Shown here: positions 1 to 64,000 of the stretch, piece after piece
Layout: the number at the start of each line of letters is the position of its first letter
Numbering within the stretch: the first letter of the stretch is position 1
Assembly (NCBI GenBank): GCA_036488875.1
Contig: DASXGW010000015.1
Coordinates: 1 to 64,000, forward strand
Length of the DNA: 64,000 nt
From: Candidatus Baltobacteraceae bacterium
GTDB lineage: Bacteria > Vulcanimicrobiota > Vulcanimicrobiia > Vulcanimicrobiales > Vulcanimicrobiaceae
Direction: 5' to 3'
Program-made: the position numbers and the translations under genes
Notes under the pieces: model-generated
Seen by the model: only the letters and a program-made list of their open reading frames with translations
Database searches by the model: none
Told to the model about the DNA's origin: nothing

Positions 1-112
1 ACGGCCGCAGAAATGGCGCTCTATGCCTCAAAAGGGACACAAACCGCAAACTGACCATCCCTGGAAAGGCGACGTCCTGCCCCACACCTGGGGGGCCGTT
101 TCTGACGTGCGC
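1..112. other. Left window edge, no gene recognised
   Basis: No convincing reading frame, RNA gene or promoter was seen between the window edge and the stop codon of the UdgX gene. It may hold the end of a transcription unit cut by the window. Confidence 0.5.
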
Positions 113-775
113 TCAGGGGACCTCACCGCGTTGCGCTAACAGCGACTCCAGCGCCTCGGCAACGACGCGCAGATCCTCCTCGAACTTCGCCAGCTCGCGG
201 TGCCTCGTGGCCGAGTCCGGGGCTCGGAGGATCGACGAGGGGTGAACGGTCGCGATCACAGCGGCGGCCGGCACCAGACCCTCCAGAACGCGGCCTCGGT
301 TGGGCGTGAGCCGGAACTTCGGGCCGAGCAGCGCCTGGGCGGCCGTGGCCCCCAGGGCCACCACGATCGCCGGCTTGACGACCGCGATCTCGGCCTGCAG
401 CCACGGCTCGCAGGCGCGGATCTCGATCGTTCGCGGCTTGCTATGAATCCGGCGCTTTCCGCGGGTCACGAACTTGAAATGCTTGACGGCGTTGGTGACG
501 TACGCATCCTCGATCGCGATGCCGGCGCGTTCCATCGCGTCGCGCAGCACCCGACCGGCCGGCCCGACGAACGGGTGACCGGTACGATCCTCGCTGTCGC
601 CGGGCTGCTCGCCGACGAACATAACGCGTGCCCGCTTGGGGCCCTCGCCGAAAACCGTTTGCGTCGCGTGCTTGTAGAGATCGCATCCGCGACACTGCGC
701 CGCGTCTTCGCGCAAGGCGCGTAGCGAAAGTCGTTTCGGGAGGTACTGCGCCGCAGTCCGGGCTTTCATGCGCAA
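113..775 (-). CDS. udgX: UdgX-type uracil-DNA binding protein / uracil-DNA glycosylase superfamily
   Basis: A 220-residue member of the family 4/5-like, iron-sulfur uracil-DNA glycosylase superfamily. Motif 1 is GEQPGDSED (55-63), followed by the PFVGPAG segment, with HPSSILR at 178-184. The loop KRRIH at 107-111 is the signature of UdgX, in which the loop His attacks the deoxyribose and leaves the protein covalently bound to uracil-containing DNA; here that residue is His111. Cys28, Cys31 and Cys122 are likely cluster ligands. The role is recognition and repair of uracil in DNA in the cytoplasm. Assignment to UdgX rather than family 4 rests on the loop. It is divergent from the hemerythrin gene and stands alone. 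ATG start at 775; Met3 is an alternative. Confidence 0.9.
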   Translation of the reverse strand: MRMKARTAAQYLPKRLSLRALREDAAQCRGCDLYKHATQTVFGEGPKRARVMFVGEQPGDSEDRTGHPFVGPAGRVLRDAMERAGIAIEDAYVTNAVKHFKFVTRGKRRIHSKPRTIEIRACEPWLQAEIAVVKPAIVVALGATAAQALLGPKFRLTPNRGRVLEGLVPAAAVIATVHPSSILRAPDSATRHRELAKFEEDLRVVAEALESLLAQRGEVP

Positions 776-839
776 GACCGTACCCAGGTCGTCGCTTTTG
801 GGTAAACGAGTTTTTGCTTGAGGAAGGAGCTACAAAACG

Positions 840-1349
840 ATGGATGCGATCGCATTGCTTAAACGCGACCACACCGAAGTAAAAGAGATGTTCACGCAGG
901 TCGAAGAGCTAAGTGAGCGTGCCACCGCTACGCGCGCTAAGCTCTGCGAGAAGATCGTCCAGGCTCTGGACCTGCACACGAAGATCGAGGAGAACGTTTT
1001 CTACCCTGCGTTCCGGGCGCGGGCCGAGGATGAAGAAGAGCGCGAGAAGATCCTCGAAGCGTTCGAAGAGCACAACGTCGCCAAGATGCTCATCGGCGAG
1101 CTGCAGAATCTGGATCCGGCCGACGAAACGTTCCAGCCGAAACTCATGGTGCTGATCGAATCGGTTCGCCACCACATCAAAGAAGAGGAGGGCCAGCTCT
1201 TCAAAATGGCGCGCGACCTCTTCGACAAGGACGAGCTCAACGCGCTCGGCGAGGAGCTCGAAACGGCGAAAGCGGCGGGAGGCGAGGCGCCCGCAAAAGC
1301 CGGCACCCGCACCGGCGAGATCGAGAGCCGCCGGCCGGCCCGGCGCTGA
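840..1349 (+). CDS. Hemerythrin HHE cation-binding domain protein
   Basis: A 169-residue four-helix-bundle protein. Candidate di-iron ligands are His11, His46 with Glu50, His78, and His112 with Glu116, in the H...HxxxE...H...HxxxE spacing of the HHE family. No signal peptide is present, so it is cytoplasmic. Such proteins bind oxygen, NO or iron, or sense redox state; which applies here cannot be read from sequence. The C-terminal 35 residues are Ala/Lys/Arg-rich and look disordered. A good ribosome site (AGGAAGGAG) lies 7-15 bases upstream of the ATG. The gene precedes the fatty-acid kinase gene by 44 bases and could be read with it. Confidence 0.85.
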   Translation: MDAIALLKRDHTEVKEMFTQVEELSERATATRAKLCEKIVQALDLHTKIEENVFYPAFRARAEDEEEREKILEAFEEHNVAKMLIGELQNLDPADETFQPKLMVLIESVRHHIKEEEGQLFKMARDLFDKDELNALGEELETAKAAGGEAPAKAGTRTGEIESRRPARR

Positions 1350-1393
1350 ACTGCGGCTCAGGACCCTAAGAGCACAGCCGCGAAGCCGTCGGC

Positions 1394-2986
1394 GTGGACG
1401 TTATCGCGCTCGACGGCCGCGGCTATGCCAAGTTCTTAGCCGCCGGCACGTACTTCCTGCGGAAGTACCGCCAGGTCCTCAACGATCTCAACGTCTTCCC
1501 GGTGCCTGACGGCGACACCGGGACGAACATGTATTTGACCGTGCGATCGGCGATGCTCGAAGCCGCGAAGCTGCACGGCGAGCCGATCTCCGAAGTCGCG
1601 GCTCGAGCGGCCGAAGGCAGCCTGATGGGCGCACGCGGTAACTCCGGCGTAATCATTTCGCAAATGCTGCGCGGTTTCGCGCATCACGTGCGGCATCGCG
1701 CCGAGATCGACACGTTCGTGCTCGCAACCGGCATGCGCGAAGCGTCGGCCGCCGCGCGACAGGCCCTGATGCGGCCGGTCGAGGGCACGATTATCTCGGT
1801 CGCCGACGCCGCTGCCGACGCCGCGTATCATCTGGCGCTCAAGGAGCCCGACTTCTACCGTTTCGTCACCGGCGTGCTGCGCGCGGCCAACGATGCGCTC
1901 GACCGAACGCCCGACCAGCTTCCGGTACTAAAGGAAGCCGGAGTCGTCGACTCGGGCGGCGCCGGATTCGTCTACTTCCTCGAGGGAATTTTGAGTTTTC
2001 TTCCCGACGTCAAGGTTCGCGCGACGGCTTTTCCTCGCCGCCCCGTACGGCAGAACGTTTTCACGCAGCATCAAGTCGTCGGCGAAAATAAATTTTGTAC
2101 CGAGTTCGTCCTCGAGCAGGCGTCGATAAGCGTCCACGACCTGCGCCATCTGCTCGAGCCGCGCGGCGAGTCGCTGCTCGTGATCGGCGCGGAGCCGACG
2201 ATCAAAGTGCACCTGCATACCGATAGCCCCGAAAAAGTCAAGGAGATTGCCGGTAAGCACGGCGTGCTCACGCGCGTCAAAGTCGACAATATGGAGCAGC
2301 AGCACAACGTGCTCGTCGTCGACAAACCGGAGCGCGCGTATTCGATCGCTGCGATCGTGCCCGGCGACGGCTTCGACCGCATCGTCAAAGAACTCGGCGT
2401 CGAAGTCGTGGTATCGGGGGCGAAGAACCCGAGCGTTCGCGATCTGCTTTTGGCCGTCAACAAGTGCCTCAGCGACGTGGTCTATCTGTTCGTCAACGAC
2501 AAGAACGTTGCGCTCGCGGCAGCCGAAGTCACCAAGCTCACCGATAAGCACGTGCACGTCGTTGCGAGCAAAGACATTGTCGGCGGTATCGCGGGTCTAT
2601 TTGCGTTCCGCATCGTGGCCGGCGGCGCCGCGCCGAGCGACGAAGCGATCGCTTCGGCGGTCGCGGGCGCGCGCGGCGCGCAGGTCTTCATCGCCGGTAA
2701 GGATGCGACGCTGGACGGCGTCAGCGTCGGCCGCGGGAAGCCGGCCGCCGTGGTAGCAAACCGCTTGGTTGGCGGCGATAGCCTTGCCGGCGTCTCCCGG
2801 GGCGCATTGGAAGCGATGGGCGCGGCCGGCGGCGGCTTGATTACGGTCTACTACGGGGGCGCGCAGAAGGAACGGGACGCTCAGCGGATGAGCGAAGAGC
2901 TCCAAGCGGCATTTCCGGACGCCGACGTCGAATACTATTACGGCGGTATGAAAAACGCGGAGTTTTGGCTGTCGTTAGATGGGTAG
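1394..2986 (+). CDS. fakA: DAK2-domain fatty acid kinase FakA (YloV family)
   Basis: A 530-residue kinase with an N-terminal DhaL/DAK2 ATP-binding domain and C-terminal DegV-like regions. The metal/ATP motif PVPDGDTGTN at 36-45 is intact, as is the GARGNSGVI segment. FakA phosphorylates fatty acids presented by a DegV-type FakB carrier, giving acyl-phosphate for phospholipid synthesis. The next two genes encode PlsX, which interconverts acyl-phosphate and acyl-ACP, and a FakB candidate, so the cluster fits one pathway. GTG start at 1394. It overlaps plsX by 8 bases, implying translational coupling. Confidence 0.88.
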   Translation: MDVIALDGRGYAKFLAAGTYFLRKYRQVLNDLNVFPVPDGDTGTNMYLTVRSAMLEAAKLHGEPISEVAARAAEGSLMGARGNSGVIISQMLRGFAHHVRHRAEIDTFVLATGMREASAAARQALMRPVEGTIISVADAAADAAYHLALKEPDFYRFVTGVLRAANDALDRTPDQLPVLKEAGVVDSGGAGFVYFLEGILSFLPDVKVRATAFPRRPVRQNVFTQHQVVGENKFCTEFVLEQASISVHDLRHLLEPRGESLLVIGAEPTIKVHLHTDSPEKVKEIAGKHGVLTRVKVDNMEQQHNVLVVDKPERAYSIAAIVPGDGFDRIVKELGVEVVVSGAKNPSVRDLLLAVNKCLSDVVYLFVNDKNVALAAAEVTKLTDKHVHVVASKDIVGGIAGLFAFRIVAGGAAPSDEAIASAVAGARGAQVFIAGKDATLDGVSVGRGKPAAVVANRLVGGDSLAGVSRGALEAMGAAGGGLITVYYGGAQKERDAQRMSEELQAAFPDADVEYYYGGMKNAEFWLSLDG

Positions 2987-4007
2987 CACGAGCAACGGAA
3001 GGCCGCGCATAGCGGTCGACGCAATGGGGGGCGATCACGCGCCCGAAGAAATCGTGGCTGGGGCGCTCCTGGCGGCGGCCGAATCGGATGCGACCGTTAC
3101 GCTCGTCGGCGACGAAACAGCGGTTCGCAAGCTGTTAAAGGGCCCGGCGGCCGAACGAATCACGGTCGTTCACGCACCCGAAGCCGTTCCGATGGATCTC
3201 GCGCCGTCGGCAGCACTGCGCTCTTCGGAGCGCACGTCGCTAGGTGTCGCGGTCGGACTCATCAAGAAAGGCGAGGCCGACGCGGTCGTCTCGGCCGGAA
3301 ACAGCGGCGCATTCTTGGCGATTGCGTTCGTCCGGCTGCGCACGATCGAAGGGATCTCGCGCCCGGCAATTGCGACCATCTGGCCCGCCCTCAACGGTCC
3401 CACCGTGATGCTCGATTCCGGCGCGAACGTCGACTGCCGTCCCGAGTGGCTCGTGCAGTTCGGCGTCATGGGCTCCGCATACGCCAAGGCCGTGCTCGAT
3501 ATTCCCGAGCCGCGCGTCGGGTTGCTGTCGAACGGCGAGGAGCGCACGAAAGGCAATCAACAGGTTCTCGAAGCGGCAAAGCTGCTCGAGGCCGCGCCCG
3601 TGAAGTTCATCGGCAACGTCGAGGGTCGCGACATGTTTCACAATGCCGCCGACGTCGTTGTCGCCGACGGATTCGTCGGCAACGTGGTGCTCAAGACGGC
3701 AGAAGGGTTAATCTCCGCTTTCGGCGGTGTGATGCGCGACACGCTTCTCGGCGGCAACATTTTGACGAAGTTCGGCGCGGTCATGCTCTCGCCGGCGTTG
3801 CGCAAGCTGCGCAGCAACTACGACTGGGAAACCTACGGCGGCGCGCCGCTGCTGGGCTTGCGCGGAAACTGCATCTACACGCACGGACGCGCGAGCCGCA
3901 GCGCGATCAAGCACGCAATCCTGGCGGCGGTTAAAGAAGTCGATCGCGACGTCGTGGGCAAGATCAGCGAGCTGATCGCGCCGCACGTCACTACCCCGGT
4001 ACCCTAA
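2979..4007 (+). CDS. plsX: Phosphate acyltransferase PlsX
   Basis: A 342-residue enzyme with the family N-terminus (IAVDAMGGDHAPEEIV) and the later GGAPLLGLRG segment typical of PlsX. It makes acyl-phosphate from acyl-ACP and phosphate, the substrate of PlsY in glycerol-3-phosphate acylation; it is a soluble peripheral membrane protein. Length matches the family (about 330-345). The ATG start lies inside the end of fakA, and the stop codon overlaps the start of the following fakB-like gene (TAATG), so fakA, plsX and fakB form a tightly coupled operon. Confidence 0.95.
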   Translation: MGSTSNGRPRIAVDAMGGDHAPEEIVAGALLAAAESDATVTLVGDETAVRKLLKGPAAERITVVHAPEAVPMDLAPSAALRSSERTSLGVAVGLIKKGEADAVVSAGNSGAFLAIAFVRLRTIEGISRPAIATIWPALNGPTVMLDSGANVDCRPEWLVQFGVMGSAYAKAVLDIPEPRVGLLSNGEERTKGNQQVLEAAKLLEAAPVKFIGNVEGRDMFHNAADVVVADGFVGNVVLKTAEGLISAFGGVMRDTLLGGNILTKFGAVMLSPALRKLRSNYDWETYGGAPLLGLRGNCIYTHGRASRSAIKHAILAAVKEVDRDVVGKISELIAPHVTTPVP

Positions 4008-4861
4008 TGGCTACCGCGATCGTCACCGATTCCACGTCGGACATCGAACCCGCCAGGGCCGCGGAGCTCGGCATCACCGTCGTGCCGCTGTTCGTGCTAT
4101 TCGGCGAGCGCGGATACAAAGATTACGTCGAGCTGTCGCGCAGCGAGTTTTATCACAAGCTGCAAAACGAATCCGTCCTGCCGATTACCTCGCAGCCGAC
4201 CGCGGCAATGTACGAAGAAGCCTTTAAACCGCTGGCGGAAGCCGGCGACGACATTCTCTGCATCGCGATATCGTCGCACCTGTCCGGTACGATGAACGCG
4301 GCGCGTGCCGGCGCCGAGCGCTTTCCCAACGCGCGAATCACCATCTACGACTCGGAAAGCGTTGCCGGCGGTTTGGGCATGATGGTCCTGCGCGCGCGCG
4401 AGCTCGCGACCGGGGGCGCGAGCGTGCCGGACATCGTCGCCGAGCTCGACCGGTGGCGCGCGACGCAGCGGCTGTATGCGTGCATTCCCGACCTCTCGCA
4501 TCTGCAGCGCACCGGTCGCATCGGCAAGGCGCGCGCCGTGTTAGGTACGCTGATGAAAATCGTGCCGGTGCTGGCCCTCAAAGACGGCCAAGTCGGTGCC
4601 GAGGCGCAAGTGCGAACGTTTGCGCGCGCGCAAGACACGATGCTCGATTTGCTCGTGGCTGCCGCGCCCGATCCGGCGTCCGCGCGGTTCCTCGTCGTGC
4701 ACACGAACGCGCCGCACCTCGCCGCCGCGGCGATGGGCAAGCTGCGCGACCGGTTGAACGGAGCCGTGCCGAAGATGCTGGAGATTTGGGAAGCCGGACC
4801 GGTAATCGCAACGCACGCCGGCGCCGGTGCGGTGGGCGCATGCGTCGCGCAGGGAGCGTAG
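4007..4861 (+). CDS. fakB: DegV family fatty-acid-binding protein FakB
   Basis: A 284-residue DegV-fold protein. The N-terminus IVTDSTSDIE is the family's first fatty-acid-head-group motif, and the region ISSHLSGTMNAA plus the later Thr/Arg segment (SHLQRTGRIGKA) are conserved. FakB proteins bind one fatty acid and deliver it to FakA for phosphorylation. Position immediately after plsX and two genes after fakA supports the role. The ATG overlaps the plsX stop. The acyl-chain preference cannot be told from sequence. Confidence 0.9.
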   Translation: MATAIVTDSTSDIEPARAAELGITVVPLFVLFGERGYKDYVELSRSEFYHKLQNESVLPITSQPTAAMYEEAFKPLAEAGDDILCIAISSHLSGTMNAARAGAERFPNARITIYDSESVAGGLGMMVLRARELATGGASVPDIVAELDRWRATQRLYACIPDLSHLQRTGRIGKARAVLGTLMKIVPVLALKDGQVGAEAQVRTFARAQDTMLDLLVAAAPDPASARFLVVHTNAPHLAAAAMGKLRDRLNGAVPKMLEIWEAGPVIATHAGAGAVGACVAQGA

Positions 4862-5986
4862 TTGCTCGGCGTTTACGTTCATTTGCCGTTTTGTCCGTAT
4901 CTGTGCCCGTACTGCGATTTTGCGAAATGGCCGCTGCGCGCGAGCGCTGCCAAGCAATATCTCGCGGCACTGTACGCCGAACTGCAATCGTCGCCGCGCG
5001 AAGCCGCCGCCACGCTTTTTCTCGGCGGAGGAACGCCCAACGCGTACGACGCGGAAACCCTCGCCGAGCTCGTTACTCGTCTGCGCAGCCATTACGCGAT
5101 GCCCGACGGTGCCGAGGTCAGCATCGAGATCAATCCCGAGCTCGTACGCGACGGCGACTTTACGCGGTACCGCGAGGCGGGGATTACGCGCGTTTCCATC
5201 GGCGTGCAATCGTTTGTTCCCGCTGAGATCGCAGTGCTGGGACGCAAGCACGCACCCGACGACATTGTGAAGGTCGTGACGACGGCGCGAAACGCCGGCA
5301 TCGCGTCGATGTCCCTCGATCTCATCTTCGCCGTACCCGGTCAAACGCCGCAGTCGTGGCGCGCGTCGCTCGATCGAGCTATCGCGCTCGACGTCGATCA
5401 CATTTCGACCTACGGGCTGACGGTCGAAGCCAATACGCCGTACGCGGCATGGCAGCTGCGCGAACCGGCCGCGTTTCTCGATGACGGCCGTGAAGCCGAA
5501 CTGTACGCGATCGCGCTTGAGGCGCTTCACGCGGCCGGATACGAGCAGTACGAAATCAGCAACTTCGCGCGCAGTGGGCACCGCTGCGCACATAACGCCC
5601 ATTACTGGGCCAACGGCGAGTATGTGGGCTTAGGGGTCGGTGCCGCGTCGTATCGCGCCGGCCTACGCTCCGTGCACACACGCTCCTTGGAGCGCTACGA
5701 GACCGCGGCGCTGGCCGGCGAGGAGATCCCCTCCGAAGGCGAGCGGCTGGATGCCCTGCACCGAGCCGGCGAGGCGATTATGCTCGCTCTGCGCACCACG
5801 CAAGGGGTCCGGCTGAGGGAGTTCAAAGAGCGATACGGCGTCGATGTCGTCGAGCACTACGCACCCGTGCTCGCGCGCTACTCCGAGGTGGGGCTGCTCG
5901 AACGAACCGGCGATTCTATGCGGCTGACCGAGCGTGGGCGGTTCGTCGCCAACGACGTTTGCGGGGCCTTCGTAACATTCGATTAA
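4862..5986 (+). CDS. hemW: Radical SAM heme chaperone HemW
   Basis: A 374-residue radical SAM protein with the CxxxCxxC cluster motif (CPYLCPYC, residues 11-18) near the N-terminus, the LFLGGGTPN segment and the C-terminal HemN-type domain. It lacks the N-terminal extension of true coproporphyrinogen dehydrogenase HemN, so it is best called HemW, a heme chaperone. The start is TTG at 4862, directly after the fakB stop; the third reading residue begins the conserved VYVHLPFC segment, so little N-terminal extension is possible. It overlaps the next gene by 28 bases. Confidence 0.88.
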   Translation: MLGVYVHLPFCPYLCPYCDFAKWPLRASAAKQYLAALYAELQSSPREAAATLFLGGGTPNAYDAETLAELVTRLRSHYAMPDGAEVSIEINPELVRDGDFTRYREAGITRVSIGVQSFVPAEIAVLGRKHAPDDIVKVVTTARNAGIASMSLDLIFAVPGQTPQSWRASLDRAIALDVDHISTYGLTVEANTPYAAWQLREPAAFLDDGREAELYAIALEALHAAGYEQYEISNFARSGHRCAHNAHYWANGEYVGLGVGAASYRAGLRSVHTRSLERYETAALAGEEIPSEGERLDALHRAGEAIMLALRTTQGVRLREFKERYGVDVVEHYAPVLARYSEVGLLERTGDSMRLTERGRFVANDVCGAFVTFD

Positions 5987-7083
5987 CCGGAAGTAATCTC
6001 TCAGCGACGGTCCTTCGCGCCGCGTTTATCGTGGTCTTCGGCGTGACGGGCTTCTTGCTCGGTCGCGAGGCGTACTACAATCTGTTCTCGCTGCACTTCG
6101 CAAGCGAAGGTTTGCAGTACACGTTTCTCATTCTTTCGCCGGTTCTCGGGGCGATCATCGGCGCGCTGCTGGCGCCGCTCGCGCAGTCGCTCTTCGAAGG
6201 CGAGCTCGAGCTGGTCGAGCGCGCCATGGAACGGCTGTCGCCGGCGGAAATTGCCGGTGGGGCGGTCGGCCTTATCGTCGGTTTGGTGATCGCCTACCTC
6301 ATCAAGAGCATCGCGTTCGAGTTCGTCTCCGGCGGCGGCAAAGCGGGAACGTACGTCGCGATCGTCGTGTATCTCATCGTCGCGGTTTTTGCCGCATACC
6401 TGGGCGCGCGCGTTGGCGCAAAGACGCGGATCGTTCCGGTCGCGCGTTCGGCCGCCGGCTCGTCGTCGGTTCCCAAGCTCGTCGATACGTCGGCCATCGT
6501 CGACGGGCGTATCGTCGAGGTCGTCGAGAGCGGCTTCTTGGATGGCAGCCTGGTCGTGCCGCGTTTCGTGCTGCGCGAGCTCCAGGCGATCTCCGATTCC
6601 ACCGATCCGCTCAAGCGTACGCGCGGGCGGCGCGGTTTCGACGTGCTGTCAAAGCTGCAAGAGCTGTCGTCATTCGAGATTTCCGAGCGCGACTTCGCCG
6701 ACATGGCGCCGGGCAACGTCGACGCGCGCCTGGTGCGCCTCGCGCAAGAGCTCGGCGCGAAGCTGATCACCACCGATTACAACCTCAATCGCGTCGCGCA
6801 CGTCGAAGGCGTGGCGGTGCTCAATCTCAACGAGCTCGCCAATGCCGTCAAACCGGTCGTTTTGCCGGGCGAAGAGCTGCGCATCGCCGTCGTGCGCGAA
6901 GGCAAAGAGATGCATCAAGGCGTCGGCTACCTCGAAGACGGCACGATGATCGTGGTCGAGCACGGACGCCGGCTGATCGGCGAAGAGAGCGACGTCGTCG
7001 TTACGAGCGTGCTGCAAACCGCTGCGGGACGCATGATCTTCGCACGGCTCAAGCGCGACAATCCCGCGGAGGCGCGGCATTGA
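5959..7083 (+). CDS. Membrane PIN-TRAM domain protein (YacL family)
   Basis: A 374-residue protein. Residues about 18-150 hold several hydrophobic membrane segments, about 172-285 a PIN nuclease domain (KLVDTSAIVDGRI with Asp176 and Asp182, plus a later TTDYNLN motif), and about 300-362 a TRAM RNA-binding domain. This is the YacL arrangement found just upstream of ispD in Bacillus, and the gene has the same position here. PIN domains are metal-dependent ribonucleases; the substrate of YacL proteins is not established. The start is probably TTG at 5959 inside hemW; a later start before the first helix is possible. Confidence 0.85.
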   Translation: MRGLRNIRLTGSNLSATVLRAAFIVVFGVTGFLLGREAYYNLFSLHFASEGLQYTFLILSPVLGAIIGALLAPLAQSLFEGELELVERAMERLSPAEIAGGAVGLIVGLVIAYLIKSIAFEFVSGGGKAGTYVAIVVYLIVAVFAAYLGARVGAKTRIVPVARSAAGSSSVPKLVDTSAIVDGRIVEVVESGFLDGSLVVPRFVLRELQAISDSTDPLKRTRGRRGFDVLSKLQELSSFEISERDFADMAPGNVDARLVRLAQELGAKLITTDYNLNRVAHVEGVAVLNLNELANAVKPVVLPGEELRIAVVREGKEMHQGVGYLEDGTMIVVEHGRRLIGEESDVVVTSVLQTAAGRMIFARLKRDNPAEARH

Positions 7084-7781
7084 CGGCAGCCGCATCCTGG
7101 GCGGCAGTAATCGTCGCGGCCGGTCGCGGCACGCGCTTCGGACGCCCGAAACAGTTTCTCGAGCTGGCCGGATTGCCCATGGTCGGATGGTCGATTCGCA
7201 CGTTTGCGGGAATGCCCGAGATCGACGAGGTCGTTATCGCCACCGAGATCGACTGGATCGAGCGCATGCGCGAGTTGAGCGCGAGCGTGGCACCGCATCG
7301 AACCGTCACGGTCGTTGCCGGCGGCTCGTCGCGTCAAGCCAGCGTCTTTGCGGGCGTGCGCGCGGTTTCCGAGCGCTGTGACGCGGCGTTCGTGCACGAC
7401 GGCGCGCGTCCGCTCGTGCGCGAAGACGACGTGCGAGCCGGCATGGCCGAAGTTCGCGCAGGCCGCGCCGCGCTGCTCGCCGCTCCGGTCGTCGACACGA
7501 TCAAAGTCGTCGATGCCGCGACGCGCGCGGTGCGCGAAACGCTGGACCGCTCGCAGTTGTGGGCGGCGCAGACGCCGCAGTTCGCGTTGCGCTCCGATCT
7601 GTTGCGCGCGCACGAGCGCGCGCTCGCCGACGGTATCGATGCGACCGACGACGCCGCACTGCTCGAACGGATCGGCGTCGAAGTCGCCGTCGTTGCGTCG
7701 ACCACCGAAAACTTCAAAGTCACCCTGCCCGAGGACGTCGCGCGCGCGGAAGCTTTTCTACGAGAGCGTATCGCGGGATGA
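7080..7781 (+). CDS. ispD: 2-C-methyl-D-erythritol 4-phosphate cytidylyltransferase IspD
   Basis: A 233-residue cytidylyltransferase of the MEP isoprenoid pathway, making CDP-methylerythritol from MEP and CTP. The nucleotide-binding N-terminus AAVIVAAGRGTRFG with the following RPKQF is intact, as are VHDGARP and the TPQ segment. TTG start overlapping the TGA of the preceding gene. It overlaps ispF by 4 bases (ATGA). Adjacent ispD-ispF genes are common and often fused as IspDF; here they are separate. Confidence 0.95.
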   Translation: MTAAASWAAVIVAAGRGTRFGRPKQFLELAGLPMVGWSIRTFAGMPEIDEVVIATEIDWIERMRELSASVAPHRTVTVVAGGSSRQASVFAGVRAVSERCDAAFVHDGARPLVREDDVRAGMAEVRAGRAALLAAPVVDTIKVVDAATRAVRETLDRSQLWAAQTPQFALRSDLLRAHERALADGIDATDDAALLERIGVEVAVVASTTENFKVTLPEDVARAEAFLRERIAG

Positions 7782-8254
7782 GGATCGGCCACGGCTTCGA
7801 CGCGCATACGTTGGTGGAAGGCCGCAAGCTCATCTTGGGGGGCGTCGCGGTTCCGTTCGAGCGCGGCGCGTTGGGACACTCCGATGCCGACGTGTTGGCG
7901 CACGCGATTGCCGATGCGATTCTCGGTGCTGCGGCCCTGGGCGATTTGGGCGGCCGTTTCCCCGATACCGACGCGCGCTGGAAGGATGCCGATTCGATGC
8001 AGCTTCTGGCGCAATGTGCCGACGACGTCAGGGACGCGGGCTTTCGCGTGATCAACGTCGACGCCACCATTGTCGTCGACCGCCCGAAACTCGCTCCGTT
8101 CGTGGCGGCGATGCGGCAGAGCGTCGCGGCGCGACTGCGCGTCGACGTCAATGCCGTCAGCGTCAAAGCCAAGACCAGCGAGGGAATGGGTTATACCGGC
8201 GACGGCAGCGGTATCGCCGTCTATGCCGTCGCGCTGCTCGACGAAGCGAAGTGA
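7778..8254 (+). CDS. ispF: 2-C-methyl-D-erythritol 2,4-cyclodiphosphate synthase IspF
   Basis: A 158-residue MEP-pathway enzyme that cyclises CDP-methylerythritol 2-phosphate with loss of CMP. Zinc ligands Asp8, His10 and His42 are in the conserved contexts GFDAH and LAHAIADA; the C-terminus carries the KAKTSEGMGYTG segment. The ATG at 7778 was chosen because it gives the family length and N-terminus (MRIGHGFDAH) and overlaps the ispD stop (ATGA). The frame is open further upstream, but that part has no homology and lies within ispD. Confidence 0.96.
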   Translation: MRIGHGFDAHTLVEGRKLILGGVAVPFERGALGHSDADVLAHAIADAILGAAALGDLGGRFPDTDARWKDADSMQLLAQCADDVRDAGFRVINVDATIVVDRPKLAPFVAAMRQSVAARLRVDVNAVSVKAKTSEGMGYTGDGSGIAVYAVALLDEAK

Positions 8255-8805
8255 CCCGCGACGAGCTGGCGGAAGCGATGCAGCGCTGGGGCGTGCTCGA
8301 GGATCCCGCGCCTCCGGCGGCGTTGCGCTGGATCGACACGTTCTTGGATGCGTACGGCGCGGAAGTTCGCGACGTCGACGACGCCAAGCCCTTCGTCGCC
8401 GCCCTTCGCATGGAATCGTGCATCATTCCGGCGCTGGAACTCGAGCGTCTACGCTCGCGCGACGTCTTGTATTTTCTGGACACGATCGGCCAATACGTCG
8501 ATCATCAAGCGGAGCTGCGCGGTCTACCGCTGGAGCACGACGTGCCGGTCATGGCAGCGGAGTTCGGAATCGCGGCCGACGACGCGTTTGCGGCACTGCG
8601 CATGGCGCTCACCGGCGAGAAAGCGGGACCGCCGCTGGAACTGCTCTTCCCGCTGCTGGGTCACGATCGCATTCTCATCCGGATCGGTGCCGTCAACTCA
8701 CGGCTGCTTCACGGGCGCGGCCTCGACCCGATCAAGTTCGGTCCCGGGGGGGAGCCGTTCGAGCCCATCAAGGGGAAAAAACCTGGCGTTGACGAGACGG
8801 GTTAG
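8251..8805 (+). CDS. Stand-alone GluRS C-terminal anticodon-binding-like domain (gltX remnant or paralogue)
   Basis: A 184-residue protein whose second half (about residues 110-150) contains ALRMALTGEKAGPPLELLF followed by PLLGHDRILIRI, the closing helices of the anticodon-binding domain of bacterial glutamyl-tRNA synthetase. There is no HIGH or KMSKS catalytic motif and no room for one. In Bacillus the order is ispD, ispF, gltX, cysE, cysS; this gene occupies the gltX slot. The GTG start overlaps the ispF stop (GTGA), and the gene ends 11 bases before cysE. It may be the leftover of gltX after loss of the catalytic part, or a separate tRNA-binding factor. Good overlap with its neighbours and an open frame argue that it is expressed. 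Confidence 0.72.
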   Translation: MTRDELAEAMQRWGVLEDPAPPAALRWIDTFLDAYGAEVRDVDDAKPFVAALRMESCIIPALELERLRSRDVLYFLDTIGQYVDHQAELRGLPLEHDVPVMAAEFGIAADDAFAALRMALTGEKAGPPLELLFPLLGHDRILIRIGAVNSRLLHGRGLDPIKFGPGGEPFEPIKGKKPGVDETG

Positions 8806-8816
8806 ACTACTACAGT

Positions 8817-9503
8817 ATGGGGAGTCCCCTAGAAACCTTGATGGCCGATCTCCGAGCGCCGCTGGAACGCGATCCGGCGGCGCGCGGCTGGCTCGACGTC
8901 GTCCTGTCGTATCCCGGCTTTCACGCGATAGCGGCGCATCGTTTCACCCATCCGCTATATCGCGCGGGCATACCGCTGTTGCCGCGCTTCTTATCGCAGG
9001 TCGTGCGCTTCTTTACCGGCGTGGAGATTCACCCGGGCGCGAAGATTGGTAAAGGCGTGTTCATCGATCACGGCATGGGCGTCGTCATCGGCGAGACCGC
9101 CGAAGTCGGGGACGGCAGCACGATCTACCAGGGTGTGACCTTGGGCGGCACGAGCTTGGCGCACGGTAAGCGGCATCCGACACTGGGGCGCAACGTCACG
9201 GTCGGCGTGAACGCCGCCGTCCTCGGCGCAATCACGTTAGGCGATAACGTCAAGGTCGGCGGTGGCTCCGTCGTGGTGAAAGACGTGCCGGCCAACGCGA
9301 CCGTCGTCGGCGTACCCGCACGAATCGTCGCACAGGATGGCCGGCCGATTCGCGTGGTTCCCGATCGCCCGCAAGTCGAAATGCCCGATCCGAACGCCGA
9401 CGCGATTGGCCGCCTTCTGCAGACCGTGACCGCGCTCGAGCAGCGCGTTGCCGAACTGGAGCAAGGCGACGCGCAAGAAGAAGCCTGGAGCTGGGTAATC
9501 TGA
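8817..9503 (+). CDS. cysE: Serine O-acetyltransferase CysE
   Basis: A 228-residue left-handed beta-helix acetyltransferase that makes O-acetylserine, the precursor of cysteine. The segment VEIHPGAKIGKGVFIDHG (69-86) includes catalytic His85, and HGKRHPTLG contains His120; hexapeptide repeats follow. The position of the usual catalytic Asp in the IHPGA segment is Glu70, as in many short CysE proteins. The N-terminal helical domain is short, as in the Gram-positive type. The last 25 residues are Glu/Gln-rich. ATG start at 8817. Followed at once by a dispersed repeat and cysS. Confidence 0.94.
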   Translation: MGSPLETLMADLRAPLERDPAARGWLDVVLSYPGFHAIAAHRFTHPLYRAGIPLLPRFLSQVVRFFTGVEIHPGAKIGKGVFIDHGMGVVIGETAEVGDGSTIYQGVTLGGTSLAHGKRHPTLGRNVTVGVNAAVLGAITLGDNVKVGGGSVVVKDVPANATVVGVPARIVAQDGRPIRVVPDRPQVEMPDPNADAIGRLLQTVTALEQRVAELEQGDAQEEAWSWVI

Positions 9504-9562
9504 TCCTTCGACTTGGCTTCGCTACGCTCAGGACTGCGCGCCTTCGGCGCTTGGCGATAAGG
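9504..9562 (+). repeat. Dispersed ~55-60 nt structured repeat, copy 1
   Basis: The whole cysE-cysS gap is made of this element. It begins TCCTTCGAC, contains CTACGCTCAGGACTGCGC, then a hairpin GCGCC-TTC-GGCGC, and ends GCGATAAGG. A second copy lies on the opposite strand at 55449-55500. The two hairpins differ in sequence but both pair. It may be a REP/MITE-like element; its function is unknown. Confidence 0.7.
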
Positions 9563-9573
9563 TAATTGGAATT

Positions 9574-10989
9574 GTGAGGCTCTACAACACTAGGACACGG
9601 CAGGTTGAGGAGTTCGTACCGCTGCGGGATGGCGAGGTCGGCATCTACGTCTGCGGCATGACGCCGTCGGCGCAAGCGCATCTGGGGCACGCGCGGTCTT
9701 TTCTGTTCTTCGACGTGCTGCGCCGTTACCTGACGCACAAGGGCTATACGGTGAGGTACGTCCAGAACGTTACCGACATCGACGACCGGAGTATTCGCGA
9801 GGGCCAAGCGACGGGTCAGGATTATCACGCCGTCATCGACCGCTACTATGGAGAGTTCAAGGCGTCGATGCGCAAGCTCGGCGTGCTCGAGTACGACGAC
9901 GAACCGTACGCAACGCGCTACATCGAGCCGATTCAGACGATGATCCGTGAGCTGATCGATCGAGGTCACGCCTATGCCACCGGCGACGGCATCTACTATC
10001 GCGTTTCGACCTTCCCCAGGTACGGCAAGCTCGCCAACCGCAACATCGACGAGCTCGAGGCCGGTGCGCGCATCGAGGTGGACGAGCAGAAAGAAGATCC
10101 GCTGGACTTCGCGCTCTGGAAGTTCGCCAAGCCGGGCGAGCCGAAGTGGCCGTTCCCGCCGTTTGGCGAGGGCCGGCCGGGGTGGCATATCGAGTGCTCG
10201 GCGATGTCGCGCGGACTGCTCGATCCGCAGGGCGTCGGGTTCGACATCCACGGCGGCGGCGCCGATCTCATCTTCCCGCATCACGAAAACGAGATTGCCC
10301 AAAGCGAGCCGTTGATGGATCGGCCGCCGATGGCAAACGTCTGGGTGCACGGCGGGCTGCTGCTGTTCGAAAACCGCAAGATGTCCAAATCGCTGGGAAA
10401 CTTCGAGCCGCTTTCGCAGTTGCTGGAGCGCCACGATCCGCAAGCGATCCGGCTGCTCTTTCTTCAAACCGGTTATCGCAAGGTGATGAACTTCACCGAA
10501 GGGTCGATTGCAGCGGCGGCCGTCACGTTGCGTCAACTCAAGCGAAAGTATCGAGCGCTCACTGCGGGCGAGCGCGCCGGTGTCGCCGACGCGGCGCTGC
10601 TGGCGAAGATCGAAGCAGCGCTCGACGACGACATGAACACCGCCGTCGCGCTCGCCGAGTTGTTGGGCGACAAAACTGCGTCGCTGGAGACGTTTACCCG
10701 TGCGATCGCGCTGCTTGGACTCGAACCGAACCCGTCGTGGCTCGAAGAGCCCAAAGCGGAGTTGCCGGCAGATTTCGTCGAGCGCGTTAGCGCCGCCGTT
10801 GCAGACGTGTCGTTCAACGGCGCGACGCCGCAAGAGGCGCTCGATCGCGTGATAGAACTGCGTACGCAGGCGCGCGCACGCAAGGAATGGGCGGAATCCG
10901 ATCGCCTGCGCGACGCGCTGCTGGCGTGCGGCGTCGAGCTCAAGGACTCTAAAGAAGGAACGGCGTGGACCGTCGCCGGCCTCCCGTAA
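9574..10989 (+). CDS. cysS: Cysteinyl-tRNA synthetase
   Basis: A 471-residue class I synthetase. The N-terminus YVCGMTPSAQAHLGHAR holds the zinc Cys and the HIGH-equivalent HLGH, and RKMSKSLGN is the KMSKS loop. Zinc-binding and active-site elements WHIECSAMS and GGGADLIFPHHENE are intact, and the C-terminal helical anticodon region is full length. It charges tRNA-Cys. GTG start at 9574, 11 bases after the dispersed repeat. It overlaps rlmB by 25 bases. Confidence 0.96.
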   Translation: MRLYNTRTRQVEEFVPLRDGEVGIYVCGMTPSAQAHLGHARSFLFFDVLRRYLTHKGYTVRYVQNVTDIDDRSIREGQATGQDYHAVIDRYYGEFKASMRKLGVLEYDDEPYATRYIEPIQTMIRELIDRGHAYATGDGIYYRVSTFPRYGKLANRNIDELEAGARIEVDEQKEDPLDFALWKFAKPGEPKWPFPPFGEGRPGWHIECSAMSRGLLDPQGVGFDIHGGGADLIFPHHENEIAQSEPLMDRPPMANVWVHGGLLLFENRKMSKSLGNFEPLSQLLERHDPQAIRLLFLQTGYRKVMNFTEGSIAAAAVTLRQLKRKYRALTAGERAGVADAALLAKIEAALDDDMNTAVALAELLGDKTASLETFTRAIALLGLEPNPSWLEEPKAELPADFVERVSAAVADVSFNGATPQEALDRVIELRTQARARKEWAESDRLRDALLACGVELKDSKEGTAWTVAGLP

Positions 10990-11786
10990 GCCGCGCGGGG
11001 GGACCCGGCAGCCGCCGCGAACGTGCTCGCGCTCGTTTTGATTTTGACGACGTCGTGTACGGCATTCACGCGATCGAGGAATCGCTGGCCGCCGGCGAGC
11101 GTCTGCGCACGATCCACGTTGCGGCCGACCGTAAGAAAGACGCCATCTTACGCCAACTGCTCGGGCGCGCGAAGGAGCTCAACGTTCCGGTGCGTTTCGA
11201 GGATCGCGGGTTCTTCGCCGAGCTGCCCTTCAAGGCGCATCAAGGCGTCGTGGCCGTCGGCGAGCCGTTTGCGTATCGAACGCTGCACGACGTGCTCGGC
11301 GCGCCGCGGCGTGACGGGTCGTCGCGCTTGTTCGTCGTTTTGGATCACCTCACGGACCCGCACAACGTCGGCGCCATCGTGCGCACGGCCGAGGCCGCCG
11401 GTGCCGACGCGCTCGTGCTGCCCGAGCGCCGCTCGGCCGGGATGAACGCCACCGTCCGCAAAGCGGCCGCCGGCGCGGCGGCGCACTTGCCGATCGCTCG
11501 CGTCGCCAACGTCGCCGACGCGATTCGCGTGATGAAGAAGAGCGGTATATGGATCGCCGGCGCCGATGCCGGAGACGGTGCGGTCGCGATGGCGCAAGCC
11601 GACATGAAAGTCGACTTGGCGCTGGTCGTCGGGGCCGAAGGCAGCGGCTTAGCGCCGCTGGTAAAACGCGAGTGCGATTATCTCGTGCGCATTCCCATGC
11701 ACGGTAAGGTGTCGTCGCTCAACGCGTCGGTAGCGTTTGCTATTCTTGCGTACGAAGCGCTTCGTCAACGCTCTCGCACGCGTTGA
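10965..11786 (+). CDS. rlmB: 23S rRNA 2'-O-methyltransferase RlmB (TrmH/SpoU family)
   Basis: A 273-residue SPOUT methyltransferase with an N-terminal substrate-binding domain (from VYGIHAIEESLAAG) and the three SPOUT motifs: LDHLTDPHNVGAIVRTAEA, LVVGAEGSGL and VRIPMHGKVSSLNASVA. RlmB methylates G2251 of 23S rRNA; the exact target of this member is assigned by homology and by synteny after cysS. GTG start at 10965 inside cysS; the first 20 residues are Arg-rich and a later start is possible. The 3' end overlaps the convergent STAS gene by 47 bases. Confidence 0.9.
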   Translation: MDRRRPPVSRAGGPGSRRERARARFDFDDVVYGIHAIEESLAAGERLRTIHVAADRKKDAILRQLLGRAKELNVPVRFEDRGFFAELPFKAHQGVVAVGEPFAYRTLHDVLGAPRRDGSSRLFVVLDHLTDPHNVGAIVRTAEAAGADALVLPERRSAGMNATVRKAAAGAAAHLPIARVANVADAIRVMKKSGIWIAGADAGDGAVAMAQADMKVDLALVVGAEGSGLAPLVKRECDYLVRIPMHGKVSSLNASVAFAILAYEALRQRSRTR

Positions 11787-12114
11787 ACTGCTCCGCGAGT
11801 CCGGTGATCTCGAAGATTCGATGAACCGAACCGCTCTTTGGAACCACGACGTGCAGCCGATCGTTGATCAGCTTGTGCGTCGTTGCGAGCACGCGCAGAC
11901 CGCTCGAATCCATGTACGTACATGCCGAGAGCTCCACGACCACTTCCCGATCGCCCTGGGTTAGCTGCCCAAGAGCCGCTTCAAACTCACCGGCATTGGC
12001 CAAGTCCACTTCACCCAAAACGTGAAGGATCTCGGTAGCGGGTTTCTCTTCGCGAATAAACGCGGCCAAGGGCGGCTCTTTATGGGAGAGTTTTTGCTCG
12101 TCTAACATCTTCAT
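11740..12114 (-). CDS. STAS domain anti-sigma factor antagonist
   Basis: A 124-residue protein with a complete STAS domain. The phospho-acceptor loop is YMDSSGLRVL, matching SpoIIAA/RsbV-type antagonists in which the second Ser of DSSG is phosphorylated by a partner anti-sigma kinase. The unphosphorylated form frees a sigma factor. No kinase or cognate sigma factor gene is adjacent; sigH lies 0.7 kb away but is not a usual partner. ATG start at 12114; the 3' end overlaps rlmB. Confidence 0.88.
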   Translation of the reverse strand: MKMLDEQKLSHKEPPLAAFIREEKPATEILHVLGEVDLANAGEFEAALGQLTQGDREVVVELSACTYMDSSGLRVLATTHKLINDRLHVVVPKSGSVHRIFEITGLAEQFNACESVDEALRTQE

Positions 12115-12214
12115 AATAATATCGCAGCTAAACGTTGGCGTTACAACCGTGATGCAGGCCGTGTTTTAAACCGGCTATGGCCTGGTTACCCGGTGAGGGT
12201 ATCGCGTTGTGATA

Positions 12215-12586
12215 TTAGTTGTCGCGGCCGGCAAAATTGCGCGCGGCTGCCATGAGCGGTCCTTGGATTTCCTCGAGCGGCTGGCTGCGCAGAAGCATTG
12301 TGGGCGACCTGTCATCCAGCCCGGGATTCGTACCTTGGAACCAGGCCCGGATCATGGTGGCGTCTTCTTTGATGGCGATCATCCGCGCGAGTTGGAGGGC
12401 GAAGCGCAAAACGTGGGGACGCTGCGGTTTACGGCCGTTTAGCCACTGCATGACGGCCCGCGTCTCGTTGACGCCCGCGATCGCGGCTACGACCGTTGGG
12501 CCCAGAATGTCGATGAGCTCCTGGACCACTTGCTTGAGCGGTACAGAAATCGCATGGTTATGCGAATCGACGTCGTTCAGAACCAT
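12215..12586 (-). CDS. MbcA/ParS/Xre antitoxin-like (DUF2384-like) protein
   Basis: A 123-residue protein. Its N-terminal half is helical, with a possible helix-turn-helix (VNETRAVMQWLNGRKPQRPH), and its C-terminal part (AWFQGTNPGLDDRSPTMLL) resembles the toxin-binding domain of MbcA/ParS/Xre antitoxins, whose hallmark is W-x5-P-x-L-x3-P. No RES-domain toxin is adjacent. It may be an orphan antitoxin or a regulator. It sits upstream of the STAS gene on the same strand, 100 bases apart, and is divergent from sigH. Confidence 0.55.
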   Translation of the reverse strand: MVLNDVDSHNHAISVPLKQVVQELIDILGPTVVAAIAGVNETRAVMQWLNGRKPQRPHVLRFALQLARMIAIKEDATMIRAWFQGTNPGLDDRSPTMLLRSQPLEEIQGPLMAAARNFAGRDN

Positions 12587-12691
12587 GCCCCGGTATTCCC
12601 TGCACAGGGCGTTTCACACCTTCAATCCCCCAATGGAGTGCCTAGGCTTTCCCAGGTTCGCGAGCTTAGGCTCCGCCCGCTAGATTCGTCC

Positions 12692-12720
12692 TTGACGCGG
12701 GAGGGGCGCCCTCCTATAAT
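12692..12720 (+). promoter_or_regulatory. Sigma-70-type promoter of sigH with inverted repeat in the spacer
   Basis: TTGACG at 12692-12697 and TATAAT at 12715-12720 with a 17-base spacer, almost perfect consensus. The spacer is filled by the 6-3-6 inverted repeat GGAGGGGCGCCCTCC (12700-12714), a plausible operator for a repressor that would cover both hexamers. Predicted transcription starts near 12727, which excludes the ATG at 12724 as the sigH start. Confidence 0.8.
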
Positions 12721-12792
12721 CGCATGGATGTGCCGCGCCCGATGGGCCACGGCCTGCGCATGCGGCACACGGACCCAGAAGGCAGACGACAA

Positions 12793-13440
12793 ATGGCAAT
12801 GACCCATCCCATTTCGGATGGTGTGGAATATCACGAACGGGCCGACGAAGAGCTCGTCGCCATCGCGAAAACCGGCGATAATCTCGCGATGGAGTTCCTC
12901 CTCAACAAGTACAAGAACTTCGTACGCATCAAGGCCAAGAGCTACTTTTTGATCGGCGCGGACCGCGAGGACATCATCCAGGAAGGTATGATCGGCCTCT
13001 ACAAAGCCGTGCGCGACTTCAAGGCGGACAAACTGTCGAGCTTCCGGGCGTTTGCCGAGCTCTGCATCACCCGGCAGATCATCACGGCGATCAAGACCGC
13101 GACCCGTCAGAAGCACATTCCGCTCAACCAGTACATCTCGCTGAACAAGCCGATTTACGACGAAGACAGCGAGCGGACGCTGCTCGACGTTATGGCGTCG
13201 CAAAAGACGTCGGATCCCGAAGAGCTGGTCGTGACGCAGGAAGTCTCCGACGACATCCGCCAGCGCATCCGGCAGAATCTGTCGGAGCTGGAGTCGCAGG
13301 TGCTCGAATCGTACCTGGAAGGCAAGAGCTACCAGGAGATGGCCCGCGATCTGGGCCGTCACGTGAAATCGATCGACAACGCGCTCCAGCGCGTGAAGCG
13401 CAAGATCGAGAAGAATCTCGCCGAGTTCGAGTTTCAGTAG
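12793..13440 (+). CDS. sigH: RNA polymerase sigma factor SigH (sporulation/competence-type sigma-30)
   Basis: A 215-residue sigma-70 family factor strikingly like Bacillus SigH. Region 2 reads KNFVRIKAKSYFLIGADRED, followed by the IIQEGMIGLYKAVRDF segment, and region 4 has SYQEMARDLGRHVKSIDNAL. It directs RNA polymerase to an alternative promoter set. The start at 12793 was chosen because the promoter above puts transcription start downstream of the earlier in-frame ATG (12724), because it gives the family N-terminal length, and because AGAAGG lies about 10 bases upstream. In Firmicutes this gene lies beside rpmG-secE-nusG; here 36 kb intervene. No sporulation gene is present in the window. 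Confidence 0.93.
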   Translation: MAMTHPISDGVEYHERADEELVAIAKTGDNLAMEFLLNKYKNFVRIKAKSYFLIGADREDIIQEGMIGLYKAVRDFKADKLSSFRAFAELCITRQIITAIKTATRQKHIPLNQYISLNKPIYDEDSERTLLDVMASQKTSDPEELVVTQEVSDDIRQRIRQNLSELESQVLESYLEGKSYQEMARDLGRHVKSIDNALQRVKRKIEKNLAEFEFQ

Positions 13441-13463
13441 ATCCGAAGGGAACGCAATACTAC

Positions 13464-13494
13464 AGGAGGCCGGCTAAATGCCGGCCTCCTTTTT
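13464..13494 (+). terminator. Rho-independent terminator after sigH
   Basis: A 10-bp perfect stem AGGAGGCCGG / CCGGCCTCCT with a 7-base loop, followed by TTTT. It lies 23 bases after the sigH stop. The stop codon of the minus-strand gene that follows lies in the loop, so the hairpin may serve both strands. Confidence 0.92.
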
Positions 13495-13713
13495 CTCGCT
13501 CGGGGGAACCTCCATAGCCCCTTCCACTATGGAGCGTTTCACGATCAAGTACCCTCGCCGGTGCAAGATGATCTCGAGGACCTCGAGGACCAGCTGCCAG
13601 AAGTTCTTGTTTTCGGCCAGCTCGGGAATGAGCATCCGAAGGTACGGCCGTACTGCCGCCTCGTCTTGGAAATCGCAAGCCAGCTCTTCAATCTGTTTGG
13701 AAAGCAGCATCAT
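13474..13713 (-). CDS. Small hypothetical helical protein
   Basis: A 79-residue frame (start MMLLSKQIEELACDF) rich in Leu, Glu and Ile with amphipathic helical character; no family recognised. It lies downstream of the ferredoxin-like gene on the same strand, 48 bases apart, and its stop is in the loop of the sigH terminator. There is no clear ribosome site. The composition looks protein-like and does not overlap another gene, hence a cautious call. Confidence 0.45.
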   Translation of the reverse strand: MMLLSKQIEELACDFQDEAAVRPYLRMLIPELAENKNFWQLVLEVLEIILHRRGYLIVKRSIVEGAMEVPPSEKKEAGI

Positions 13714-13761
13714 TACTTTTTTACCGCAAGGCGCTCACATTAAACGTGGCTGGGAAAGGTT

Positions 13762-14094
13762 TTACTCGCGCGTAACCATCTCGACGGCGGCCCGATAGAC
13801 CGCGTCGCGGTCGGCGACGGGGTCGACGACGAAGACCTGCGTCTCGCCGTTTTGCGGCTCGATGCACACCGTCACCCGGCCGCGGGCGCAGACGTCCATG
13901 CAACTCGTGCTGACCGCGCGGATCGGTCCCCAGTAGCCTTCCTCCTTGAGCTTGGCCTTGAGCCAGTCGCGTAAGTGGAAGTCGCCGATCTGGGCGGCAA
14001 CGTCGGGGTCTTCCTCGGGGATACGCTCTTTGAAGCAACGCTCGCAAACCAGCACGAGCCCCTTGCCAAGCCATTTCGGTTTAACGGGGTGCAC
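13762..14094 (-). CDS. Thioredoxin-like [2Fe-2S] ferredoxin-type protein
   Basis: A 110-residue protein with a CERC pair near the N-terminus and a SCMDVCARGRVTVCI segment, giving four Cys in the layout of thioredoxin-like [2Fe-2S] ferredoxins. It probably carries a 2Fe-2S cluster and acts in electron transfer; the partner is unknown. The GTG at 14094 was chosen because GGAGG ends 5 bases upstream. It overlaps the end of the YciI gene by 14 bases, so the two are coupled. Confidence 0.65.
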   Translation of the reverse strand: MHPVKPKWLGKGLVLVCERCFKERIPEEDPDVAAQIGDFHLRDWLKAKLKEEGYWGPIRAVSTSCMDVCARGRVTVCIEPQNGETQVFVVDPVADRDAVYRAAVEMVTRE

Positions 14095-14389
14095 CAAAAC
14101 CTCCGAGCAGAACCGTCCAGGGCTCGACCGTGACGAGTCGCAGCATGCCGTTGGCCCAGGGGTCGGTTGCAAGCCGCGAGCGCACGGCGTCATCGTTGGG
14201 CGCGTCCACGACGTGCATGATGCGCGGCGCGCTGTCCTCGTTGCCCAGCGGGCCGCCGGCGAGGATGAATCGGTCGTCCGCGAGCTTATCCATGAACGCG
14301 GCGTGCTCGTCCCACTGCTGCTGCCGGCGCATCGGCTGCGACCAATTCCACGCACCGCCGCGCTCGACGGTTACTACAAAATATGGCAT
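14081..14389 (-). CDS. YCII-related domain protein
   Basis: A 102-residue YciI-like protein (start MPYFVVTVERGGAW) with the ferredoxin-like fold segments HAAFMDKLADDRFILAGGPL and the conserved Asp/His residues of the family. YciI-type proteins are small, often dimeric, with an enzyme-like pocket, but few have assigned functions. It is the first of a two-gene unit with the ferredoxin-like gene. It begins 26 bases downstream of the tRNA-Thr(TGT) on the same strand. Confidence 0.75.
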   Translation of the reverse strand: MPYFVVTVERGGAWNWSQPMRRQQQWDEHAAFMDKLADDRFILAGGPLGNEDSAPRIMHVVDAPNDDAVRSRLATDPWANGMLRLVTVEPWTVLLGGFGAPR

Positions 14390-14414
14390 ATAAGGTTCTT
14401 TTGAAAGGGTGGTG

Positions 14415-14496
14415 AGCCGACGGCCGGATTCGAACCGGCGGTGTCTTTCGAACGTGATTACAAATCACGCGCCTTCAACCACTCAGCCACGTCGGC
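14415..14496 (-). tRNA. tRNA-Thr(TGT), atypical long-variable-arm form
   Basis: The acceptor GCCGACG/CGTCGGC pairs fully, the anticodon stem CGTGA/TCACG encloses loop TTTGTAA (anticodon TGT, reading ACA), and the T arm GCCGG-TTCGAAT-CCGGC is perfect. The D arm (GCT-GAGTGGTTGAA-GGC) and a 13-base variable region (TTCGAAAGACACC) are those of class II tRNAs (Ser/Tyr/Leu), not of normal tRNA-Thr. G1-C72, C2-G71, G35 and U36, the known threonine identity elements, are present; the discriminator is T. CCA is not encoded. An HNH nuclease gene ends 2 bases before its 5' end. Confidence 0.85.
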
Positions 14497-14498
14497 GC

Positions 14499-15011
14499 TC
14501 AGAGATCTAAGACGATTTGTAGGTCGGCCTCGGTTTCAACGGGTCCGAGCCGCCTCCTGGAATGTTTCTCTAGTCGCGAACCTTTCTCACCCGCTAGAGC
14601 GATCGGGTTCTCGCGTCCTCCTAGGCGCTTGGCTCGACCACGCCCTCGGTTCAAGGCGCGATACGTTGGGGTCAGGGCGTGACAGTTAGGGCAGAGGAGA
14701 ATAAGGTTGTCGAGTTTTGTGTTTTGCCAGTTCCCGTCGATGTGCTCGACTTCGAGCGGCCTTAACCCTGTGGTTGGATGCACCTCGTTCCAGCCACATC
14801 TTGCGCAGCGATCCCCGTAATATTCCCGAAGAAAACGCTTGACGAACGTTTGTCCACCGGTAGGTGGATAGAGTCCGCGGCGTAAAAGGTCGACGCGCAT
14901 TTTGTATTCAAACTGGAACTGACAACGCAACGAACAATACTTAGTCGCACCTTGTTTGACCTCACCGCCGCAGAGGTTCCTACACCACCCACGAAACTTC
15001 TTTTTATTCAT
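14499..15011 (-). CDS. HNH endonuclease abutting tRNA-Thr(TGT)
   Basis: A 170-residue phage-type HNH nuclease. An N-terminal Cys cluster (WCRNLCGGEV, then YCSLRCQF) precedes CARCGW at about 85-90, the catalytic LEVEHIDGN and LLCPNCHALTPTYR, so both CxxC pairs and the HxxGN/NLxxLC motifs of the HNH fold are there. The C-terminus is Arg-rich. It is visibly lower in GC than its surroundings, a sign of transfer. It reads into the tRNA: the TGA ends 2 bases before the tRNA 5' end. The ATG at 15011 was chosen to start the Cys cluster; the frame continues upstream without homology. It is probably a free-standing homing-type or phage nuclease. Confidence 0.8.
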   Translation of the reverse strand: MNKKKFRGWCRNLCGGEVKQGATKYCSLRCQFQFEYKMRVDLLRRGLYPPTGGQTFVKRFLREYYGDRCARCGWNEVHPTTGLRPLEVEHIDGNWQNTKLDNLILLCPNCHALTPTYRALNRGRGRAKRLGGRENPIALAGEKGSRLEKHSRRRLGPVETEADLQIVLDL

Positions 15012-15099
15012 ACGCGTATCATAGATGTCAGATGTGCCAACTGGGTGGCATTTTAGTTCGAAACAATCCAGGAAATTTGCTCGTATATAGTAACGAAAC

Positions 15100-15780
15100 A
15101 TGATGATGCGTTGGCTGGCTCTCGTATCGTTCACGATCGCGCTAACGACGTGCAGCGGAACGCAATTTCGTGAGACCGTCCATAAGTCGATATCGACGGG
15201 CGCCGCTCCAGTGGTGCATATCGATAACAGCGTCGGCGAAATCCGCGTCACCGGTTCGCCGAGCCACAGCATCGACATCGAGGCCGTCAAAAGCGGGATG
15301 AGCGAAGAGGCCGTCCGCAACATCGACATCGACGTGCGGTCGCAAGACAACACGGTCACGATTGCCACCAAGTATCGCAACTTCGGCAGCGGCGGCGTAC
15401 GCTACACGATCTCGGTGCCGGCCGGCGCGTCGCTGGACATCAACAACACCACGGGCGCGGTCCGTATCGACGGCGTCGACGGCGACGTGACGGCCGCCAC
15501 GCAAACGGGTGAGGTCGACGCCACGGTCGGCCGCGTCGCCGGGCGGCGTTCCATCGATCTGACGGCGACCACCGGCGCCTTGAGGCTGGCAATCGATCCG
15601 CACAGCGACGCTCGCGTCGAGGCCTCGACGACCGTCGGCGCGGTCAGCAGCGACTTCGATTCGGTCGGATCCGCACGCCGGAACGTCGTGGGAGCGAGCG
15701 CGTCGGGGACGATCGGCAGCGGCAGCGCTTCGATTCGCCTTACCACGACCACGGGCGCCATCGCGCTGCGCCGCAGCTAG
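15100..15780 (+). CDS. Secreted/lipoprotein DUF4097-type beta-strand repeat protein
   Basis: A 226-residue protein with a signal sequence ending in a possible lipobox (ALTTCSG, Cys18). The rest is a beta-helix-like repeat: short strands alternating with phrases such as NTTGAVRIDGVDGDV and TATTGALRLA, typical of the DUF4097 putative-adhesin family. It is probably anchored at the outside of the cytoplasmic membrane. Function is unknown. Divergent from the HNH nuclease gene; three adjacent ATGs start the gene. Confidence 0.7.
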   Translation: MMMRWLALVSFTIALTTCSGTQFRETVHKSISTGAAPVVHIDNSVGEIRVTGSPSHSIDIEAVKSGMSEEAVRNIDIDVRSQDNTVTIATKYRNFGSGGVRYTISVPAGASLDINNTTGAVRIDGVDGDVTAATQTGEVDATVGRVAGRRSIDLTATTGALRLAIDPHSDARVEASTTVGAVSSDFDSVGSARRNVVGASASGTIGSGSASIRLTTTTGAIALRRS

Positions 15781-15840
15781 TAAATGCCGCGACCCGCGTA
15801 GAAGCTCCAGAATCTCTGCGTCTCGTCAAAGGAGCGTTCT

Positions 15841-16317
15841 ATGCGTCGTTGTCGCACCGCGTTTTTCGCCGCGCTGTTGCTTGCCGTTCCGGCAGCGGCT
15901 TTTGCCGCAGCCCCTTCGGGCGGCATGCAGTTGCCGCCCCAGCCAAAGGTACGCCCGGCCGGAATGCCCGCGGATGCCGTGATGGTTTCACCGTGCGTCG
16001 CGTCGATGGGCGAGCACTGGATCGATATGAAGAACGCACCCCTTGGGCCAATTTACGGCACGTATAAGGGCAAGGTGGTCTTCACCGAGATCATGCCGAC
16101 GCTTAAGCAGCTGCAGCAAGGCTTTAGCTATGCCAACATTCGCGCGCTGCCTGGTTACACGATCAATCACATCGACGTTGCATTCGAACCGAAGGGTCAC
16201 GAGGGCCTGATGGTGCCCCACTACGACATCCACGCGTATTATATTACGCGTGCCGAGCAGATGAAGATCTGCCCGAAGGGCATCCCCGATCCGGCGATGC
16301 CGCCGATGAATTATTAG
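15841..16317 (+). CDS. Secreted protein of unknown function (TTHB210/DUF5602-like)
   Basis: A 158-residue protein with a clear signal peptide (cleavage likely after AFAAAPSGG). The conserved part has GEHWIDMKN and VPHYDIHAYYI, His-rich motifs resembling the TTHB210-like family of small extracytoplasmic proteins, which suggests metal binding. A strong ribosome site (AAAGGAG) precedes the ATG. The following GNAT gene is 11 bases downstream. Confidence 0.6.
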   Translation: MRRCRTAFFAALLLAVPAAAFAAAPSGGMQLPPQPKVRPAGMPADAVMVSPCVASMGEHWIDMKNAPLGPIYGTYKGKVVFTEIMPTLKQLQQGFSYANIRALPGYTINHIDVAFEPKGHEGLMVPHYDIHAYYITRAEQMKICPKGIPDPAMPPMNY

Positions 16318-16328
16318 GCGGTAGTCGC

Positions 16329-16781
16329 GTGCGTCTCGAGATTGCCCGAGCGACGATCGACGATCTCGAGGCGCTGCTGCCGCTCGTTACCGCGTACCGC
16401 GTCTTCTACGAGCGCGACCCCGAGGCGCAGCGCGAGCGCGCCTTCGTCGAGCGCAATCTAAATGACGGCCGTTCCACCATCTTTCTTGCGCGCGAAACGG
16501 AGCGCGATTCCATCGTCGGCTTCGTGCAGCTCTTTCAAACGTACAGCACCGTGTGGCTCGGACCGCAGCTCATTCTGGAGGACCTCTTCGTTGCGCCCGA
16601 AGCGCGCGGCGGCGGCGCGGCGACGAAGCTGCTCGAACGCGCCGAGGCCTACGCGCGCGAGATCGGCGCCGTGGGCATGTTCTTAGAGACCGCAATGGAC
16701 AACGAGACCGCGCAGCGCGTGTACGAACGCGCCGGCTGGACCCGCGAAAACCGCTTTTACAAGTACAACGCGAAGCTCTGA
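16329..16781 (+). CDS. GNAT family N-acetyltransferase
   Basis: A 150-residue acetyltransferase. Motif A (LEDLFVAPEARGGGAATKLL) carries the RGGGAA acetyl-CoA pyrophosphate loop, and the C-terminal ETAMDNETAQRVYERAGW is the usual motif B. Substrate unknown. GTG start at 16329. It follows the secreted-protein gene closely and converges with the NicO-type transporter gene. Confidence 0.85.
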   Translation: MRLEIARATIDDLEALLPLVTAYRVFYERDPEAQRERAFVERNLNDGRSTIFLARETERDSIVGFVQLFQTYSTVWLGPQLILEDLFVAPEARGGGAATKLLERAEAYAREIGAVGMFLETAMDNETAQRVYERAGWTRENRFYKYNAKL

Positions 16782-16792
16782 TTTAGCAGGGG

Positions 16793-17512
16793 CTACTTCA
16801 TCAACAGCTGCGGGAAAAATAGAAATACCGCGCCCAAAAGCGCGATGAACGTGCCGCTCAGGACTTCGCCGTAACGCTCGATCGGGCCCAAATCGATGTC
16901 GCGGATCGCTCGCAGCGAGGCCAGCGTGACGGCGACGTACGTCCCGATCGTGCAGAATGCAAAGACTACGGCCATGACGATCAGGAGGCCAAAACCAAAA
17001 CGGCTAGCCGAGAAGAATGCCGGAATCCCTTCGATCATCGGTGACGAGCCGAGAATCAAAAGGAGGGCCGTCCGCGACGACGCTTGATGTTGATGCTCGT
17101 GCACGGCGGCGAGCGCAAGACTTCCGTCGACCTCGTGCCAGTCGTGAGAGTCGTGTTCGTGCCAATGCCGGTGCTGCGTTCCATCGCGGTGGCGGTGAAG
17201 GTGCGCATGGCTGAAGCGCGCGTGGTCCGTTCCGCCGCGTGTCCGTAACTCTCGTACGCTGCCGACTGTCAGCCAAGATCCAAACCCGAACAGTGCAAGA
17301 CTCGAGATCGTATCCACGAGCTGGCCATAGTGAACCGCGACCGCGAGACCAGCGAGCCAGACCACAAGAGCGATCGCGAGCGTTGAAACGGTGTGTCCCG
17401 TCCCGGCGATTGCCGCCGCACGAGCCGCGCGCAGCGGCGACCATCCCTGTTGTCGTGCCAACACGGTTCTCGGAGCCCAATGATCGGGAACCAAGGTGTG
17501 TAAGACGCCCAC
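16793..17512 (-). CDS. NicO/RcnA-type nickel-cobalt efflux membrane protein
   Basis: About 239 residues from GTG 17512, with five or six membrane segments. HTLVPDHWAP near the N-terminus matches the H-x4-DH motif of NicO/NreA/RcnA transporters, and a His-rich loop (HAHLHRHRDGTQHRHWHEHD) follows, likely for metal binding. It probably exports nickel or cobalt. Oddity: hydrophobic in-frame sequence (TAAGLLILAVAA) continues upstream of GTG 17512 and would complete the first helix, but that stretch offers no ATG, GTG or TTG. Either a non-standard start is used (ATA overlapping the preceding TAA is one candidate) or the protein starts short. Confidence 0.75.
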   Translation of the reverse strand: MGVLHTLVPDHWAPRTVLARQQGWSPLRAARAAAIAGTGHTVSTLAIALVVWLAGLAVAVHYGQLVDTISSLALFGFGSWLTVGSVRELRTRGGTDHARFSHAHLHRHRDGTQHRHWHEHDSHDWHEVDGSLALAAVHEHQHQASSRTALLLILGSSPMIEGIPAFFSASRFGFGLLIVMAVVFAFCTIGTYVAVTLASLRAIRDIDLGPIERYGEVLSGTFIALLGAVFLFFPQLLMK

Positions 17513-17547
17513 CGCCGCGACGGCGAGGATTAGGAGACCAGCAGCCG

Positions 17548-18750
17548 TTATTGAACGACGATCCAGTCGACGATCTTGTACTGGGCGCCCGTACTGGTGA
17601 TCGTGAGCGACCCGTTGCCGAACGTACTAACGTGGAACGTCGCAATCGAAGTGCGCCCGTTCTTGACCTGGCCCGAGACGTAGGCGCGATTGCCTTGGCC
17701 CTGTCCGTGATACGTGCGTACACTGAGCGTATCGCCGTTGGGAAGCATGGCGCGCGCCACGTTCACGGTGTAGATGCGCCCGCGGTGTAAGGTCACCTTG
17801 ATCGGAATCGAATAGGTTCCAAGCGCTGTGCCGCCGGCCAGCGTGAAGTCCGGCGTGGCAATCGGACACGACAGATTCTGCGTTGCCGTCTCGATGGACA
17901 GCGAGCCGATTACTCCGGAGAACGCTGTACCCGACGGCGTTGCCGACAGCGTGACGAACGTGCTGGGATCACCGGCGCGCGAGCCGCCAGAAAGCACGCC
18001 TCCTTGCCAGCCGAACGTGGAATCGAGCGAAACTATTCCGGATGGATCGTATCCGGCCGAATCGCTGCAGAAGGTGCCCGAGGTGCGGCTTCCCGGCATC
18101 ACGACCAACTCGGCATCGGTTGCAAGCACCGTCGATTTGTTGGCGACGACTTGCGCGGCGGTCACGTTAGCGAAGCCTTCCGCAATGTCGGGCAAGCCGT
18201 ACGCGCCGATGGTGGCATTGGAGTATGCCGACGTGGAGGTCGCCAACGCAAACGGCGTCGAGCGTCCTGGCGCGTACAGCGACGTGGCGTGGTGCACCGT
18301 TTCGCTGTGCGTGCCGGTCGACGTGTACGTGCGCACGTCGTCGACCGCAAGCCGCGCACATCCGGGTTCGTAGTAAACCAGTTCCTCAGTAGAGTTCGCG
18401 TCGCCGTTACGGGCGGGGGCGAACAGTTCGATACCGTCGCGGCACGAACGCAGGCGCGGCGCGCGGTGGAGCGCGTCGGGCGTCAGCCCGGTCCAGGCGT
18501 CGTCGGCGCTGACGAGCGCGAGTTGCCGAATGCGTCCACCAAAAGCGTTGGCCGCCGCAATACCGGTCGCCGCGTTCTGCGAGCCGGTGCGGCGCGCCAG
18601 GAGCGCGTCGGCCGTATCGCCGATCGTCTGGGTTGCGTCGTCGGTCGTTCCCGGTAACGATCCGTTACTTCCGGACATGCCGCTACAAGCGGTCATGGCC
18701 AGCGAGAAGGTCAGGGCCGAGACAACGAGACCGATCGGGGGACGTGCCAT
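17548..18750 (-). CDS. Lipoprotein of unknown function
   Basis: A 400-residue protein with an N-terminal signal and lipobox (SLAMTACSG). The mature part is rich in Ser, Thr, Ala and Gly with predicted beta strands; no family recognised. It lies upstream of the NicO-type gene on the same strand, which begins within or right after its end, so they may be co-translated. Confidence 0.6.
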   Translation of the reverse strand: MARPPIGLVVSALTFSLAMTACSGMSGSNGSLPGTTDDATQTIGDTADALLARRTGSQNAATGIAAANAFGGRIRQLALVSADDAWTGLTPDALHRAPRLRSCRDGIELFAPARNGDANSTEELVYYEPGCARLAVDDVRTYTSTGTHSETVHHATSLYAPGRSTPFALATSTSAYSNATIGAYGLPDIAEGFANVTAAQVVANKSTVLATDAELVVMPGSRTSGTFCSDSAGYDPSGIVSLDSTFGWQGGVLSGGSRAGDPSTFVTLSATPSGTAFSGVIGSLSIETATQNLSCPIATPDFTLAGGTALGTYSIPIKVTLHRGRIYTVNVARAMLPNGDTLSVRTYHGQGQGNRAYVSGQVKNGRTSIATFHVSTFGNGSLTITSTGAQYKIVDWIVVQ

Positions 18751-18914
18751 GCTGACGTACTCCGAAGTTGGTAAGCGAGGGGACTCTCTGCCTTAGATAC
18801 TAGGCCAGGCGACAATGGTGTCACATGAGAGCAAAATGAGAGCCTGATTAGGGAGGCCTCCCTCTGACCCGAGGACTCTGGCGGGGTAGCATCGTACCCA
18901 GGTCTGCCCCCTAT

Positions 18915-18999
18915 GGGTAGGTGGTCGAGTGGTTAAAGGCACCGGACTGTAAATTCGGCGCGCGAAAGCGCTACGCTGGTTCGAATCCAGCCCTGCCCA
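18915..18999 (+). tRNA. tRNA-Tyr(GTA)
   Basis: The acceptor GGGTAGG/CCTGCCC, class II D arm (GTC-GAGTGGTTAAA-GGC), anticodon loop CTGTAAA (anticodon GTA), a 17-base variable arm with CGC/GCG pairing and T arm CTGG-TTCGAAT-CCAG are all present. A at the discriminator; CCA not encoded. It is 9 bases upstream of tRNA-Gly. Confidence 0.96.
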
Positions 19000-19008
19000 A
19001 TTTCTCTC

Positions 19009-19082
19009 GCGGGCGTTGCATAGTGGTAATGCCCTTGCCTTCCAAGCAAGAGTCGCGGGTTCGATTCCCGCCGCCCGCTCCA
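19009..19082 (+). tRNA. tRNA-Gly(TCC)
   Basis: The acceptor GCGGGCG/CGCCCGC, anticodon stem CTTGC/GCAAG with loop CTTCCAA (anticodon TCC) and T arm GCGGG-TTCGATT-CCCGC are complete. Discriminator T and encoded CCA. It is probably co-transcribed with tRNA-Tyr. Confidence 0.96.
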
Positions 19083-19111
19083 GGATTTTTCCGCGGTGAT
19101 GCACTGTTTGA

Positions 19112-19369
19112 ATGTCAGTGACTAAAAAAGAAACCGCCGCTGGCGCAATGCATGGAATGCCGGCGGATTTTCGCAAGGCGATCGAGTCCGACCCAGCAGC
19201 GAAGAAGCTATGGGCCGCCATCACGCCGCTGGCGCGCAATGAATGGATCTGCTGGGTGACGTCGGCCAAGAAAGAAGAAACCAGGAGCCGCCGGATAACC
19301 GTCGGCCTCGACAAAATGCGCAAGGGTATGCGCCGGCCTTGCTGCTGGCCGGGTTGTCCGCATCGTTGA
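19112..19369 (+). CDS. YdeI/OmpD-associated small protein
   Basis: An 85-residue protein (start MSVTKKETAAGAM). The segment ITPLARNEWICWVTSAKK, an Arg-rich helix, and the C-terminal RRPCCWPGCPHR are hallmarks of the YdeI/OmpD-associated family, here in its short form. Biochemical function is not established. ATG start 30 bases after tRNA-Gly; 2 bases separate its stop from the next start. Confidence 0.75.
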   Translation: MSVTKKETAAGAMHGMPADFRKAIESDPAAKKLWAAITPLARNEWICWVTSAKKEETRSRRITVGLDKMRKGMRRPCCWPGCPHR

Positions 19370-19371
19370 AA

Positions 19372-20952
19372 ATGCGTCCGGTTCCCCTTCGTCTCGTCTC
19401 CGGTCTTCTGGGCCTTGGCATTGGCATTGTACTTTCCGCTTGCGGCGGCGGCGTTTCGACGCTGCCGCCCGCGCCTTCGGCGCTCCGCCTTTCGACGCCC
19501 GGCGTTGTAGCGCGCGTCATCTCGGCGCGGGGAGCCGTGTACGATAGCAGTTCCACCGGATGCATCGTCTCGTACGACGGCGTGATTTGGTACGAGGTGC
19601 CGTCCGGAACGTTTCCGCCGATTGCCGTGAAGACGGCGAAATGCGGCGCATCCGATTTGAGTTCGCACGCATCGCCGCCGCGACCCACGTGGTCCGTACC
19701 GCACGGCAAAACCCAAACGAGATTCATTGCGACCTCCTTGACGTCGCTAAAAGGAACGCCCCCGGCCGGTCAACAGAGCATCGAAACGGCGGCACACGCC
19801 GCCGGCGTTCCGGTTTCGTGGCTCGTGTACAACGCACAGTACCTCGACGACATCGCTTCGTATAACGACTACCACCGCACCAACGGCGACGATATCGAGG
19901 CAAACGCCAACAAAGGCCTGTTCCAAGAGATGCGCCGCGACTGGTTTCCGTGGTTCGTTCCGACGGTCAGCGTCGAAGGGGTCAGTCGAGAGCGGAACAT
20001 TTCCGGTTTGATGGCTTTGGGTTTGCACGCGTTTTGGGGGATCGCTTGGAACAGTCACGGCGTCGACGGTACGTACGATTACGGCGCTCCATGGGGCAGC
20101 TATTGCGCCGATCCAACTTCCTATAAGCGTCCCGATCCAAACGGTTCGTGTCCGCTGCTGGCGTTCGAATGGACGGCGCGCGACTTGACGCGCGCGTACC
20201 TGAGCGGGCACGAAGAGTATTTCTCGACCGATCCCGACGACTTGCAGCAGCGCGCCCGGTTTTCGGCGGCCGGCGCGCAAACCTATATCCGCGCGATCGC
20301 CGATAGTTACGCGGCTGCCGGTGAAACGCAGCCGATCGTGATGATGTCGCAACAAGAGAGCGGAATGAATACCGCTCCGGGTGACGCGGCGATCCTCGCG
20401 GCGCTCTACGATCAGGCCGCAACGGACGGCATGGTCGCGGAGAGTTTCGTACAAGCCGTGCCGGACGCCGCGGCGTTTTCGGCGGCGCCACGAGCGGTGC
20501 CGTTTCCGTTCATCCCGGGCGGGTTCAACGTGCCTTCCCCGATTCTCAACGGCGGCACGCTCTATCCGGCCACAATCGACTACCACGACGATAAAGTCGG
20601 GATGACGTTTCTAGCGGGCCACACGTTGCCGACACGCATGTTCCGGTATGCCGTCGATCGCGTCTCTCGCTTTAACGTGCCGTTCCCGACGGTGCCCGCA
20701 TCACTCTACCCAAAACTGGAAAAAGCCGTCGTAAGCGGCGGCAACTTAGTGCTGCAGTTCCAGGCGCCGGTCGCACTGCGTGTGGGCATCGCGCTGTGGT
20801 CGGATCCGCGCAAGCTTGGTATCACGCAAAGCGGCGCGATCGCTGCGGGGCGAGCGGGCGAAGTCGTCGTCTTCAATCTGAAAAAGGGACCGAATCGGGT
20901 GCGCATCGGTTGCCCCGGATGCAACGGCACGACGCTTGCCTATTCGCTGTGA
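19372..20952 (+). CDS. Large lipoprotein of unknown function
   Basis: A 526-residue protein with an N-terminal signal and lipobox (GIVLSACGGG, Cys24). The ATG at 19372 was chosen because it begins the signal peptide; an open frame continues upstream into the YdeI gene without homology. The central region has aromatic-rich motifs (GLHAFWGIAWNSHG, YDYGAPWGSY) suggestive of a glycan-binding or glycosidase-like fold. No family is assigned. Confidence 0.6.
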   Translation: MRPVPLRLVSGLLGLGIGIVLSACGGGVSTLPPAPSALRLSTPGVVARVISARGAVYDSSSTGCIVSYDGVIWYEVPSGTFPPIAVKTAKCGASDLSSHASPPRPTWSVPHGKTQTRFIATSLTSLKGTPPAGQQSIETAAHAAGVPVSWLVYNAQYLDDIASYNDYHRTNGDDIEANANKGLFQEMRRDWFPWFVPTVSVEGVSRERNISGLMALGLHAFWGIAWNSHGVDGTYDYGAPWGSYCADPTSYKRPDPNGSCPLLAFEWTARDLTRAYLSGHEEYFSTDPDDLQQRARFSAAGAQTYIRAIADSYAAAGETQPIVMMSQQESGMNTAPGDAAILAALYDQAATDGMVAESFVQAVPDAAAFSAAPRAVPFPFIPGGFNVPSPILNGGTLYPATIDYHDDKVGMTFLAGHTLPTRMFRYAVDRVSRFNVPFPTVPASLYPKLEKAVVSGGNLVLQFQAPVALRVGIALWSDPRKLGITQSGAIAAGRAGEVVVFNLKKGPNRVRIGCPGCNGTTLAYSL

Positions 20953-20992
20953 GAGTCTAAGGACAGCCCGTAGTTTTGGGAATCAGCACTCC

Positions 20993-21460
20993 ATGAATGC
21001 AGCAGAAGGAGTACGGCGCGGGTTGATTGCCGGCGCTGCCGGCGTCACGGCACTCGACGCAATCACTTATCTCGATATGTTGGTTCGCGGGCGACCGGCC
21101 AGCGAAGTGCCGGGTCGCACGGTCAACGAGCTTGCGAAGAAGATCGGCATCGATCGGCTCGATGCCGACGATGAGAAGACGACCAATCGCCGTTCGGCGA
21201 CCGGTGCGCTCGTTGGTTACGCCGACGGCGTCCTCAGCGGCGTCGCATACGGAGCATTGCGCTCGGCCGTGCGGATTCCGTGGCCGGTCGGAGCCGCGCT
21301 GCTGGCGGGCCTAACGTTACTCGTCGGTGAGGGAAGCGCCGTGCGTGCCGGTGTGGTCGATTGGTCGACGTGGAACGCGCAAGATTGGATCGCCGATTTG
21401 GTTCCGCGGCTCGCGTACGGCGGCGTCACCGCGCTGACCGTCGAAGCCCTTGACGCGTAA
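20993..21460 (+). CDS. Membrane protein of unknown function
   Basis: A 155-residue protein with Gly/Ala-rich hydrophobic stretches at about 8-25, 72-90 and 98-115, and a TWNAQDWIADLVPRLAYGGV segment near the end. Probably an inner-membrane protein. No family recognised. The ATG at 20993 is preferred to the earlier in-frame codon at 20936, which falls within the preceding gene. Confidence 0.55.
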   Translation: MNAAEGVRRGLIAGAAGVTALDAITYLDMLVRGRPASEVPGRTVNELAKKIGIDRLDADDEKTTNRRSATGALVGYADGVLSGVAYGALRSAVRIPWPVGAALLAGLTLLVGEGSAVRAGVVDWSTWNAQDWIADLVPRLAYGGVTALTVEALDA

Positions 21461-21502
21461 GAGAACGAGGAGTGTGCATCGCGATCTGACAAGCAAGCGC
21501 GT

Positions 21503-22030
21503 ATGCAGGCTCCGGTCATAGAAACCGCGCGGCTCGTGCTGCGACCGCATCGGCTCGACGATTTCGAGGCATTGGCCGCGATGTGGCGCGAGCCGGCAAT
21601 CGTGCGCTACATCAGCGGTAAGCCGTCGACGAGCGAACAGAGCTTCACGCGGCTGCTGCGCTACGCCGGTCATTGGTCGCTGCTCGGCTTCGGGTATTGG
21701 GTGATCGAGGATCGGCAAAGCGGCGCGTACGCGGGCGAAACGGGATTTGCCGATTACCACCGCGAGATCGAGCCGTCGCTCGATGGGATGCCGGAGCTGG
21801 GCTGGATGGTCGCGCCGCGCTGGCAAGGCAACGGCTATGCGACCGAGGCCGTGCAGGCGTGCGTATCGTGGGGCGCACAAAACTTCTCGGCCGGAACGAA
21901 GCTTGCGTGCATTATCACGCCCGATAACCTTGCATCGGTGCGCGTTGCCGAGAAGAGCGGCTTTTCGCTTCAGCTGCAAACGACGTACATGGGCGACGGC
22001 GTCGGCTTGTACACGCGCGATGCCGTTTAG
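21503..22030 (+). CDS. RimJ/RimL-type GNAT acetyltransferase
   Basis: A 175-residue protein with the RimJ/RimL pattern: ETARLVLRPHRLDDFEALAA at the start, ELGWMVAPRWQGNGYATEAVQA (acetyl-CoA motif) and NLASVRVAEKSGFSL. It transfers acetyl to an amine, often a protein N-terminus or small molecule; substrate unknown. It overlaps the next acetyltransferase gene by 11 bases, so the two are co-translated. Confidence 0.88.
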   Translation: MQAPVIETARLVLRPHRLDDFEALAAMWREPAIVRYISGKPSTSEQSFTRLLRYAGHWSLLGFGYWVIEDRQSGAYAGETGFADYHREIEPSLDGMPELGWMVAPRWQGNGYATEAVQACVSWGAQNFSAGTKLACIITPDNLASVRVAEKSGFSLQLQTTYMGDGVGLYTRDAV

Positions 22031-22481
22031 CATCGAGGCGCTGGCGAGCGCGGATTTCGAGGCTTGGGTCGCGTTGCAGAAGCAGCTGTGGCCGCAGCAA
22101 ACGCTCGACGAGCTTCGCCACGACGCGCGGGCGCTGCTGACGCGCGGAAAAATGGCGGCCGTGTTCGTCGCAAAGGCCGACGGCGAGGTTGTTGGATTCG
22201 CGGAGGCAACACTGCGCGTCGATTTCGTCAACGGCACGAGCACGTCGCCCGTGACGTTCCTCGAGGGGCTCTACGTGGCTCCGGCGTGGCGGCACAAAGG
22301 CGTCGCGCGGGCGCTTTGCGACGCGGTCGAACGATGGGGAGCGCGCAACGGCTGCACCGAGTTTGCGTCGGACGCGTTGGTCGAGAACGAGTCGGGCCGA
22401 GCTGTGCACGCCGCGCTTGGGTTTGCGGAGATCGAGAGCGTCGTATATTTCGTCAAGCCGATCGAGGTCGATGCAACGTAA
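22020..22481 (+). CDS. AAC(6')-type aminoglycoside acetyltransferase-like GNAT protein
   Basis: A 153-residue protein. LEGLYVAPAWRHKGVARALC is the acetyl-CoA loop, and TEFASDALVENESGRAVHAA followed by LGFAEIESVVYFVKPI matches the C-terminal half of AAC(6')-I enzymes, where the FASD, N-E and VVYF elements are characteristic. It may acetylate aminoglycosides or another amine; homology does not prove resistance. The ATG at 22020 was chosen because it starts the conserved N-terminus; it overlaps the previous gene, and its own end overlaps the small gene at 22471. Confidence 0.75.
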   Translation: MPFSIEALASADFEAWVALQKQLWPQQTLDELRHDARALLTRGKMAAVFVAKADGEVVGFAEATLRVDFVNGTSTSPVTFLEGLYVAPAWRHKGVARALCDAVERWGARNGCTEFASDALVENESGRAVHAALGFAEIESVVYFVKPIEVDAT

Positions 22482-22632
22482 GAGCGGCGGTCCGCGCTCG
22501 TGTTACAAGAATAACGGTGCGCCCAAAAGCGCGTTCGAAACGAAGAAGGAAGCCGAGCGCGCAATCCCGCGAACGAGCAAAGGTCTTAAGCCATACCACT
22601 GCGACAAACACGGCTGGCATCTAGGGCACTAA
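22471..22632 (+). CDS. Small basic protein with Cys/His C-terminus
   Basis: A 53-residue protein, 11 bases overlapping the previous gene. It is Lys/Arg-rich (start MQRKSGGPRSCYKN) and ends YHCDKHGWHLGH, which resembles half of a zinc-binding knuckle found in small orphan proteins. Function is unknown. The tight overlap and codon use support expression. Confidence 0.5.
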   Translation: MQRKSGGPRSCYKNNGAPKSAFETKKEAERAIPRTSKGLKPYHCDKHGWHLGH

Positions 22633-22703
22633 GAATAATAATTTCGGAGCGCGGCAAATCACGATGCCATACGTATGGCACATATGCTCGCTAAGATTGT
22701 TGC

Positions 22704-23198
22704 ATGGAGCAATTACAAAAACGCGATACGAAACGTGTCGGCGATCTCTCAGAGGTTATCGTACTCTATGCCTTCGTCACCATGGGTTATCAGGTTTCCG
22801 TACCATGGGGCGAAAACAATCGCTATGATTTAATTCTGGAAAGAGGAAACACGTTATTAAGGATTCAGGTTAAGACCGGGCGCTTGCGCATGGGATCGAT
22901 CTGGTTCAATGCGTACAGCTCGCATGCGCATCGGAACGGTGCCCAGCGCTCCTATAGAGGCGATGCCGATTATTTTGGAGTCTACTGTCCCGACGTGCAA
23001 CGCGTCTTTTTGGTGCCGGTGGAAGACGTCACCGAAAACCAAGGATGTCTGAGATGGGAGCGGACGAAGAACAGCCAAAGCCGCAAGATCCGCTGGGCCG
23101 ACCGTTACGTTCTTCCCATCGAGCCCGTGCAGCTCGTAGTAGGGCTTGAGGTCGTCGGCAGAGTATGTTCCGCGGGCGCCACTGGACCGCCGTCGTAG
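22704..23198 (+). CDS. PD-(D/E)XK endonuclease (homing-type) overlapping tRNA-Thr(GGT)
   Basis: A 164-residue protein. NNRYDLILERGNTLLRIQVK is the PD-(D/E)XK active-site block (Asp, then Glu/Gln-x-Lys), followed by Ser/Tyr-rich strands and DADYFGVYCPDVQRVFLVPV, as in the PDDEXK group that includes group-I-intron endonucleases such as I-Ssp6803I. Clearly lower in GC than neighbours. The reading frame runs into the tRNA-Thr(GGT): its stop codon TAG is made by tRNA positions 8-10. This suggests insertion precisely at the tRNA 5' end. Confidence 0.78.
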   Translation: MEQLQKRDTKRVGDLSEVIVLYAFVTMGYQVSVPWGENNRYDLILERGNTLLRIQVKTGRLRMGSIWFNAYSSHAHRNGAQRSYRGDADYFGVYCPDVQRVFLVPVEDVTENQGCLRWERTKNSQSRKIRWADRYVLPIEPVQLVVGLEVVGRVCSAGATGPPS

Positions 23199-23263
23199 CT
23201 TAGTGGTAAAGCATCTGCATGGTAAGCAGAAGAGCATGGGTTCAATCCCCATCGACGGCTCCA
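23189..23263 (+). tRNA. tRNA-Thr(GGT)
   Basis: The acceptor GCCGTCG/CGACGGC, D arm GCTT-AGTGGTAA-AGC, anticodon stem TCTGC/GCAGA with loop ATGGTAA (anticodon GGT), and T arm ATGGG-TTCAATC-CCCAT fold normally. Discriminator T, CCA encoded. A canonical class I body, in contrast to the TGT isoacceptor. The upstream nuclease frame ends at base 10 of the tRNA. Confidence 0.96.
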
Positions 23264-23268
23264 GCTTC

Positions 23269-23297
23269 GAAGGCTCCTGCTCCCCGCTGGAGCCTTC
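23269..23297 (+). terminator. Probable terminator after tRNA-Thr(GGT)
   Basis: A perfect 9-bp inverted repeat GAAGGCTCC / GGAGCCTTC with an 11-base loop. The following T-tract is poor (CCCAATTTCC), so termination is likely but not certain. Confidence 0.5.
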
Positions 23298-23364
23298 CCA
23301 ATTTCCAAGCCCTCTCGATTAAGGAGAAAGGGACGCGGCGCCGGCCCCCTGGAACATCACCCGC

Positions 23365-24726
23365 GTGGCTCGCGTTGGACTCACGGCGTTGCGTTATTGG
23401 CCGCTCGTACTGGTATTGGCCATCGTGCAGCCGTGGTACGCGTCGGCGCAGAACTCGTCGCGCATCGTCGTTCCCGCCGGCACGCTGATTCCCGTTCGCA
23501 TCATCAGTCGAGTTTCGTCGTCAACGGCGACGCCCGGCGATACGCTCACGTTGCGCGCCGCCTCCGACGTTCCGGTGAACGGTTGGATCGTCGTGCGCAA
23601 AGGTGCGATCGGACAAGGCGAGATCGTTTCCGCGGTGCCTTCGAACTCGCACGGCCAAGTCGGCATGCTCGGCCTGCAAATGGATTGGATCACGCTCGCC
23701 GACGGACATCGCGCGCATCTTTCGACCGAGCGCGCGACCGGCGAAGCCGAAGCCGTACAACCGCAGCCGATGGTGATTCGCGCGAACGGCGGCGACGTGC
23801 GTCTCGACGGATCGCTCGAGCTTCCCGCATTCACCAGCGATAACGTCGTCGTCGTTGCAACCGCGCGCGCGGCCGCCGAAGGCGAATACGCGCCGACGGT
23901 CGCCGTCGTTCCGACACCGTCGCCGACTCCGCATCCGACGCCAACGCCCACGCCGGAGCCAACCGCAACGCCGGAGCCGACGCCGGCGCCGACTCCGCGT
24001 CCGACACCAACGCCGCGTCCGACACCAACGCCGCGTCCGACGCCAACGCCGACTCCGGAGCCGACACCAACGCCGGAGCCGACGCCAACCCCGACGCCGC
24101 GTCCGACACCAACGCCGCGTCCGACGCCGACACCCACGCCGGAACCAACGGCGACGCCGACCCCGCGTCCGACGCCGACCCCCACGCCGAAACCAACGGC
24201 GACGCCGACGCCGGAACCAACTCCCACGCCGACGCCGCGTCCCACGCCGACGCCGCGTCCAACGCCGACGCCGCGTCCAACGCCGACACCCACGCCCGTG
24301 CCGGCGCCGGAAGTCCTCGAAACGTTGCCCCCGCGTCCGCCTGCGCCCACGCCCACGACTGTGCCGGTGCCGTCGCCCGCGCCGACTCCGCCGAACGTCT
24401 TCCCCGAAGGCGCGACGGTCTTCGAAACGCGTGGAACGGGCTCGCGCACCACGCTGCCGTTCTCGGCGTCGGGAACGTGGGGTCTCACGTACTCATACGA
24501 CTGCGCGCAGCAGCGCGACGTCGAACCGTCGTTTGCGCTGCGCATCGGCGGCGCCGCGATCTACCTCGCTCCGATCCAGCGAAGCGAGAGACACGCGACC
24601 GACACGGTGTACGTGCATCAGAGCGGTATGTTCTATTTGCAAATCGACACGCCGTGCGCGTGGCACGTCAAAGCATTTAACCAGGGATTGAATAGTAACG
24701 TGGGGTGGCTCGAAACGCTGCCTTAA
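23365..24726 (+). CDS. Secreted protein with long Pro-Thr repeat linker
   Basis: A 453-residue protein with a signal peptide (to about ASAQ). Residues 30-175 form a beta-rich domain, 188-325 are almost wholly [12 protein letters not shown]-type repeats, and 335-453 are a second beta domain with two Cys (YDCAQ and TPCAW). The rod-like linker probably spaces two extracellular domains, perhaps through the wall. The start is GTG at 23365. The 3' end overlaps the convergent transglycosylase gene by 50 bases. Confidence 0.7.
23926..24306 (+). repeat. Low-complexity coding repeat (Pro-Thr linker)
   Basis: Degenerate tandem units of 6, 12 and 18 bases (CCGACGCCAACGCC-like) that encode alternating Pro-Thr with Arg or Glu at every fourth or sixth position. 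Frame is kept throughout, and spacing is that of codons, so this is protein repeat, not a CRISPR array. Confidence 0.9.
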
Positions 24727-25390
24727 AGCTTGCAGCGGCTTCGAGCGAACCCAGCGCGCGCAGCGCATCCGGAACGCCGATGACGACGTCCGTTTCGTCA
24801 CACACCTCCGACGAGCTCAGCTGGAGAAAGCCCACCGCCACGTCGCATCCCACGTGCGATTCCCGCAGCATCGTGTCGAACGCGGCGGCCGGCTGAAGCG
24901 CGACGAGCGTCTCGGGTGCCGCGGTGTCGAGCGTTTCGTGTTGAAGCACGTCGTACTCTTCGACAACCGCTTTGACGTAGTTCTGGGTCTCTACCGGCAT
25001 CTTACTCAAATGACCGCCGACCGATTCGACGTCGCCCGAACCGAAGTTGTATGCGGCGATCCCGGTCTGGACTCCGTAGCGATGGACCAGATACCCCAAC
25101 GTGCGTGCGCCGCATTGAACGTTCTGCAAAGGATCGAAAGCGTCGTGTATTCCGCAGTCCGAAGCGGTCGCCGAGGCGAGCTGCATCATTCCAATAGCGC
25201 CGGCTTTACTAACCGCTTTTGGGTCGCCGCCGCTCTCGGCTTCGATAACGGCGCGAACTAAAGCTGGATCGAGCCCGCTAACCTCCGCTCCACGCTGGGC
25301 GTACCACTGCACGACCGGCGACGGCAAAGGCGATATTGTCGGGCTAGGTGTCGGCGCATTGATGACTGCTGTCAGCATCAATGCGTACAT
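24677..25390 (-). CDS. Lytic transglycosylase (SLT domain)
   Basis: A 237-residue protein. Residues about 36-150 form an SLT lysozyme-like domain with catalytic Glu in [11 protein letters not shown] (Glu52), the GAIGMMQLA motif and [10 protein letters not shown], all typical of MltC/Slt-type enzymes, which cut peptidoglycan to 1,6-anhydro products. A short Pro/Ser-rich segment precedes the domain; the N-terminal helix may be a signal. The last 80 residues are not recognised. Confidence 0.85.
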
Positions 25391-25446
25391 GGGCGCATCG
25401 ATACCACCAAAAAGCCGGAATCACGCGTTGCGCCCGTCTGCTTGGA

Positions 25447-25779
25447 CTAGTAAATGCGCGAGCCGTTAGGAAGCGCTCGTTCGGGTCGCAGCAAGACGAC
25501 GCGTCCGGCGTCGTCGGCCGCCCCGAGCACCAGCACCTCGCTTTGAAAGCCGGCAATGCGTTTGGGCGGAAAGTTGACGACGCCGATGACTTGCGCGCCG
25601 ACCAAACTCTCCGGCGCGTACAGATCGACGACCTGCGCGCTCGAGCGTTTAGTGCCGACGTCTTCTCCGAAATCGATCGTGAGCTTGTACGCCGGTTTGC
25701 GCGCTTGCGCAAACTCTTCGACGCCGACGACGGTGCCGACGCGCATATCGACTGCCGTAAACGCTGCGAAGTCGATCAC
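25447..25779 (-). CDS. csaA: CsaA-type tRNA-binding domain protein
   Basis: A 110-residue OB-fold EMAP/tRNA-binding domain protein with VDMRVGTVVGVEEFAQARKP, QVIGVVNFPPKRIAGFQSEV and VLLRPERALPNGS, the full set of CsaA motifs. CsaA is a dimeric tRNA-binding protein with chaperone-like activity reported. The GTG at 25779 gives the exact family length and overlaps the stop of the upstream small membrane gene (GTGA). Confidence 0.88.
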   Translation of the reverse strand: MIDFAAFTAVDMRVGTVVGVEEFAQARKPAYKLTIDFGEDVGTKRSSAQVVDLYAPESLVGAQVIGVVNFPPKRIAGFQSEVLVLGAADDAGRVVLLRPERALPNGSRIY

Positions 25780-25964
25780 CAGAGCGAGCCTTCGGTAACC
25801 AAAACGTAGAGGATCGGTCCTAACCCCCACACGATGCTGACGATGAACCACACGATCTTTTTGCCGTCGCTCATGTCGCCGCGGGTCGCGAGATTGATCC
25901 ACATGAGAATCATCGCAATTGGGTGCAGAATCAAAGAGAGCAGAATTTCAAAGAGCAGTTTCAT
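25776..25964 (-). CDS. Small PLDc_N-like membrane protein
   Basis: A 62-residue protein (start MKLLFEILLSLILHP) with two membrane helices and the pattern DGKKIVWFIVSIVWGLGPILYVL, as in the cardiolipin-synthase N-terminal (PLDc_N) type of small membrane proteins. The ATG at 25964 was chosen as it begins the first helix. Translationally coupled to csaA. Confidence 0.6.
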   Translation of the reverse strand: MKLLFEILLSLILHPIAMILMWINLATRGDMSDGKKIVWFIVSIVWGLGPILYVLVTEGSLW

Positions 25965-26063
25965 AGCCGGTACTTGGGTCCGCAACGGCGGAGAGCCTGG
26001 CGACCTGCGGGTCCCCAGCCTCGGGCGCATCCGCCCGGCCCCGGGCGGCGTTCTTGATATATC

Positions 26064-26483
26064 ATGCGACACGACGTGACCCCCGAAGTGCAAAAAACCG
26101 AGCAAGACTGGAAGGCCGAATTAGATCCGCAGCGGTACCACATCTTGCGTGAAGCAGGAACCGAGGCGCCGTTCTCTGGGAGCCTTCTCGCCGAGCGTGG
26201 GGAGGGTACGTTCCACTGCGGCGCGTGCGGTGCGGAGCTCTTTGCATCCGATTCGAAGTTCGAGTCGCATTGCGGCTGGCCGAGTTTTACGCATCCCGAC
26301 CAGCAGCGTAACGTGCGGCTGTTGGACGACAACGGCTTCGGCATGCGGCGCACCGAAGTGCGCTGCGCTCGCTGCGATTCGCATCTGGGCCACGTCTTCG
26401 ACGACGGGCCGGGTCCACGAGGGACGCGCTATTGCATAAACTCGCTTTCGCTGCAGTTTCGGCCCTCCTCGCCTTCGCCTTGA
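26064..26483 (+). CDS. msrB: Peptide-methionine (R)-S-oxide reductase MsrB
   Basis: A 139-residue MsrB, which reduces methionine-R-sulfoxide in proteins. Zinc pairs Cys52/Cys55 and Cys101/Cys104, the SHCGWPSF motif and catalytic Cys124 in RYCINS are intact. Full length for a free-standing MsrB, cytoplasmic. It overlaps the start of the molybdate-binding-like gene by 52 bases. The first ATG lies 20 bases after a run of C/G-rich sequence. Confidence 0.94.
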   Translation: MRHDVTPEVQKTEQDWKAELDPQRYHILREAGTEAPFSGSLLAERGEGTFHCGACGAELFASDSKFESHCGWPSFTHPDQQRNVRLLDDNGFGMRRTEVRCARCDSHLGHVFDDGPGPRGTRYCINSLSLQFRPSSPSP

Positions 26484-27238
26484 CCGGCGCATCGCCGGAG
26501 CCGGCGGTGGTGCAGGTAGTTTATGCCGCGTCGCTCGTGACGCCGATGCAGGGCCCCGTCGCCGACGCACTCCGAGCGAACGGTTTACAGCTTCAGGGCG
26601 AGCCCGGCGGCAGTAAAAAGTTCGCGAACTTCATCGCTTCCGGCGTGCGTTCGCCCGACGTCTTCATCAGCGCCGATCCCTCCCTCGTTTCGGGACTCGG
26701 TGCGATCGTCGCGTCGTCGACGACCTTCGCGCGCACGTCGCTGGGGATCGCCTGGTCGCGCAAGAGCCGCTTTCACGACCTGTTCGCCAGGGTTGCCGCA
26801 GGGCGCGTGCCGCTGATGCAGGCGTTGTCCACGCCGGGAGTGCGTTTGGGGCGTACGGATCCAATGCTCGACCCCAAGGGCGTGTATACGGTTCGAGCGC
26901 TCAAAGCGATCGTGGGCGCGCCCGCCGAGCAGAAGCTCTTGGGCGATGACGAGAACCCGACTCAGATCTTTCCCGAAGAAGATCTGCTCGCGCGCGTCGA
27001 GACGGGAGAGATCGACGTGGGATTCTTCTACCATACCGAAGCGATCTCGCGCGGCTATCCGTTCGTCGCGCTGCCGCCGTCGCCGGCCTCGCAGGTGAAC
27101 TACGCCCTCGCGATCATGAAAGACGCGCCGCATCCCGGCGCCGCGCATACATTTGCGACGTTCATCTTGCGAGGACAGGGGAAAGCGATTCTCGAGCGCG
27201 CCGGCCTGGAATACCTCAATCCGCGGGGTAGCCCGTAA
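26432..27238 (+). CDS. Extracellular molybdate/tungstate-binding protein (ModA/WtpA-like)
   Basis: A 268-residue periplasmic-binding-protein-fold protein with a signal peptide, VVYAASLVTPMQG at the start, a GEPGGSKKFANFIASG loop for oxyanion binding, LGRTDPMLDPKGV and EIDVGFFYHTEAI in the second lobe: the pattern of WtpA/ModA. No ABC permease or ATPase gene is beside it, so it is an orphan binding protein or works with a distant transporter. TTG start at 26432 within msrB. The 3' end overlaps the convergent kinase gene by 23 bases. Confidence 0.75.
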   Translation: MHKLAFAAVSALLAFALTGASPEPAVVQVVYAASLVTPMQGPVADALRANGLQLQGEPGGSKKFANFIASGVRSPDVFISADPSLVSGLGAIVASSTTFARTSLGIAWSRKSRFHDLFARVAAGRVPLMQALSTPGVRLGRTDPMLDPKGVYTVRALKAIVGAPAEQKLLGDDENPTQIFPEEDLLARVETGEIDVGFFYHTEAISRGYPFVALPPSPASQVNYALAIMKDAPHPGAAHTFATFILRGQGKAILERAGLEYLNPRGSP

Positions 27239-28721
27239 TCTCCCGAATCGCCGCGTAGAGCGGCTGCAGCCGGTCGTACATGCGCCGGTAGACGCGCCGG
27301 TAGAGCGCGTCGTAGAGTGCGCGCCGCTGGGGATCCGGCTCGAAAGTGCGATCGGTTCGCGACATCGCCGCGACCGCGGTGCGAAAATCGGCGTGGAGCT
27401 TCAGTCCGACGGCGGCGTCGATCGCGGCTCCCAGGCCCGACGTTTCGTAGACGTGCGGACGCGACGCCGGAAGACCGAAGATGTCGCTGGTCAGCTGCAG
27501 CGCGGCGTCGCTCTGCGAGCCGCCGCCGCAAATCCGCAATGCCGCGATAGGCGTTCGGCTGCGGCGCTCGATGCGTTCTTTGCCGTCGCGCAGCGCGTAA
27601 GCGATGCCCTCGAGAATCGCGCGGTAGACGTGCGCGCGCGTGTGCACGTCGCCGAAGCCGACGATCGCGCCTTTGGCTTCGGGCATCTTCAAGCCGGGCG
27701 ACCAATACGGCTGCAGCATCAAGCCCATCGCCCCGGGCGCAACGGCGTTGACGAGCTCGTCACCCCACACGCCGAACTGCTCCTTGAACCAGCTAACCAT
27801 CCAGTAGCCGCGAAAGACTTGTACCTCGACGTCGTAGGTCTGCGGAATCGCGCCGGGATACGGCGGAACGAGCGGCGATGCTTCCAGGTACCGCGGCGAT
27901 GCGACGTTGACGGTTGCGGTAGTGCCGTAGCTCAAACACGCGATCGACGGATCCATGCAGCCGGCACCGAGCACTTCGCACGCTTTGTCGGCGGCGGCGG
28001 CGACGACCGGCGTTCCTGCGGCGACGCCGCACTGCGCGGCTGCAGCCGGCGTCACGCTGCCGCACACGGTCGACGGTGCGACCAGCGCCGGCAGCATTTC
28101 CGGCGTCACGCGCAGCGCTTGCCATTTCCAATCGCTCGATTTCGCCCAGCGCAGGGCCTTGAAATCAAAGGGAAGGTAGCCGACCTGCGACCCGATCGAG
28201 TCGACGAACTCTCCGGTCAGCCGGTAGTTGAGATATCCCGAAAGCAAGAGAAACTTGTGCGTCGTCTTCCATACGTCCGGCTCGCAGGCGGCCAGCCAGT
28301 TCGCTTCGGCTTCGCGCTGGAAATAACGAACGGTGTTATGTGCCCCCGCAATACGGAACAGTGCACGCATCGCCGGCGATATCTCGGGAACGACGGGACT
28401 CTTGCGCTGATCGAGCCAGGTGATCGCCGGGCGCAGCGGTTTGCCGGCCGTGTCGACGCTGACGACGGTGCCGCGCTGCGTCGTCACCGCCACCGCCGCA
28501 ACGCGGCCGCGCAGTTCCGGATGTTCGTGCCAGAGCTGCGCGCACGCTTCGCACGCCTTGGTCCAAAAACGCTGCGCGTCGTATTCGTGCCAGCCCGGAT
28601 TGGCGACGACGTAGTCGTCGATCGCGACGCGGCTGCGCGCGACCAGCTCGCCGCTCGCATCGAACAGCAGCGCGCGAACGCTCTGCGTGCCGTTGTCGAT
28701 GGTGAGAAGAAGGTCGCTCAC
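27216..28721 (-). CDS. FGGY-family carbohydrate kinase
   Basis: A 501-residue sugar kinase. The N-terminus LLLTIDNGTQSVRALLFD is the phosphate-binding motif; the C-terminal half has CLSYGTTATVNV and RICGGGSQSDAALQLTSDI. FGGY kinases phosphorylate glycerol, xylulose, ribulose and similar substrates. The adjacent glpD suggests a glycerol-like substrate, but several glycerol-kinase signatures are absent, so the substrate is left open. The ATG overlaps the glpD stop by 4 bases, last gene of a three-gene operon. Confidence 0.82.
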   Translation of the reverse strand: MSDLLLTIDNGTQSVRALLFDASGELVARSRVAIDDYVVANPGWHEYDAQRFWTKACEACAQLWHEHPELRGRVAAVAVTTQRGTVVSVDTAGKPLRPAITWLDQRKSPVVPEISPAMRALFRIAGAHNTVRYFQREAEANWLAACEPDVWKTTHKFLLLSGYLNYRLTGEFVDSIGSQVGYLPFDFKALRWAKSSDWKWQALRVTPEMLPALVAPSTVCGSVTPAAAAQCGVAAGTPVVAAAADKACEVLGAGCMDPSIACLSYGTTATVNVASPRYLEASPLVPPYPGAIPQTYDVEVQVFRGYWMVSWFKEQFGVWGDELVNAVAPGAMGLMLQPYWSPGLKMPEAKGAIVGFGDVHTRAHVYRAILEGIAYALRDGKERIERRSRTPIAALRICGGGSQSDAALQLTSDIFGLPASRPHVYETSGLGAAIDAAVGLKLHADFRTAVAAMSRTDRTFEPDPQRRALYDALYRRVYRRMYDRLQPLYAAIREITGYPAD

Positions 28722-30223
28722 GGCAGCGAGTAGTGCTCGCGGTGCAGGTCAACGTAGCGCTGCGTTTCAGCGAACCAGCGCGCGTCGTCCCAACCAAGTT
28801 CCGCGCGGCAGATCGCGCCGGCTCGCTGGAAGTGCGCGGCGCCGCCGTCGGGCAGCAGCAATCCTAGACGCGTGCGGCGCAGCAGCAGATCGTCGAGGTG
28901 CACCACCTGTTCGTGCCGCGCGCTCCAGCGCAGATCGGCCCAGCTAAACGGCGTGGAACCGACGTGGTCGCGTTCGCCTTCGGCGGCTTCGCGCGCGAAG
29001 CGCTCTGCCTGTTCGCCGTACTTGCCCGGTGCGGAGAAGACCGGCGTAAGCGAACGCTCGAACGGGGGCAGCCGGTCTGCCGCCGCGGCGAGCGCGTCGA
29101 GCGCCATGAGACGAAATGTCGTCAGCTTCCCACCGGTAATGGTAATCAATCCCCCATCGTTGTACACAACGTGGTCGCGGCTGAGTTTCGACGGTGACGC
29201 GCCGCTTCCGTCGACTACCGGCCGTATGCCGGCGTACGTGGCGACGACGTCGCGATGGTTGAGTGCGAGGGCTGGGAAGGCAAATCGCATCGCGTCGAGC
29301 AGATACGCGAGCTCTTCGCTCGAAATCGACGGTTCGTTTCGTAAGTCGCCGTGGTGATCGATGTCGGTCGTGCCGGCGAGCGTCGCGCCCTGCCATGGAT
29401 AGGCAAAGACCGGACGTCCGTCGGCCGGATGTTCGAATGCGACGGCGCACGCGAGCGGAAAACGCGATGCGGCAAAGATCAGGTGGCTGCCGCGAAGCGG
29501 CCGCAGCCGCGCTTGGGCACCGGCCTTCGCGCGCACCTCGTCGGCAAAGACCCCGGTTGCGGCGATGACGGCCTTTGCGGCGATGGCGGCTTCACGTTCG
29601 CCAAGCTCGTCGCGCACGGTCGCGCCGGCGATGCGATCGCCGTCGACGTCCGGCGTTGCGCTCGCGTAGTTCACGGTTACGGCACCGAGCGATGAGGCCT
29701 GTGCGATCAGCCGCAGCACCAATCGCGCGTCGTCGGTCGTCGCATCGCGATAGCGGTGCGCGCCCTGCAAACCGGTATCGTCGAGCGCGGGCACGAGCGC
29801 CAAAGCAGCGGCGCGATCCAAGTAATCGTGATGGCGCGCGCCGGCTAGCGCATCGTACAGCCACAAACCTGCCGCAAGCGTCATGCGTCGCGGTTTTCGC
29901 CCGCGATAATGCGGCATGGCGAAGGGAATGGGATCGATCAGTCCCGGCGCGCCGCGCAGCAGGTGCTCGCGTTCGCGCACGGACTCGCGCGTCAGTCCGA
30001 AGCGGCCTTCCTTGAGATAACGAAGGCCGCCGTGCACCAGCTTCGAAGACCGGCTCGACGTGCCCGACGCATAATCGCCGCGCTCGACGAGTGCGGCGCG
30101 CAGCCCGCGCCGCGCCGCTTCGAACGCGACCCCGGCTCCGGTGACGCCGCCGCCGATGACGAGTACGTCGTAGGGGCTGCCGGCGACCAGTGCGTCCCAG
30201 GCCGTCGCGCGATCGCTCAGCAC
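28718..30223 (-). CDS. glpD: FAD-dependent glycerol-3-phosphate dehydrogenase GlpD
   Basis: A 501-residue flavoprotein. The Rossmann motif VIGGGVTGAGVAFEAARRG is followed by RGDYASGTSSRSSKLVHGGL, the FAD/substrate segment of GlpD; the C-terminal domain is present. It oxidises glycerol-3-phosphate to DHAP and passes electrons to quinone at the membrane. It overlaps both operon neighbours (7 and 4 bases): the ADPS-like gene upstream and the FGGY kinase downstream. Confidence 0.9.
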   Translation of the reverse strand: MLSDRATAWDALVAGSPYDVLVIGGGVTGAGVAFEAARRGLRAALVERGDYASGTSSRSSKLVHGGLRYLKEGRFGLTRESVREREHLLRGAPGLIDPIPFAMPHYRGRKPRRMTLAAGLWLYDALAGARHHDYLDRAAALALVPALDDTGLQGAHRYRDATTDDARLVLRLIAQASSLGAVTVNYASATPDVDGDRIAGATVRDELGEREAAIAAKAVIAATGVFADEVRAKAGAQARLRPLRGSHLIFAASRFPLACAVAFEHPADGRPVFAYPWQGATLAGTTDIDHHGDLRNEPSISSEELAYLLDAMRFAFPALALNHRDVVATYAGIRPVVDGSGASPSKLSRDHVVYNDGGLITITGGKLTTFRLMALDALAAAADRLPPFERSLTPVFSAPGKYGEQAERFAREAAEGERDHVGSTPFSWADLRWSARHEQVVHLDDLLLRRTRLGLLLPDGGAAHFQRAGAICRAELGWDDARWFAETQRYVDLHREHYSLP

Positions 30224-31806
30224 AGCTTGCCGGGGTTCATCGTTCCGTCGGGATCGAAGCGCGCGAAGAGCGCGCGCATCGCATCGAGACCGAGCGCCCC
30301 TTTTTCGGCGGCGAGATACGGTTTATGATCGACGCCGACGCCGTGCTGGTGCGTGATCGTCCCGCCGTTGGCGACGATCGCTTCGCTGACTGCGCGCTTG
30401 AGCCGCGTCCACCGCGCGAGATTCGTCTCGTAGTCCGGCGCGATGCGGAAGACGAACGTCGAGTAGACGCTCGAGCCTTCGGGATAAACGTGCGAGAGGT
30501 GCGTGTAGGCGTGAACCGGTTCGTCGCCGAGTGCGCCGCGCGCCGCGCCTTCCATCGCCTGCATCATCGCGTCGACGCGCGGCCAATCGACCGCGGTCTC
30601 GACCGTATCGACGGCGTAGCCGCTCTCCCACAGCGCGTTGCGCAAGTAGACGCCGCGATAGCGATTGCGCCGCCAGCGTTCGCCCAAGGCGGCGCCCGCA
30701 TAGACGCCGCCGTAACCGCGCGCGATCGACCGGAGCGCGCGCGACGCGTGCGCCGCGTCGCGGCCGGATCCCGTGACGCCCGCGAGCAGCAGGCATTTCT
30801 CGTTCCGCGCGCCGCGCAAGGCTAAATAGCGCTCGAGCCAGACGACCGCCGCGCTTGCGCCCGCCAACTGCAAGGTTGTAAACGTTTCGAGCGGATTGGC
30901 CAGCCGGATCATCGAGAGCGGTACGCCGGCGTGCGCCAGCGCCGTTACGCAGTCGCGCGCTCGTTCCCAGCTGGGGAAGAAGATCGCTTCGAACGATTCG
31001 TGCCGGGGAACGTCGGTCACGCGCACCGTCGCATCGGTAACGATGCCCGCGCGCCCTTCGGACCCCAGAATCATCTCGCGCAGATCGATTCCGGCAGCCG
31101 ACGCCGGAAACGTTGGGATGCGCAGCGTGCCGGCTGGAGTCTCAACCTTGCCGCCGGCAAAGAGCGCTTCGATTCTTCCGTAGCGCAGCGACTGCTGTCC
31201 CGACGATCGCGTTACGATCCATCCACCCAAGGTCGAGTACTCGAACGATTGCGGAAAATGGCCGAGCGTGTACCCGTGCGCGCGCAGTTGCGTCTCCAGG
31301 TCGGGCCCGGTAACCCCGGCTTCGAACGTCGCCAAGCGACTCTGCTCGTCGAGATGCGTCAACGCGCGCATGCGCGCGAGCGACACGGTCAGTGTCGGCG
31401 TATCGCCCGGCTCGGGCGTTATATGTCCCGCAACCGACGTGCCGCCGCCGTACGGGATAACGGCCGCGCTGCAAGAACGCGCGAACGCGAGCAGATCGCG
31501 AACGTCTTGTGACGATTCGGGAAACGCTACACCGTCGGGAACGGTATCGATCCGGCCGAAACGCAGCGCGAGCCAGTCGGGCAAACTTTGCCCGCGCGCG
31601 TGACGCAGGCGGACGAGCGAATCGGTGTGGACGAGCGGATGCGAGGTCAGACGGCTTGGCGGGACGCGCGACGTGGCTTCGTCGATGCGCGCGTCGGGCG
31701 GCGCTTGCGCTTTTCCGAGCCGCTCTTCGAGATATCTGTGGGCCGTCGCGGGAAGCTCGAGCTTTACGCCCTCGTCGCCCCAGCCGTTCCAGCGACGTGA
31801 CGTCAC
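30217..31806 (-). CDS. FAD-linked oxidase, alkyldihydroxyacetonephosphate synthase-like
   Basis: A 529-residue VAO-family flavoprotein. IPYGGGTSVAGH binds FAD; FPQSFEYSTLGGW, the SSGQQSLRYGRIE segment and the C-terminal ITHQHGVGVDHKPYL are signatures of ADPS, which swaps the acyl chain of acyl-DHAP for a fatty alcohol to give the ether bond of ether lipids. Bacterial members are less well assigned and some oxidise hydroxyacids. Context with GlpD and a glycerol-type kinase supports a glycerolipid role. GTG start lies within the palindrome GTGACGTCAC, 2 bases after the upstream lipoprotein stop. Confidence 0.78.
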   Translation of the reverse strand: MTSRRWNGWGDEGVKLELPATAHRYLEERLGKAQAPPDARIDEATSRVPPSRLTSHPLVHTDSLVRLRHARGQSLPDWLALRFGRIDTVPDGVAFPESSQDVRDLLAFARSCSAAVIPYGGGTSVAGHITPEPGDTPTLTVSLARMRALTHLDEQSRLATFEAGVTGPDLETQLRAHGYTLGHFPQSFEYSTLGGWIVTRSSGQQSLRYGRIEALFAGGKVETPAGTLRIPTFPASAAGIDLREMILGSEGRAGIVTDATVRVTDVPRHESFEAIFFPSWERARDCVTALAHAGVPLSMIRLANPLETFTTLQLAGASAAVVWLERYLALRGARNEKCLLLAGVTGSGRDAAHASRALRSIARGYGGVYAGAALGERWRRNRYRGVYLRNALWESGYAVDTVETAVDWPRVDAMMQAMEGAARGALGDEPVHAYTHLSHVYPEGSSVYSTFVFRIAPDYETNLARWTRLKRAVSEAIVANGGTITHQHGVGVDHKPYLAAEKGALGLDAMRALFARFDPDGTMNPGKLC

Positions 31807-31808
31807 GC

Positions 31809-32336
31809 TCAGCTTGCGCTCGGGTAAGGTGTGGGCTTCGTGTCGGTGACGACGTGCGTGATGAGAATGTCCGTCTCGCCGGCCTTCGACGAGGTCACCT
31901 GGACTGCCACTTGGTCGCTCGCATCGCCGGTACCGATTTGAAAGGACGCGATCGAACTGTTGTTGGCGCTCGTATTCATTTTCTCGGATCCGGCCGGAAG
32001 CTGCTGTTTGTAGAACGCTTCGACTTTCTCGAACGGATCGCTGGTCTTGAATCCCGCCATGACGCTGGTGCCTTTGTCCGTCGATGACGAGATGGCGCCT
32101 TGTTCGTTGGCCTGCGCTCCGGGATAGACGGGCGCGCCGAGTTTACTCGCGTCGACGTTTTGACCGATCGACGTCGTCCCTTCCTTGTTTCGAACGGTGA
32201 CGCTCTTGTTGTCTTGGCTGGTGGTGACGGTCGCGTTACCGCTGCTCGTTTGGATCGTGGTGGTACGGTGTGAGGCGCATGCCGATAGCGTTACTGCGGC
32301 GGCCGAGAGGATCGCAACGATCGTGCCAAATTTCAT
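31809..32336 (-). CDS. Lipoprotein of unknown function
   Basis: A 175-residue lipoprotein with signal and lipobox (AVTLSACAS). The mature protein is Ser/Thr-rich, with a conserved-looking segment PVYPGAQANEQGA and SDPFEKVEAFYKQQLP, a pattern seen in small secreted proteins of soil bacteria. ATG at 32336 with GAGGA 10 bases upstream; an earlier in-frame start is within the divergent promoter region and unlikely. It is the first gene of the ADPS-like operon. Confidence 0.65.
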   Translation of the reverse strand: MKFGTIVAILSAAAVTLSACASHRTTTIQTSSGNATVTTSQDNKSVTVRNKEGTTSIGQNVDASKLGAPVYPGAQANEQGAISSSTDKGTSVMAGFKTSDPFEKVEAFYKQQLPAGSEKMNTSANNSSIASFQIGTGDASDQVAVQVTSSKAGETDILITHVVTDTKPTPYPSAS

Positions 32337-32415
32337 GCGCGACGACTTCCTCGCAGTGCTGCGGGCGCCTGCGCCGCGATGACACCATCGACGAGCCGCC
32401 CGGGTTGTACCGTGC

Positions 32416-33363
32416 ATGAACGTCAAAGCGCAGTTTCCGAAAGAGCAGTCCCCCGACGGGACGTTCGTGCGGCAGGGCGATCGGTTTCGGCAATGGGTGA
32501 CGGCCGACGGCAGTTCCGGCTTTCCGGCGGTGCCGGGCCGGTACCAACTCTACGTATCGCTGGCCTGTCCGTGGGCGCACCGAACGATCCTTGCGCGTAA
32601 GCTCAAGAAACTCGAATCGGTCGTCGCCATGACCGTCGTCGATCCGGTGCGCGACGAGCGCGGCTGGCGTTTCACGCAAGACGAACCGGATCCGCTTCAC
32701 GGCTGGCGCTTTTTGAGCGAAGCCTACGTCGCGACCGATCCGCATTACGCCGAACGCGTCACCGTTCCGGTGCTGTGGGATAAGGAAACGGAGCGCATCG
32801 TCAGCAACTCAGACGACGACATCATGCGCATGTTCGAGACGGAGTTCGACGCCTTCGGGGACGCCGGTCTCGATCTCTATCCGGTGAAACTGCGTGCCGA
32901 GATCGACGCGCTCAACGACGTGCTCTACGCGACGGTTAACGACGGGGTCTATCGCGCCGGCTTCGCCACGTCGCAGAGTGCGTACGAAACGGGAGCGTAT
33001 GGTCTGTTCGAAACGCTCGACGCGATGGAAGAGCGGCTTTCGACGCGGCGCTATCTCTTCGGAGGCCAGCCGGTGGAAAGCAATTGGCGCTTCTTCGTGA
33101 CCTTGGTGCGATTCGACGCCGTCTACTACGTGCATTTCAAATGCAACCTGCTGCGCATCGCGGACTACCCGAATCTGTACGGCTACCTGCGCGATCTCTA
33201 TCAAATCGAAGGCGTCGCGGAGACGGTGAACTTCGATCACATCAAGCGTCATTATTACTACACGCACGACGATATCAACCCGACGCGTATCGTGCCGATC
33301 GGTCCGCTCCAGGATCTGGACTCGCCCCACGGCCGCGAACGGCTAAGCGGATTCACAGATTAG
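32416..33363 (+). CDS. Glutathionyl-hydroquinone reductase (YqjG/ECM4-like GST)
   Basis: A 315-residue Xi-class glutathione transferase-like protein. VSLACPWAHRT (Cys51) is the catalytic CPWAHR motif; VSNSDDDIMRMF and the C-terminal Tyr-rich segment FDAVYYVHFKCNLLRI followed by HYYYTH match the family. It reduces glutathionyl- (or similar thiol-) hydroquinones. Whether this organism makes glutathione cannot be told here. Divergent from the lipoprotein gene. Confidence 0.9.
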   Translation: MNVKAQFPKEQSPDGTFVRQGDRFRQWVTADGSSGFPAVPGRYQLYVSLACPWAHRTILARKLKKLESVVAMTVVDPVRDERGWRFTQDEPDPLHGWRFLSEAYVATDPHYAERVTVPVLWDKETERIVSNSDDDIMRMFETEFDAFGDAGLDLYPVKLRAEIDALNDVLYATVNDGVYRAGFATSQSAYETGAYGLFETLDAMEERLSTRRYLFGGQPVESNWRFFVTLVRFDAVYYVHFKCNLLRIADYPNLYGYLRDLYQIEGVAETVNFDHIKRHYYYTHDDINPTRIVPIGPLQDLDSPHGRERLSGFTD

Positions 33364-33391
33364 TTTAGGAAATTCTCAGTAGGATCGGGCC

Positions 33392-33949
33392 ATGAAAAAC
33401 GTCGTCGTTGCGCTCTCGTTAGCGCTTACCTTGCTTCCGGTCTCGGCCTTGGCCCAGACCTCCCCTACCGCAGTGCGCTCGATTACGCCCGCGCAGCGGC
33501 AGGCGATGTACCAGCAGTTTCAACAGTTCCACCAGCGCGAGGAGCAGCTCCATCAGCAGTTCCGCGCGCAGATCCTCGGAGCGCTTTCGGCCGATCAGCG
33601 CACTCAGGCGGCCAACCTGATCGGGCAGCTTGCCGTTTCGAGCAGCCCCGATCCCCGAGCCGCAGCCGCTCAGCTCGATTCGATCCTTTCGCAGGGGCAG
33701 AAGCAGCAAATCCTCAATGCCGGCACCACCTTCCACGCGCAATCCAAGGCGCTGCACGAGCAAATGGTCCGGCAGATGCGCAACTCGATGCCCGGCGGCG
33801 CAGGGCCGATGGGCGGACACCCGGGTATGGAGGGCGGCATGCAAAAGATGCATTCGCAGATGCAGCCCGACGCCGGGATGATCTTGCTGCACGTCCTCAA
33901 CGGCTCCGGCGACGAGCATCACATGATGGGTGGTCCTCCACACCGTTAG
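33392..33949 (+). CDS. Secreted Gln/His/Met-rich protein (Spy/CpxP-like)
   Basis: A 185-residue protein with a signal peptide (cut near ALAQT). The mature protein is helical, Gln-rich, with repeated RQ-MYQQFQQFHQREEQLHQ-type helices, and ends in a Met/Gly/His-rich tail (GGMQKMHSQMQ, DEHHMMGG). This resembles Spy/CpxP/LTXXQ periplasmic chaperones or metal-binding proteins, with tail residues suited to copper or similar metals. ATG 28 bases after the previous gene; likely co-transcribed. Confidence 0.55.
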   Translation: MKNVVVALSLALTLLPVSALAQTSPTAVRSITPAQRQAMYQQFQQFHQREEQLHQQFRAQILGALSADQRTQAANLIGQLAVSSSPDPRAAAAQLDSILSQGQKQQILNAGTTFHAQSKALHEQMVRQMRNSMPGGAGPMGGHPGMEGGMQKMHSQMQPDAGMILLHVLNGSGDEHHMMGGPPHR

Positions 33950-33997
33950 TCGCACCCGCCGCGAAGGAGAAACGGGCACCGCACCGGAGACGAGGCG

Positions 33998-35233
33998 GTG
34001 CCTTTTCGTCTGGAATGGGTCCCGTGGCAGCGAACGCTGTGGCTAATGGTCGGCGTCCAGGCGCTGATGGCGTGCGCCTTCTCCGCCTCCGGACCATTTC
34101 TGCCGCTCTACATCGTCCAGCTCGGCGTGCATCCGTTGGCGGCAGTCGATCTGTGGTCGGGCGCGGTCATGTCGATCAACTTCCTGCTGGCAGCGATCTG
34201 TTCGCCGTTGTGGGGCTCGCTGGCCGATCGCGTCGGCCGAAAACCGATGGTCGTGCGTTCGTGCGTCGCAATCTTTCTCTTTACGGCGTTGATGGGCGCG
34301 ACGCAAAACGTCTGGCAGTTGTTCGGGGCGCGCGCGTGCATGGGGATCTTCAGCGGATTCTCGGCCGCCGCGACGACCTTGGTCGGCACGCAGGTACCCG
34401 AGGAGCGTCTGGGCTTTTCGCTGGGATGGATGGCGACGGGTCAGCTCGCCGGCGCGCTGCTTGGCCCGCTCGTCGGCGGTTTTCTTGCCGACCGTACGCA
34501 CCAATATCGCGTCGTCTTTGTCGCGACCGCACTGTTCGCGCTGGCGGCGACGCTGTTGTGCGCGCTATTCGTTCGCGAGGAGTTCACGGCGCAGCATCAT
34601 CGCGGAGAAAGCGCGTCGCTGTGGCGCCGTATGAGCGAGCTCGCGCGCCATCCGCGCTTGCTGCCGATGTTCGTCGTCGTCCTGCTCGCGCAAGTCGTGG
34701 CGTTCGGCGTGCAGCCGATCGTGCCGCTCTTCGTCCGCGACCTGGCCGGGAACGTGCCGTGGCTTGCGACGGTCGCGGGTGCGGCTTTTGCCGTTACGGG
34801 CCTAGCGGATTTGATCGCGTCGCCGTTTCTGGGCAAGCGCAGCGATCGCATCGGTTATCGGCGCGTGCTGCTCGCCTCGCTCGCAGGCATCGCATGCTTC
34901 ACGATTCCGCAAGCGTTTGCGCGAAGCATCGCCGCATTTTTAGGGCTGCGCTTCGGCGTCGGGATGTTCTTGGGCGGCGTGCTGCCGACGGCTAACGCGT
35001 ACATCGCGCGAAACTTCGAAGCGCATCGGCGGGGGCACGTCTTCGGCGTAACGTCGAGCGCAACGTTTCTGGGTATGTTCGCCGGTCCGCTCATCGGCGG
35101 CACGATCGCGGCGCACTTCGGTTTCGGCGCGGTGTTCGTTACGATCGGAGCGCTCGCGCTGGCAAATTTGGCCTGGGTTGCGTTTACCGTGCCGGAGATA
35201 CGGCCCGATGCGGTTGGGGAGCCACTTCAGTAA
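33998..35233 (+). CDS. MFS transporter
   Basis: A 411-residue, 12-helix major facilitator. The loop 2-3 motif GSLADRVGRKPMVVRS is clear, and a central charged loop splits the two halves. It looks like a drug-efflux-type MFS member; substrate unknown. GTG start at 33998. The 3' end overlaps the convergent fRMsr gene by 50 bases. Confidence 0.88.
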   Translation: MPFRLEWVPWQRTLWLMVGVQALMACAFSASGPFLPLYIVQLGVHPLAAVDLWSGAVMSINFLLAAICSPLWGSLADRVGRKPMVVRSCVAIFLFTALMGATQNVWQLFGARACMGIFSGFSAAATTLVGTQVPEERLGFSLGWMATGQLAGALLGPLVGGFLADRTHQYRVVFVATALFALAATLLCALFVREEFTAQHHRGESASLWRRMSELARHPRLLPMFVVVLLAQVVAFGVQPIVPLFVRDLAGNVPWLATVAGAAFAVTGLADLIASPFLGKRSDRIGYRRVLLASLAGIACFTIPQAFARSIAAFLGLRFGVGMFLGGVLPTANAYIARNFEAHRRGHVFGVTSSATFLGMFAGPLIGGTIAAHFGFGAVFVTIGALALANLAWVAFTVPEIRPDAVGEPLQ

Positions 35234-35669
35234 ATGCACGCACCAGACGTTCGACACCGGCGCGATCGAGTGCGGTAAATCGCGCGATCGACGGGCTATC
35301 GATATCGAAAACGCCGTAGACCTCGTCGCGCGTGAAGAGCGGCACGACTATCTCCGACCGCGACGCCGCGTCGCAGGCGATGTGATCGCTAAACGTGGTG
35401 ACGTCGTCGACGACGACCGTCTCGCGTGCGATCGCGGCCGCGCCGCAAACGCCGTGCCCCTTCGTCAACCGCGTGCAGGCCGGACGGCCGCCGAACGGGC
35501 CTAAGACGAGGTCGCCGGCGGCATCCAGAAAGTAGAAGCCGGCCCAGTTGACGTCGGGCAGCTCGTGATACACCAACGACGCGAAGTTCGCGGCGTTGGC
35601 GATGTAGTCGCTCTCGCCGCCGAGCAGTTCGCGGACTTGGCGTTCCAGCAGATCGTAGGATAGGGACAT
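35184..35669 (-). CDS. msrC: GAF-domain free methionine-(R)-sulfoxide reductase
   Basis: A 161-residue GAF protein. WAGFYFLD and GPFGGRPACTRL lead to Cys65, Cys75 and Cys99, whose spacing (10 and 24) equals the three redox Cys of E. coli fRMsr, so the enzyme should reduce free methionine-R-sulfoxide. The ATG at 35669 was chosen since it gives the family length; the frame is open 144 bases further without homology. With MsrB it covers both bound and free R-sulfoxide. Confidence 0.88.
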   Translation of the reverse strand: MSLSYDLLERQVRELLGGESDYIANAANFASLVYHELPDVNWAGFYFLDAAGDLVLGPFGGRPACTRLTKGHGVCGAAAIARETVVVDDVTTFSDHIACDAASRSEIVVPLFTRDEVYGVFDIDSPSIARFTALDRAGVERLVRAFTEVAPQPHRAVSPAR

Positions 35670-35759
35670 ACGGCCCACTTCGACGAAGCTTCCCGACCCC
35701 CGGCCGACCGTGCGGCCGGCTACGAACGGAGTTCGAGGAGCAAACATGAGGGACGGACG

Positions 35760-37364
35760 TTGACCGTCGGCGATCGCTCGCGCGCAAGCAGCGACCGCGC
35801 ACTCATGCGTCAAGTCGCCAATCTGCTGGCGACGGACTTATCGCTCGGAGAGCTCTTCGACCGCCTGACCAAGATGCTGCCAGAGCATCTGGACTCCTCG
35901 GTGGTCTTTATCGCGCTGTCGCGCCCGGACCAGCAGCACTCGATCGAATACTTCTACGACCACGGCGAGATCAAGCGGTATCCGCACATCGTTCTCGGCC
36001 CGCGATCGCGCGCTCGCGAGGTGATTAGGACCGGGGAAATGATCTGGGGGAACGATCCGTCGGTCTGGGCTCCCGAGGGCACCGAACCGATTCACAAGGA
36101 TCGGCCATGGACCAACGACACCGTCTCGGCGATCTTCGTCCCGATGCGTGCCGGCGGAACGACCGTTGGCTGCCTCTCCGTGCAGAGCACGCGATCGGGA
36201 GCCTACAGCATCGACGAAGTCGAGCTGGTTGCCGCGATCGGTCACTACGTCGGCGTCGCCGTCGAGAATCAGCGGATGTATCAGACCTTGCAGCGCACCG
36301 CCGAGTACGACGTGATGACGGGCTTGGCCAGCTATCCAAAGCTCTCTCGCGAGCTCGACGAAACGCTCGCGTCGGCGACCTCGCTGCGGCCGGCAACCGT
36401 CATGGTGCTCGACATCGTCAACTTCGCCGCGTTCAACGAAGTGTACGGCTACGGCGAGGGTGACGAAGTGCTGCGTATGGTCGGCGACGCGTTGCGCGAG
36501 TTCGAAGACGGCAACGTCGTCTGCGCGCGCTACGGCGGTGACGTCTTCATGGTGCTCGTCAAGGAAAGCGCTCCCGACGAGATCGATCCGTTCGCCGAGC
36601 GGCTACGGTTGCGTTTGCACCAGCTCGGTTACGTGTCGCGCGATCAGACCGTTCCCGTTTCGGTCGCGATCGGGTATGCTATCGCACCGCTCGACGGCGG
36701 AACGCGTCACGGGCTGATTTCAGTCTGCACCGATCGTGCGCACATCTCGCGCCGCGAAGGCTGCCGCCCAACGCGCTCGGACCAGCCGTTGAACAGCCCG
36801 CTCGCGGGAATCTTTACCGGCATCGAGACGATCGTCACCGCGCTGCTCGATCGCGATCCGTTTACGCGCGTGCACCTACTCGAAGTCAACGCGATGGCCA
36901 AGCAGTGGTCGCAGCACAATCTCGAACTCGATCGCGACGCGCTCGGCACGTTCTTGCAGGCCAGCCTTCTGCACGACGTCGGAAAGCTGATGATCTCCGA
37001 CCGCCTCTTGGTCAAACCCGGCCGCTTGACGCCCGACGAATACGACTCGGTCAAGCGTCACGCCGTCTACGGGCGCAATATTCTCGCGCTGCAGCCCGCG
37101 TGGGACGAAGTTGGAGCGATCGTGGGACAGCACCACGAGTGGTGGGACGGCCGCGGCTATCCCAACGGACTCGCCGGCGAGCAGATTCATCCGCTCGCGC
37201 GTGCGGTCTCGATTCTCGACGCCTATTCCGCCATGGTTTCCGATCGTCCGTACCATCGCGGCATTACCGAAGATGCGGCGCTCGCGGAGCTGCAGCGCTG
37301 CGCGGGAACGCAGTTCGATCCGTTCTACGTCGAGCGGTTCGTCGCGTGGCGGGAGTCGCTCTAA
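35760..37364 (+). CDS. GAF-GGDEF-HD-GYP domain protein
   Basis: A 534-residue signalling protein: GAF about 20-172, GGDEF about 182-310, HD-GYP about 350-534. The GGDEF signature is GGDVF (259-263) with metal Asp218 in VLDIVNF, so the acidic Glu of GGDEF is lost and cyclase activity is doubtful. The HD-GYP part has LLHDVGK (HD at 405-406) and HHEWWDGRGYP, which looks active as a c-di-GMP phosphodiesterase. No membrane segment is present. The start is TTG at 35760 or Met16 at 35805. Confidence 0.85.
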   Translation: MTVGDRSRASSDRALMRQVANLLATDLSLGELFDRLTKMLPEHLDSSVVFIALSRPDQQHSIEYFYDHGEIKRYPHIVLGPRSRAREVIRTGEMIWGNDPSVWAPEGTEPIHKDRPWTNDTVSAIFVPMRAGGTTVGCLSVQSTRSGAYSIDEVELVAAIGHYVGVAVENQRMYQTLQRTAEYDVMTGLASYPKLSRELDETLASATSLRPATVMVLDIVNFAAFNEVYGYGEGDEVLRMVGDALREFEDGNVVCARYGGDVFMVLVKESAPDEIDPFAERLRLRLHQLGYVSRDQTVPVSVAIGYAIAPLDGGTRHGLISVCTDRAHISRREGCRPTRSDQPLNSPLAGIFTGIETIVTALLDRDPFTRVHLLEVNAMAKQWSQHNLELDRDALGTFLQASLLHDVGKLMISDRLLVKPGRLTPDEYDSVKRHAVYGRNILALQPAWDEVGAIVGQHHEWWDGRGYPNGLAGEQIHPLARAVSILDAYSAMVSDRPYHRGITEDAALAELQRCAGTQFDPFYVERFVAWRESL

Positions 37365-37370
37365 AGACCG

Positions 37371-37793
37371 TTAGGGAACGCGGCTGACGATGGCTGCGGC
37401 CGCGAGGATGGCGATCGCGTCTTCGATCAGCGCGGACGGGACGCTGCCGATGGCGGCGATGAGCCGCAGACGAATCGCCAGCCCGCCGTAAGCGCCGATG
37501 ACCGCACCAATCGCCCCCGCGATCGCTCCGGCGATGGGCGAAGAATGGCCGAACGCCAATCCAATCATCCATCCCACGAACGCGCCGCTGATCACGCGCG
37601 CGACGAGTCCCGTCGTGCTCGTGCGCGGCGGTGCGTTAGGAAGCAGGTCGACCGCGTACTCGATGAGGGCGAAAGCGCCGAGCGCGTACGCCCAGGGCCC
37701 GGGATGACGCATTAACCAGAGCACGGCCGGCGCAGTGAACGTTCGCAACCCCACGACCAGTCCAAGCGCAAAGGCGAGCAGCAAATAGGGCAT
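37371..37793 (-). CDS. DUF4126-like membrane protein
   Basis: A 140-residue hydrophobic protein with several membrane helices (from MPYLLLAFALGLVVG) and a Gly/Ala-rich second half (AGAIAGAIGAVIGAYGG). It resembles the DUF4126 family of small inner-membrane proteins, function unknown. The ATG at 37793 begins the first helix; the earlier in-frame start is in the divergent lipoprotein gene region. Its end is 6 bases from the stop of the convergent signalling gene. Confidence 0.6.
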   Translation of the reverse strand: MPYLLLAFALGLVVGLRTFTAPAVLWLMRHPGPWAYALGAFALIEYAVDLLPNAPPRTSTTGLVARVISGAFVGWMIGLAFGHSSPIAGAIAGAIGAVIGAYGGLAIRLRLIAAIGSVPSALIEDAIAILAAAAIVSRVP

Positions 37794-37882
37794 GACTGCC
37801 TGCTTACCCCTCACCAATCTGCCCAACCTTTTCGGCCGGTCGGCCATTGGGCGAGGATGCGGCGGCACGCTACGCTTTGGGC

Positions 37883-38908
37883 ATGAAGCTGCGCGGCGCT
37901 CTCGTGTTGTCGTCTTTTGCCCTGGGGCTGGCCGGATGCGGCGGCGGCAGCGGGGTTCGAACGCTCCCGGACGCTCCGGCCGAATCCCCGGCTGCGCGGA
38001 CGCCCGCCGCGGCGTCGACGATCCCATATTTTACTTCGACCTTTAAAGCCCAAGGGCAGATTTGGTCGTTTGCGATGGTGGGAACCGATCCGCGCAGCTC
38101 GCGCGTAACGACGGCCGTCACAGCGCACGTCGTTCCGGTCAAGTTGACGTTTTCCAACGGCATGGCGTTCGACGCCACGAGTCTTGCGCCGGGCGTCGTC
38201 CGCTCGCCGCTCTTCATCGGCGCGCAGTTCATCGACGGGAACATGCAGTTCGGCGACGCGGTGATGCGCGGGGAGTTCTGGAAGTACGTATCCTCGAATT
38301 CCGGTTATCACGTGCTGCTGTCCGCTGCACCGGTCGAACCGACGGTTTCGGTCGCGGTGCCGTCCGCCGACGGATACACGTCGCCCAAGCCGGGCGGACA
38401 GTACGGTTACGTCACGTATGCGTGGTTCGTGCAGACGATCGAGCCGCAACTCATCGCGCAGTTGGGAATTCCGCCGACCGACCTCACGATCTTCGTAACG
38501 TCACGCACCAGCGTTCTGGAGCCGGGCGGCTACTGTTGCTATCTGGGCTACCATTCGGTGTTTCCAATCGCTAGCGCCGGCGGAACGCGGACCTGGACGA
38601 CGGCCTGGGCGTCGGTTACACCCAAGAACGTCGAGGCGCTTTCGCACGAAGTCGCCGAGTGGCTGAACGATCCGTTCTATAACAACACCGTCCCGCCGTG
38701 GCTCTCTCCCGAGAGCGGCGTGTGCGGGGGCAAACAGCTCGAGGTCGGCGATCCGCTCACCAAGTATCGTATCAAACGCGGCGGTTTCGTGCTGCAAGAC
38801 ATCGCCTTCTTCTCGTGGTTCGCGCGGCAGAAGCCGTCGATCGGCTACAAAAGGCGCTACGATCTTGCGGGCAAGCTGAGTTCGCCCGCGCAAAACTGCC
38901 CGCCGTAG
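37883..38908 (+). CDS. Lipoprotein with HExxE zincin-like motif
   Basis: A 341-residue protein with a signal and lipobox (LGLAGCGGG, Cys19). Near residue 255 it has ALSHEVAEWLNDP, an HExxExxxDP motif shared with the lipoprotein at 53494-54471. The motif resembles the zinc site of zincin-type peptidases, though the third ligand is not obvious, and peptidase activity is unproven. The ATG at 37883 was chosen to start the signal peptide. Confidence 0.6.
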   Translation: MKLRGALVLSSFALGLAGCGGGSGVRTLPDAPAESPAARTPAAASTIPYFTSTFKAQGQIWSFAMVGTDPRSSRVTTAVTAHVVPVKLTFSNGMAFDATSLAPGVVRSPLFIGAQFIDGNMQFGDAVMRGEFWKYVSSNSGYHVLLSAAPVEPTVSVAVPSADGYTSPKPGGQYGYVTYAWFVQTIEPQLIAQLGIPPTDLTIFVTSRTSVLEPGGYCCYLGYHSVFPIASAGGTRTWTTAWASVTPKNVEALSHEVAEWLNDPFYNNTVPPWLSPESGVCGGKQLEVGDPLTKYRIKRGGFVLQDIAFFSWFARQKPSIGYKRRYDLAGKLSSPAQNCPP

Positions 38909-38956
38909 ACACCTACCCGCAGTAAATACCTCGCCGCATGGGGAAGCGCCGGGGCG

Positions 38957-39403
38957 ATGATTATATTCGCCACGATACGATGCAGCCGCCTCGACGACAT
39001 CGCCTCCGACGGATTCCAGGAGCAAGACGATGCGATCGCTCGCTACGCCACGAGCGACGAAGGCGGGGCGAAGAAAATTTACTGCAGCGACGAGCCGGTG
39101 AGCGATTACGAGCTATCTCCGGACTTCCACATAGCTTACGTGTTGGACGTTCCGGATGCGGTGCTCGCAAAGCACGCGAGTTCAGACCCGGTTGGGTGGC
39201 TGCTCCCGATAGACGTGGCAAATACGTACCGCGGGATCGGCGGGGCGTCGGGCGCGGCATGGCCGTGCGCCATCGATCTCGATCCTAACGTCAGCACGCC
39301 CATTGCCAATCTTGAGGACGTTGAACGAGGCGGCGGCTCGGGATGGACGAAGGTGGTCGGTGACGCTATCACGAGGCACAGGGCTGCAGCAGCGCTGAAA
39401 TAG
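38957..39403 (+). CDS. Hypothetical protein convergent with the MurC-NRPS gene
   Basis: A 148-residue acidic protein (start MIIFATIRCSRLDD) with no recognised domain. It is rich in Asp and Ala and has no signal or membrane segment. Its last 35 bases overlap the end of the MurC-NRPS gene on the other strand. Whether it is linked in function is unknown. Confidence 0.45.
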   Translation: MIIFATIRCSRLDDIASDGFQEQDDAIARYATSDEGGAKKIYCSDEPVSDYELSPDFHIAYVLDVPDAVLAKHASSDPVGWLLPIDVANTYRGIGGASGAAWPCAIDLDPNVSTPIANLEDVERGGGSGWTKVVGDAITRHRAAAALK

Positions 39404-42400
39404 CGCGGCCTAGAGATTCGCAGTTGGGAGCTTGAAAGTATTCGCCGTGCCCACCCGGAGTGATCGCTACCGTATATCCGAAAGGATATCTGTCGCGAAA
39501 TAGGTGGTCTGCGTCGGCGCCGCCCAGCAGCGGATTTAAGTCGCTCTCCGCTCCAAAAAACAGCGCCACCCGTCCGGGATATTCTTTGAGCGTCCCCTCA
39601 TCGAGGAGAATCAGCAGCTCGACGTCTCGTCCCCGATCGATCAGCGCGCACGCTACGCTGCGAGCGATAATACCGCCTTGGCAATTTCCGCCGATGATGA
39701 ACGGACCGCTCGGGTGCATGGATAGCATCTCCTCGGCGTAGAGCGTCGCAAGGGCCGCGATGCTGTGCTCTTTGTACGAGAAAACGAGGTGGCCCGACCG
39801 CATGCCGTGCAGCGGCTGCTCGGGCCCCAATTCGTCGGCAAGGGCTTGATGTTCTTGCGCGCCCTGAAAACACCAAAAGAGCGGCCTGAGCTTTCCGGCA
39901 CCATGAAGCGTACGCAAAAGACCGGTCGGGCTACGACGTTCCCCTTTCCATGCCGCAACGTAGTACAGCTGTTTGCGGGAAATCTCGGCCGCAAGACTGA
40001 GCGGCGAGGCGGAACGCGCGTCGCCTTGTTTGAGCGCATCGTTGATTGCCAAGGCCAGGCACTCGACGGTGCTGGCATGCGTAAAGAACTCTTCCGGTAA
40101 GATCACGTCGAAATGCCGTTCGATCCACGCGAAGAACTTGGCAATTGCCAGCGAGTCGAGGCCGAGGTCGTCGAGGTCTTCGCGCACGCCGAAAGCGCGA
40201 CGCACGCCGAATTCGTTTGCGACGTAGTCGCAGACGGCGGCCTCAACGAGTCCACGCGGCGCTAGCGGGACGCTCGTTTGAGCTGCCGGTGCTTGTGCTG
40301 CCAATGCGGCGCGATCGCACTTGCCGTTTGCATCTAATGGTATCTCACGAATGGGGACAATTGCGTCGGGTTGCATGTAACGCGGAAGCTTACCCAAGAG
40401 TGCGGCCCGCAGTTGGGACTCGGCCGATGCGTCGATTACCGCGCGGTACACGACATAGGCGATCAGGTGCGCACCCGTTGCGTTCTTTTCGACGCAAACG
40501 ATCGCGTCGTCGACGGCGTTCTGCGTCCGTAATACGGCTTCGATCTCGCCTAGCTCGATTCGATATCCTCGCAACTTGACTTGATCGTCGCTGCGGCCGC
40601 TAAATTGCGTTGCGCCGTCGGCAAGCATACGTGCGAGGTCGCCGGTTCTATAGAGCCGGCGTTCGCCGTCAGGTAAAGAGAGCGTGCGAAACCGCTCTGC
40701 AGTTTGATCCGCGGTTCGAAGATACTCCCGAGCCAAACCGCGGCCTCCGATCCAGATCTCACCAAGAGCGCCTCGCGGTACCGGCGCGAACGTTTCGTCG
40801 AGGATGTAGAGCGAGACGTTGTCGATCGGTCGTCCGATGGTGACGGGTTCGCCGGCAACGCAGTGCGCTATCGTGGCGCACACCGTCGCCTCCGCGGGGC
40901 CGTAAGCGTTTATGAAGGAGCGGCCCGGAGCCCAACGATCGACGAGATCGCCGGGGCAGGCCTCTCCGCCCACAATAATGCTCGTGAGAGAAGGGTAATC
41001 GCGATATGGAACGGTCGCGAGTCGCGACGGCGTGAGCTCGAGGTGCGTGATGTGAGCGCTATCGATGAAGCGCCCCAGTGGGACTCCAACCGCGGCATTA
41101 GCGGCAAAAACCAAACACCCTCCGCCGTAGATGGTGTATACCATGGTGTCTATTGCCTGGTCGAAACCGAACGCAGCAATCTGCGCCACGCGGCTGGCAG
41201 CCGTGATACCGAACGCCCGGGCTTCCGTTGCAGCGAGATTGTCGAGCGCTCCGTGCTCGACCACAACGCCTTTGGGCATACCCGTCGATCCGGAAGTGTA
41301 GATAATGTACGCCCGATCTCGGTCTCTTGGGAGCGTCACCGGCTCGTCTATACCGCGTAGATTGCAAGCGGTCAGGTCGATCTCTTTGAGAAGGCGGCGA
41401 GCCCCGCTCTGTTCGATCATGAAATCCGCGCGCTGTTGCGGCAGGTCGGGATCGATTGGGAGATACACGGCGCCGGCAGTGAGGACGCCCAGAAATGCCA
41501 CGATGCGGTCTATCGAAGGCGGCAGGCTAATCGCGACCACGTCATCGCGCCCGATACCGCCGGCGGTAAGGGTGGCCGCCACCGTTCGGACCGCTCGTGC
41601 GAGCTCGCCATACGTCATCAATGTTTCTTTGTCGGCGGCGGCAAGGGCAGTTGGCTGCGTCGTTGCGAGCTCGAGAAAACGCGCGAGCAGCGACTGTGGT
41701 GGGGCGGTGACCGCTCCATGGACGATCGATTGCTCCGGCGCCTCTTCGGATAGATGAATAAGGACCTGTGATGCAATCGTTCCGACTTCACCGGAACCAA
41801 TCGTAACGAAGACGTCGCCGCCTCGGAGAGTGGCGATGGCCGCAGCCGTCACGGCCGTCCGATCGCGCAGGCGTTGGTAGGGAACGCACGCATCGTCTAA
41901 GGCCGCTGCGACGGCGTCTTCATTCGAGACGAGGAGCACGTCGTCGGCTGCGGAAAGCGCCCGCGCAAAATCGGGGGCAAGTCGTTGGGCGTTATGCGGA
42001 GATGGGCGAAATACGGCCACGACTCTGCCTGTAGGCGCGGTCGTACGGCGCGCCTGTTCCAGCGTCACCGCGACCTCGGTCGGGTGGTGCGCGAAATCAT
42101 CGTAGCATGCTATGCGCCTCGCCGTTCCGATGTGCTGCCAGCGGCGCTCGACACCGACGAAGTCCGCGAGCGCATCGGCGACCTCGGCAAACGGCACGCC
42201 GAGTTCTAACGCGATGGCCATTGCTCCCAGGGCGTTGACGACGTTGTGCGCGCCGGCAACGCGCAGGGCCATCGTACCGAGCTGCTCGCCGCGTAGGAAC
42301 ACCTTTGCAGCGCTCGTATGCGCATCGAGGCGTTCGACGTCGGCGCGAAGGTCGTTGTCGCGACCCAAGCCAAACGTCAGCACCTCGCGAGGGACTGCAG

Positions 42401-43067
42401 CGATAATTGCTCGCGCTCCCGGATCGTCGCCACACATTGCAACGATGCCGTCGTCGGGCGTGCGGCAAACCATTGCGGCGAAGGCGGCCCGCATCCGTTC
42501 TTCACCGCCGTAATGCTCGGCGTGTTCGTTGTCGACGTTTGTAACGATGCAATGCTGTGGATGCCAGTAGGCGAGTGCACCGAACGCCTCGCAGGCTTCC
42601 AAGACGAAAGTCTCGCCGGCGGCGGCGTGCGCCTTGGTATTGCCCAGTGACGGCGTTGCGGCGCCGATGAGGAAACCTGGATCCCGGCCGGCACGGCAAA
42701 GAACGTACGCCAGCATTGCGGTGGTGGTCGTCTTGCCGTGACTGCCGGTAACGCAGGCGACTCGACGATGACGCAAGTGCATCGCGAGCGCCTCGGCACG
42801 CGGTCGTATCTGCAGTTCGTTCGATCGCGCAGCCAATAGGTCGGCGTCGTGGATCGGCACGGCCGGGCTGAAGATCAGCTGCTCGGCTTGTCGGACCAGC
42901 TCTAGATCGTGGCCGACGGCAATGCGCGCGCCCAACGCCCGCAGCGACGATAGCTCGTGGCTATCGACGATATCGCTGCCGCTCACACGAAAGCCGTCGG
43001 CGATGAGCAAACGCGCCAACCCGCTCATACCGGAACCGCCGATACCGACGAGATGAACCGTGGTCAC
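39369..43067 (-). CDS. MurC-type Mur ligase fused to NRPS adenylation, carrier and thioesterase domains
   Basis: A 1232-residue four-domain protein. Residues 1-445 are a full MurC-like Mur ligase: GIGGSGM (8-14), P-loop GSHGKTTTT (108-116), EACE (157-160) as in Bacillus MurC, NVDNEH (177-182), GAHNVVNALG and YDDFAHHPTEV (322-332). Residues about 455-925 are an NRPS adenylation domain with all core motifs: YTSGSTGMPKG (590-600), NAYGPAEATVC (720-730), YRTGDL, GYRIELGEIE and Lys916 in NGKCDR. About 935-1010 is a carrier domain with LGLDSL (Ser972), and 1060-1228 a thioesterase with GGNCQGG, Cys1129 as nucleophile, Asp1156 and His1207. There is no condensation domain. GTG start with GAAGG 7 bases upstream. 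MurC joins L-Ala to UDP-MurNAc; the fused module should activate and tether an amino acid. The product is unknown. Monocistronic. Confidence 0.93.
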   Translation of the reverse strand: MTTVHLVGIGGSGMSGLARLLIADGFRVSGSDIVDSHELSSLRALGARIAVGHDLELVRQAEQLIFSPAVPIHDADLLAARSNELQIRPRAEALAMHLRHRRVACVTGSHGKTTTTAMLAYVLCRAGRDPGFLIGAATPSLGNTKAHAAAGETFVLEACEAFGALAYWHPQHCIVTNVDNEHAEHYGGEERMRAAFAAMVCRTPDDGIVAMCGDDPGARAIIAAVPREVLTFGLGRDNDLRADVERLDAHTSAAKVFLRGEQLGTMALRVAGAHNVVNALGAMAIALELGVPFAEVADALADFVGVERRWQHIGTARRIACYDDFAHHPTEVAVTLEQARRTTAPTGRVVAVFRPSPHNAQRLAPDFARALSAADDVLLVSNEDAVAAALDDACVPYQRLRDRTAVTAAAIATLRGGDVFVTIGSGEVGTIASQVLIHLSEEAPEQSIVHGAVTAPPQSLLARFLELATTQPTALAAADKETLMTYGELARAVRTVAATLTAGGIGRDDVVAISLPPSIDRIVAFLGVLTAGAVYLPIDPDLPQQRADFMIEQSGARRLLKEIDLTACNLRGIDEPVTLPRDRDRAYIIYTSGSTGMPKGVVVEHGALDNLAATEARAFGITAASRVAQIAAFGFDQAIDTMVYTIYGGGCLVFAANAAVGVPLGRFIDSAHITHLELTPSRLATVPYRDYPSLTSIIVGGEACPGDLVDRWAPGRSFINAYGPAEATVCATIAHCVAGEPVTIGRPIDNVSLYILDETFAPVPRGALGEIWIGGRGLAREYLRTADQTAERFRTLSLPDGERRLYRTGDLARMLADGATQFSGRSDDQVKLRGYRIELGEIEAVLRTQNAVDDAIVCVEKNATGAHLIAYVVYRAVIDASAESQLRAALLGKLPRYMQPDAIVPIREIPLDANGKCDRAALAAQAPAAQTSVPLAPRGLVEAAVCDYVANEFGVRRAFGVREDLDDLGLDSLAIAKFFAWIERHFDVILPEEFFTHASTVECLALAINDALKQGDARSASPLSLAAEISRKQLYYVAAWKGERRSPTGLLRTLHGAGKLRPLFWCFQGAQEHQALADELGPEQPLHGMRSGHLVFSYKEHSIAALATLYAEEMLSMHPSGPFIIGGNCQGGIIARSVACALIDRGRDVELLILLDEGTLKEYPGRVALFFGAESDLNPLLGGADADHLFRDRYPFGYTVAITPGGHGEYFQAPNCESLGRAISALLQPCAS

Positions 43068-43166
43068 CCGTTGGCCTTCTCGACGGGGCCGCGATATCTT
43101 CGCCGGGCGATCTCAGCAGCGCAGGCACTGCGGGCTATCCGTCAAGAATGAACGCGAATCAAATGC

Positions 43167-43206
43167 GCGCCCGTAGCTCAAATGGGATAGAGCAGGGGAC
43201 TCCTAA
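43167..43206 (+). repeat. Broken 5' half of tRNA-Arg: left attachment site (attL) of the island
   Basis: The 5' half of a tRNA-Arg(CCT), from the acceptor strand (GCGCCCG) to the anticodon loop, matching the intact tRNA at 49107 except for two bases in the D loop. The last 22 bases (43185-43206, ending CTCCTAA) are identical to 49125-49146. The tRNA sequence stops there. It marks the left end of an integrated element. Confidence 0.8.
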
Positions 43207-43313
43207 AGCCTAAATAGGGATCGGGACGGATCGCCACCGGTCGGAAAAGGCGGTAAACACAAGGGGTTCCGGTCGCCGAGGGTTTTCGGGGGGTCGGGTT
43301 CAGTCGCGACCAG

Positions 43314-43328
43314 ATGCAACGGAAATGC
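43314..43328 (+). repeat. Candidate integrase arm-type site, left
   Basis: ATGCAACGGAA followed by a degenerate second unit (ATGCCACGAGA). Same sequence and orientation as the tandem at 49015-49036. It is 108 bases inside the left att core. In the circular form of the element both sites would flank the core. Confidence 0.5.
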
Positions 43329-43883
43329 CACGAGAACACTAGCGGCAAGAGCGTCGCGAAAACGGCGCTCCCGCCCGTCCAACCGGAAAGGATACTTCCG
43401 AATGAACACACTCATGTACCCTTCGGACCCCAAGGCCGGAACGGGACGGCACCTGATCGGAGTTCGGTTCGCAAACGCACCGCTCGAAAACGGCAACAAC
43501 TCAAGACGACTCGCGTGCTCGCGGAGGCCGTAAGAATCGCCTACGAAGCGCGACGGGCGTCTGTTATCATTGACTGGTCGGTGAGTGCAAAGACTCCCTT
43601 AGAGGCCGAAGTCCGGTTGGATGTTATCCACCAAATCGAACTCGAGGAATTTGCGGATCAGCGGTCCTCGGGTTGTGCAATGTCATGGGTAGCACTGAGG
43701 ATACGTCAACGTCTTCTGGAGTTCGACGGAACACTCTTCGACCAGGGTTCGGAGACTACTGTTGGCGTCGACTTACTGGTAACGCACAATAAGTGGCTTA
43801 ACTTTTACGAGACCGAGCTAGAAAAGGAAACTGAGGCACGTCACGCTCACCTTCGTTCTCATAAGTACGCCAACAATGCGTGA
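43314..43883 (+). CDS. Hypothetical island protein
   Basis: Up to 189 residues; the N-terminal 70 are low in complexity and Arg-rich, and the first ATG lies in the arm-site repeat, so the true start may be later (for example GTG in TTRVLAEAVR). The C-terminal 120 residues look like a real helical protein with an acidic centre (VRLDVIHQIELEEFADQ). No family recognised. Confidence 0.4.
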   Translation: MQRKCHENTSGKSVAKTALPPVQPERILPNEHTHVPFGPQGRNGTAPDRSSVRKRTARKRQQLKTTRVLAEAVRIAYEARRASVIIDWSVSAKTPLEAEVRLDVIHQIELEEFADQRSSGCAMSWVALRIRQRLLEFDGTLFDQGSETTVGVDLLVTHNKWLNFYETELEKETEARHAHLRSHKYANNA

Positions 43884-44117
43884 CGTCAGGCGTTTCTTCC
43901 GCGTTCGCGCGGCTGCTGGCGTGGGCCGGCGCCGCGCAGCGCGGTCCCTCGGCGATCGGCCGGCGCGCGCGTAACCGCGTCATCATGCGCCGCGTAGGAC
44001 GCGTCCTTCGACGCTAGAATACTGCCGTTGGAGACCTTGGCCCACCAAGTACACGGGGATCACTTTAAGGTGGTCCCCGCTTCACATCAAGAAGTCCTTA
44101 CCTCAGGAGCTTTGGCA
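43884..44117. other. Intergenic in island, nothing recognised
   Basis: No gene, RNA or clear promoter is seen. It is less GC-rich near the downstream gene. CTCAGGAGC at its end is the ribosome site for the next gene. Confidence 0.4.
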
Positions 44118-44573
44118 ATGATTCGAACGATCTTGCTTTGCGTGATTACTGCCGGGTTAACGATAGCGGCTACGACGACAGTGCTGTCGGGGCAGAACCG
44201 CGCGGTAGGAGCGCCCGCCAGCGCCGACGAGGAAGCGCTGGTGCCGCTTTGCGGACACCCAGTCTATGGTGCAGACGGGACCATGGGGCCGATATTTTGT
44301 GTGATCGATAATCCGATCGCCCTGCACTACTATGCGCCAATGGCCAGACGAACGTTTGCGCTCGGCCCAGACGCATCCCCGCGAGACGTCGTCAACGCGC
44401 TGACCGTCGATTTTAAGCACGGTGGCACGGAGCCAATCCTTTGTTCGATTTACCAGCTAGCGGCGTGGAAGAATCATTGGCACTTCGGGGTATCGGTGGC
44501 TGCCCAAGTCGGGGAAGGTCTAGGGTTCCCGTCTGGCTGGTGTCGCGAGCCATCCTTTTCGGCGATTGAATAG
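44118..44573 (+). CDS. Secreted hypothetical island protein
   Basis: A 151-residue protein with a signal peptide (start MIRTILLCVITAGLTIA). The mature part has Cys residues in PLCGHPVYG, IFCVID, ILCSIY and GWCREP, suggesting disulfides, and a WHFGVSV segment. No family recognised. The ATG at 44118 was chosen because AGGAG lies 7 bases upstream and it starts the signal; the longer frame adds unlikely sequence. Confidence 0.5.
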   Translation: MIRTILLCVITAGLTIAATTTVLSGQNRAVGAPASADEEALVPLCGHPVYGADGTMGPIFCVIDNPIALHYYAPMARRTFALGPDASPRDVVNALTVDFKHGGTEPILCSIYQLAAWKNHWHFGVSVAAQVGEGLGFPSGWCREPSFSAIE

Positions 44574-44587
44574 CCGCGTGAGGTAAG

Positions 44588-44944
44588 ATGCCCAAGAATT
44601 TCGATGAGCTCGGAAACAAAATGACGCCCGAGCAGCTCGAGCGTAGCGACGCGAAGGCACAGATCCTATTGCAGATCCAAAAGATTCTGGCTCGCCCATA
44701 CAGGCGCGAGTTCCGACAAGACGACGACGGATCTTGGTTCGCACGTATCGTCGAGTTCCCGGGCTGCATGACGGTCGGCGCTACGCGTGAAGAGGCCGAC
44801 CAAATGCTCGATGATGCCGCCGTCAATTGGCTGACGGTTATGCTTGAGGACAGGGATCCCGATTCCGGAACCGATCGCGGCCCCGTAACCACTCCCAGCG
44901 CTCGCGAGCAGGGTTGCTCGTCGCCGGCCTCGGCCTTCGCGTGA
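44588..44944 (+). CDS. HicB-like antitoxin-domain protein
   Basis: A 118-residue protein whose central part DDDGSWFARIVEFPGCMTVG, then ATREEADQML, is the HicB fold signature (GxWxA...PGC...G.T..EA). An unusual 44-residue N-terminal extension precedes it. HicB proteins neutralise the HicA ribonuclease and repress their operon; no HicA gene is adjacent, so this is an orphan. Ribosome site GAGGTAAG before the ATG. Confidence 0.7.
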   Translation: MPKNFDELGNKMTPEQLERSDAKAQILLQIQKILARPYRREFRQDDDGSWFARIVEFPGCMTVGATREEADQMLDDAAVNWLTVMLEDRDPDSGTDRGPVTTPSAREQGCSSPASAFA

Positions 44945-45346
44945 CAAGCGACACAGCGACCGTCCCTGACATGCATCGACGCTGTTTGGTCGCAAAAGCC
45001 ATGCGGGCACGGTCCCCGATCGATCCGGTCGTGCCGGCGACTTCCCATTGTCGCGTTGACACCGCAGATAGGCGCACGGGTTTCGATTTAATGTCGTGGC
45101 GCTAGCGTTAGGGCTCCGTCTCAGCAAAGTGATCTTCGCCACATGATCGCAGTAGAGCCCAGGCGACGTGCGTGCGCTCGTAAAAGCAGCCGCATCGATA
45201 CAGCCTCGTTCTTTCGGCCGCGGTTGTGGGTCGTATGTTCCCGCGCTGATCCTTCTGGGGCCGCAGTCGTCCGATCTGTGCAGCTGGCCCCATAACACGG
45301 TCGAGCTCTTCGGTCGTTCGGTTCAAGGCTTAGGTATCGCGCCGGG
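44945..45346. other. Intergenic in island, nothing supported
   Basis: About 400 bases with short overlapping open frames in several phases, none with domain, ribosome site or convincing composition. Possibly remains of decayed genes. Confidence 0.4.
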
Positions 45347-45808
45347 TTAGCCACCCATTTGCTGTTGCTGGAACTCCATAGGCTGGATCCGAAATGGAAT
45401 GGATTTCTTATGGTCGTCGTCGATGGTAATCTCGACGGAGTGGTGACCGAATCGCTTGGGCGGAAACGACAATTCCACCGGGATAATCAACGACTGTTCC
45501 CACCCCTGGGGCAAGTTCGGATTCTCGGGAACGACCACCTGAAATGCGAGATTAAACGTGCGCACGCCATCGTCGGTTTGAATCAACAGTTCCGTCTTAT
45601 GCGGCTTGCGAAGCTCAGTCTTATTCGCCAGCAGACGCGCGACGACAAAGAAGCGCACCGGCATCGCAATCGCGTCCGGTGGACGCATTTCCTGCGGTAC
45701 AACTTCGACCGGCATGGCACCGATCGTATCCATTCCAACTCCCAGGACGTTCACGTAGCCGGCACCGGGAAGAGCGCTGTGGGCGAGAAACGCCCAATCG
45801 ACCCTCAC
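45347..45808 (-). CDS. DUF6941-like hypothetical protein
   Basis: A 153-residue protein. DWAFLAHSALPGAGYVNVLG is the opening pattern of DUF6941-type proteins, with strands ending in VPENPNLPQGWEQSL and FPPKRFGHHSVEI. It is probably a beta-sandwich of unknown function, often seen in mobile or phage-derived regions. It has no signal or membrane segment. It ends in a Gln-rich tail. Confidence 0.5.
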   Translation of the reverse strand: MRVDWAFLAHSALPGAGYVNVLGVGMDTIGAMPVEVVPQEMRPPDAIAMPVRFFVVARLLANKTELRKPHKTELLIQTDDGVRTFNLAFQVVVPENPNLPQGWEQSLIIPVELSFPPKRFGHHSVEITIDDDHKKSIPFRIQPMEFQQQQMGG

Positions 45809-46148
45809 CGGGTTATCTGCACAAGCGTAACCGACGCCTCAGTCGGCGGCTGCATGCCGTCCGCTGAAACGGGTATCATCGGGCCGCATACGACCGCAGT
45901 GAGTTGCAGCGGTGGCGCGGCAATCGAGGCAAAGCCCGCTCCGCATACTTCAGTAAGTGCTACAGAATCCATCGTGTTTCTCCGTCCCTGCTCCCCTTGG
46001 TCATCGGCGCTCCGGGGCCTTTCGGTGAGCCATGATCCTTTGTTCCCATCCCGCGCACGGCTCGTGCGGAAACTCCGGTACTCGGCTTATCGACGCGCAT
46101 CGTCGGGAAGTTAGTTCCTGGCCCCATCACTTGTAAGCGCCGAAGGTA
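45809..46148. other. Intergenic in island, nothing supported
   Basis: Around 340 bases without a supported gene. Short frames on the plus strand lack homology and ribosome sites. It may contain the promoter of the minus-strand DUF6941-like gene. Confidence 0.4.
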
Positions 46149-46997
46149 TCAGGTAGCCGACGCCTGAGGCGGCGTGGGAGTGAGTTGAGCCCATTGCCCT
46201 CGCCCCGGCACGATACCGTCCGCAAACGCGATGCGCCAACGTATTCGCTCGAAAACTTCGCGACTACCGATCGGATGGAAAAACGAGACGAATGTCACTC
46301 GGTTTACAGGCGCGTCAACGAAGAAAAACCTATCTAGATCGGTTTCCCATCGGGAATACCCCGCGTCGTCTGGAGTCCGGTACCATAGCGGGAACTCTGG
46401 GAGATTTTTCATCGCGTCGGCATTGAACTCCGGCGGCACGAGAAGCTGCAGTGTCGCCCATTGCGCCGAGCGCGATCCCGTGTTCACGACACCAAACCCC
46501 ACGTTCGTGCGCAGCTTTTCAGCGGAGAATGGTTGCTGAAATTCCACCGTTCCCCAAACCTGCAGATGGGCTAGAGCGGACATGATGGTGTCTTGATGTT
46601 CCAAGATCTTAGTTTGAGTCGACGCGATTTGTTCCAGCCGTTGCGCGAGCGTGATCTGGCGCGCTACGAGAAGCATCGTTAGAAGTCCGATGACCGCAGT
46701 CACCGCCTCAATCATGACCTCGGGGTGCTCTTCTTCCATCACCCACAGGCCCATAAAGATCAGCAAGACCGGCAACGAAAGGAATACGAGCCGCTCCAGC
46801 GGTGACAGAAAATCGTTCTTCCTCCAAGCTCCACGCAAGAGCTGAATCGCGACGAAGATCACCGCAGCATCGATTACGAGAAACACGAACTCGCGCCAGG
46901 GACTCGGGCGAGCAAAAAGCCACCCGATAGCCGATATGGCTCCGCCGATGTCGGCGTAGATGCGTACGAAGAAAGGCTCCACTTGATCCCAGTGCAC
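46149..46997 (-). CDS. Membrane protein of unknown function
   Basis: A 282-residue protein. Three to four hydrophobic segments span about 38-125 (EFVFLVIDAAVIFVAIQLL, VFLSLPVLLIFMGLWV, AVIGLLTMLLVARQI), then a short coiled-coil (QRLEQIASTQTKILEHQD) and a 150-residue soluble domain ending in Pro/Thr. No family recognised. The layout (helices, coil, C-terminal domain) resembles small sensor or effector membrane proteins of mobile elements. Confidence 0.55.
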   Translation of the reverse strand: MHWDQVEPFFVRIYADIGGAISAIGWLFARPSPWREFVFLVIDAAVIFVAIQLLRGAWRKNDFLSPLERLVFLSLPVLLIFMGLWVMEEEHPEVMIEAVTAVIGLLTMLLVARQITLAQRLEQIASTQTKILEHQDTIMSALAHLQVWGTVEFQQPFSAEKLRTNVGFGVVNTGSRSAQWATLQLLVPPEFNADAMKNLPEFPLWYRTPDDAGYSRWETDLDRFFFVDAPVNRVTFVSFFHPIGSREVFERIRWRIAFADGIVPGRGQWAQLTPTPPQASAT

Positions 46998-47192
46998 GCG
47001 CGATTATTCGCGCTGCGCGCGCCGAGTCACTGCGCGAGTGCGCCTCGCCGCAGTGTCACCCGCGAGCGGCGCGATAGTCCGAAGGCACCATATAAGCTGC
47101 AGAAGCAGCATGGAACCATGCCGTTGTCGAAACCCGTGCTGCGTAACGAGGGAACGAGGTCATCTTGGCCCCTCGGTGGATCGGAGTGACCA

Positions 47193-47660
47193 ATGAAGGC
47201 TCTGCTTCTCGCCGTGGCATTTGCAATGGTTGGCGTTCTCGCTGCCTGCGGCGACGACTCATCAAGTTCGTCTAGCGACTCCAGCGATCAGACCGCGGCG
47301 CCGGTCGCGACCGCGGCGCCCATCTCCGTAGCGGCCCGCAAGAAGAAATTCGTACAGAGCGTCGACGAGTCGATTTCGGGCGCGATGATCGCGGGCAACA
47401 AATACAAGTACGTTGGGAAAGACGTCGATCTTCACTGCACCGTCGCGAGCGTTATCGACGAAAACGGCTTCAATGCAACTTGCGGTGAGGATGACGATGG
47501 CGATCCCGTCAACATCGTCGTGCTGTACTCGTACACGAAGTCACTCGACCAGGGTCAGACCGTGCGAATTTTGGGAACCGTTGAGCAACCCGCAGAGGGG
47601 TCAAACGCGATGGGCGGCTCCGGAACGTTCCCGACGGTCAAAGCAGAGTTCATGGAATAG
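47193..47660 (+). CDS. Lipoprotein with OB-fold-like domain
   Basis: A 155-residue lipoprotein (lipobox VGVLAACGDD) with a Ser/Asp linker and a C-terminal domain, KYVGKDVDLHCTVASVIDEN to QTVRILGTVEQP, with the alternation of strands of a small OB-fold as in tRNA_anti-like lipoproteins. Function unknown. Confidence 0.6.
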   Translation: MKALLLAVAFAMVGVLAACGDDSSSSSSDSSDQTAAPVATAAPISVAARKKKFVQSVDESISGAMIAGNKYKYVGKDVDLHCTVASVIDENGFNATCGEDDDGDPVNIVVLYSYTKSLDQGQTVRILGTVEQPAEGSNAMGGSGTFPTVKAEFME

Positions 47661-47672
47661 CTCGGCCCAAGG

Positions 47673-48510
47673 ATGACTTCATCTCAACCGTGGTATCAGA
47701 ATCCCGAATGGTGGGGCATCATCTTCTCCACCGCGCTGGGCCTCGCAGCCCTTACGCAAACCCTTTGGGGACCGCGCCTTAAAGCAGTATTCTGGCCGCG
47801 AAAGATTTGCATTCACGAGTCGCTCTTGCCGGATATCGGCTTTGGCGTTGCCGGCGCCCTTATTTGGGCTGTGCGGATCCATTGTGAGTAAGAACCTTGA
47901 CTCGGTCATCGTCAACGCATACGTGCGAGCGAAGCGCCTCGCTGACGGGGCAGCGTATTCGTTTACGGCGCTCTTTAGCCGAACCCGCACGATCACGGAA
48001 ACCGGCGACAACATCAACGGTGAAATATGGCGCATTTTCAAAGTCGCCGTCGACGAGCCCGCACCTTACGACATTACGTTTTGTAACGATGGCGCACGGG
48101 CGGCGATAAAGACTGCGACTGAGGCACTACGCGCCGCTTGGCTTCAGCGAATGGTTCAACAGATTCCGCCGCCCTATGATGACTACACCCCTGGGAATAC
48201 CGCTCGTCTCGCCCAAGCGAATCAGGTCATGTTCAAAGACGCGCTGAACGCGGAGTTCCTGAATACTGCTACGGCTCAACTGCTCAACCATTTCTATTGG
48301 CTAGCTGGCCGGTACGATATCGCCCTAGAATTAGTCGCTGATGGGGACAAACAAACCCACAGCAAGAAATGGAAGATGACCGTCACGCGCGAGATGGAGC
48401 AACAACTCCGACAGAACGCACGCCGCCTCGTGGCGGCAGCCTGCAATCAGCCAACGGTCGTCGTGGGCCAGTTCTTTACTGCGTGGCCGACTTACGAACC
48501 ACCTGAGTGA
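47673..48510 (+). pseudogene. Probable frameshifted membrane protein gene
   Basis: Two overlapping frames look like one protein. The first (47673-47891) starts WYQNPEWWGIIFSTALGLAA with a membrane helix, typical of the N-terminus of a family continuing to a P-x2-G-x2-G-T-like segment. The second (47842-48510, +1 relative) gives PLFGLCGSIVSKN, then VRAKRLADGAAYSFT and a 200-residue soluble domain. The join fits near 47830-47860, where the first frame runs to a stop soon after. A sequencing error or real disruption would explain it; no obvious slippery site is present. Confidence 0.5.
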
Positions 48511-48654
48511 CCATGCGATGTCGATCAGCGTGACGTAACAATCCGGCGAGGCGTTTATGGTCGGAGCTTCGGAACTACAAGCCTCTCAAGAGCGGCGATG
48601 GAATATTGGGATGCGATGGCGACCAGTACATGAGGTGCAGCGGATTCCCCAGCG
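48511..48654. other. Intergenic in island
   Basis: 144 bases with no supported gene. No hairpin stands out. Confidence 0.35.
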
Positions 48655-48918
48655 CTATCCGATAGCTTGAGGGAGCAACTCGGCGATCTTCTTGGGATCT
48701 TGGACGCCGTTGACCGTTATAGGCGCGTGGATCGTAATGTTCGGCGCCGAGGATGGGATGAGCTGATTCATCAACCTGTTGCCGAGCGCCGTGCCCGGAG
48801 CCCCCGGTGCGATCGCGTTGCGGATCGCGCGAGCACGGGCTGCGGCAAGCGCCGCCGGCGAGGCTGGCGGAGCGTTGGCATCAGGAGACACCGGACCTCC
48901 GCTCGCGAGGGACTTCAC
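48655..48918 (-). pseudogene. Phage tape-measure-like C-terminal fragment
   Basis: 87 residues. NITIHAPITVNGVQDPKKIA followed by ELLPQAI matches the end of many phage tail tape-measure or minor tail proteins (ITxxxPITVxGxxDP). The N-terminal half (PPASPAALAAARARAIRNAI) is Ala-rich. The size is a fraction of a tape-measure protein, so this is a fragment from a degraded prophage. Confidence 0.5.
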
Positions 48919-49014
48919 GATTCGGCGATGCGTTCAGTCAAGCCCAGGCGAGGGCGGTAGGAGGTGAGAACGGACGGCCGTGAATCGGTCGCAGAGCCCA
49001 ACGAGCGAAACCCA

Positions 49015-49036
49015 ATGCAACGGAAATGCAACGGAA
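49015..49036 (+). repeat. Candidate integrase arm-type sites, right (tandem)
   Basis: Two head-to-tail copies of ATGCAACGGAA (49015-49025 and 49026-49036), about 90 bases inside the right att core. The same 11-mer occurs about 108 bases inside the left core, in direct orientation. Confidence 0.5.
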
Positions 49037-49106
49037 GCGACTTGAAGGGAGAGTAGAGACCCGCCGGTGTAGCGGAAACCCTCGTAAAACCTAGCGGATC
49101 ACGTGC

Positions 49107-49184
49107 GCGCCCGTAGCTCAAACTGGATAGAGCAGGGGACTCCTAAGCCCAAGGTTGCCAGTTCGATTCTGGCCGGGCGCACCA
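49107..49184 (+). tRNA. tRNA-Arg(CCT), island attachment site (attR)
   Basis: The acceptor GCGCCCG/CGGGCGC, D arm GCTC-AAACTGGATA-GAGC, anticodon loop CTCCTAA (anticodon CCT), T arm GCCAG-TTCGATT-CTGGC, discriminator A and encoded CCA. The anticodon stem is weak: 27-43 (G-A) and 31-39 (A-G) are mismatched, leaving three G-C pairs. The 5' half to the anticodon loop is repeated at 43167, the core being 49125-49146. The intact gene was rebuilt by the island. Confidence 0.9.
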
Positions 49185-49212
49185 CCCAGCAAGCAGGAAC
49201 CTCCTCCTGTGC

Positions 49213-49241
49213 TTGCGAAGGCCGAACCGCTGTGCTAACAT
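49213..49241 (+). promoter_or_regulatory. Possible promoter of rpmG
   Basis: TTGCGA at 49213-49218 and TAACAT at 49236-49241, spacer 17. Transcription would start near 49248, just before a terminator-like hairpin, so an attenuator arrangement is possible. Confidence 0.4.
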
Positions 49242-49250
49242 GAGAGGTCG

Positions 49251-49273
49251 AACGGACCCCCGGTCCGTTTTAT
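49251..49273 (+). terminator. Terminator between tRNA-Arg and rpmG
   Basis: An 8-bp stem AACGGACC / GGTCCGTT with a 3-base loop and TTTATTC following. Ends tRNA-Arg transcription or acts as attenuator for rpmG, 31 bases downstream. Confidence 0.75.
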
Positions 49274-49303
49274 TCATGTTCTGATTTTGTCGCTGGGGAA
49301 CCG

Positions 49304-49468
49304 ATGGCCAAGAAAGAGACGCGCGTGATGGTGGTTCTGGCGTGCACTGAGTGCAAGCGCCGCAACTACAACACGCAGAAAAACAAGCAGAAGACGACGG
49401 ACCGGCTGGAACTCAACAAGTACTGCCGCTTCTGCCGCTGCCACCGCGCCCACCGCGAAACGAAGTAA
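49304..49468 (+). CDS. rpmG: 50S ribosomal protein L33
   Basis: A 54-residue L33 (start [17 protein letters not shown]) with two CxxC zinc-ribbon pairs (CTEC, CRFC) and the [19 protein letters not shown] core. The zinc form of L33. It lies 15 bases upstream of tRNA-Trp and then secE, the usual bacterial order. The preceding terminator and possible promoter suggest a separate transcript from tRNA-Arg. Confidence 0.97.
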
Positions 49469-49483
49469 CGTCCTTCGCTTCTT

Positions 49484-49559
49484 AGGTCGGTAGCTCAATT
49501 GGTAGAGCACTCGCCTCCAAAGCGAGGGGTTGCGGGTTCAAGTCCTGTCCGGCCTGCCA
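49484..49559 (+). tRNA. tRNA-Trp(CCA)
   Basis: The acceptor AGGTCGG/CCGGCCT, D arm GCTC-AATTGGTA-GAGC, anticodon stem CTCGC/GCGAG with loop CTCCAAA (anticodon CCA), T arm and encoded CCA. Located between rpmG and secE, as in many bacteria. Confidence 0.97.
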
Positions 49560-49581
49560 GTTTTTCGGGAGAGAACCTTTG

Positions 49582-49800
49582 GTGAACGAGCAGAAAAAGA
49601 CGGCCCAGTCGATTGCCGGCGGAGATTTCGTCCGCGGGGTGATCGCTGAATTGCGGCGCGTCACGTGGCCGACGCGCGAAGAGTGGGTTTCGGCTACGAT
49701 CCTCACGATCGTGCTGGTCGTGGGTATTGGCTTCTTCACATTCGTTCTCGACCAATTTTTCGGATGGTTGTTTACCCTCATCCATCCGGTAAGCGGGTAA
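49582..49800 (+). CDS. secE: Preprotein translocase subunit SecE
   Basis: A 72-residue single-helix SecE. AELRRVTWPTREEWVSAT is the conserved cytoplasmic amphipathic helix, then a membrane helix (TIVLVVGIGFFTFVL). It stabilises SecY in the SecYEG channel. GTG at 49582 was preferred over TTG at 49579 because GGGAGAG lies at the right distance (8 bases). Its stop overlaps the nusG start (TAATG). Confidence 0.95.
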   Translation: MNEQKKTAQSIAGGDFVRGVIAELRRVTWPTREEWVSATILTIVLVVGIGFFTFVLDQFFGWLFTLIHPVSG

Positions 49801-50603
49801 TGCACACTACCATGTTTGACATCGATCGCGACGCTGCAGAGCACGCGGAAACGATTTCCGAAGAAAACACCATTGACGACAGCGCGATGAGCGACGCTGC
49901 GAGTTCGGTCGACGAACCGGCGCTCGAGCACGAGCTGGCGTACGAGGAGCCTGCCGTCGACGCTCCGGTCGAAGACGACGTCATCGAGGACGACGTCGCC
50001 GAAGCGCCGGCGCTCGAAGAGGCTGAAGAAGCCGTTGGCGGCGAGGCCGCTCCCGCGCGTGGGCCAAAGGACAATCGCAACTGGTTCGTGGTGCACACCT
50101 ACTCGGGTTACGAGAACAAGGTCAAAGCCAACCTCGAACGCCGCATCCACTCGATGGGCATGCAGGACAAGATATTCCGCGTGCTCGTTCCAATGGAAGA
50201 CGAAGTTGAGTTCAAGGACGGCAAGCGCAAGATTACGCCCAAGAAGGTGTTCCCGGGTTACGTCCTCGTCGAAATGATCATGGACGACCAGTCGTGGTAC
50301 GTCGTGCGCAACACGCAGGGCGTCACCGGATTCGTCGGCAGCCCCGGCCCGGGCGAAAAACCGGTGCCGCTGCAAGATAAGGAAGTCAAGACGATCCTCA
50401 AGCAGATGGGCATCGAAGCGCCCAAGCTCAAGATCGACTTCAAGAAGGGCGACCGCGTCAAGGTTACGTCCGGACCATTCTTCGACTTCACCGGTGTGGT
50501 CGACGAAATCGCGCCGGAGAAAGAACGCCTGCGCGCGCTCATCTCGATCTTCGGCCGCGAAACGCCGGTCGAGCTCGAGTTCTTCCAGGTGGAAAAGGTC
50601 TAG
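49800..50603 (+). CDS. nusG: Transcription termination/antitermination protein NusG with acidic N-terminal extension
   Basis: A 267-residue NusG. The NGN domain starts at NWFVVHTYSGYENKVKANLE, with the FPGYVLVEM segment and a C-terminal KOW domain (GDRVKVTSGPFFDFTGVV). NusG binds RNA polymerase and the ribosome or Rho. The first about 90 residues are an Asp/Glu/Ala-rich extension not found in E. coli NusG and probably disordered. ATG at 49800 overlaps the secE stop; ATG 49812 is possible. Its stop codon is the first base-paired part of the rplK leader. Confidence 0.96.
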   Translation: MHTTMFDIDRDAAEHAETISEENTIDDSAMSDAASSVDEPALEHELAYEEPAVDAPVEDDVIEDDVAEAPALEEAEEAVGGEAAPARGPKDNRNWFVVHTYSGYENKVKANLERRIHSMGMQDKIFRVLVPMEDEVEFKDGKRKITPKKVFPGYVLVEMIMDDQSWYVVRNTQGVTGFVGSPGPGEKPVPLQDKEVKTILKQMGIEAPKLKIDFKKGDRVKVTSGPFFDFTGVVDEIAPEKERLRALISIFGRETPVELEFFQVEKV

Positions 50604-50706
50604 CACGATGTCTTTTTGCCTGTAGCTTCGTCAACTCGGGCCTCGTGGACCCCAGTCCACTTCGGCCGCTCGTTTCCTCGCTACAGCCAAAAATCCAATC
50701 GTGCTA
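50601..50706 (+). ncRNA. Structured leader element between nusG and rplK
   Basis: A long imperfect stem: TAGCACGAT (50601-50609) pairs with ATCGTGCTA (50698-50706); TTTTTG-C-CTGTAGC (50613-50626) pairs with GCTACAG-C-CAAAAA (50680-50693) with one mismatch. Inside is a perfect hairpin GTGGAC-CCCA-GTCCAC (50645-50660). Probably an mRNA structure in the nusG-rplK intercistronic region, a candidate autoregulatory L1-binding or attenuation element. Confidence 0.7.
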
Positions 50707-50719
50707 AAAAGAGACGGTT

Positions 50720-50780
50720 TCTTACGGAGGCGACCCCGATCCGTAAGACTGCTGAGGGGCAGAAGCATCGGAAACGATGC
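50720..50780 (+). promoter_or_regulatory. Two hairpins just upstream of rplK
   Basis: TCTTACGGA / TCCGTAAGA (9 bp, 50720-50748, 11-base loop) and GCATCG-GAAA-CGATGC (50765-50780, GNRA tetraloop). The second ends 6 bases before the AAGGAG ribosome site of rplK, a suitable place for translational control such as L1 binding. Confidence 0.65.
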
Positions 50781-50797
50781 ATCGTTAAGGAGACAAC

Positions 50798-51223
50798 GTG
50801 GCTAAGAAGGTCGTAGGCAAAATCGGCCTACAGATTCCCGCCGGCAAAGCGACGCCGGCGCCGCCGATCGGTCCGGCACTCGGACCATATTCGCTCAACA
50901 TCATGGACTTCTGTAAGCAGTACAACGAACGTACTGCCTCACAGGCCGGCATGATCATTCCGGTCGAGATCACCGTTTTCGAAGACCGGACGTTTACGTT
51001 CATCACCAAGACGCCGCCGGCGTCGTTCCTCATCAAACAGGCGCTCAAGCTCGAGTCAGGCAGCAAGGAGCCCAACCGCAACAAGGTTGGCAAGCTCACG
51101 CAGAAGCAGCTCGAGGAGATCGCCAAAGTAAAGATGCCCGATATCAACGCCAACGATATCGAGGCGGCGAAGAAGATCATCGCGGGGACGGCACGTTCGA
51201 TGGGCGTGGAGGTGGAAGCGTAA
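50798..51223 (+). CDS. rplK: 50S ribosomal protein L11
   Basis: A 141-residue L11 with the N-terminal [20 protein letters not shown] and C-terminal rRNA-binding domain. Binds the GTPase-associated region of 23S rRNA. GTG start after AAGGAG. Its stop overlaps the rplA start (TAATG). Confidence 0.98.
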
Positions 51224-51924
51224 TGCCGCAGCATCACGGAAAGCGATTCAAGAAACTCGTCACCGACTACGATCGCAAGGCGCTGTTCTCGACCCCCGAA
51301 GCCGTGGCGCTCGTGAAGAAGAACGCCAACGCGAAGTTCAACGAGACCGTCGAAGCGCATATTCGCCTTGGCGTCGATCCCAAGAAGAGCGACCAAAACG
51401 TCCGCGGCACGGTGCTTCTTCCGCACGGAACGGGCCGCACCGTTCGCGTGATTGCGTTCGCAAAAGGCGACAATGCCAAGGCCGCACAGGAAGCGGGAGC
51501 GGATATCGTCGGCGATCAGGACCTCATCGACAAAGTCAAGGGCGGCTTCACGGAGTTCGACGTTGCCGTGGCAACGCCGGACATGATGGCGCAAGTCGGT
51601 AAGGAGCTCGGTCGCGTTCTCGCGCAGAAGATGCCCAATCCGAAGGCCGGAACCGTGACGCCGAACATCGGCGGCGCGATTCGCGACATTAAGGCCGGCA
51701 AGGTGGAGTTCCGTCTCGACAAGACAGGCATCATCCACACGATCGTCGGCAAAGCGAACTTCGACGAGGACCAGCTGCTCGAAAACGTCTCGACCCTGCT
51801 CGACGCGATCGTTCGCGCGAAGCCGGCGGCGTCAAAGGGTACCTATCTGCGCAGCGTTACGCTGACGAGCACTATGGGCCCGGGCGTCAAGGTCGATCCG
51901 AACCGCATTAAAGCGACGGCGTAG
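51223..51924 (+). CDS. rplA: 50S ribosomal protein L1
   Basis: A 233-residue L1, with the [16 protein letters not shown] segment and [10 protein letters not shown]. It forms the L1 stalk at the E site, and in many bacteria represses the L11 operon by binding its leader; the structured leader above rplK is a candidate target. Followed by a strong terminator. Confidence 0.98.
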
Positions 51925-51948
51925 CGCCGCCGCACGCGCAAAAGAAAA

Positions 51949-51977
51949 AGCTCGCCGGAAATCCGGCGAGCTTTTTG
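51949..51977 (+). terminator. Rho-independent terminator after rplA
   Basis: A 10-bp perfect stem AGCTCGCCGG / CCGGCGAGCT, loop AAAT, followed by TTTTTG, with an A-tract on the other side so it may work both ways against the convergent sedolisin gene. It separates rplKA from rplJL. Confidence 0.95.
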
Positions 51978-51992
51978 CTCCCTGCGCGGATG

Positions 51993-53387
51993 CTAGAAGG
52001 CTCCCACGCCCCACGGCGTGCCGACGCCGGTCGGACCGTCCCAGCCCGGCATCGACGTGCAGATCGCGGTCGGATCGGCGCCCTTCACGTTGCTGCCGCA
52101 GATCTGGCCGGCGTTGTTCTCTAAATCCGGCGACGCATTCTTCCCGATGATGACGTCGGTGATGCTGCTGCTTCCAGCACTATACAGCGCCGCGCCGTAG
52201 TTCTGCGTCGACGCATTACCGGCGAGCGCATAGGTGGACGCGATGATCGGCGAAGCCGCGCTAGTGCCTCCGACGACGTAGAATCCGCCGGCATACGGGA
52301 ACGACATGTAGACGAGAACGCCGGTGTTCGGATCGGCAACAGCCGAAACATCCGCGCCCGGCTTGGTGTCGCTGGGACACTTCAGCGATTTGCTGAGCTT
52401 CTCCCAACTCGGGCGCTTCACGAACGTCGAGCAACTGCTGCCTCCGCCGCTCCACGCGGTCTCGATCCAGCCGCGCGAGTTGTTATACGGATACAGCGAC
52501 GTACCGCCGACCGAGACCACGGTCTGATAATCGGCCGGGCTCTGCGGGCCGGCGTACCAGGCGTTGTCGCCGGTGCTCGCCGTCACGATCGTGTTGGGGA
52601 TGCTGTAGTACTTGGCGTACTTCGCGATTTGCGAAGCGAAGCAAACGATTTTGCCTTTCTTGTTGACCGCGCACTCGGGGCCGCCGTAGGAGTTGCTGAT
52701 TTGGCCGGCGCCGGCGGTCGCCGCGGCCAGGGCGGAGATGCCGAGATTCTTACTGCTGTTTGTGGTCGCTTCGATCAACACGATATGGCAGTTCGGGCAA
52801 ATCGCCGAAACCATGTCCAGATCCAGCGCGGTCTCGACGCCCCATCCCAAGTTAGCACCAGTCGGGGGGCTGGGAAGCGGCGACGTCTGGCCGCTTTGGT
52901 TGAGGATTTGCAAGCATCCGTTTTTGATGGTGCAAGCCGGTAGTTTGAACGCTTTGCGATACTTCCCAAGGTCCGCTTCGGCGTCGGGATCGCCGAACGC
53001 GTCGACGATGCCGACGGTTTGACCCTTGCCTGCGCTACTCGACGGCAATTTATAGGCTTGCTGCAGCTGCGCCGGCTCGAGCGGATAGTACCACGAGTTG
53101 GAGGCTGCCGCGCCCAAACCGGACGCCGCGACGTTGGTGACGGCACGATACTGCGGCGGCTTTTGATACACGACGTCGGTGCGTATCATTGCAAAGCACT
53201 GCGGATAGCCGAGTTTCGCTTTCGCGCATGCCGGACGAACGTTCGTCATCTTGGGCGTCTGCGTCGCAATCTGTGGATTCGTCGGGCCGGATGCCGGTAG
53301 CGCCGATCCAGCGCCCTGACCACCCGAGCACGATGCCGTAGCGAATGCCGCGATCAAAACGAACGCGGCGCCTTTGAAGCGTTTCAT
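51993..53387 (-). CDS. Sedolisin (S53 family) peptidase, lipoprotein
   Basis: A 464-residue secreted acid serine peptidase. A signal with lipobox (FATASCSGG, Cys20) and a short pro-region precede the catalytic domain: Glu185 and Asp189 in GVETALDLDM, and Ser376 in VVGGTSAASP, the S53 triad layout. These enzymes act at acid pH on extracellular proteins. The end has GPTGVGTPWGVG, the calcium-loop region. It is inserted with two neighbours between rplA and rplJ, opposite to the ribosomal genes. Confidence 0.85.
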   Translation of the reverse strand: MKRFKGAAFVLIAAFATASCSGGQGAGSALPASGPTNPQIATQTPKMTNVRPACAKAKLGYPQCFAMIRTDVVYQKPPQYRAVTNVAASGLGAAASNSWYYPLEPAQLQQAYKLPSSSAGKGQTVGIVDAFGDPDAEADLGKYRKAFKLPACTIKNGCLQILNQSGQTSPLPSPPTGANLGWGVETALDLDMVSAICPNCHIVLIEATTNSSKNLGISALAAATAGAGQISNSYGGPECAVNKKGKIVCFASQIAKYAKYYSIPNTIVTASTGDNAWYAGPQSPADYQTVVSVGGTSLYPYNNSRGWIETAWSGGGSSCSTFVKRPSWEKLSKSLKCPSDTKPGADVSAVADPNTGVLVYMSFPYAGGFYVVGGTSAASPIIASTYALAGNASTQNYGAALYSAGSSSITDVIIGKNASPDLENNAGQICGSNVKGADPTAICTSMPGWDGPTGVGTPWGVGAF

Positions 53388-53423
53388 GGAAATGAGGAGG
53401 CCTCCGATAGAAGTGGTTGGGTG

Positions 53424-53454
53424 AAAACGAGGAGCTCCGGTAAGGAGCTCCTCG
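53424..53454 (-). terminator. Terminator after the HExxE lipoprotein gene
   Basis: On the minus strand CGAGGAGCTCC-TTACC-GGAGCTCCTCG followed by TTTTC. An 11-bp perfect stem, 40 bases after the stop of the gene at 53494-54471. Confidence 0.85.
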
Positions 53455-53493
53455 ACTCTAAAGCCGGGACCTGTCTAACAGGTGGCTATTCGA

Positions 53494-54471
53494 TTAGTAG
53501 GATACTGCGCACCCGCTGATGGCGTTGCTCCAGAGGCCCTGAACGGGGAAGGAGCTGCCGTTCATCGTTTGGTTGCTCGCAGGCGGTTTCAACCAGGCGC
53601 ACTTGTCGCCGTTCTCTTCGCCGCTCGAGTCGAGCCAGCCGGAGTTCGGTTCGGGATCCGTGATGGTTTCGGAGTACTCGTGTCCGCCGACGATCGTGAC
53701 GCCGTCGTACGTTCCCGGCGAGTTGATGAAGCCTTCACCGCAGCTTGCTCCGGCATCGGTCTGATACGGGAAGTCGGTGTAGGACACTTCGGAAGTTCCG
53801 CTGCCGGTCGAGCTGTGGAACGCGCACCACTGCGTCTTGAAGCCGCTCGGATCGTGACCTGAGGCCATCGCGACGAAGTAGTTGATTTGCGGACCGTGGC
53901 CGTACGTCGCAGCGTACTTCGAGGCCTCGGCAGCCACGTTACTTTGGCTGGGCTTTCTCGGCGGGGTGCTGCTGTCGACGACGGTCGCGAGCAACTGACC
54001 AGTTTGGTTGCCCGCGCAGTAGGTCGAGGTCGAGGTCGGCGAGCAGAGCGCCGTTCCGGGACTCTGGTAATACTGATGATTGATGTTCTGCCACGGGCTG
54101 CCGCCGGTGTGGCTGAAGAAGCTTTGCAGAATCGTGGCTTCCGCGTTCGTCGCGGTCATGCCCCACAGCACGAGAACGACTTTGGGCGCCGTCTGTACTG
54201 GGCCGCCGTGCAACGTGAGGTTGGTGACGGAACCGGCACGTCCGGTCGATGTGTTCTTGCGCAGTTTCTCCATCGCGTCGCGAGTCAGAAACAAGTGCGC
54301 CGCATGGCCGTGCTCGTCGTACATCACAAACGGCGAGTTAACCGGTACGCGCATCGAGGACGAAGGCGCCGTGGGCGCATTACTCGTCGGCATCGACGAC
54401 ATGTTGCCGCTGCAGGCGGCGAGCATCGCTGCAGTCGCAGCGGCTCCGAGAATCCGGGAAGTCTTGAGCAC
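53494..54471 (-). CDS. Lipoprotein with HExxE zincin-like motif
   Basis: A 325-residue lipoprotein (AAMLAACSG, Cys20). IVGGHEYSETITDPEP (His264, Glu265, Glu268) is an HExxExxxDP motif, and EENGDKCAW follows. The same motif occurs in the lipoprotein at 37883-38908. It may be a zinc peptidase-like family of secreted proteins; activity is unproven. GTG start 8 bases after a GAGGAGG ribosome site. Confidence 0.65.
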   Translation of the reverse strand: MLKTSRILGAAATAAMLAACSGNMSSMPTSNAPTAPSSSMRVPVNSPFVMYDEHGHAAHLFLTRDAMEKLRKNTSTGRAGSVTNLTLHGGPVQTAPKVVLVLWGMTATNAEATILQSFFSHTGGSPWQNINHQYYQSPGTALCSPTSTSTYCAGNQTGQLLATVVDSSTPPRKPSQSNVAAEASKYAATYGHGPQINYFVAMASGHDPSGFKTQWCAFHSSTGSGTSEVSYTDFPYQTDAGASCGEGFINSPGTYDGVTIVGGHEYSETITDPEPNSGWLDSSGEENGDKCAWLKPPASNQTMNGSSFPVQGLWSNAISGCAVSY

Positions 54472-54495
54472 TAAGGAAACCTCCTCGTATTAGAA

Positions 54496-54521
54496 ATGGC
54501 GGATCTCTATGGCGGATCTCT
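54496..54521. repeat. Short tandem repeat (2 x 13 bases)
   Basis: ATGGCGGATCTCT occurs twice head to tail, upstream of the HExxE lipoprotein gene. May be a duplication in its leader. Confidence 0.6.
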
Positions 54522-54637
54522 AAGGAAGACGAATTGTCGACCAAGACCTTGAACGAAATCTTAACTAAAGACCTACGTCGGGGGATAGATGCAAAACGCA
54601 TCTACCCCGCCACCAACTTTTTGTAGGTATTGCCTAC

Positions 54638-55333
54638 TTAAACGAAACGAACTTTTCCGGTGTGGAGTTCGTACACGCCGCCGATCACGCGGATCTGACC
54701 GCTCTTGACCGCGTCGCCGATGATGCTGGAGTTTGCCGGAATTGCGGCTACGTTGGCTTTCACGTTTCCGGCGATCGCCTCGTCAAGCGACTCGCCTTTC
54801 TTTACGGCCGGGGCGATCGCCGTAACCAGGCCCTGGATGTGGCCCGGCACGGTCGTCCCTTGATTCACGTATTTTACGGTTGCGTCGACGGCGCCGCAGG
54901 CCGTATGGCCGAGAACGAGGATCAGCGACGCTTTGAGCACCGCGACCCCGTATTCCATCGAGCCCAGACCGTTGGCGTCGGCAAAATTGCCGGCTAGCCG
55001 GACCACGAAAATATGGCCGGGTACCTGGTCGAACACCGTCTCGATCGGCACGCGCGAGTCCGAACATCCCAGCACGATCGCAAACGGGCTCTGGCCCTGG
55101 GTGAGTTCCATCCGCCGGGCGGTCAGGGGGCCGCAGGTTGAGTTGCCGGCGACGAAGCGGCTGTTGCCCGCCTTGAGGAGGGCCAGTGCCTGTTCGGGAT
55201 TGCTCGCGGCCGGAGCCGGGGCGCCGCCCCCGGCGGCCATCGCTTCACCGTCCACAAGAGCCGCCGCGGCCAAGCCGAGGCCGGTCGACCGTAGGAATTT
55301 GCCCCGGTCGACGGAGTCCGAAGAATGCGCCAT
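54638..55333 (-). CDS. Beta-carbonic anhydrase, exported
   Basis: A 231-residue beta-class carbonic anhydrase. Zinc ligands Cys90 (CSDSRVP), His143 and Cys146 (HTACGA) with the catalytic Asp92/Arg94 pair are intact. The N-terminus (DRGKFLRSTGLGLAAAAL) looks like a twin-arginine type signal with the second Arg replaced by Gly, so export is likely but unproven. It hydrates CO2 to bicarbonate. It is the outermost gene of the three-gene insertion between rplA and rplJ. Confidence 0.88.
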   Translation of the reverse strand: MAHSSDSVDRGKFLRSTGLGLAAAALVDGEAMAAGGGAPAPAASNPEQALALLKAGNSRFVAGNSTCGPLTARRMELTQGQSPFAIVLGCSDSRVPIETVFDQVPGHIFVVRLAGNFADANGLGSMEYGVAVLKASLILVLGHTACGAVDATVKYVNQGTTVPGHIQGLVTAIAPAVKKGESLDEAIAGNVKANVAAIPANSSIIGDAVKSGQIRVIGGVYELHTGKVRFV

Positions 55334-55359
55334 TGGTGATCGCTTCCTCCTTAGTGAGC

Positions 55360-55389
55360 TTGCGTGGACCCGGAGCCATGTGGTAGTCT
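55360..55389 (+). promoter_or_regulatory. Possible promoter of rplJL
   Basis: TTGCGT (55360-55365) and TAGTCT (55384-55389), spacer 18. Start near 55396, at the 5' edge of the L10-leader-like motif. Weak -10, so only a candidate. Confidence 0.35.
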
Positions 55390-55398
55390 ACGCGAGGC

Positions 55399-55450
55399 TC
55401 CGAAGACCGTAGGTCCCCGATTTTGGGGGTAATGTCATTTTCGACCTTCC
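55399..55450 (+). ncRNA. L10 leader-like element
   Basis: AAGACCGTAGGT (55403-55414) followed by a CCCC/GGGG hairpin and TAAT, then GACCT pairing with AGGTC. The AGACCGUAGGU sequence and hairpin match the general pattern of the L10 leader, where L10(L12)4 binds to repress rplJL translation. Position upstream of rplJ supports it; a covariance search would decide. Confidence 0.5.
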
Positions 55451-55500
55451 TTAGCGGCAAGCACGCGCAGCGTGCGCAGTCCTGAGCGTAGTCGAAGGGA
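55449..55500 (-). repeat. Dispersed ~55-60 nt structured repeat, copy 2
   Basis: On the minus strand: TCCCTTCGAC, TACGCTCAGGACTGCGC, hairpin GCACGC-TGC-GCGTGC, and CCGCTAAGG at the end. It aligns along its length with the copy at 9504-9562, with a 9-base gap and a different but still paired hairpin. It lies inside the rplJ leader, between the L10-leader-like part and the attenuator. Confidence 0.7.
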
Positions 55501-55559
55501 CACCTACCGAGGACGCGATACGAAAACTCCCGCGATTGACGCGAGTCCGTTTTCTTAGA

Positions 55560-55590
55560 AGCGCCCTCCGGACGGATGGAGCGCTTTTTC
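55560..55590 (+). terminator. Attenuator-like terminator in the rplJ leader
   Basis: AGCGC-CC-TCC / GGA-GCGCT with a two-base bulge, then TTTTTC, 30 bases upstream of the rplJ start. In this position it would act as transcription attenuator for rplJL. Confidence 0.7.
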
Positions 55591-55618
55591 ATTACATCAG
55601 AAAGCGACTATACGTCTC

Positions 55619-56143
55619 ATGCCAACCGCACGTAAAGAAACCGCGGTACAGGAACTTCGCGATCGGCTCGCCGCTTCGCGAAACTTGTTCTTGACGGATT
55701 ACGCAGGCTTGACCGTGGAGGAGATCACGAAACTCCGCGGCGAGCTGCGCAAAGACGGCAATACGTACGCCGTCGTCAAGAACACGCTCTTTCGCATTGC
55801 CGCCGGAGATCTCGCCAAGCAGTTGGAGAGTTTCCTGGCGGGTCCGACCGGCATCGTTTTTGCCGGCGAGGATCCCGTCGCTCCGGCCAAGGCGCTCAAG
55901 ACGTTCACCGATGCGACCAAGAAAGTCACCGTCAAGGCGGCTTATATCGACGGTCAACTCGTCGACGCTAAGCAAGTTGCAGTTCTTGCGTCGCTGCCGT
56001 CGCGGCAGGAACTCGTCGCCAAGCTCGTCGGTTCGCTCGCCTCGCCGCTACGCGGCCTTGTGACCGTTCTTTCGGGCAATCAGAGCGGTCTCGTCCGCGT
56101 ACTCAATCAAATCCGCGAGCAAAAAGAATCGGCCGCGGCATAA
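55619..56143 (+). CDS. rplJ: 50S ribosomal protein L10
   Basis: A 174-residue L10, with FLTDYAGLTVEEITKLRGEL and VKNTLFRIA typical of the rRNA-binding N-terminal domain, and the C-terminal helix that binds L7/L12 dimers. Autoregulates through the leader in many bacteria. ATG start; no strong ribosome site. Followed by rplL after 24 bases. Confidence 0.97.
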   Translation: MPTARKETAVQELRDRLAASRNLFLTDYAGLTVEEITKLRGELRKDGNTYAVVKNTLFRIAAGDLAKQLESFLAGPTGIVFAGEDPVAPAKALKTFTDATKKVTVKAAYIDGQLVDAKQVAVLASLPSRQELVAKLVGSLASPLRGLVTVLSGNQSGLVRVLNQIREQKESAAA

Positions 56144-56167
56144 CGCTTAAGGGAGATTTCACGTATC

Positions 56168-56542
56168 ATGGCAGTTGCCGAACTCATCGATCAAATCGAC
56201 AAACTCACCGTTCTCGAGCTCGCGGATCTCGTCAAGCAGCTCGAAGAGAAGTACGGCGTCTCCGCAGCCGCGCCGGTTGCGATGATGGCCGCCGCTCCGG
56301 GCGCGGGTGCTGCCGCACCGGCCGCCGAGAAGACCGAATTCGACGTCATTCTCGCCGAAGCCGGACCGGAAAAGATCAAGGTCATCAAGGCCGTTCGCGA
56401 ACTCACGAGCCTCGGTTTGACCGAAGCGAAAGCGTTCGTCGAGAGCGCGCCCAAGCCGGTTAAGGAAGGCGTCACCAAAGACGAAGCCGAGCAGGTCAAG
56501 AAGAAGCTCGAGGAAGCCGGCGCCAAAGTCGAGATCAAGTAA
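56168..56542 (+). CDS. rplL: 50S ribosomal protein L7/L12
   Basis: A 124-residue L7/L12: N-terminal dimerisation helices, an Ala/Pro hinge ([20 protein letters not shown]) and the C-terminal domain ([20 protein letters not shown]) that recruits translation GTPases. GGGAG precedes the ATG. Followed 5 bases later by a membrane protein gene. Confidence 0.98.
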
Positions 56543-56547
56543 TCTCG

Positions 56548-57051
56548 GTGCAACAATCGAACGCAGCTGCGCCCGTATGGGCGCAGCTGCTTCCTTTAGC
56601 GGTCATCGTCGTGATTCTCGTGATCCGCTCGATTCGTCCAGCGAGGATCAGCGTCACGCGCATGTGGATCACGCCGCTCGTCTTTTGCGCGCTGGGCGGC
56701 TTTGCGGTCTATGCGACCCAACGGCTCGAGCCCGCGCCCGTCTGGGAAATCGCCGCCGGGTTGATCGTCGGCCTGATCGCCGGCGTGCCGTTCGGCATTC
56801 TGCGCGGCACGCACACCGACGTACGGCCGGCCGATCGTCCGGGCGTCATGTATTTGGGATCGTCGTGGATGACGATTGCGATCTACTTGGTCGCGTTCGG
56901 TTTGCGCTTCGTCGTACGCGAAATGATGCCGCACCGCGGCGCGCTGGCGGGCGTGATCGGCGACGCGCTATTGGGTTTTGCGATCGCGTTTATCGCGACC
57001 AGCTATATCGTGATCTTCCGGAAGTACGAGCTGGCGGCCGCTAAAGCTTAG
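56548..57051 (+). CDS. Membrane protein (DUF1453/CcdC-like)
   Basis: A 167-residue protein with five membrane helices (for example LLPLAVIVVILVIRSIRP and VIGDALLGFAIAFIATSYIVI). Resembles the CcdC/DUF1453 type of four- to five-helix membrane proteins; function unknown. GTG start 5 bases after rplL. The end overlaps the convergent Q-rich protein gene by 11 bases. Confidence 0.55.
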   Translation: MQQSNAAAPVWAQLLPLAVIVVILVIRSIRPARISVTRMWITPLVFCALGGFAVYATQRLEPAPVWEIAAGLIVGLIAGVPFGILRGTHTDVRPADRPGVMYLGSSWMTIAIYLVAFGLRFVVREMMPHRGALAGVIGDALLGFAIAFIATSYIVIFRKYELAAAKA

Positions 57052-57454
57052 GCGGTCCGTAACCGCTGGAACTCGCGTTTCCTTGCTGTTGCTGTTGCTG
57101 CGCGGGCGGCGTGGAGTTCTGCTGCGTCGCCGCTGCGGATGGAGCGGGCGGCGCTCCGTTGACTTGCGTTGAAGGCGGCAACGGCCACTGCGTGATCCAC
57201 TGCTGCGACTGCCATTGCGGGGTCTGCCACGTCTGGGGCTGCCACGGCTGGCTTTGCCACTGCTGGCCGGCCGCGGTCGGCATACCGGCAGAACCCGTCG
57301 ACGCACTCCCACCGCTCGACGTGCTGACTCCGCCGGCGGATCCGCCTCCACCTGACGACCCGCTAGCCTGCTGGGCCATGCTCGGGAGGGTCGAGGCAAC
57401 GACAAGAGCTGCAAAAGCGAAAATCGCAAAGACCGTAATCAGGCGGCTACGCAT
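57041..57454 (-). CDS. Secreted Gly/Ser/Gln/Trp-rich protein
   Basis: A 137-residue protein with a signal peptide (cut near PSMAQQ). The mature part is a Gly/Ser region and a run of QW-type repeats (QQWQSQPWQPQTWQ, QWQSQQW), then Pro/Gln/Asn. Low complexity, likely extracellular or periplasmic. It lies 33 bases downstream of the M48 protease gene, in the same direction; their Gln-rich tails are alike. Confidence 0.55.
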   Translation of the reverse strand: MRSRLITVFAIFAFAALVVASTLPSMAQQASGSSGGGGSAGGVSTSSGGSASTGSAGMPTAAGQQWQSQPWQPQTWQTPQWQSQQWITQWPLPPSTQVNGAPPAPSAAATQQNSTPPAQQQQQQGNASSSGYGPPKL

Positions 57455-57487
57455 GTGCGATGACGTTAGCGGCCTAGCGTAGGATCC

Positions 57488-58630
57488 CTATCCGGGGCCG
57501 TACGGGGAAGGGTAGCCCCCGTATCCCGGCGGCGGCTGCTGCGGATACGGGTAGCCTTGCTGCGGATACGGATAGCCTTGCTGCGGATATGGATAGCCTT
57601 GCTGCGGATACGGATAGCCCTGCTGCTGCTGCGGATAGCCCTGCTGCGGGTAGCCTTGCTGCGGATACCCCTGTTGCTGCTGCGGGTAGCCTTGCTGCGG
57701 ATACCCCTGTTGCTGCTGCGGGTAGCCTTGCTGCGGATACCCCTGTTGCTGCTGCGGATAGCCCTGCTGCCCGTAACCGCCCTGCTGGCCGTAGCCGTGG
57801 TGCGGAGAAAACTCTTGCGACGACGACTGTTCGCGCGACTGCACCATCGCGACCGCCTTACTCGGATCGTTCGGATACTTTCCGAACGTCGCCGGATCTT
57901 CGGAAAAGACTTTTTCGAGATCGGCAACGCGATGCGAGTCGGTCGGATGATCCGACAGCCACTCGGGGCTCGAGCTCTTTTGACCCTTCATGCGGTCGAA
58001 CAGCCAAACCATGCCCCACGGATTGTAACCGGCTTTTACGCAGTTATACGCGCCGGCACGATCGGCCGCGCTTTCGACTTCGCGCGAGTAGCTCTTCGAC
58101 TGCGCGTTTGCTCCCATGCCGACGGCCATCTGTCCCATGTAGCCGCCGTAACCGCCGCCCATTCCGAGAATCGCGCCAAGAATGCCGGCTGCCGTTTGCA
58201 ACCCTTGATTCTTGTGGTTCTCGTTGTAGACGTCGTGATGAATGTCGTGCGAAACCTCGTGACACAGCACTCCGGCGAGCTCGTCCTGATTCTGAACGAA
58301 CGACATCAAGCCCGTCGTTACGTACACGTTGCCGCCCGGAACGGCAAATGCGTTAGGCGACTTCGAGTTGACCAAAATGAAGTGAAACGGCGTGAAGTAC
58401 TGCGGATCGGCAACGGCTGAAATCTTGTCGGCAACCGGCTTGAGCTCGTCGTACAGCGGTGACTGCGGAACGATTTTGCCCTGCTGCATCAGCTGCTGGT
58501 ACTGCTGCTGGCCGACCTGCATTTCCCACTGATCTTGTTGCGACGATTCGGCAAGCGCGGGCGAAGCGCCAAATACGAAAAAAGCGGCGAGAAATGCAGC
58601 CGCAAAGGGGCGTCCCAGGGTTCGCGTCAT
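57488..58630 (-). CDS. M48-family metallopeptidase with YPQQ-repeat tail
   Basis: A 380-residue secreted protease. Signal peptide (to about ALAES); HEVSH at 124-128 is the zinc site, and [15 protein letters not shown] supplies the third ligand, Glu. The tail (about 280-380) is made of GYPQQ / YPQQQQ repeats. M48B-type enzymes degrade periplasmic proteins; the Gln/Tyr tail may mediate assembly or binding. It is read with the Q-rich secreted gene. Confidence 0.85.
57535..57785 (-). repeat. Coding tandem repeats (YPQQ tail)
   Basis: Units of about 18-30 bases (GGATAGCCCTGCTGCTGC-like on the plus strand) encoding [12 protein letters not shown]. They keep frame, so they are protein repeats, and could vary in number between strains. 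Confidence 0.85.
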
Positions 58631-58654
58631 GCCCCTATCCTAGGCCGTCCCTGA

Positions 58655-58693
58655 GAGAAAAAGATGAGAGCCGGATTTGATTCCGACCCTCAT
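58655..58693 (-). terminator. Terminator after hppA
   Basis: On the minus strand ATGAGGGTCGGA / TCCGGCTCTCAT, 12 bp with two G-T pairs, loop ATCAAA, then CTTTTTCTC. It lies 23 bases after the hppA stop. Confidence 0.85.
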
Positions 58694-58715
58694 TTTGTTA
58701 AGCGAAGCCGGCAGG

Positions 58716-60821
58716 CTAATGAACGAGGAAACCGACCAGCAACAGGGCGACGATATTCAACACCTTGATCATCGGATTGATCGCCGGCCCGGCGGTGTCT
58801 TTATACGGATCGCCGACGGTGTCGCCGGTGACGGCCGCTTGGTGAGCGATCGAGCCTTTGCCGCCGAAGTTGCCGTCTTCGATGTATTTCTTGGCGTTGT
58901 CCCACGCGCCGCCGCCACTTGTCATGGAGATCGCGACGAACAGACCGGTGACGATCGAGCCGACCAAAATGCCGCCCATCATCTGCGCGCCGGTGTCGCC
59001 CGGCAGCGCTTTGAAGACGGATAGCAGCACGACGAGCACCGGAACGCCGACCGGAATGAGCGCCGGAACGATCATTTCTTTGAGCGCCGCGCGCGTCACG
59101 ATGTCGACGGTCGTTCCATAGTCGGGCTTAGTGGTGCCGGCCATGATGCCCGGAATCTCGCGGAACTGACGGCGCACTTCCTCGACCACCGCGCCGCCGG
59201 CACGTCCGACCGCTTCCATCGAAAGCGAGCCGAACAGATACGGCAGCAAGCCTCCGATGAAGAGACCGCACAGCACGTACGGATTGCCGATCGCAAACAA
59301 GTCGCGCACCGTATCGGCGCACGCCGAACCTTGTCCGGCGCACTTTGCGTTGGTGAGCTCTTGCAGGAACGACGCGAACAGCACGACGGCCGCGAGCGCG
59401 GCCGAACCGATCGCGTACCCCTTTGTGACCGCCTTAGTGGTGTTTCCGACCGCGTCGAGCGGATCGGTGACGTTGCGCACCTCTTGCGGCATCTCGGCCA
59501 TTTCGGCGATACCACCCGCATTATCCGTGATCGGACCGAACGAGTCGATCGCGACGACGATGCCTGCCATCGACAGCATCGCCATAACCGCGATACCGAC
59601 GCCGTAGATGCCGGAAAGCGCGAAACTGACCAGGATGCCGACGACGATCGTGATCGCCGGCCACGCCGTCGCCTTCATCGATACGGCCAAGCCGGCGATG
59701 ATGTTCGTTGCATGTCCGGTGACCGACGCCGCGGCGATCTGGCGCACTTCTTTGAACTGCGTGCCGGTGAAGTATTCGGTAATGAACGTGATCGCGCCGG
59801 TGACGACGAGACCGACCAACGCACAGAGGAAGATCGGCACGGGCATCGCGACGGTCGCTCCGGCGAACACGCTTTGCGTGACGAACCAGAATCCGACCAG
59901 CGCCAGAATCCCGGCGACCGTCATGCCGCGATAGAGCGCGCCCATGATGCGGCTTTTGTCAACTTTGCCGACGGAGACGACGAGCGAGCCGATGATCGAC
60001 GCCACGATCGAAACCGCGCCGAGCAGCAGCGGGAACGTCGTCGCACCCGGCACCGCCGCACCGATGAGCAAGTGGCCGAGCAGCATCGCCGCAACCGTCG
60101 TGACGCAGTACGTCTCGAACAAGTCCGCCGCCATACCGGCGCAGTCGCCCACGTTATCGCCGACGTTGTCGGCGATGACGGCAGGGTTGCGCGGATCGTC
60201 TTCGGGGATGCCGGCTTCGACCTTCCCGACCAAGTCGGCGCCGACGTCGGCCGCCTTCGTATAAATACCGCCGCCCAGACGTGCGAACACCGAGATCAGC
60301 GAACAGCCGAACGCGAGTCCGACCATCGCCGCGAGCGACGTGCCTTCGTTGCCGCCGTTGACGTTGAGCAGGATCCAGTAGTAACCGGAAACCGCCAGCA
60401 GTCCCAAACCGACGACCAGCATGCCGGTGACCGTGCCGCCCCGGAACGCGACGTTGAGCGCCGGTGCGAGTCCTCCGCGGCCGGCTTCGGCGGTGCGCAC
60501 GTTGGCGCGCACCGAAATCGTCATACCGATGAAGCCGGCGGCGCCCGAAAGAATCGCGCCGATCAAAAAGCCGATCGCGGTTTCGAGCCCTAGCGAGGGA
60601 GCGAAGTAAATGATGATCGCGCAGATAATCGCGACGATGCCGACGGTCGTGTACTGGCGCTTCAAAAACGCCATCGCGCCTTCTTGAATCGCCGCGGCGA
60701 TCTCGCGCATGCGTTCGTTACCAGCGGGTTGACCCAACACCCAGAAGATCAGCGCGACGCCGTAGAGTACGGCGAGCACACCACCGACCAGGCCGGCCAC
60801 AATCGCAGTCTGTGCCGTCAT
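58716..60821 (-). CDS. hppA: Membrane proton-translocating pyrophosphatase, K+-independent type
   Basis: A 701-residue, about 16-helix pump that couples pyrophosphate hydrolysis to ion transport. The active-site segment is [11 protein letters not shown], then [23 protein letters not shown]. In GNTTKAV the Lys takes the position held by Ala in K+-dependent enzymes, which marks the K+-independent H+-pumping class. ATG start; monocistronic with its own terminator. It may save energy from biosynthetic pyrophosphate. Confidence 0.95.
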
Positions 60822-60960
60822 TATGTTCCTTAAAGTAGCGAGGGTAGTACGAAAAGCAGCCCCGTGTCCGGGCCGACCGGAGCGGATACTAGGATTGCCT
60901 CGGCGAGTCCTTTCCCGGCTTGCTTAGGATGAGGGCAGCGCGTAATAGAACTTCGGACCT

Positions 60961-62160
60961 ATGGAGACGGTCGACTTCGTCGTCGTGGGGTGCGGACCGG
61001 CGGGCGCTACCGCCGCACGCGAGGCGGCGGCTGCCGGCATCGAAACGGTGGTGCTTGAGAAAGATGCCGTCGTCGGCGCGAAGCGCGTTTGCGCGGCGGG
61101 CTTGCGACCGGGTTTTTGTCGCACCTTCGATCTGCCGCGGGAGCTCGTGCATTGCGACACGCCGCGGCTGGCGCTCTTCGACGACGCCGGCGTGGAACAC
61201 GAGATCCCGTTCGGACCGGGTCACACCACCACACGCGAGGAGCTCGACGGCACGATGGGGGCGCTGGCGGCGCAAGCCGGCGCGGACGTGCGCACGCAGT
61301 CGCTGTTCCGTTCGGTCGACGATGGCGGCGGCCGGACCGTGGTCGAATATGCCGACTTACGTGCCGGCGAGCGCCGCCAAGTGCGCGCGCGCAACGTTTT
61401 TCTGGCCTCCGGCGCCACTGTGCGCGCGCCCGAAAGCCTCGCGTTCGACCAGTGGGAGAGCGGTCTCATGACGACGCTGCAATATCGCGTTTATCTGCAG
61501 CATCCGGCGGTGCCGATCGCTTACCGCACGCTCGAGCTACATTATTACCGCACGGCGGCCGGACGGCAGATCGTTGCGTGGATGTTCCCCAAGCGCGACC
61601 ACTTAGCCATCGGGCTAGGCGTCGTGGGCAAGATGCCGGGACGGGAGTTGCGCGAGGAACTGACCGCGTTCGAGACGCGCGTGCGCGCGCGGCTCTATCC
61701 CAACGTCCAGACCGCCGCGCGTAAGGAAGAAGGTCACCTGCTTTACGGCGGATGGCCGCGTCCCAACCTGAGCCGTGAGAACGTCATGATCGGCGGTACC
61801 GCCGCCGGACTGGTCGACGCCACCAACGGTGAGGGGATCTACGAAGCGGCCATGACCGGCCGCATGGCCGCCGAGTCGGTCGCCGCCGAGCGCTCGCGGC
61901 CGGCCGCGGCCGCGACGCGGTACGCGCGCGCGGTGGCCGGGCGATTTTCGCGCCGGCTGTCGCACCGAGTAAAGTTGATGCGCTTTCTCGAACGTGTACC
62001 GACGCGTTATGGGGTGCTCTTCGAGCAACTCGCGAGTACTCCACGCTTTGCCGACCTCTTGCAAAAGGAAGACTGCGAACGAACGATGGGCGACCGCATC
62101 TACCTCTATGGCCAAGCGTTGCGTTTCGCAGTGCGTGCCGCCGGATTCGCTGGACGTTAA
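60961..62160 (+). CDS. Geranylgeranyl-reductase-family FAD oxidoreductase
   Basis: A 399-residue flavoprotein. FVVVGCGPAGATAAREAA is the FAD dinucleotide fold; RVCAAGLRPGF is the family's Cys-containing catalytic segment, and IGGTAAGLVDATNGEGIYEA the second FAD motif. Members reduce isoprenoid double bonds (geranylgeranyl chains of lipids, quinones or chlorophyll). The substrate is unknown here. It is divergent from hppA; cheR starts 9 bases later. Confidence 0.82.
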   Translation: METVDFVVVGCGPAGATAAREAAAAGIETVVLEKDAVVGAKRVCAAGLRPGFCRTFDLPRELVHCDTPRLALFDDAGVEHEIPFGPGHTTTREELDGTMGALAAQAGADVRTQSLFRSVDDGGGRTVVEYADLRAGERRQVRARNVFLASGATVRAPESLAFDQWESGLMTTLQYRVYLQHPAVPIAYRTLELHYYRTAAGRQIVAWMFPKRDHLAIGLGVVGKMPGRELREELTAFETRVRARLYPNVQTAARKEEGHLLYGGWPRPNLSRENVMIGGTAAGLVDATNGEGIYEAAMTGRMAAESVAAERSRPAAAATRYARAVAGRFSRRLSHRVKLMRFLERVPTRYGVLFEQLASTPRFADLLQKEDCERTMGDRIYLYGQALRFAVRAAGFAGR

Positions 62161-62168
62161 ACTAGCGC

Positions 62169-62993
62169 GTGTCGACGATTGCCATCTCGGAGCCGGAGTT
62201 CGTGTCGCTGCGCGACTCCATCCGCGAACGTTTCGGCATCTTCTACGACGATACGAAACAATTTTTACTCCAAAGCCGCTTGCAGACGCGTCTGCTCAAG
62301 AGCCGCTGCGAGACGTTTGGGGCGTATCAGCGGTACCTGTCGACGTCCCCGCAGCGCGAGGAAGAGTGGGACGAGCTCGCCTCGGTGCTCTCCAACAACG
62401 AGACGTATTTCTTTCGCGAGCGCGCTCAACTCGACGTTCTTGCCAACGAGTGTGTCGACGAGGCGCTGCGCGCGGGCGGACGGCTGCGCGTATGGTCGTC
62501 GGCGTGCTCCACCGGAGAAGAGCCGTATACCATCGCCATGATGCTGCTCGACGGTAGGCGGATCGCGCCGTCGAGCGTCACGATCCGAGCCAGCGACCTC
62601 TCGCCACGCGCGCTCGGAAAGGCCCAGACCGGTTTCTACCGCGAGCTGTCGTTTCGCGCCACCCCGCCCGAGATCGTGGCAAAGTTTTTCAAGCCGTTCG
62701 AACAAGGCTTTTTCGTATCGGACGAAGTCAAGCGGATGGTCGAACTCTTCCGCATCAACCTGCTCGATGCGCGGGCCGTGGCAGGAGTCGGGATTCATGA
62801 CGCGATTTTCTGCCGTAACGTGCTCATCTATTTTGACAAGCCGACCCAGAAGCGCGTCGTCGAGGCGTTCGCGCAAGCCTTGCGTCCGGGCGGCTTCCTG
62901 TTCCTGGGCCATGCCGAGTCGATCATGCGCCTAACCGATCTGTACGATCCCGTGATTACGCCCAAAGCGATCTATTATAGGCGTAAAGCGTGA
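62169..62993 (+). CDS. cheR: Chemotaxis protein methyltransferase CheR
   Basis: A 274-residue CheR. N-terminal helical domain, then the SAM domain with VLSNNETYFFRE, VWSSACSTGEEPYT, and FCRNVLIYFD. Methylates glutamates of chemoreceptors. GTG start. It overlaps cheB by 4 bases (GTGA), so the opposing enzymes are made together. No receptor or CheA is in the window. Confidence 0.95.
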   Translation: MSTIAISEPEFVSLRDSIRERFGIFYDDTKQFLLQSRLQTRLLKSRCETFGAYQRYLSTSPQREEEWDELASVLSNNETYFFRERAQLDVLANECVDEALRAGGRLRVWSSACSTGEEPYTIAMMLLDGRRIAPSSVTIRASDLSPRALGKAQTGFYRELSFRATPPEIVAKFFKPFEQGFFVSDEVKRMVELFRINLLDARAVAGVGIHDAIFCRNVLIYFDKPTQKRVVEAFAQALRPGGFLFLGHAESIMRLTDLYDPVITPKAIYYRRKA

Positions 62994-64000
62994 GCGACGT
63001 CATCAACGTTCTCGTCGTGGATGACTCGGCGTTCATGCGCCGCGCGATCACGAAAATTCTCGAGAACGAAGACGACATTCGCGTCGTCGCGACGGCCCGC
63101 AGCGGCGAAGAGGCGCTGGCGAAGGTCGCTCAGGTCAATCCCGACATCATTACGATGGACGTCGAGATGCCCGGAATGGGCGGTCTCGAGGCCGTGCGCC
63201 AAATCGTCGGCGGCGAGCGCGTGCCGATTATTATGGTCAGTTCGCTTACGCGCGAAGGCGCGGAAACGACGTTCCGCGCGCTCGAGCTCGGCGCCGTCGA
63301 TTTCATTTCTAAACCCGATGCGGCATACACGAACATCAATGAAGTCGCGCGCGATCTCGTTGCGAAGATTCACACGTTCAGCCGCCGCGGCGCCCGGCCG
63401 CTAGCGGCGCACGACGTCGCGCCAATAACCGCGCCGGCGCCCGTACAAGCGCCGCCGCCGTTCGCGCGCCCCCGGATCGCGCATCGTAACTACGAGTGCG
63501 TTGCGATCGGAACGTCGACCGGCGGCCCGGTTGCGCTCGCGCACGTGATTCCGCGGCTGCCGCTAGCGTTTCCGTTGCCGATTCTGATCGTGCAGCACAT
63601 GCCGGTAGGTTTCACGCGTCCGCTTGCCGACCGTTTGAACTCCCAGAGTAAGCTGCGCGTCATAGAGGCAAGCAATGGGATGATCCTTGAGAAGGGTACG
63701 GCGCTTGTGATACCCTCCGGACGCCAGGTCAAGCTCCACCGTTCGCTGGGCGACGTCGAGCTGTCGCTGGTTCCCGACGACGGTCACTCCCTGCACGTGC
63801 CGAGCGTCGACGTTCTCGACGAGCAGGTCGCCGATATGTACGGTCCGTTGGGCATCGGCGTGATCCTCACCGGTATGGGGCAAGACGGCGTGAAAGGTTT
63901 GCGCAAGCTTAAGGCACGTGGTGGTTATGTGGTGGGTCAAGACGAGGCCACGTGCGTCGTCTACGGCATGCCGCGTGCCGCCGCACTCGCCGGCCTCGTC
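62990..64000 (+). CDS. cheB: Chemotaxis response regulator methylesterase CheB (partial, cut by window edge)
   Basis: 337 residues to the window edge. The receiver domain has Asp11, Asp12 and phospho-acceptor Asp57 (TMDVEMPG); the linker is Pro/Ala-rich; the methylesterase domain has AIGTSTGGP (Ser), VQHMPVG (His) and TGMGQDG (Asp) of the triad. It removes methyl groups added by CheR and deamidates receptors. Only about the last 15-20 residues seem to be missing. Confidence 0.95.
   Translation, partial: MSDVINVLVVDDSAFMRRAITKILENEDDIRVVATARSGEEALAKVAQVNPDIITMDVEMPGMGGLEAVRQIVGGERVPIIMVSSLTREGAETTFRALELGAVDFISKPDAAYTNINEVARDLVAKIHTFSRRGARPLAAHDVAPITAPAPVQAPPPFARPRIAHRNYECVAIGTSTGGPVALAHVIPRLPLAFPLPILIVQHMPVGFTRPLADRLNSQSKLRVIEASNGMILEKGTALVIPSGRQVKLHRSLGDVELSLVPDDGHSLHVPSVDVLDEQVADMYGPLGIGVILTGMGQDGVKGLRKLKARGGYVVGQDEATCVVYGMPRAAALAGLV

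Follow-up and report, generated by a model that had tools for sequence, protein, structure and literature searches.

A single gene in the window (the whole stretch of DNA analyzed, 64,000 nucleotides) joins a MurC-like ligase to a nonribosomal peptide synthetase (NRPS) module made of adenylation (A), peptidyl carrier (PCP), and thioesterase (TE) domains. With about even confidence, we propose that the product is a hybrid module in which the ligase stands in for the condensation domain, joining a UDP-MurNAc-type acid to an amino acid bound to the carrier.

Architecture of the fusion gene

The reading frame starts with GTG at 43067 and ends with the stop codon at 39369–39371 on the minus strand, so that the 1232-residue frame described in an earlier note on this DNA is present. 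The domain order is a three-domain Mur ligase followed by A, PCP, and TE, with every Pfam match above its gathering score. A Condensation domain was absent from the Pfam search of the translation, which bears out the earlier description of an A domain, a carrier with Ser972, and a thioesterase without a condensation domain. The gene and its domains are as follows.

39369–43067, minus strand: Mur ligase-A-PCP-TE fusion gene, single open reading frame of 1232 amino acids, GTG start
43075–43080, minus strand: Shine-Dalgarno-like AGAAGG, 7 nt upstream of the start codon, read from the sequence
42765–43061, minus strand: Mur N-terminal (UDP-sugar binding) domain, residues 3–101, Pfam PF01225 Mur_ligase
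42210–42752, minus strand: Mur middle (ATP) domain, residues 106–286, Pfam PF08245 Mur_ligase_M
41790–42146, minus strand: Mur C-terminal (amine-substrate) domain, residues 308–426, Pfam PF02875 Mur_ligase_C
40719–41666, minus strand: adenylation core, residues 468–783, Pfam PF00501 AMP-binding; TIGR01733, 358.9 bits
40320–40547, minus strand: adenylation C-terminal subdomain, residues 841–916 (Lys916), Pfam PF13193 AMP-binding_C
40053–40238, minus strand: peptidyl carrier domain, residues 944–1005, Ser972 (GLDSLA), Pfam PF00550 PP-binding
39372–39980, minus strand: thioesterase domain, residues 1030–1232, Cys1129 and His1207, Pfam PF00975 (match 1101–1156)

Distribution of the fusion

Relatives were located with the DNA pattern SGH...GGNCQG over genome contigs, which returned 42 loci; scanning the contigs with an alignment of two TE sequences yielded none. 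Colinear Mur-A-PCP-TE loci (n = 26) comprise the window and 25 loci in Alphaproteobacteria and Burkholderiales, which are about 36–42% identical to the window protein. Thus the architecture, which the earlier note had proposed to look for in related genomes, is rare yet not unique to the window genome. The complete plasmid pAMI4 of Paracoccus aminophilus carries a full-length colinear homologue (43% by pairwise alignment). The common core, with EACEA, GGNCQGG, and the PCP serine, is present in the window protein. Among 149 genomes of the same phylum there was no second copy, the best matches being ordinary MurC (~37–44%), and in the Rhodobacter family the fusion occurs in only 2 of 149 sampled species, both of them already known. 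Searches of open-licence papers, covering Mur ligase-NRPS fusions, pAMI4, and NagZ-NRPS links, turned up no description of such a fusion; within that literature, the claim that no enzyme with this layout has been described stands.

The Mur ligase domain

In the MurC product complex 1p3d, H376, R377, R380, Y346, and H348 bind the incoming L-alanine (PMC3060825). Residues were compared between 24 fusions, the window copy among them, and 40 MurC proteins, using the numbering of Haemophilus influenzae MurC. The H376/R377/Y346 pocket is kept in all 40 MurC and lost in all 24 fusions, where His376/Arg377 are mostly replaced by Gln/Leu and Tyr346 by Phe or Cys. The window protein has S, P, a gap, F, and H at H376, R377, R380, Y346, and H348; Arg380, missing here, is kept by the other 23 fusions. 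Two segments of the window protein are altered relative to MurC.

42564–42599, minus strand: family signature EACEAFGALAYW, residues 157–168, replacing MurC EADESDxSF
41976–42008, minus strand: remodelled amine pocket RPSPHNAQRLA, residues 354–364, where MurC has QPHRYSRT

In the signature EACEAFGALAYW, the Cys and Ala are kept in 24/24 fusions and the Trp in 23/24. The amino-acid-binding motif QPHRYSRT of H. influenzae MurC reads RPSPHNAQR in the window protein and EPQLHSRV in most relatives. Residues of the ATP, Mg, and general catalytic sites (equivalents of K129, E173, H198, R326, D345, and H348, with the HGK P-loop) are kept, and on the UDP side the glycine loop, Asp49, Ser84, and Arg107 are as in MurC. 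The uracil contact His70 is variable among fusions and the loop 175–184 is replaced (DESDxSF to CEAxxAL), which leaves room for an acid other than UDP-MurNAc.

An AF2 model of the Mur domain superimposes on 1p3d with Z 49.7 and rmsd 1.8 over 437 residues. The TIGR01082 murC score of the window protein (345.8) is just above the cut-off (335.1), whose value is not reached by 7 of 10 relatives tested from Proteobacteria. In a tree, the Mur domains of the fusions group in a single clade (98/94) beside but apart from MurC (100/98), and the host's own dcw MurC falls inside the MurC clade. The motifs on which the earlier note had based a MurC with all its motifs are present, but the amino-acid-binding motif is not among them, and the plain label MurC is not supported for a domain that falls outside the clade of MurC and is missing the residues that bind alanine. 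The window genome has a separate ordinary murC, which the note had suggested looking for, among other mur genes on contig C8.

The A, PCP, and TE domains

The phosphopantetheine serine of the PCP is present in 24/24 fusions. The TE nucleophile is Cys1129 (GGNCQGG) rather than Ser, and the TE Cys and His are likewise invariant (24/24). Catalytic residues are conserved in each of the four parts of the fusion. An AF2 model of the TE has a pLDDT of 95.2, with the NocB TE as best PDB match. The specificity code derived for the window A domain, DQDEIGAVCK, read against known codes, probably indicates a basic, Lys/Orn-like amino acid, although this prediction is weak. Relatives carry two different codes (DVGSIAAVEK and D[AS]HGxGxxxK); therefore the amino acid loaded probably differs from lineage to lineage.

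No Condensation domain was found anywhere in the window genome. It encodes an ACPS-family gene at G000:C1:426304 (a 252-aa frame) which, judged by eye, is an Sfp-type phosphopantetheinyl transferase, besides a separate AcpS.

Partner genes in relatives

All 24 relatives having upstream DNA carry a DUF218 gene directly upstream of, or fused to, the fusion gene; in L107 and L108 it is fused to the synthetase. A NagZ-like GH3 gene lies just downstream in 11 relatives, and genes or domains for a sulfotransferase, a glycosyltransferase, and a methyltransferase also occur. Two papers on the DUF218 members SanA and ElyC give them a role in peptidoglycan precursor metabolism (PMC12176290, PMC3879167). 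DUF218 was found neither near the window gene nor elsewhere in the window genome, and no GH3 gene is adjacent to the window gene. The window copy could be degraded or use another substrate.

Proposed mechanism and alternatives

In the hybrid module, the A domain would load an amino acid, probably basic and Lys/Orn-like in the window, onto the PCP. The Mur domain would bind a UDP-MurNAc-type sugar acid and ATP to form an acyl phosphate, which the free amine of the aminoacyl-S-PCP, instead of free L-Ala, would attack to give a muramyl-aminoacyl thioester. The Cys thioesterase would then release the product by hydrolysis, cyclisation, or transfer. Among relatives, preparing or processing the sugar may fall to DUF218, joined in one group by the NagZ-like GH3. 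We predict a small muramyl-amino-acid conjugate as the product rather than ordinary peptidoglycan. Such coupling fits because the L-Ala pocket is lost, Mur occupies the condensation-domain slot, the genome lacks condensation domains, and the partners in relatives are linked to peptidoglycan. The central idea of the earlier note, in which an amino acid loaded on the carrier ends up on a UDP-MurNAc-like intermediate, thus agrees with the new evidence as an inference. Somewhat more tentatively, the fusions may represent a hitherto undescribed thiotemplated branch of peptidoglycan-precursor metabolism, in which Mur serves as the NRPS condensation domain, the muramyl-aminoacyl group sits on the carrier, and DUF218 is an obligate partner in Proteobacteria.

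That only one copy exists among the 149 genomes of the phylum would suit an assembly chimera or frameshift, yet the chance of this is negligible, and such an origin is ruled out by the 25 other colinear loci, which come from many assemblies and include the complete plasmid pAMI4. No frameshift or join between the Mur and A domains, which the earlier note had named as a refutation, was found, and the fusion is a genuine single gene. A second MurC that feeds peptidoglycan synthesis with UDP-MurNAc-L-Ala, or with a different first residue, while the NRPS part regulates it or acts as a scaffold, would agree with the TIGR01082 score above the equivalog cut-off and with MurC as the closest fold. It is nevertheless very improbable; we reject a plain second MurC on account of the pocket residues gone in 24/24 fusions, the placement of the fusion clade apart from MurC, and the normal murC in every genome checked.

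The remaining alternatives concern the substrates. Thiotemplate logic could be kept with a Mur acid other than UDP-MurNAc, for example a muramic acid bearing further modification or glycosylation, or one of an unrelated kind. This is unlikely, if the strongest of the rivals: the altered loop 175–184 and His70 contact favor it, as do the GH3, sulfotransferase, glycosyltransferase, and methyltransferase functions of relatives, which suggest decorated sugars, while the conserved glycine loop, Asp49, Ser84, and Arg107 speak against it. The amine donor of Mpl (murein peptide ligase) is a peptide, hence without a free alpha-carboxylate beside the amine. Loss of the L-Ala pocket is common to Mpl and is compatible with any amine that lacks a free carboxylate at this position, not with a thioester alone. 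The two halves might act in sequence and share no intermediate, A-PCP-TE making or modifying a small amine or short peptide and freeing it, after which Mur would ligate it to UDP-MurNAc in an Mpl-like manner; the TE could free such a product. We regard this as a little less probable still; a single A domain without a condensation domain cannot build a peptide by known NRPS chemistry, and nothing would be gained by loading an amino acid only to let it go unmodified. Mpl also weakens the case for another acid, as it uses UDP-MurNAc although its uracil contacts vary too (PMC3060825).

Peptidoglycan precursors are assembled on UDP, nonribosomal peptides are assembled on carrier proteins, and the two are treated as separate logics. 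If correct, the hybrid module would be a new route to amide bonds on an assembly line that joins both, would point to an undiscovered class of muramic-acid metabolites, and would give DUF218 proteins a defined pathway for testing. Automatic murC annotation above the equivalog cut-off can mislead on function.

Comparison with known systems

The fusion shares with MurC the three-domain fold, the ATP/Mg and general catalytic residues, and most UDP-side residues, but it lacks the H376/R377/Y346 pocket, has EACEAx in place of the EADESD loop, forms its own clade, and is joined to A-PCP-TE. Mpl (TIGR01081) likewise has DDFAHHP, has lost the same three pocket residues, and joins UDP-MurNAc to an amine that is not free L-Ala. 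However, the fusion scores 178.7 in TIGR01081 against a cut-off of 388.7, Mpl has no NRPS part, and three Mpl form a long branch of their own, apart from the fusions in the tree.

EntF-like C-A-PCP-TE termination modules have A, PCP, and TE in identical order, and the closest TEs also occur in C-A-PCP-TE proteins with this Cys thioesterase; the fusion differs from such modules by the Mur ligase in the condensation-domain slot, and from the EntF-like ones by its Cys nucleophile and RSGH motif. MysE and the atromentin-type synthetases are also single A-PCP-TE modules without a condensation domain, but they are not known to carry a Mur ligase or to be linked with peptidoglycan genes. In the MurC-Ddl fusion (PRK14573) and cyanophycin synthetase, a Mur ligase domain is joined to a second ATP-dependent ligase as well; their partner is an ATP-grasp domain, whereas here it is a carrier-based assembly line.

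The fusion gene and its Mur domain

The frame that the earlier note placed at 39369-43067 exists, and it has now been assigned to the minus strand with a GTG start.

39369-43067, minus strand: fusion ORF; GTG at 43067, AGAAGG 7 nt upstream

By Pfam, the protein begins with the three domains of a Mur ligase, continues with an AMP-binding domain and its C-terminal subdomain, and ends in PP-binding and Thioesterase domains; it has no Condensation domain. The earlier label of the first part as MurC was not sustained, as this part belongs to a clade of its own outside MurC and has lost the residues that hold alanine. A Mur-domain tree built from 24 fusions, 3 Mpl, H. influenzae MurC, and 40 further MurC separates a fusion clade (98/94) from a MurC clade (100/98). 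The AF2 model of the domain (pLDDT 92.7) superposes on MurC 1p3d with Z 49.7 and rmsd 1.8 over 437 residues, and the fusions keep 46 near-invariant MurC positions, including the ATP, Mg, catalytic, and most UDP-side ones.

In the product complex of MurC, the alanine that enters the reaction is bound by His376, Arg377, and Tyr346 (H. influenzae numbering; PMC3060825). All three are retained in 40/40 MurC; in the fusions, His376 is replaced by Gln (22/24), Arg377 by Leu (22/24), and Tyr346 by Phe or Cys (24/24). Mpl, which ligates a peptide, has lost them as the fusions have. Arg380 is retained in 23 fusions and is missing from the window protein, and the MurC loop EADESDxSF reads E-x-CEAx, with Cys and Ala in all 24. 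Such losses would be expected for an amine substrate that lacks a free carboxylate at this site, an aminoacyl thioester being one example.

The A-PCP-TE part

All 24 fusions have the PCP serine and the TE cysteine and histidine, and RSGH and GGNCQG are invariant in this TE family (TE model pLDDT 95.2; closest structure, the NocB thioesterase). Two C-A-PCP-TE proteins from other genomes (loci L051 and L072) end in the same TE, so Mur stands where those proteins have their C domain. The window genome as a whole lacks a Condensation domain, so none is usable in trans, and it encodes an Sfp-type PPTase and AcpS, which allows loading of the carrier. The window protein has the A-domain code DQDEIGAVCK; the main group carries DVGSIAAVEK, and a further group D[AS]HGxGxxxK. 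The first two resemble codes for basic amino acids, a weak prediction.

The same Cys thioesterase occurs in A-PCP-sulfotransferase-TE proteins (L046, L061), another unusual module layout, and in stand-alone proteins of ~380 aa with a poorly matched C-terminal part (L056, L058, L064, L078; Rhodobacter, Bradyrhizobium, and Sinirhodobacter). In Gemmobacter, an AMP-binding-PCP-TE gene (L042) that belongs to the wider TE family lies ~4.5 kb from a lytic murein transglycosylase gene.

Distribution and partner genes

A DNA scan with a thioesterase pattern (SGH, 32 residues, GGNCQG; one genome per species) gave 42 loci, many encoding a Mur-A-PCP-TE protein, in Rhodobacterales, Sphingobium, Falsiroseomonas, an Asaia-labelled MAG, and Zwartia and other Burkholderiales. 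The proteobacterial Mur-A-PCP-TE loci number 25, including plasmid pAMI4 of Paracoccus aminophilus; that of Xinfangfangia (L096/L049) is split across contigs, and the frameshifted Paracoccus cavernae copy (L105) has several frameshifts or stops, from sequencing errors or as a pseudogene. No further fusion was found among 149 genomes of the host's phylum. The fusion is rare and scattered, since 2/149 sampled species of the Rhodobacter family have one, both already in the set; as the scan pattern is strict, more relatives may exist. Within the family, the window protein branches off deeply (36-42% identity to other fusions).

In 24/24 proteobacterial loci with upstream DNA, the gene immediately 5' of the fusion encodes a DUF218 (YdcF-type) protein, and the two genes usually overlap. 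DUF218 is fused to the synthetase in L107/L108 and to a sub-threshold sulfotransferase-like domain in Tabrizicola soli (L099:6262-7857), just 5' of the Mur-NRPS gene. In E. coli, the DUF218 proteins SanA and ElyC have a role in peptidoglycan biogenesis (PMC12176290, PMC3879167). Downstream, 11 loci have a NagZ-like GH3 gene, under the curated NagZ cut-off and with KHFPGHG-DSH motifs; G156, the one relative's genome checked closely, has another NagZ-type gene that scores better. The Mur ligase, DUF218, and the NagZ-like GH3 are three links that point at muramic-acid chemistry. Sporadic neighbors encode a glycosyltransferase-like domain, sulfotransferases, and a methyltransferase. The Mur-NRPS protein of an Alcaligenaceae MAG carries a glycosyltransferase-like C-terminal extension (L102:6271-7617; weak Pfam match), and L099 encodes a homologue of this extension on its own.

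DUF218 is absent near the window gene and genome-wide; no GH3 gene adjoins it, and one lies elsewhere in the genome. The gene's GC content, 62.2%, matches that of the window (62.6%). A tRNA-Arg(CCT) 5'-half copy (43154-43206; 91% identity over 53 nt, upstream bases included) occupies the expected DUF218 position ~87 bases upstream of the fusion start, about 5.9 kb from the intact gene (49107-49184). The arrangement resembles what insertion at a tRNA gene would leave, and the DUF218 partner may have been lost through recombination. Between the two copies lies a small ORF (44588-44944) with sub-threshold UPF0150/HicB-like antitoxin matches.

Proposed reaction and alternatives

The most likely reading, at about even odds, is that the fusion couples a UDP-MurNAc-type acid to a PCP-bound amino acid. 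The A domain would load the amino acid onto the PCP, Mur would use ATP to activate the lactyl carboxylate of the UDP-MurNAc-type acid, the amine of the bound amino acid would attack it, and the Cys-TE would release the conjugate. The acid could instead be another sugar acid, a clearly less probable version, and it is somewhat less likely still that the protein performs two independent half-reactions.

The protein scores 345.8 bits with the NCBIfam murC model (cut-off 335.1) and 358.9 bits with an adenylation-domain model. That it is a second MurC is improbable: the check for a second murC found an ordinary one beside other mur genes on contig C8, and the host's own MurC falls inside the MurC clade. 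An artefact is hardly credible, with a colinear 1367-aa protein encoded on pAMI4.

Searches covering open-licence papers returned no description of a Mur-A-PCP-TE fusion. As far as we could see, the parts are of known kinds and their combination is undescribed; the fusion is a variant of the NRPS module and possibly a new kind of system.
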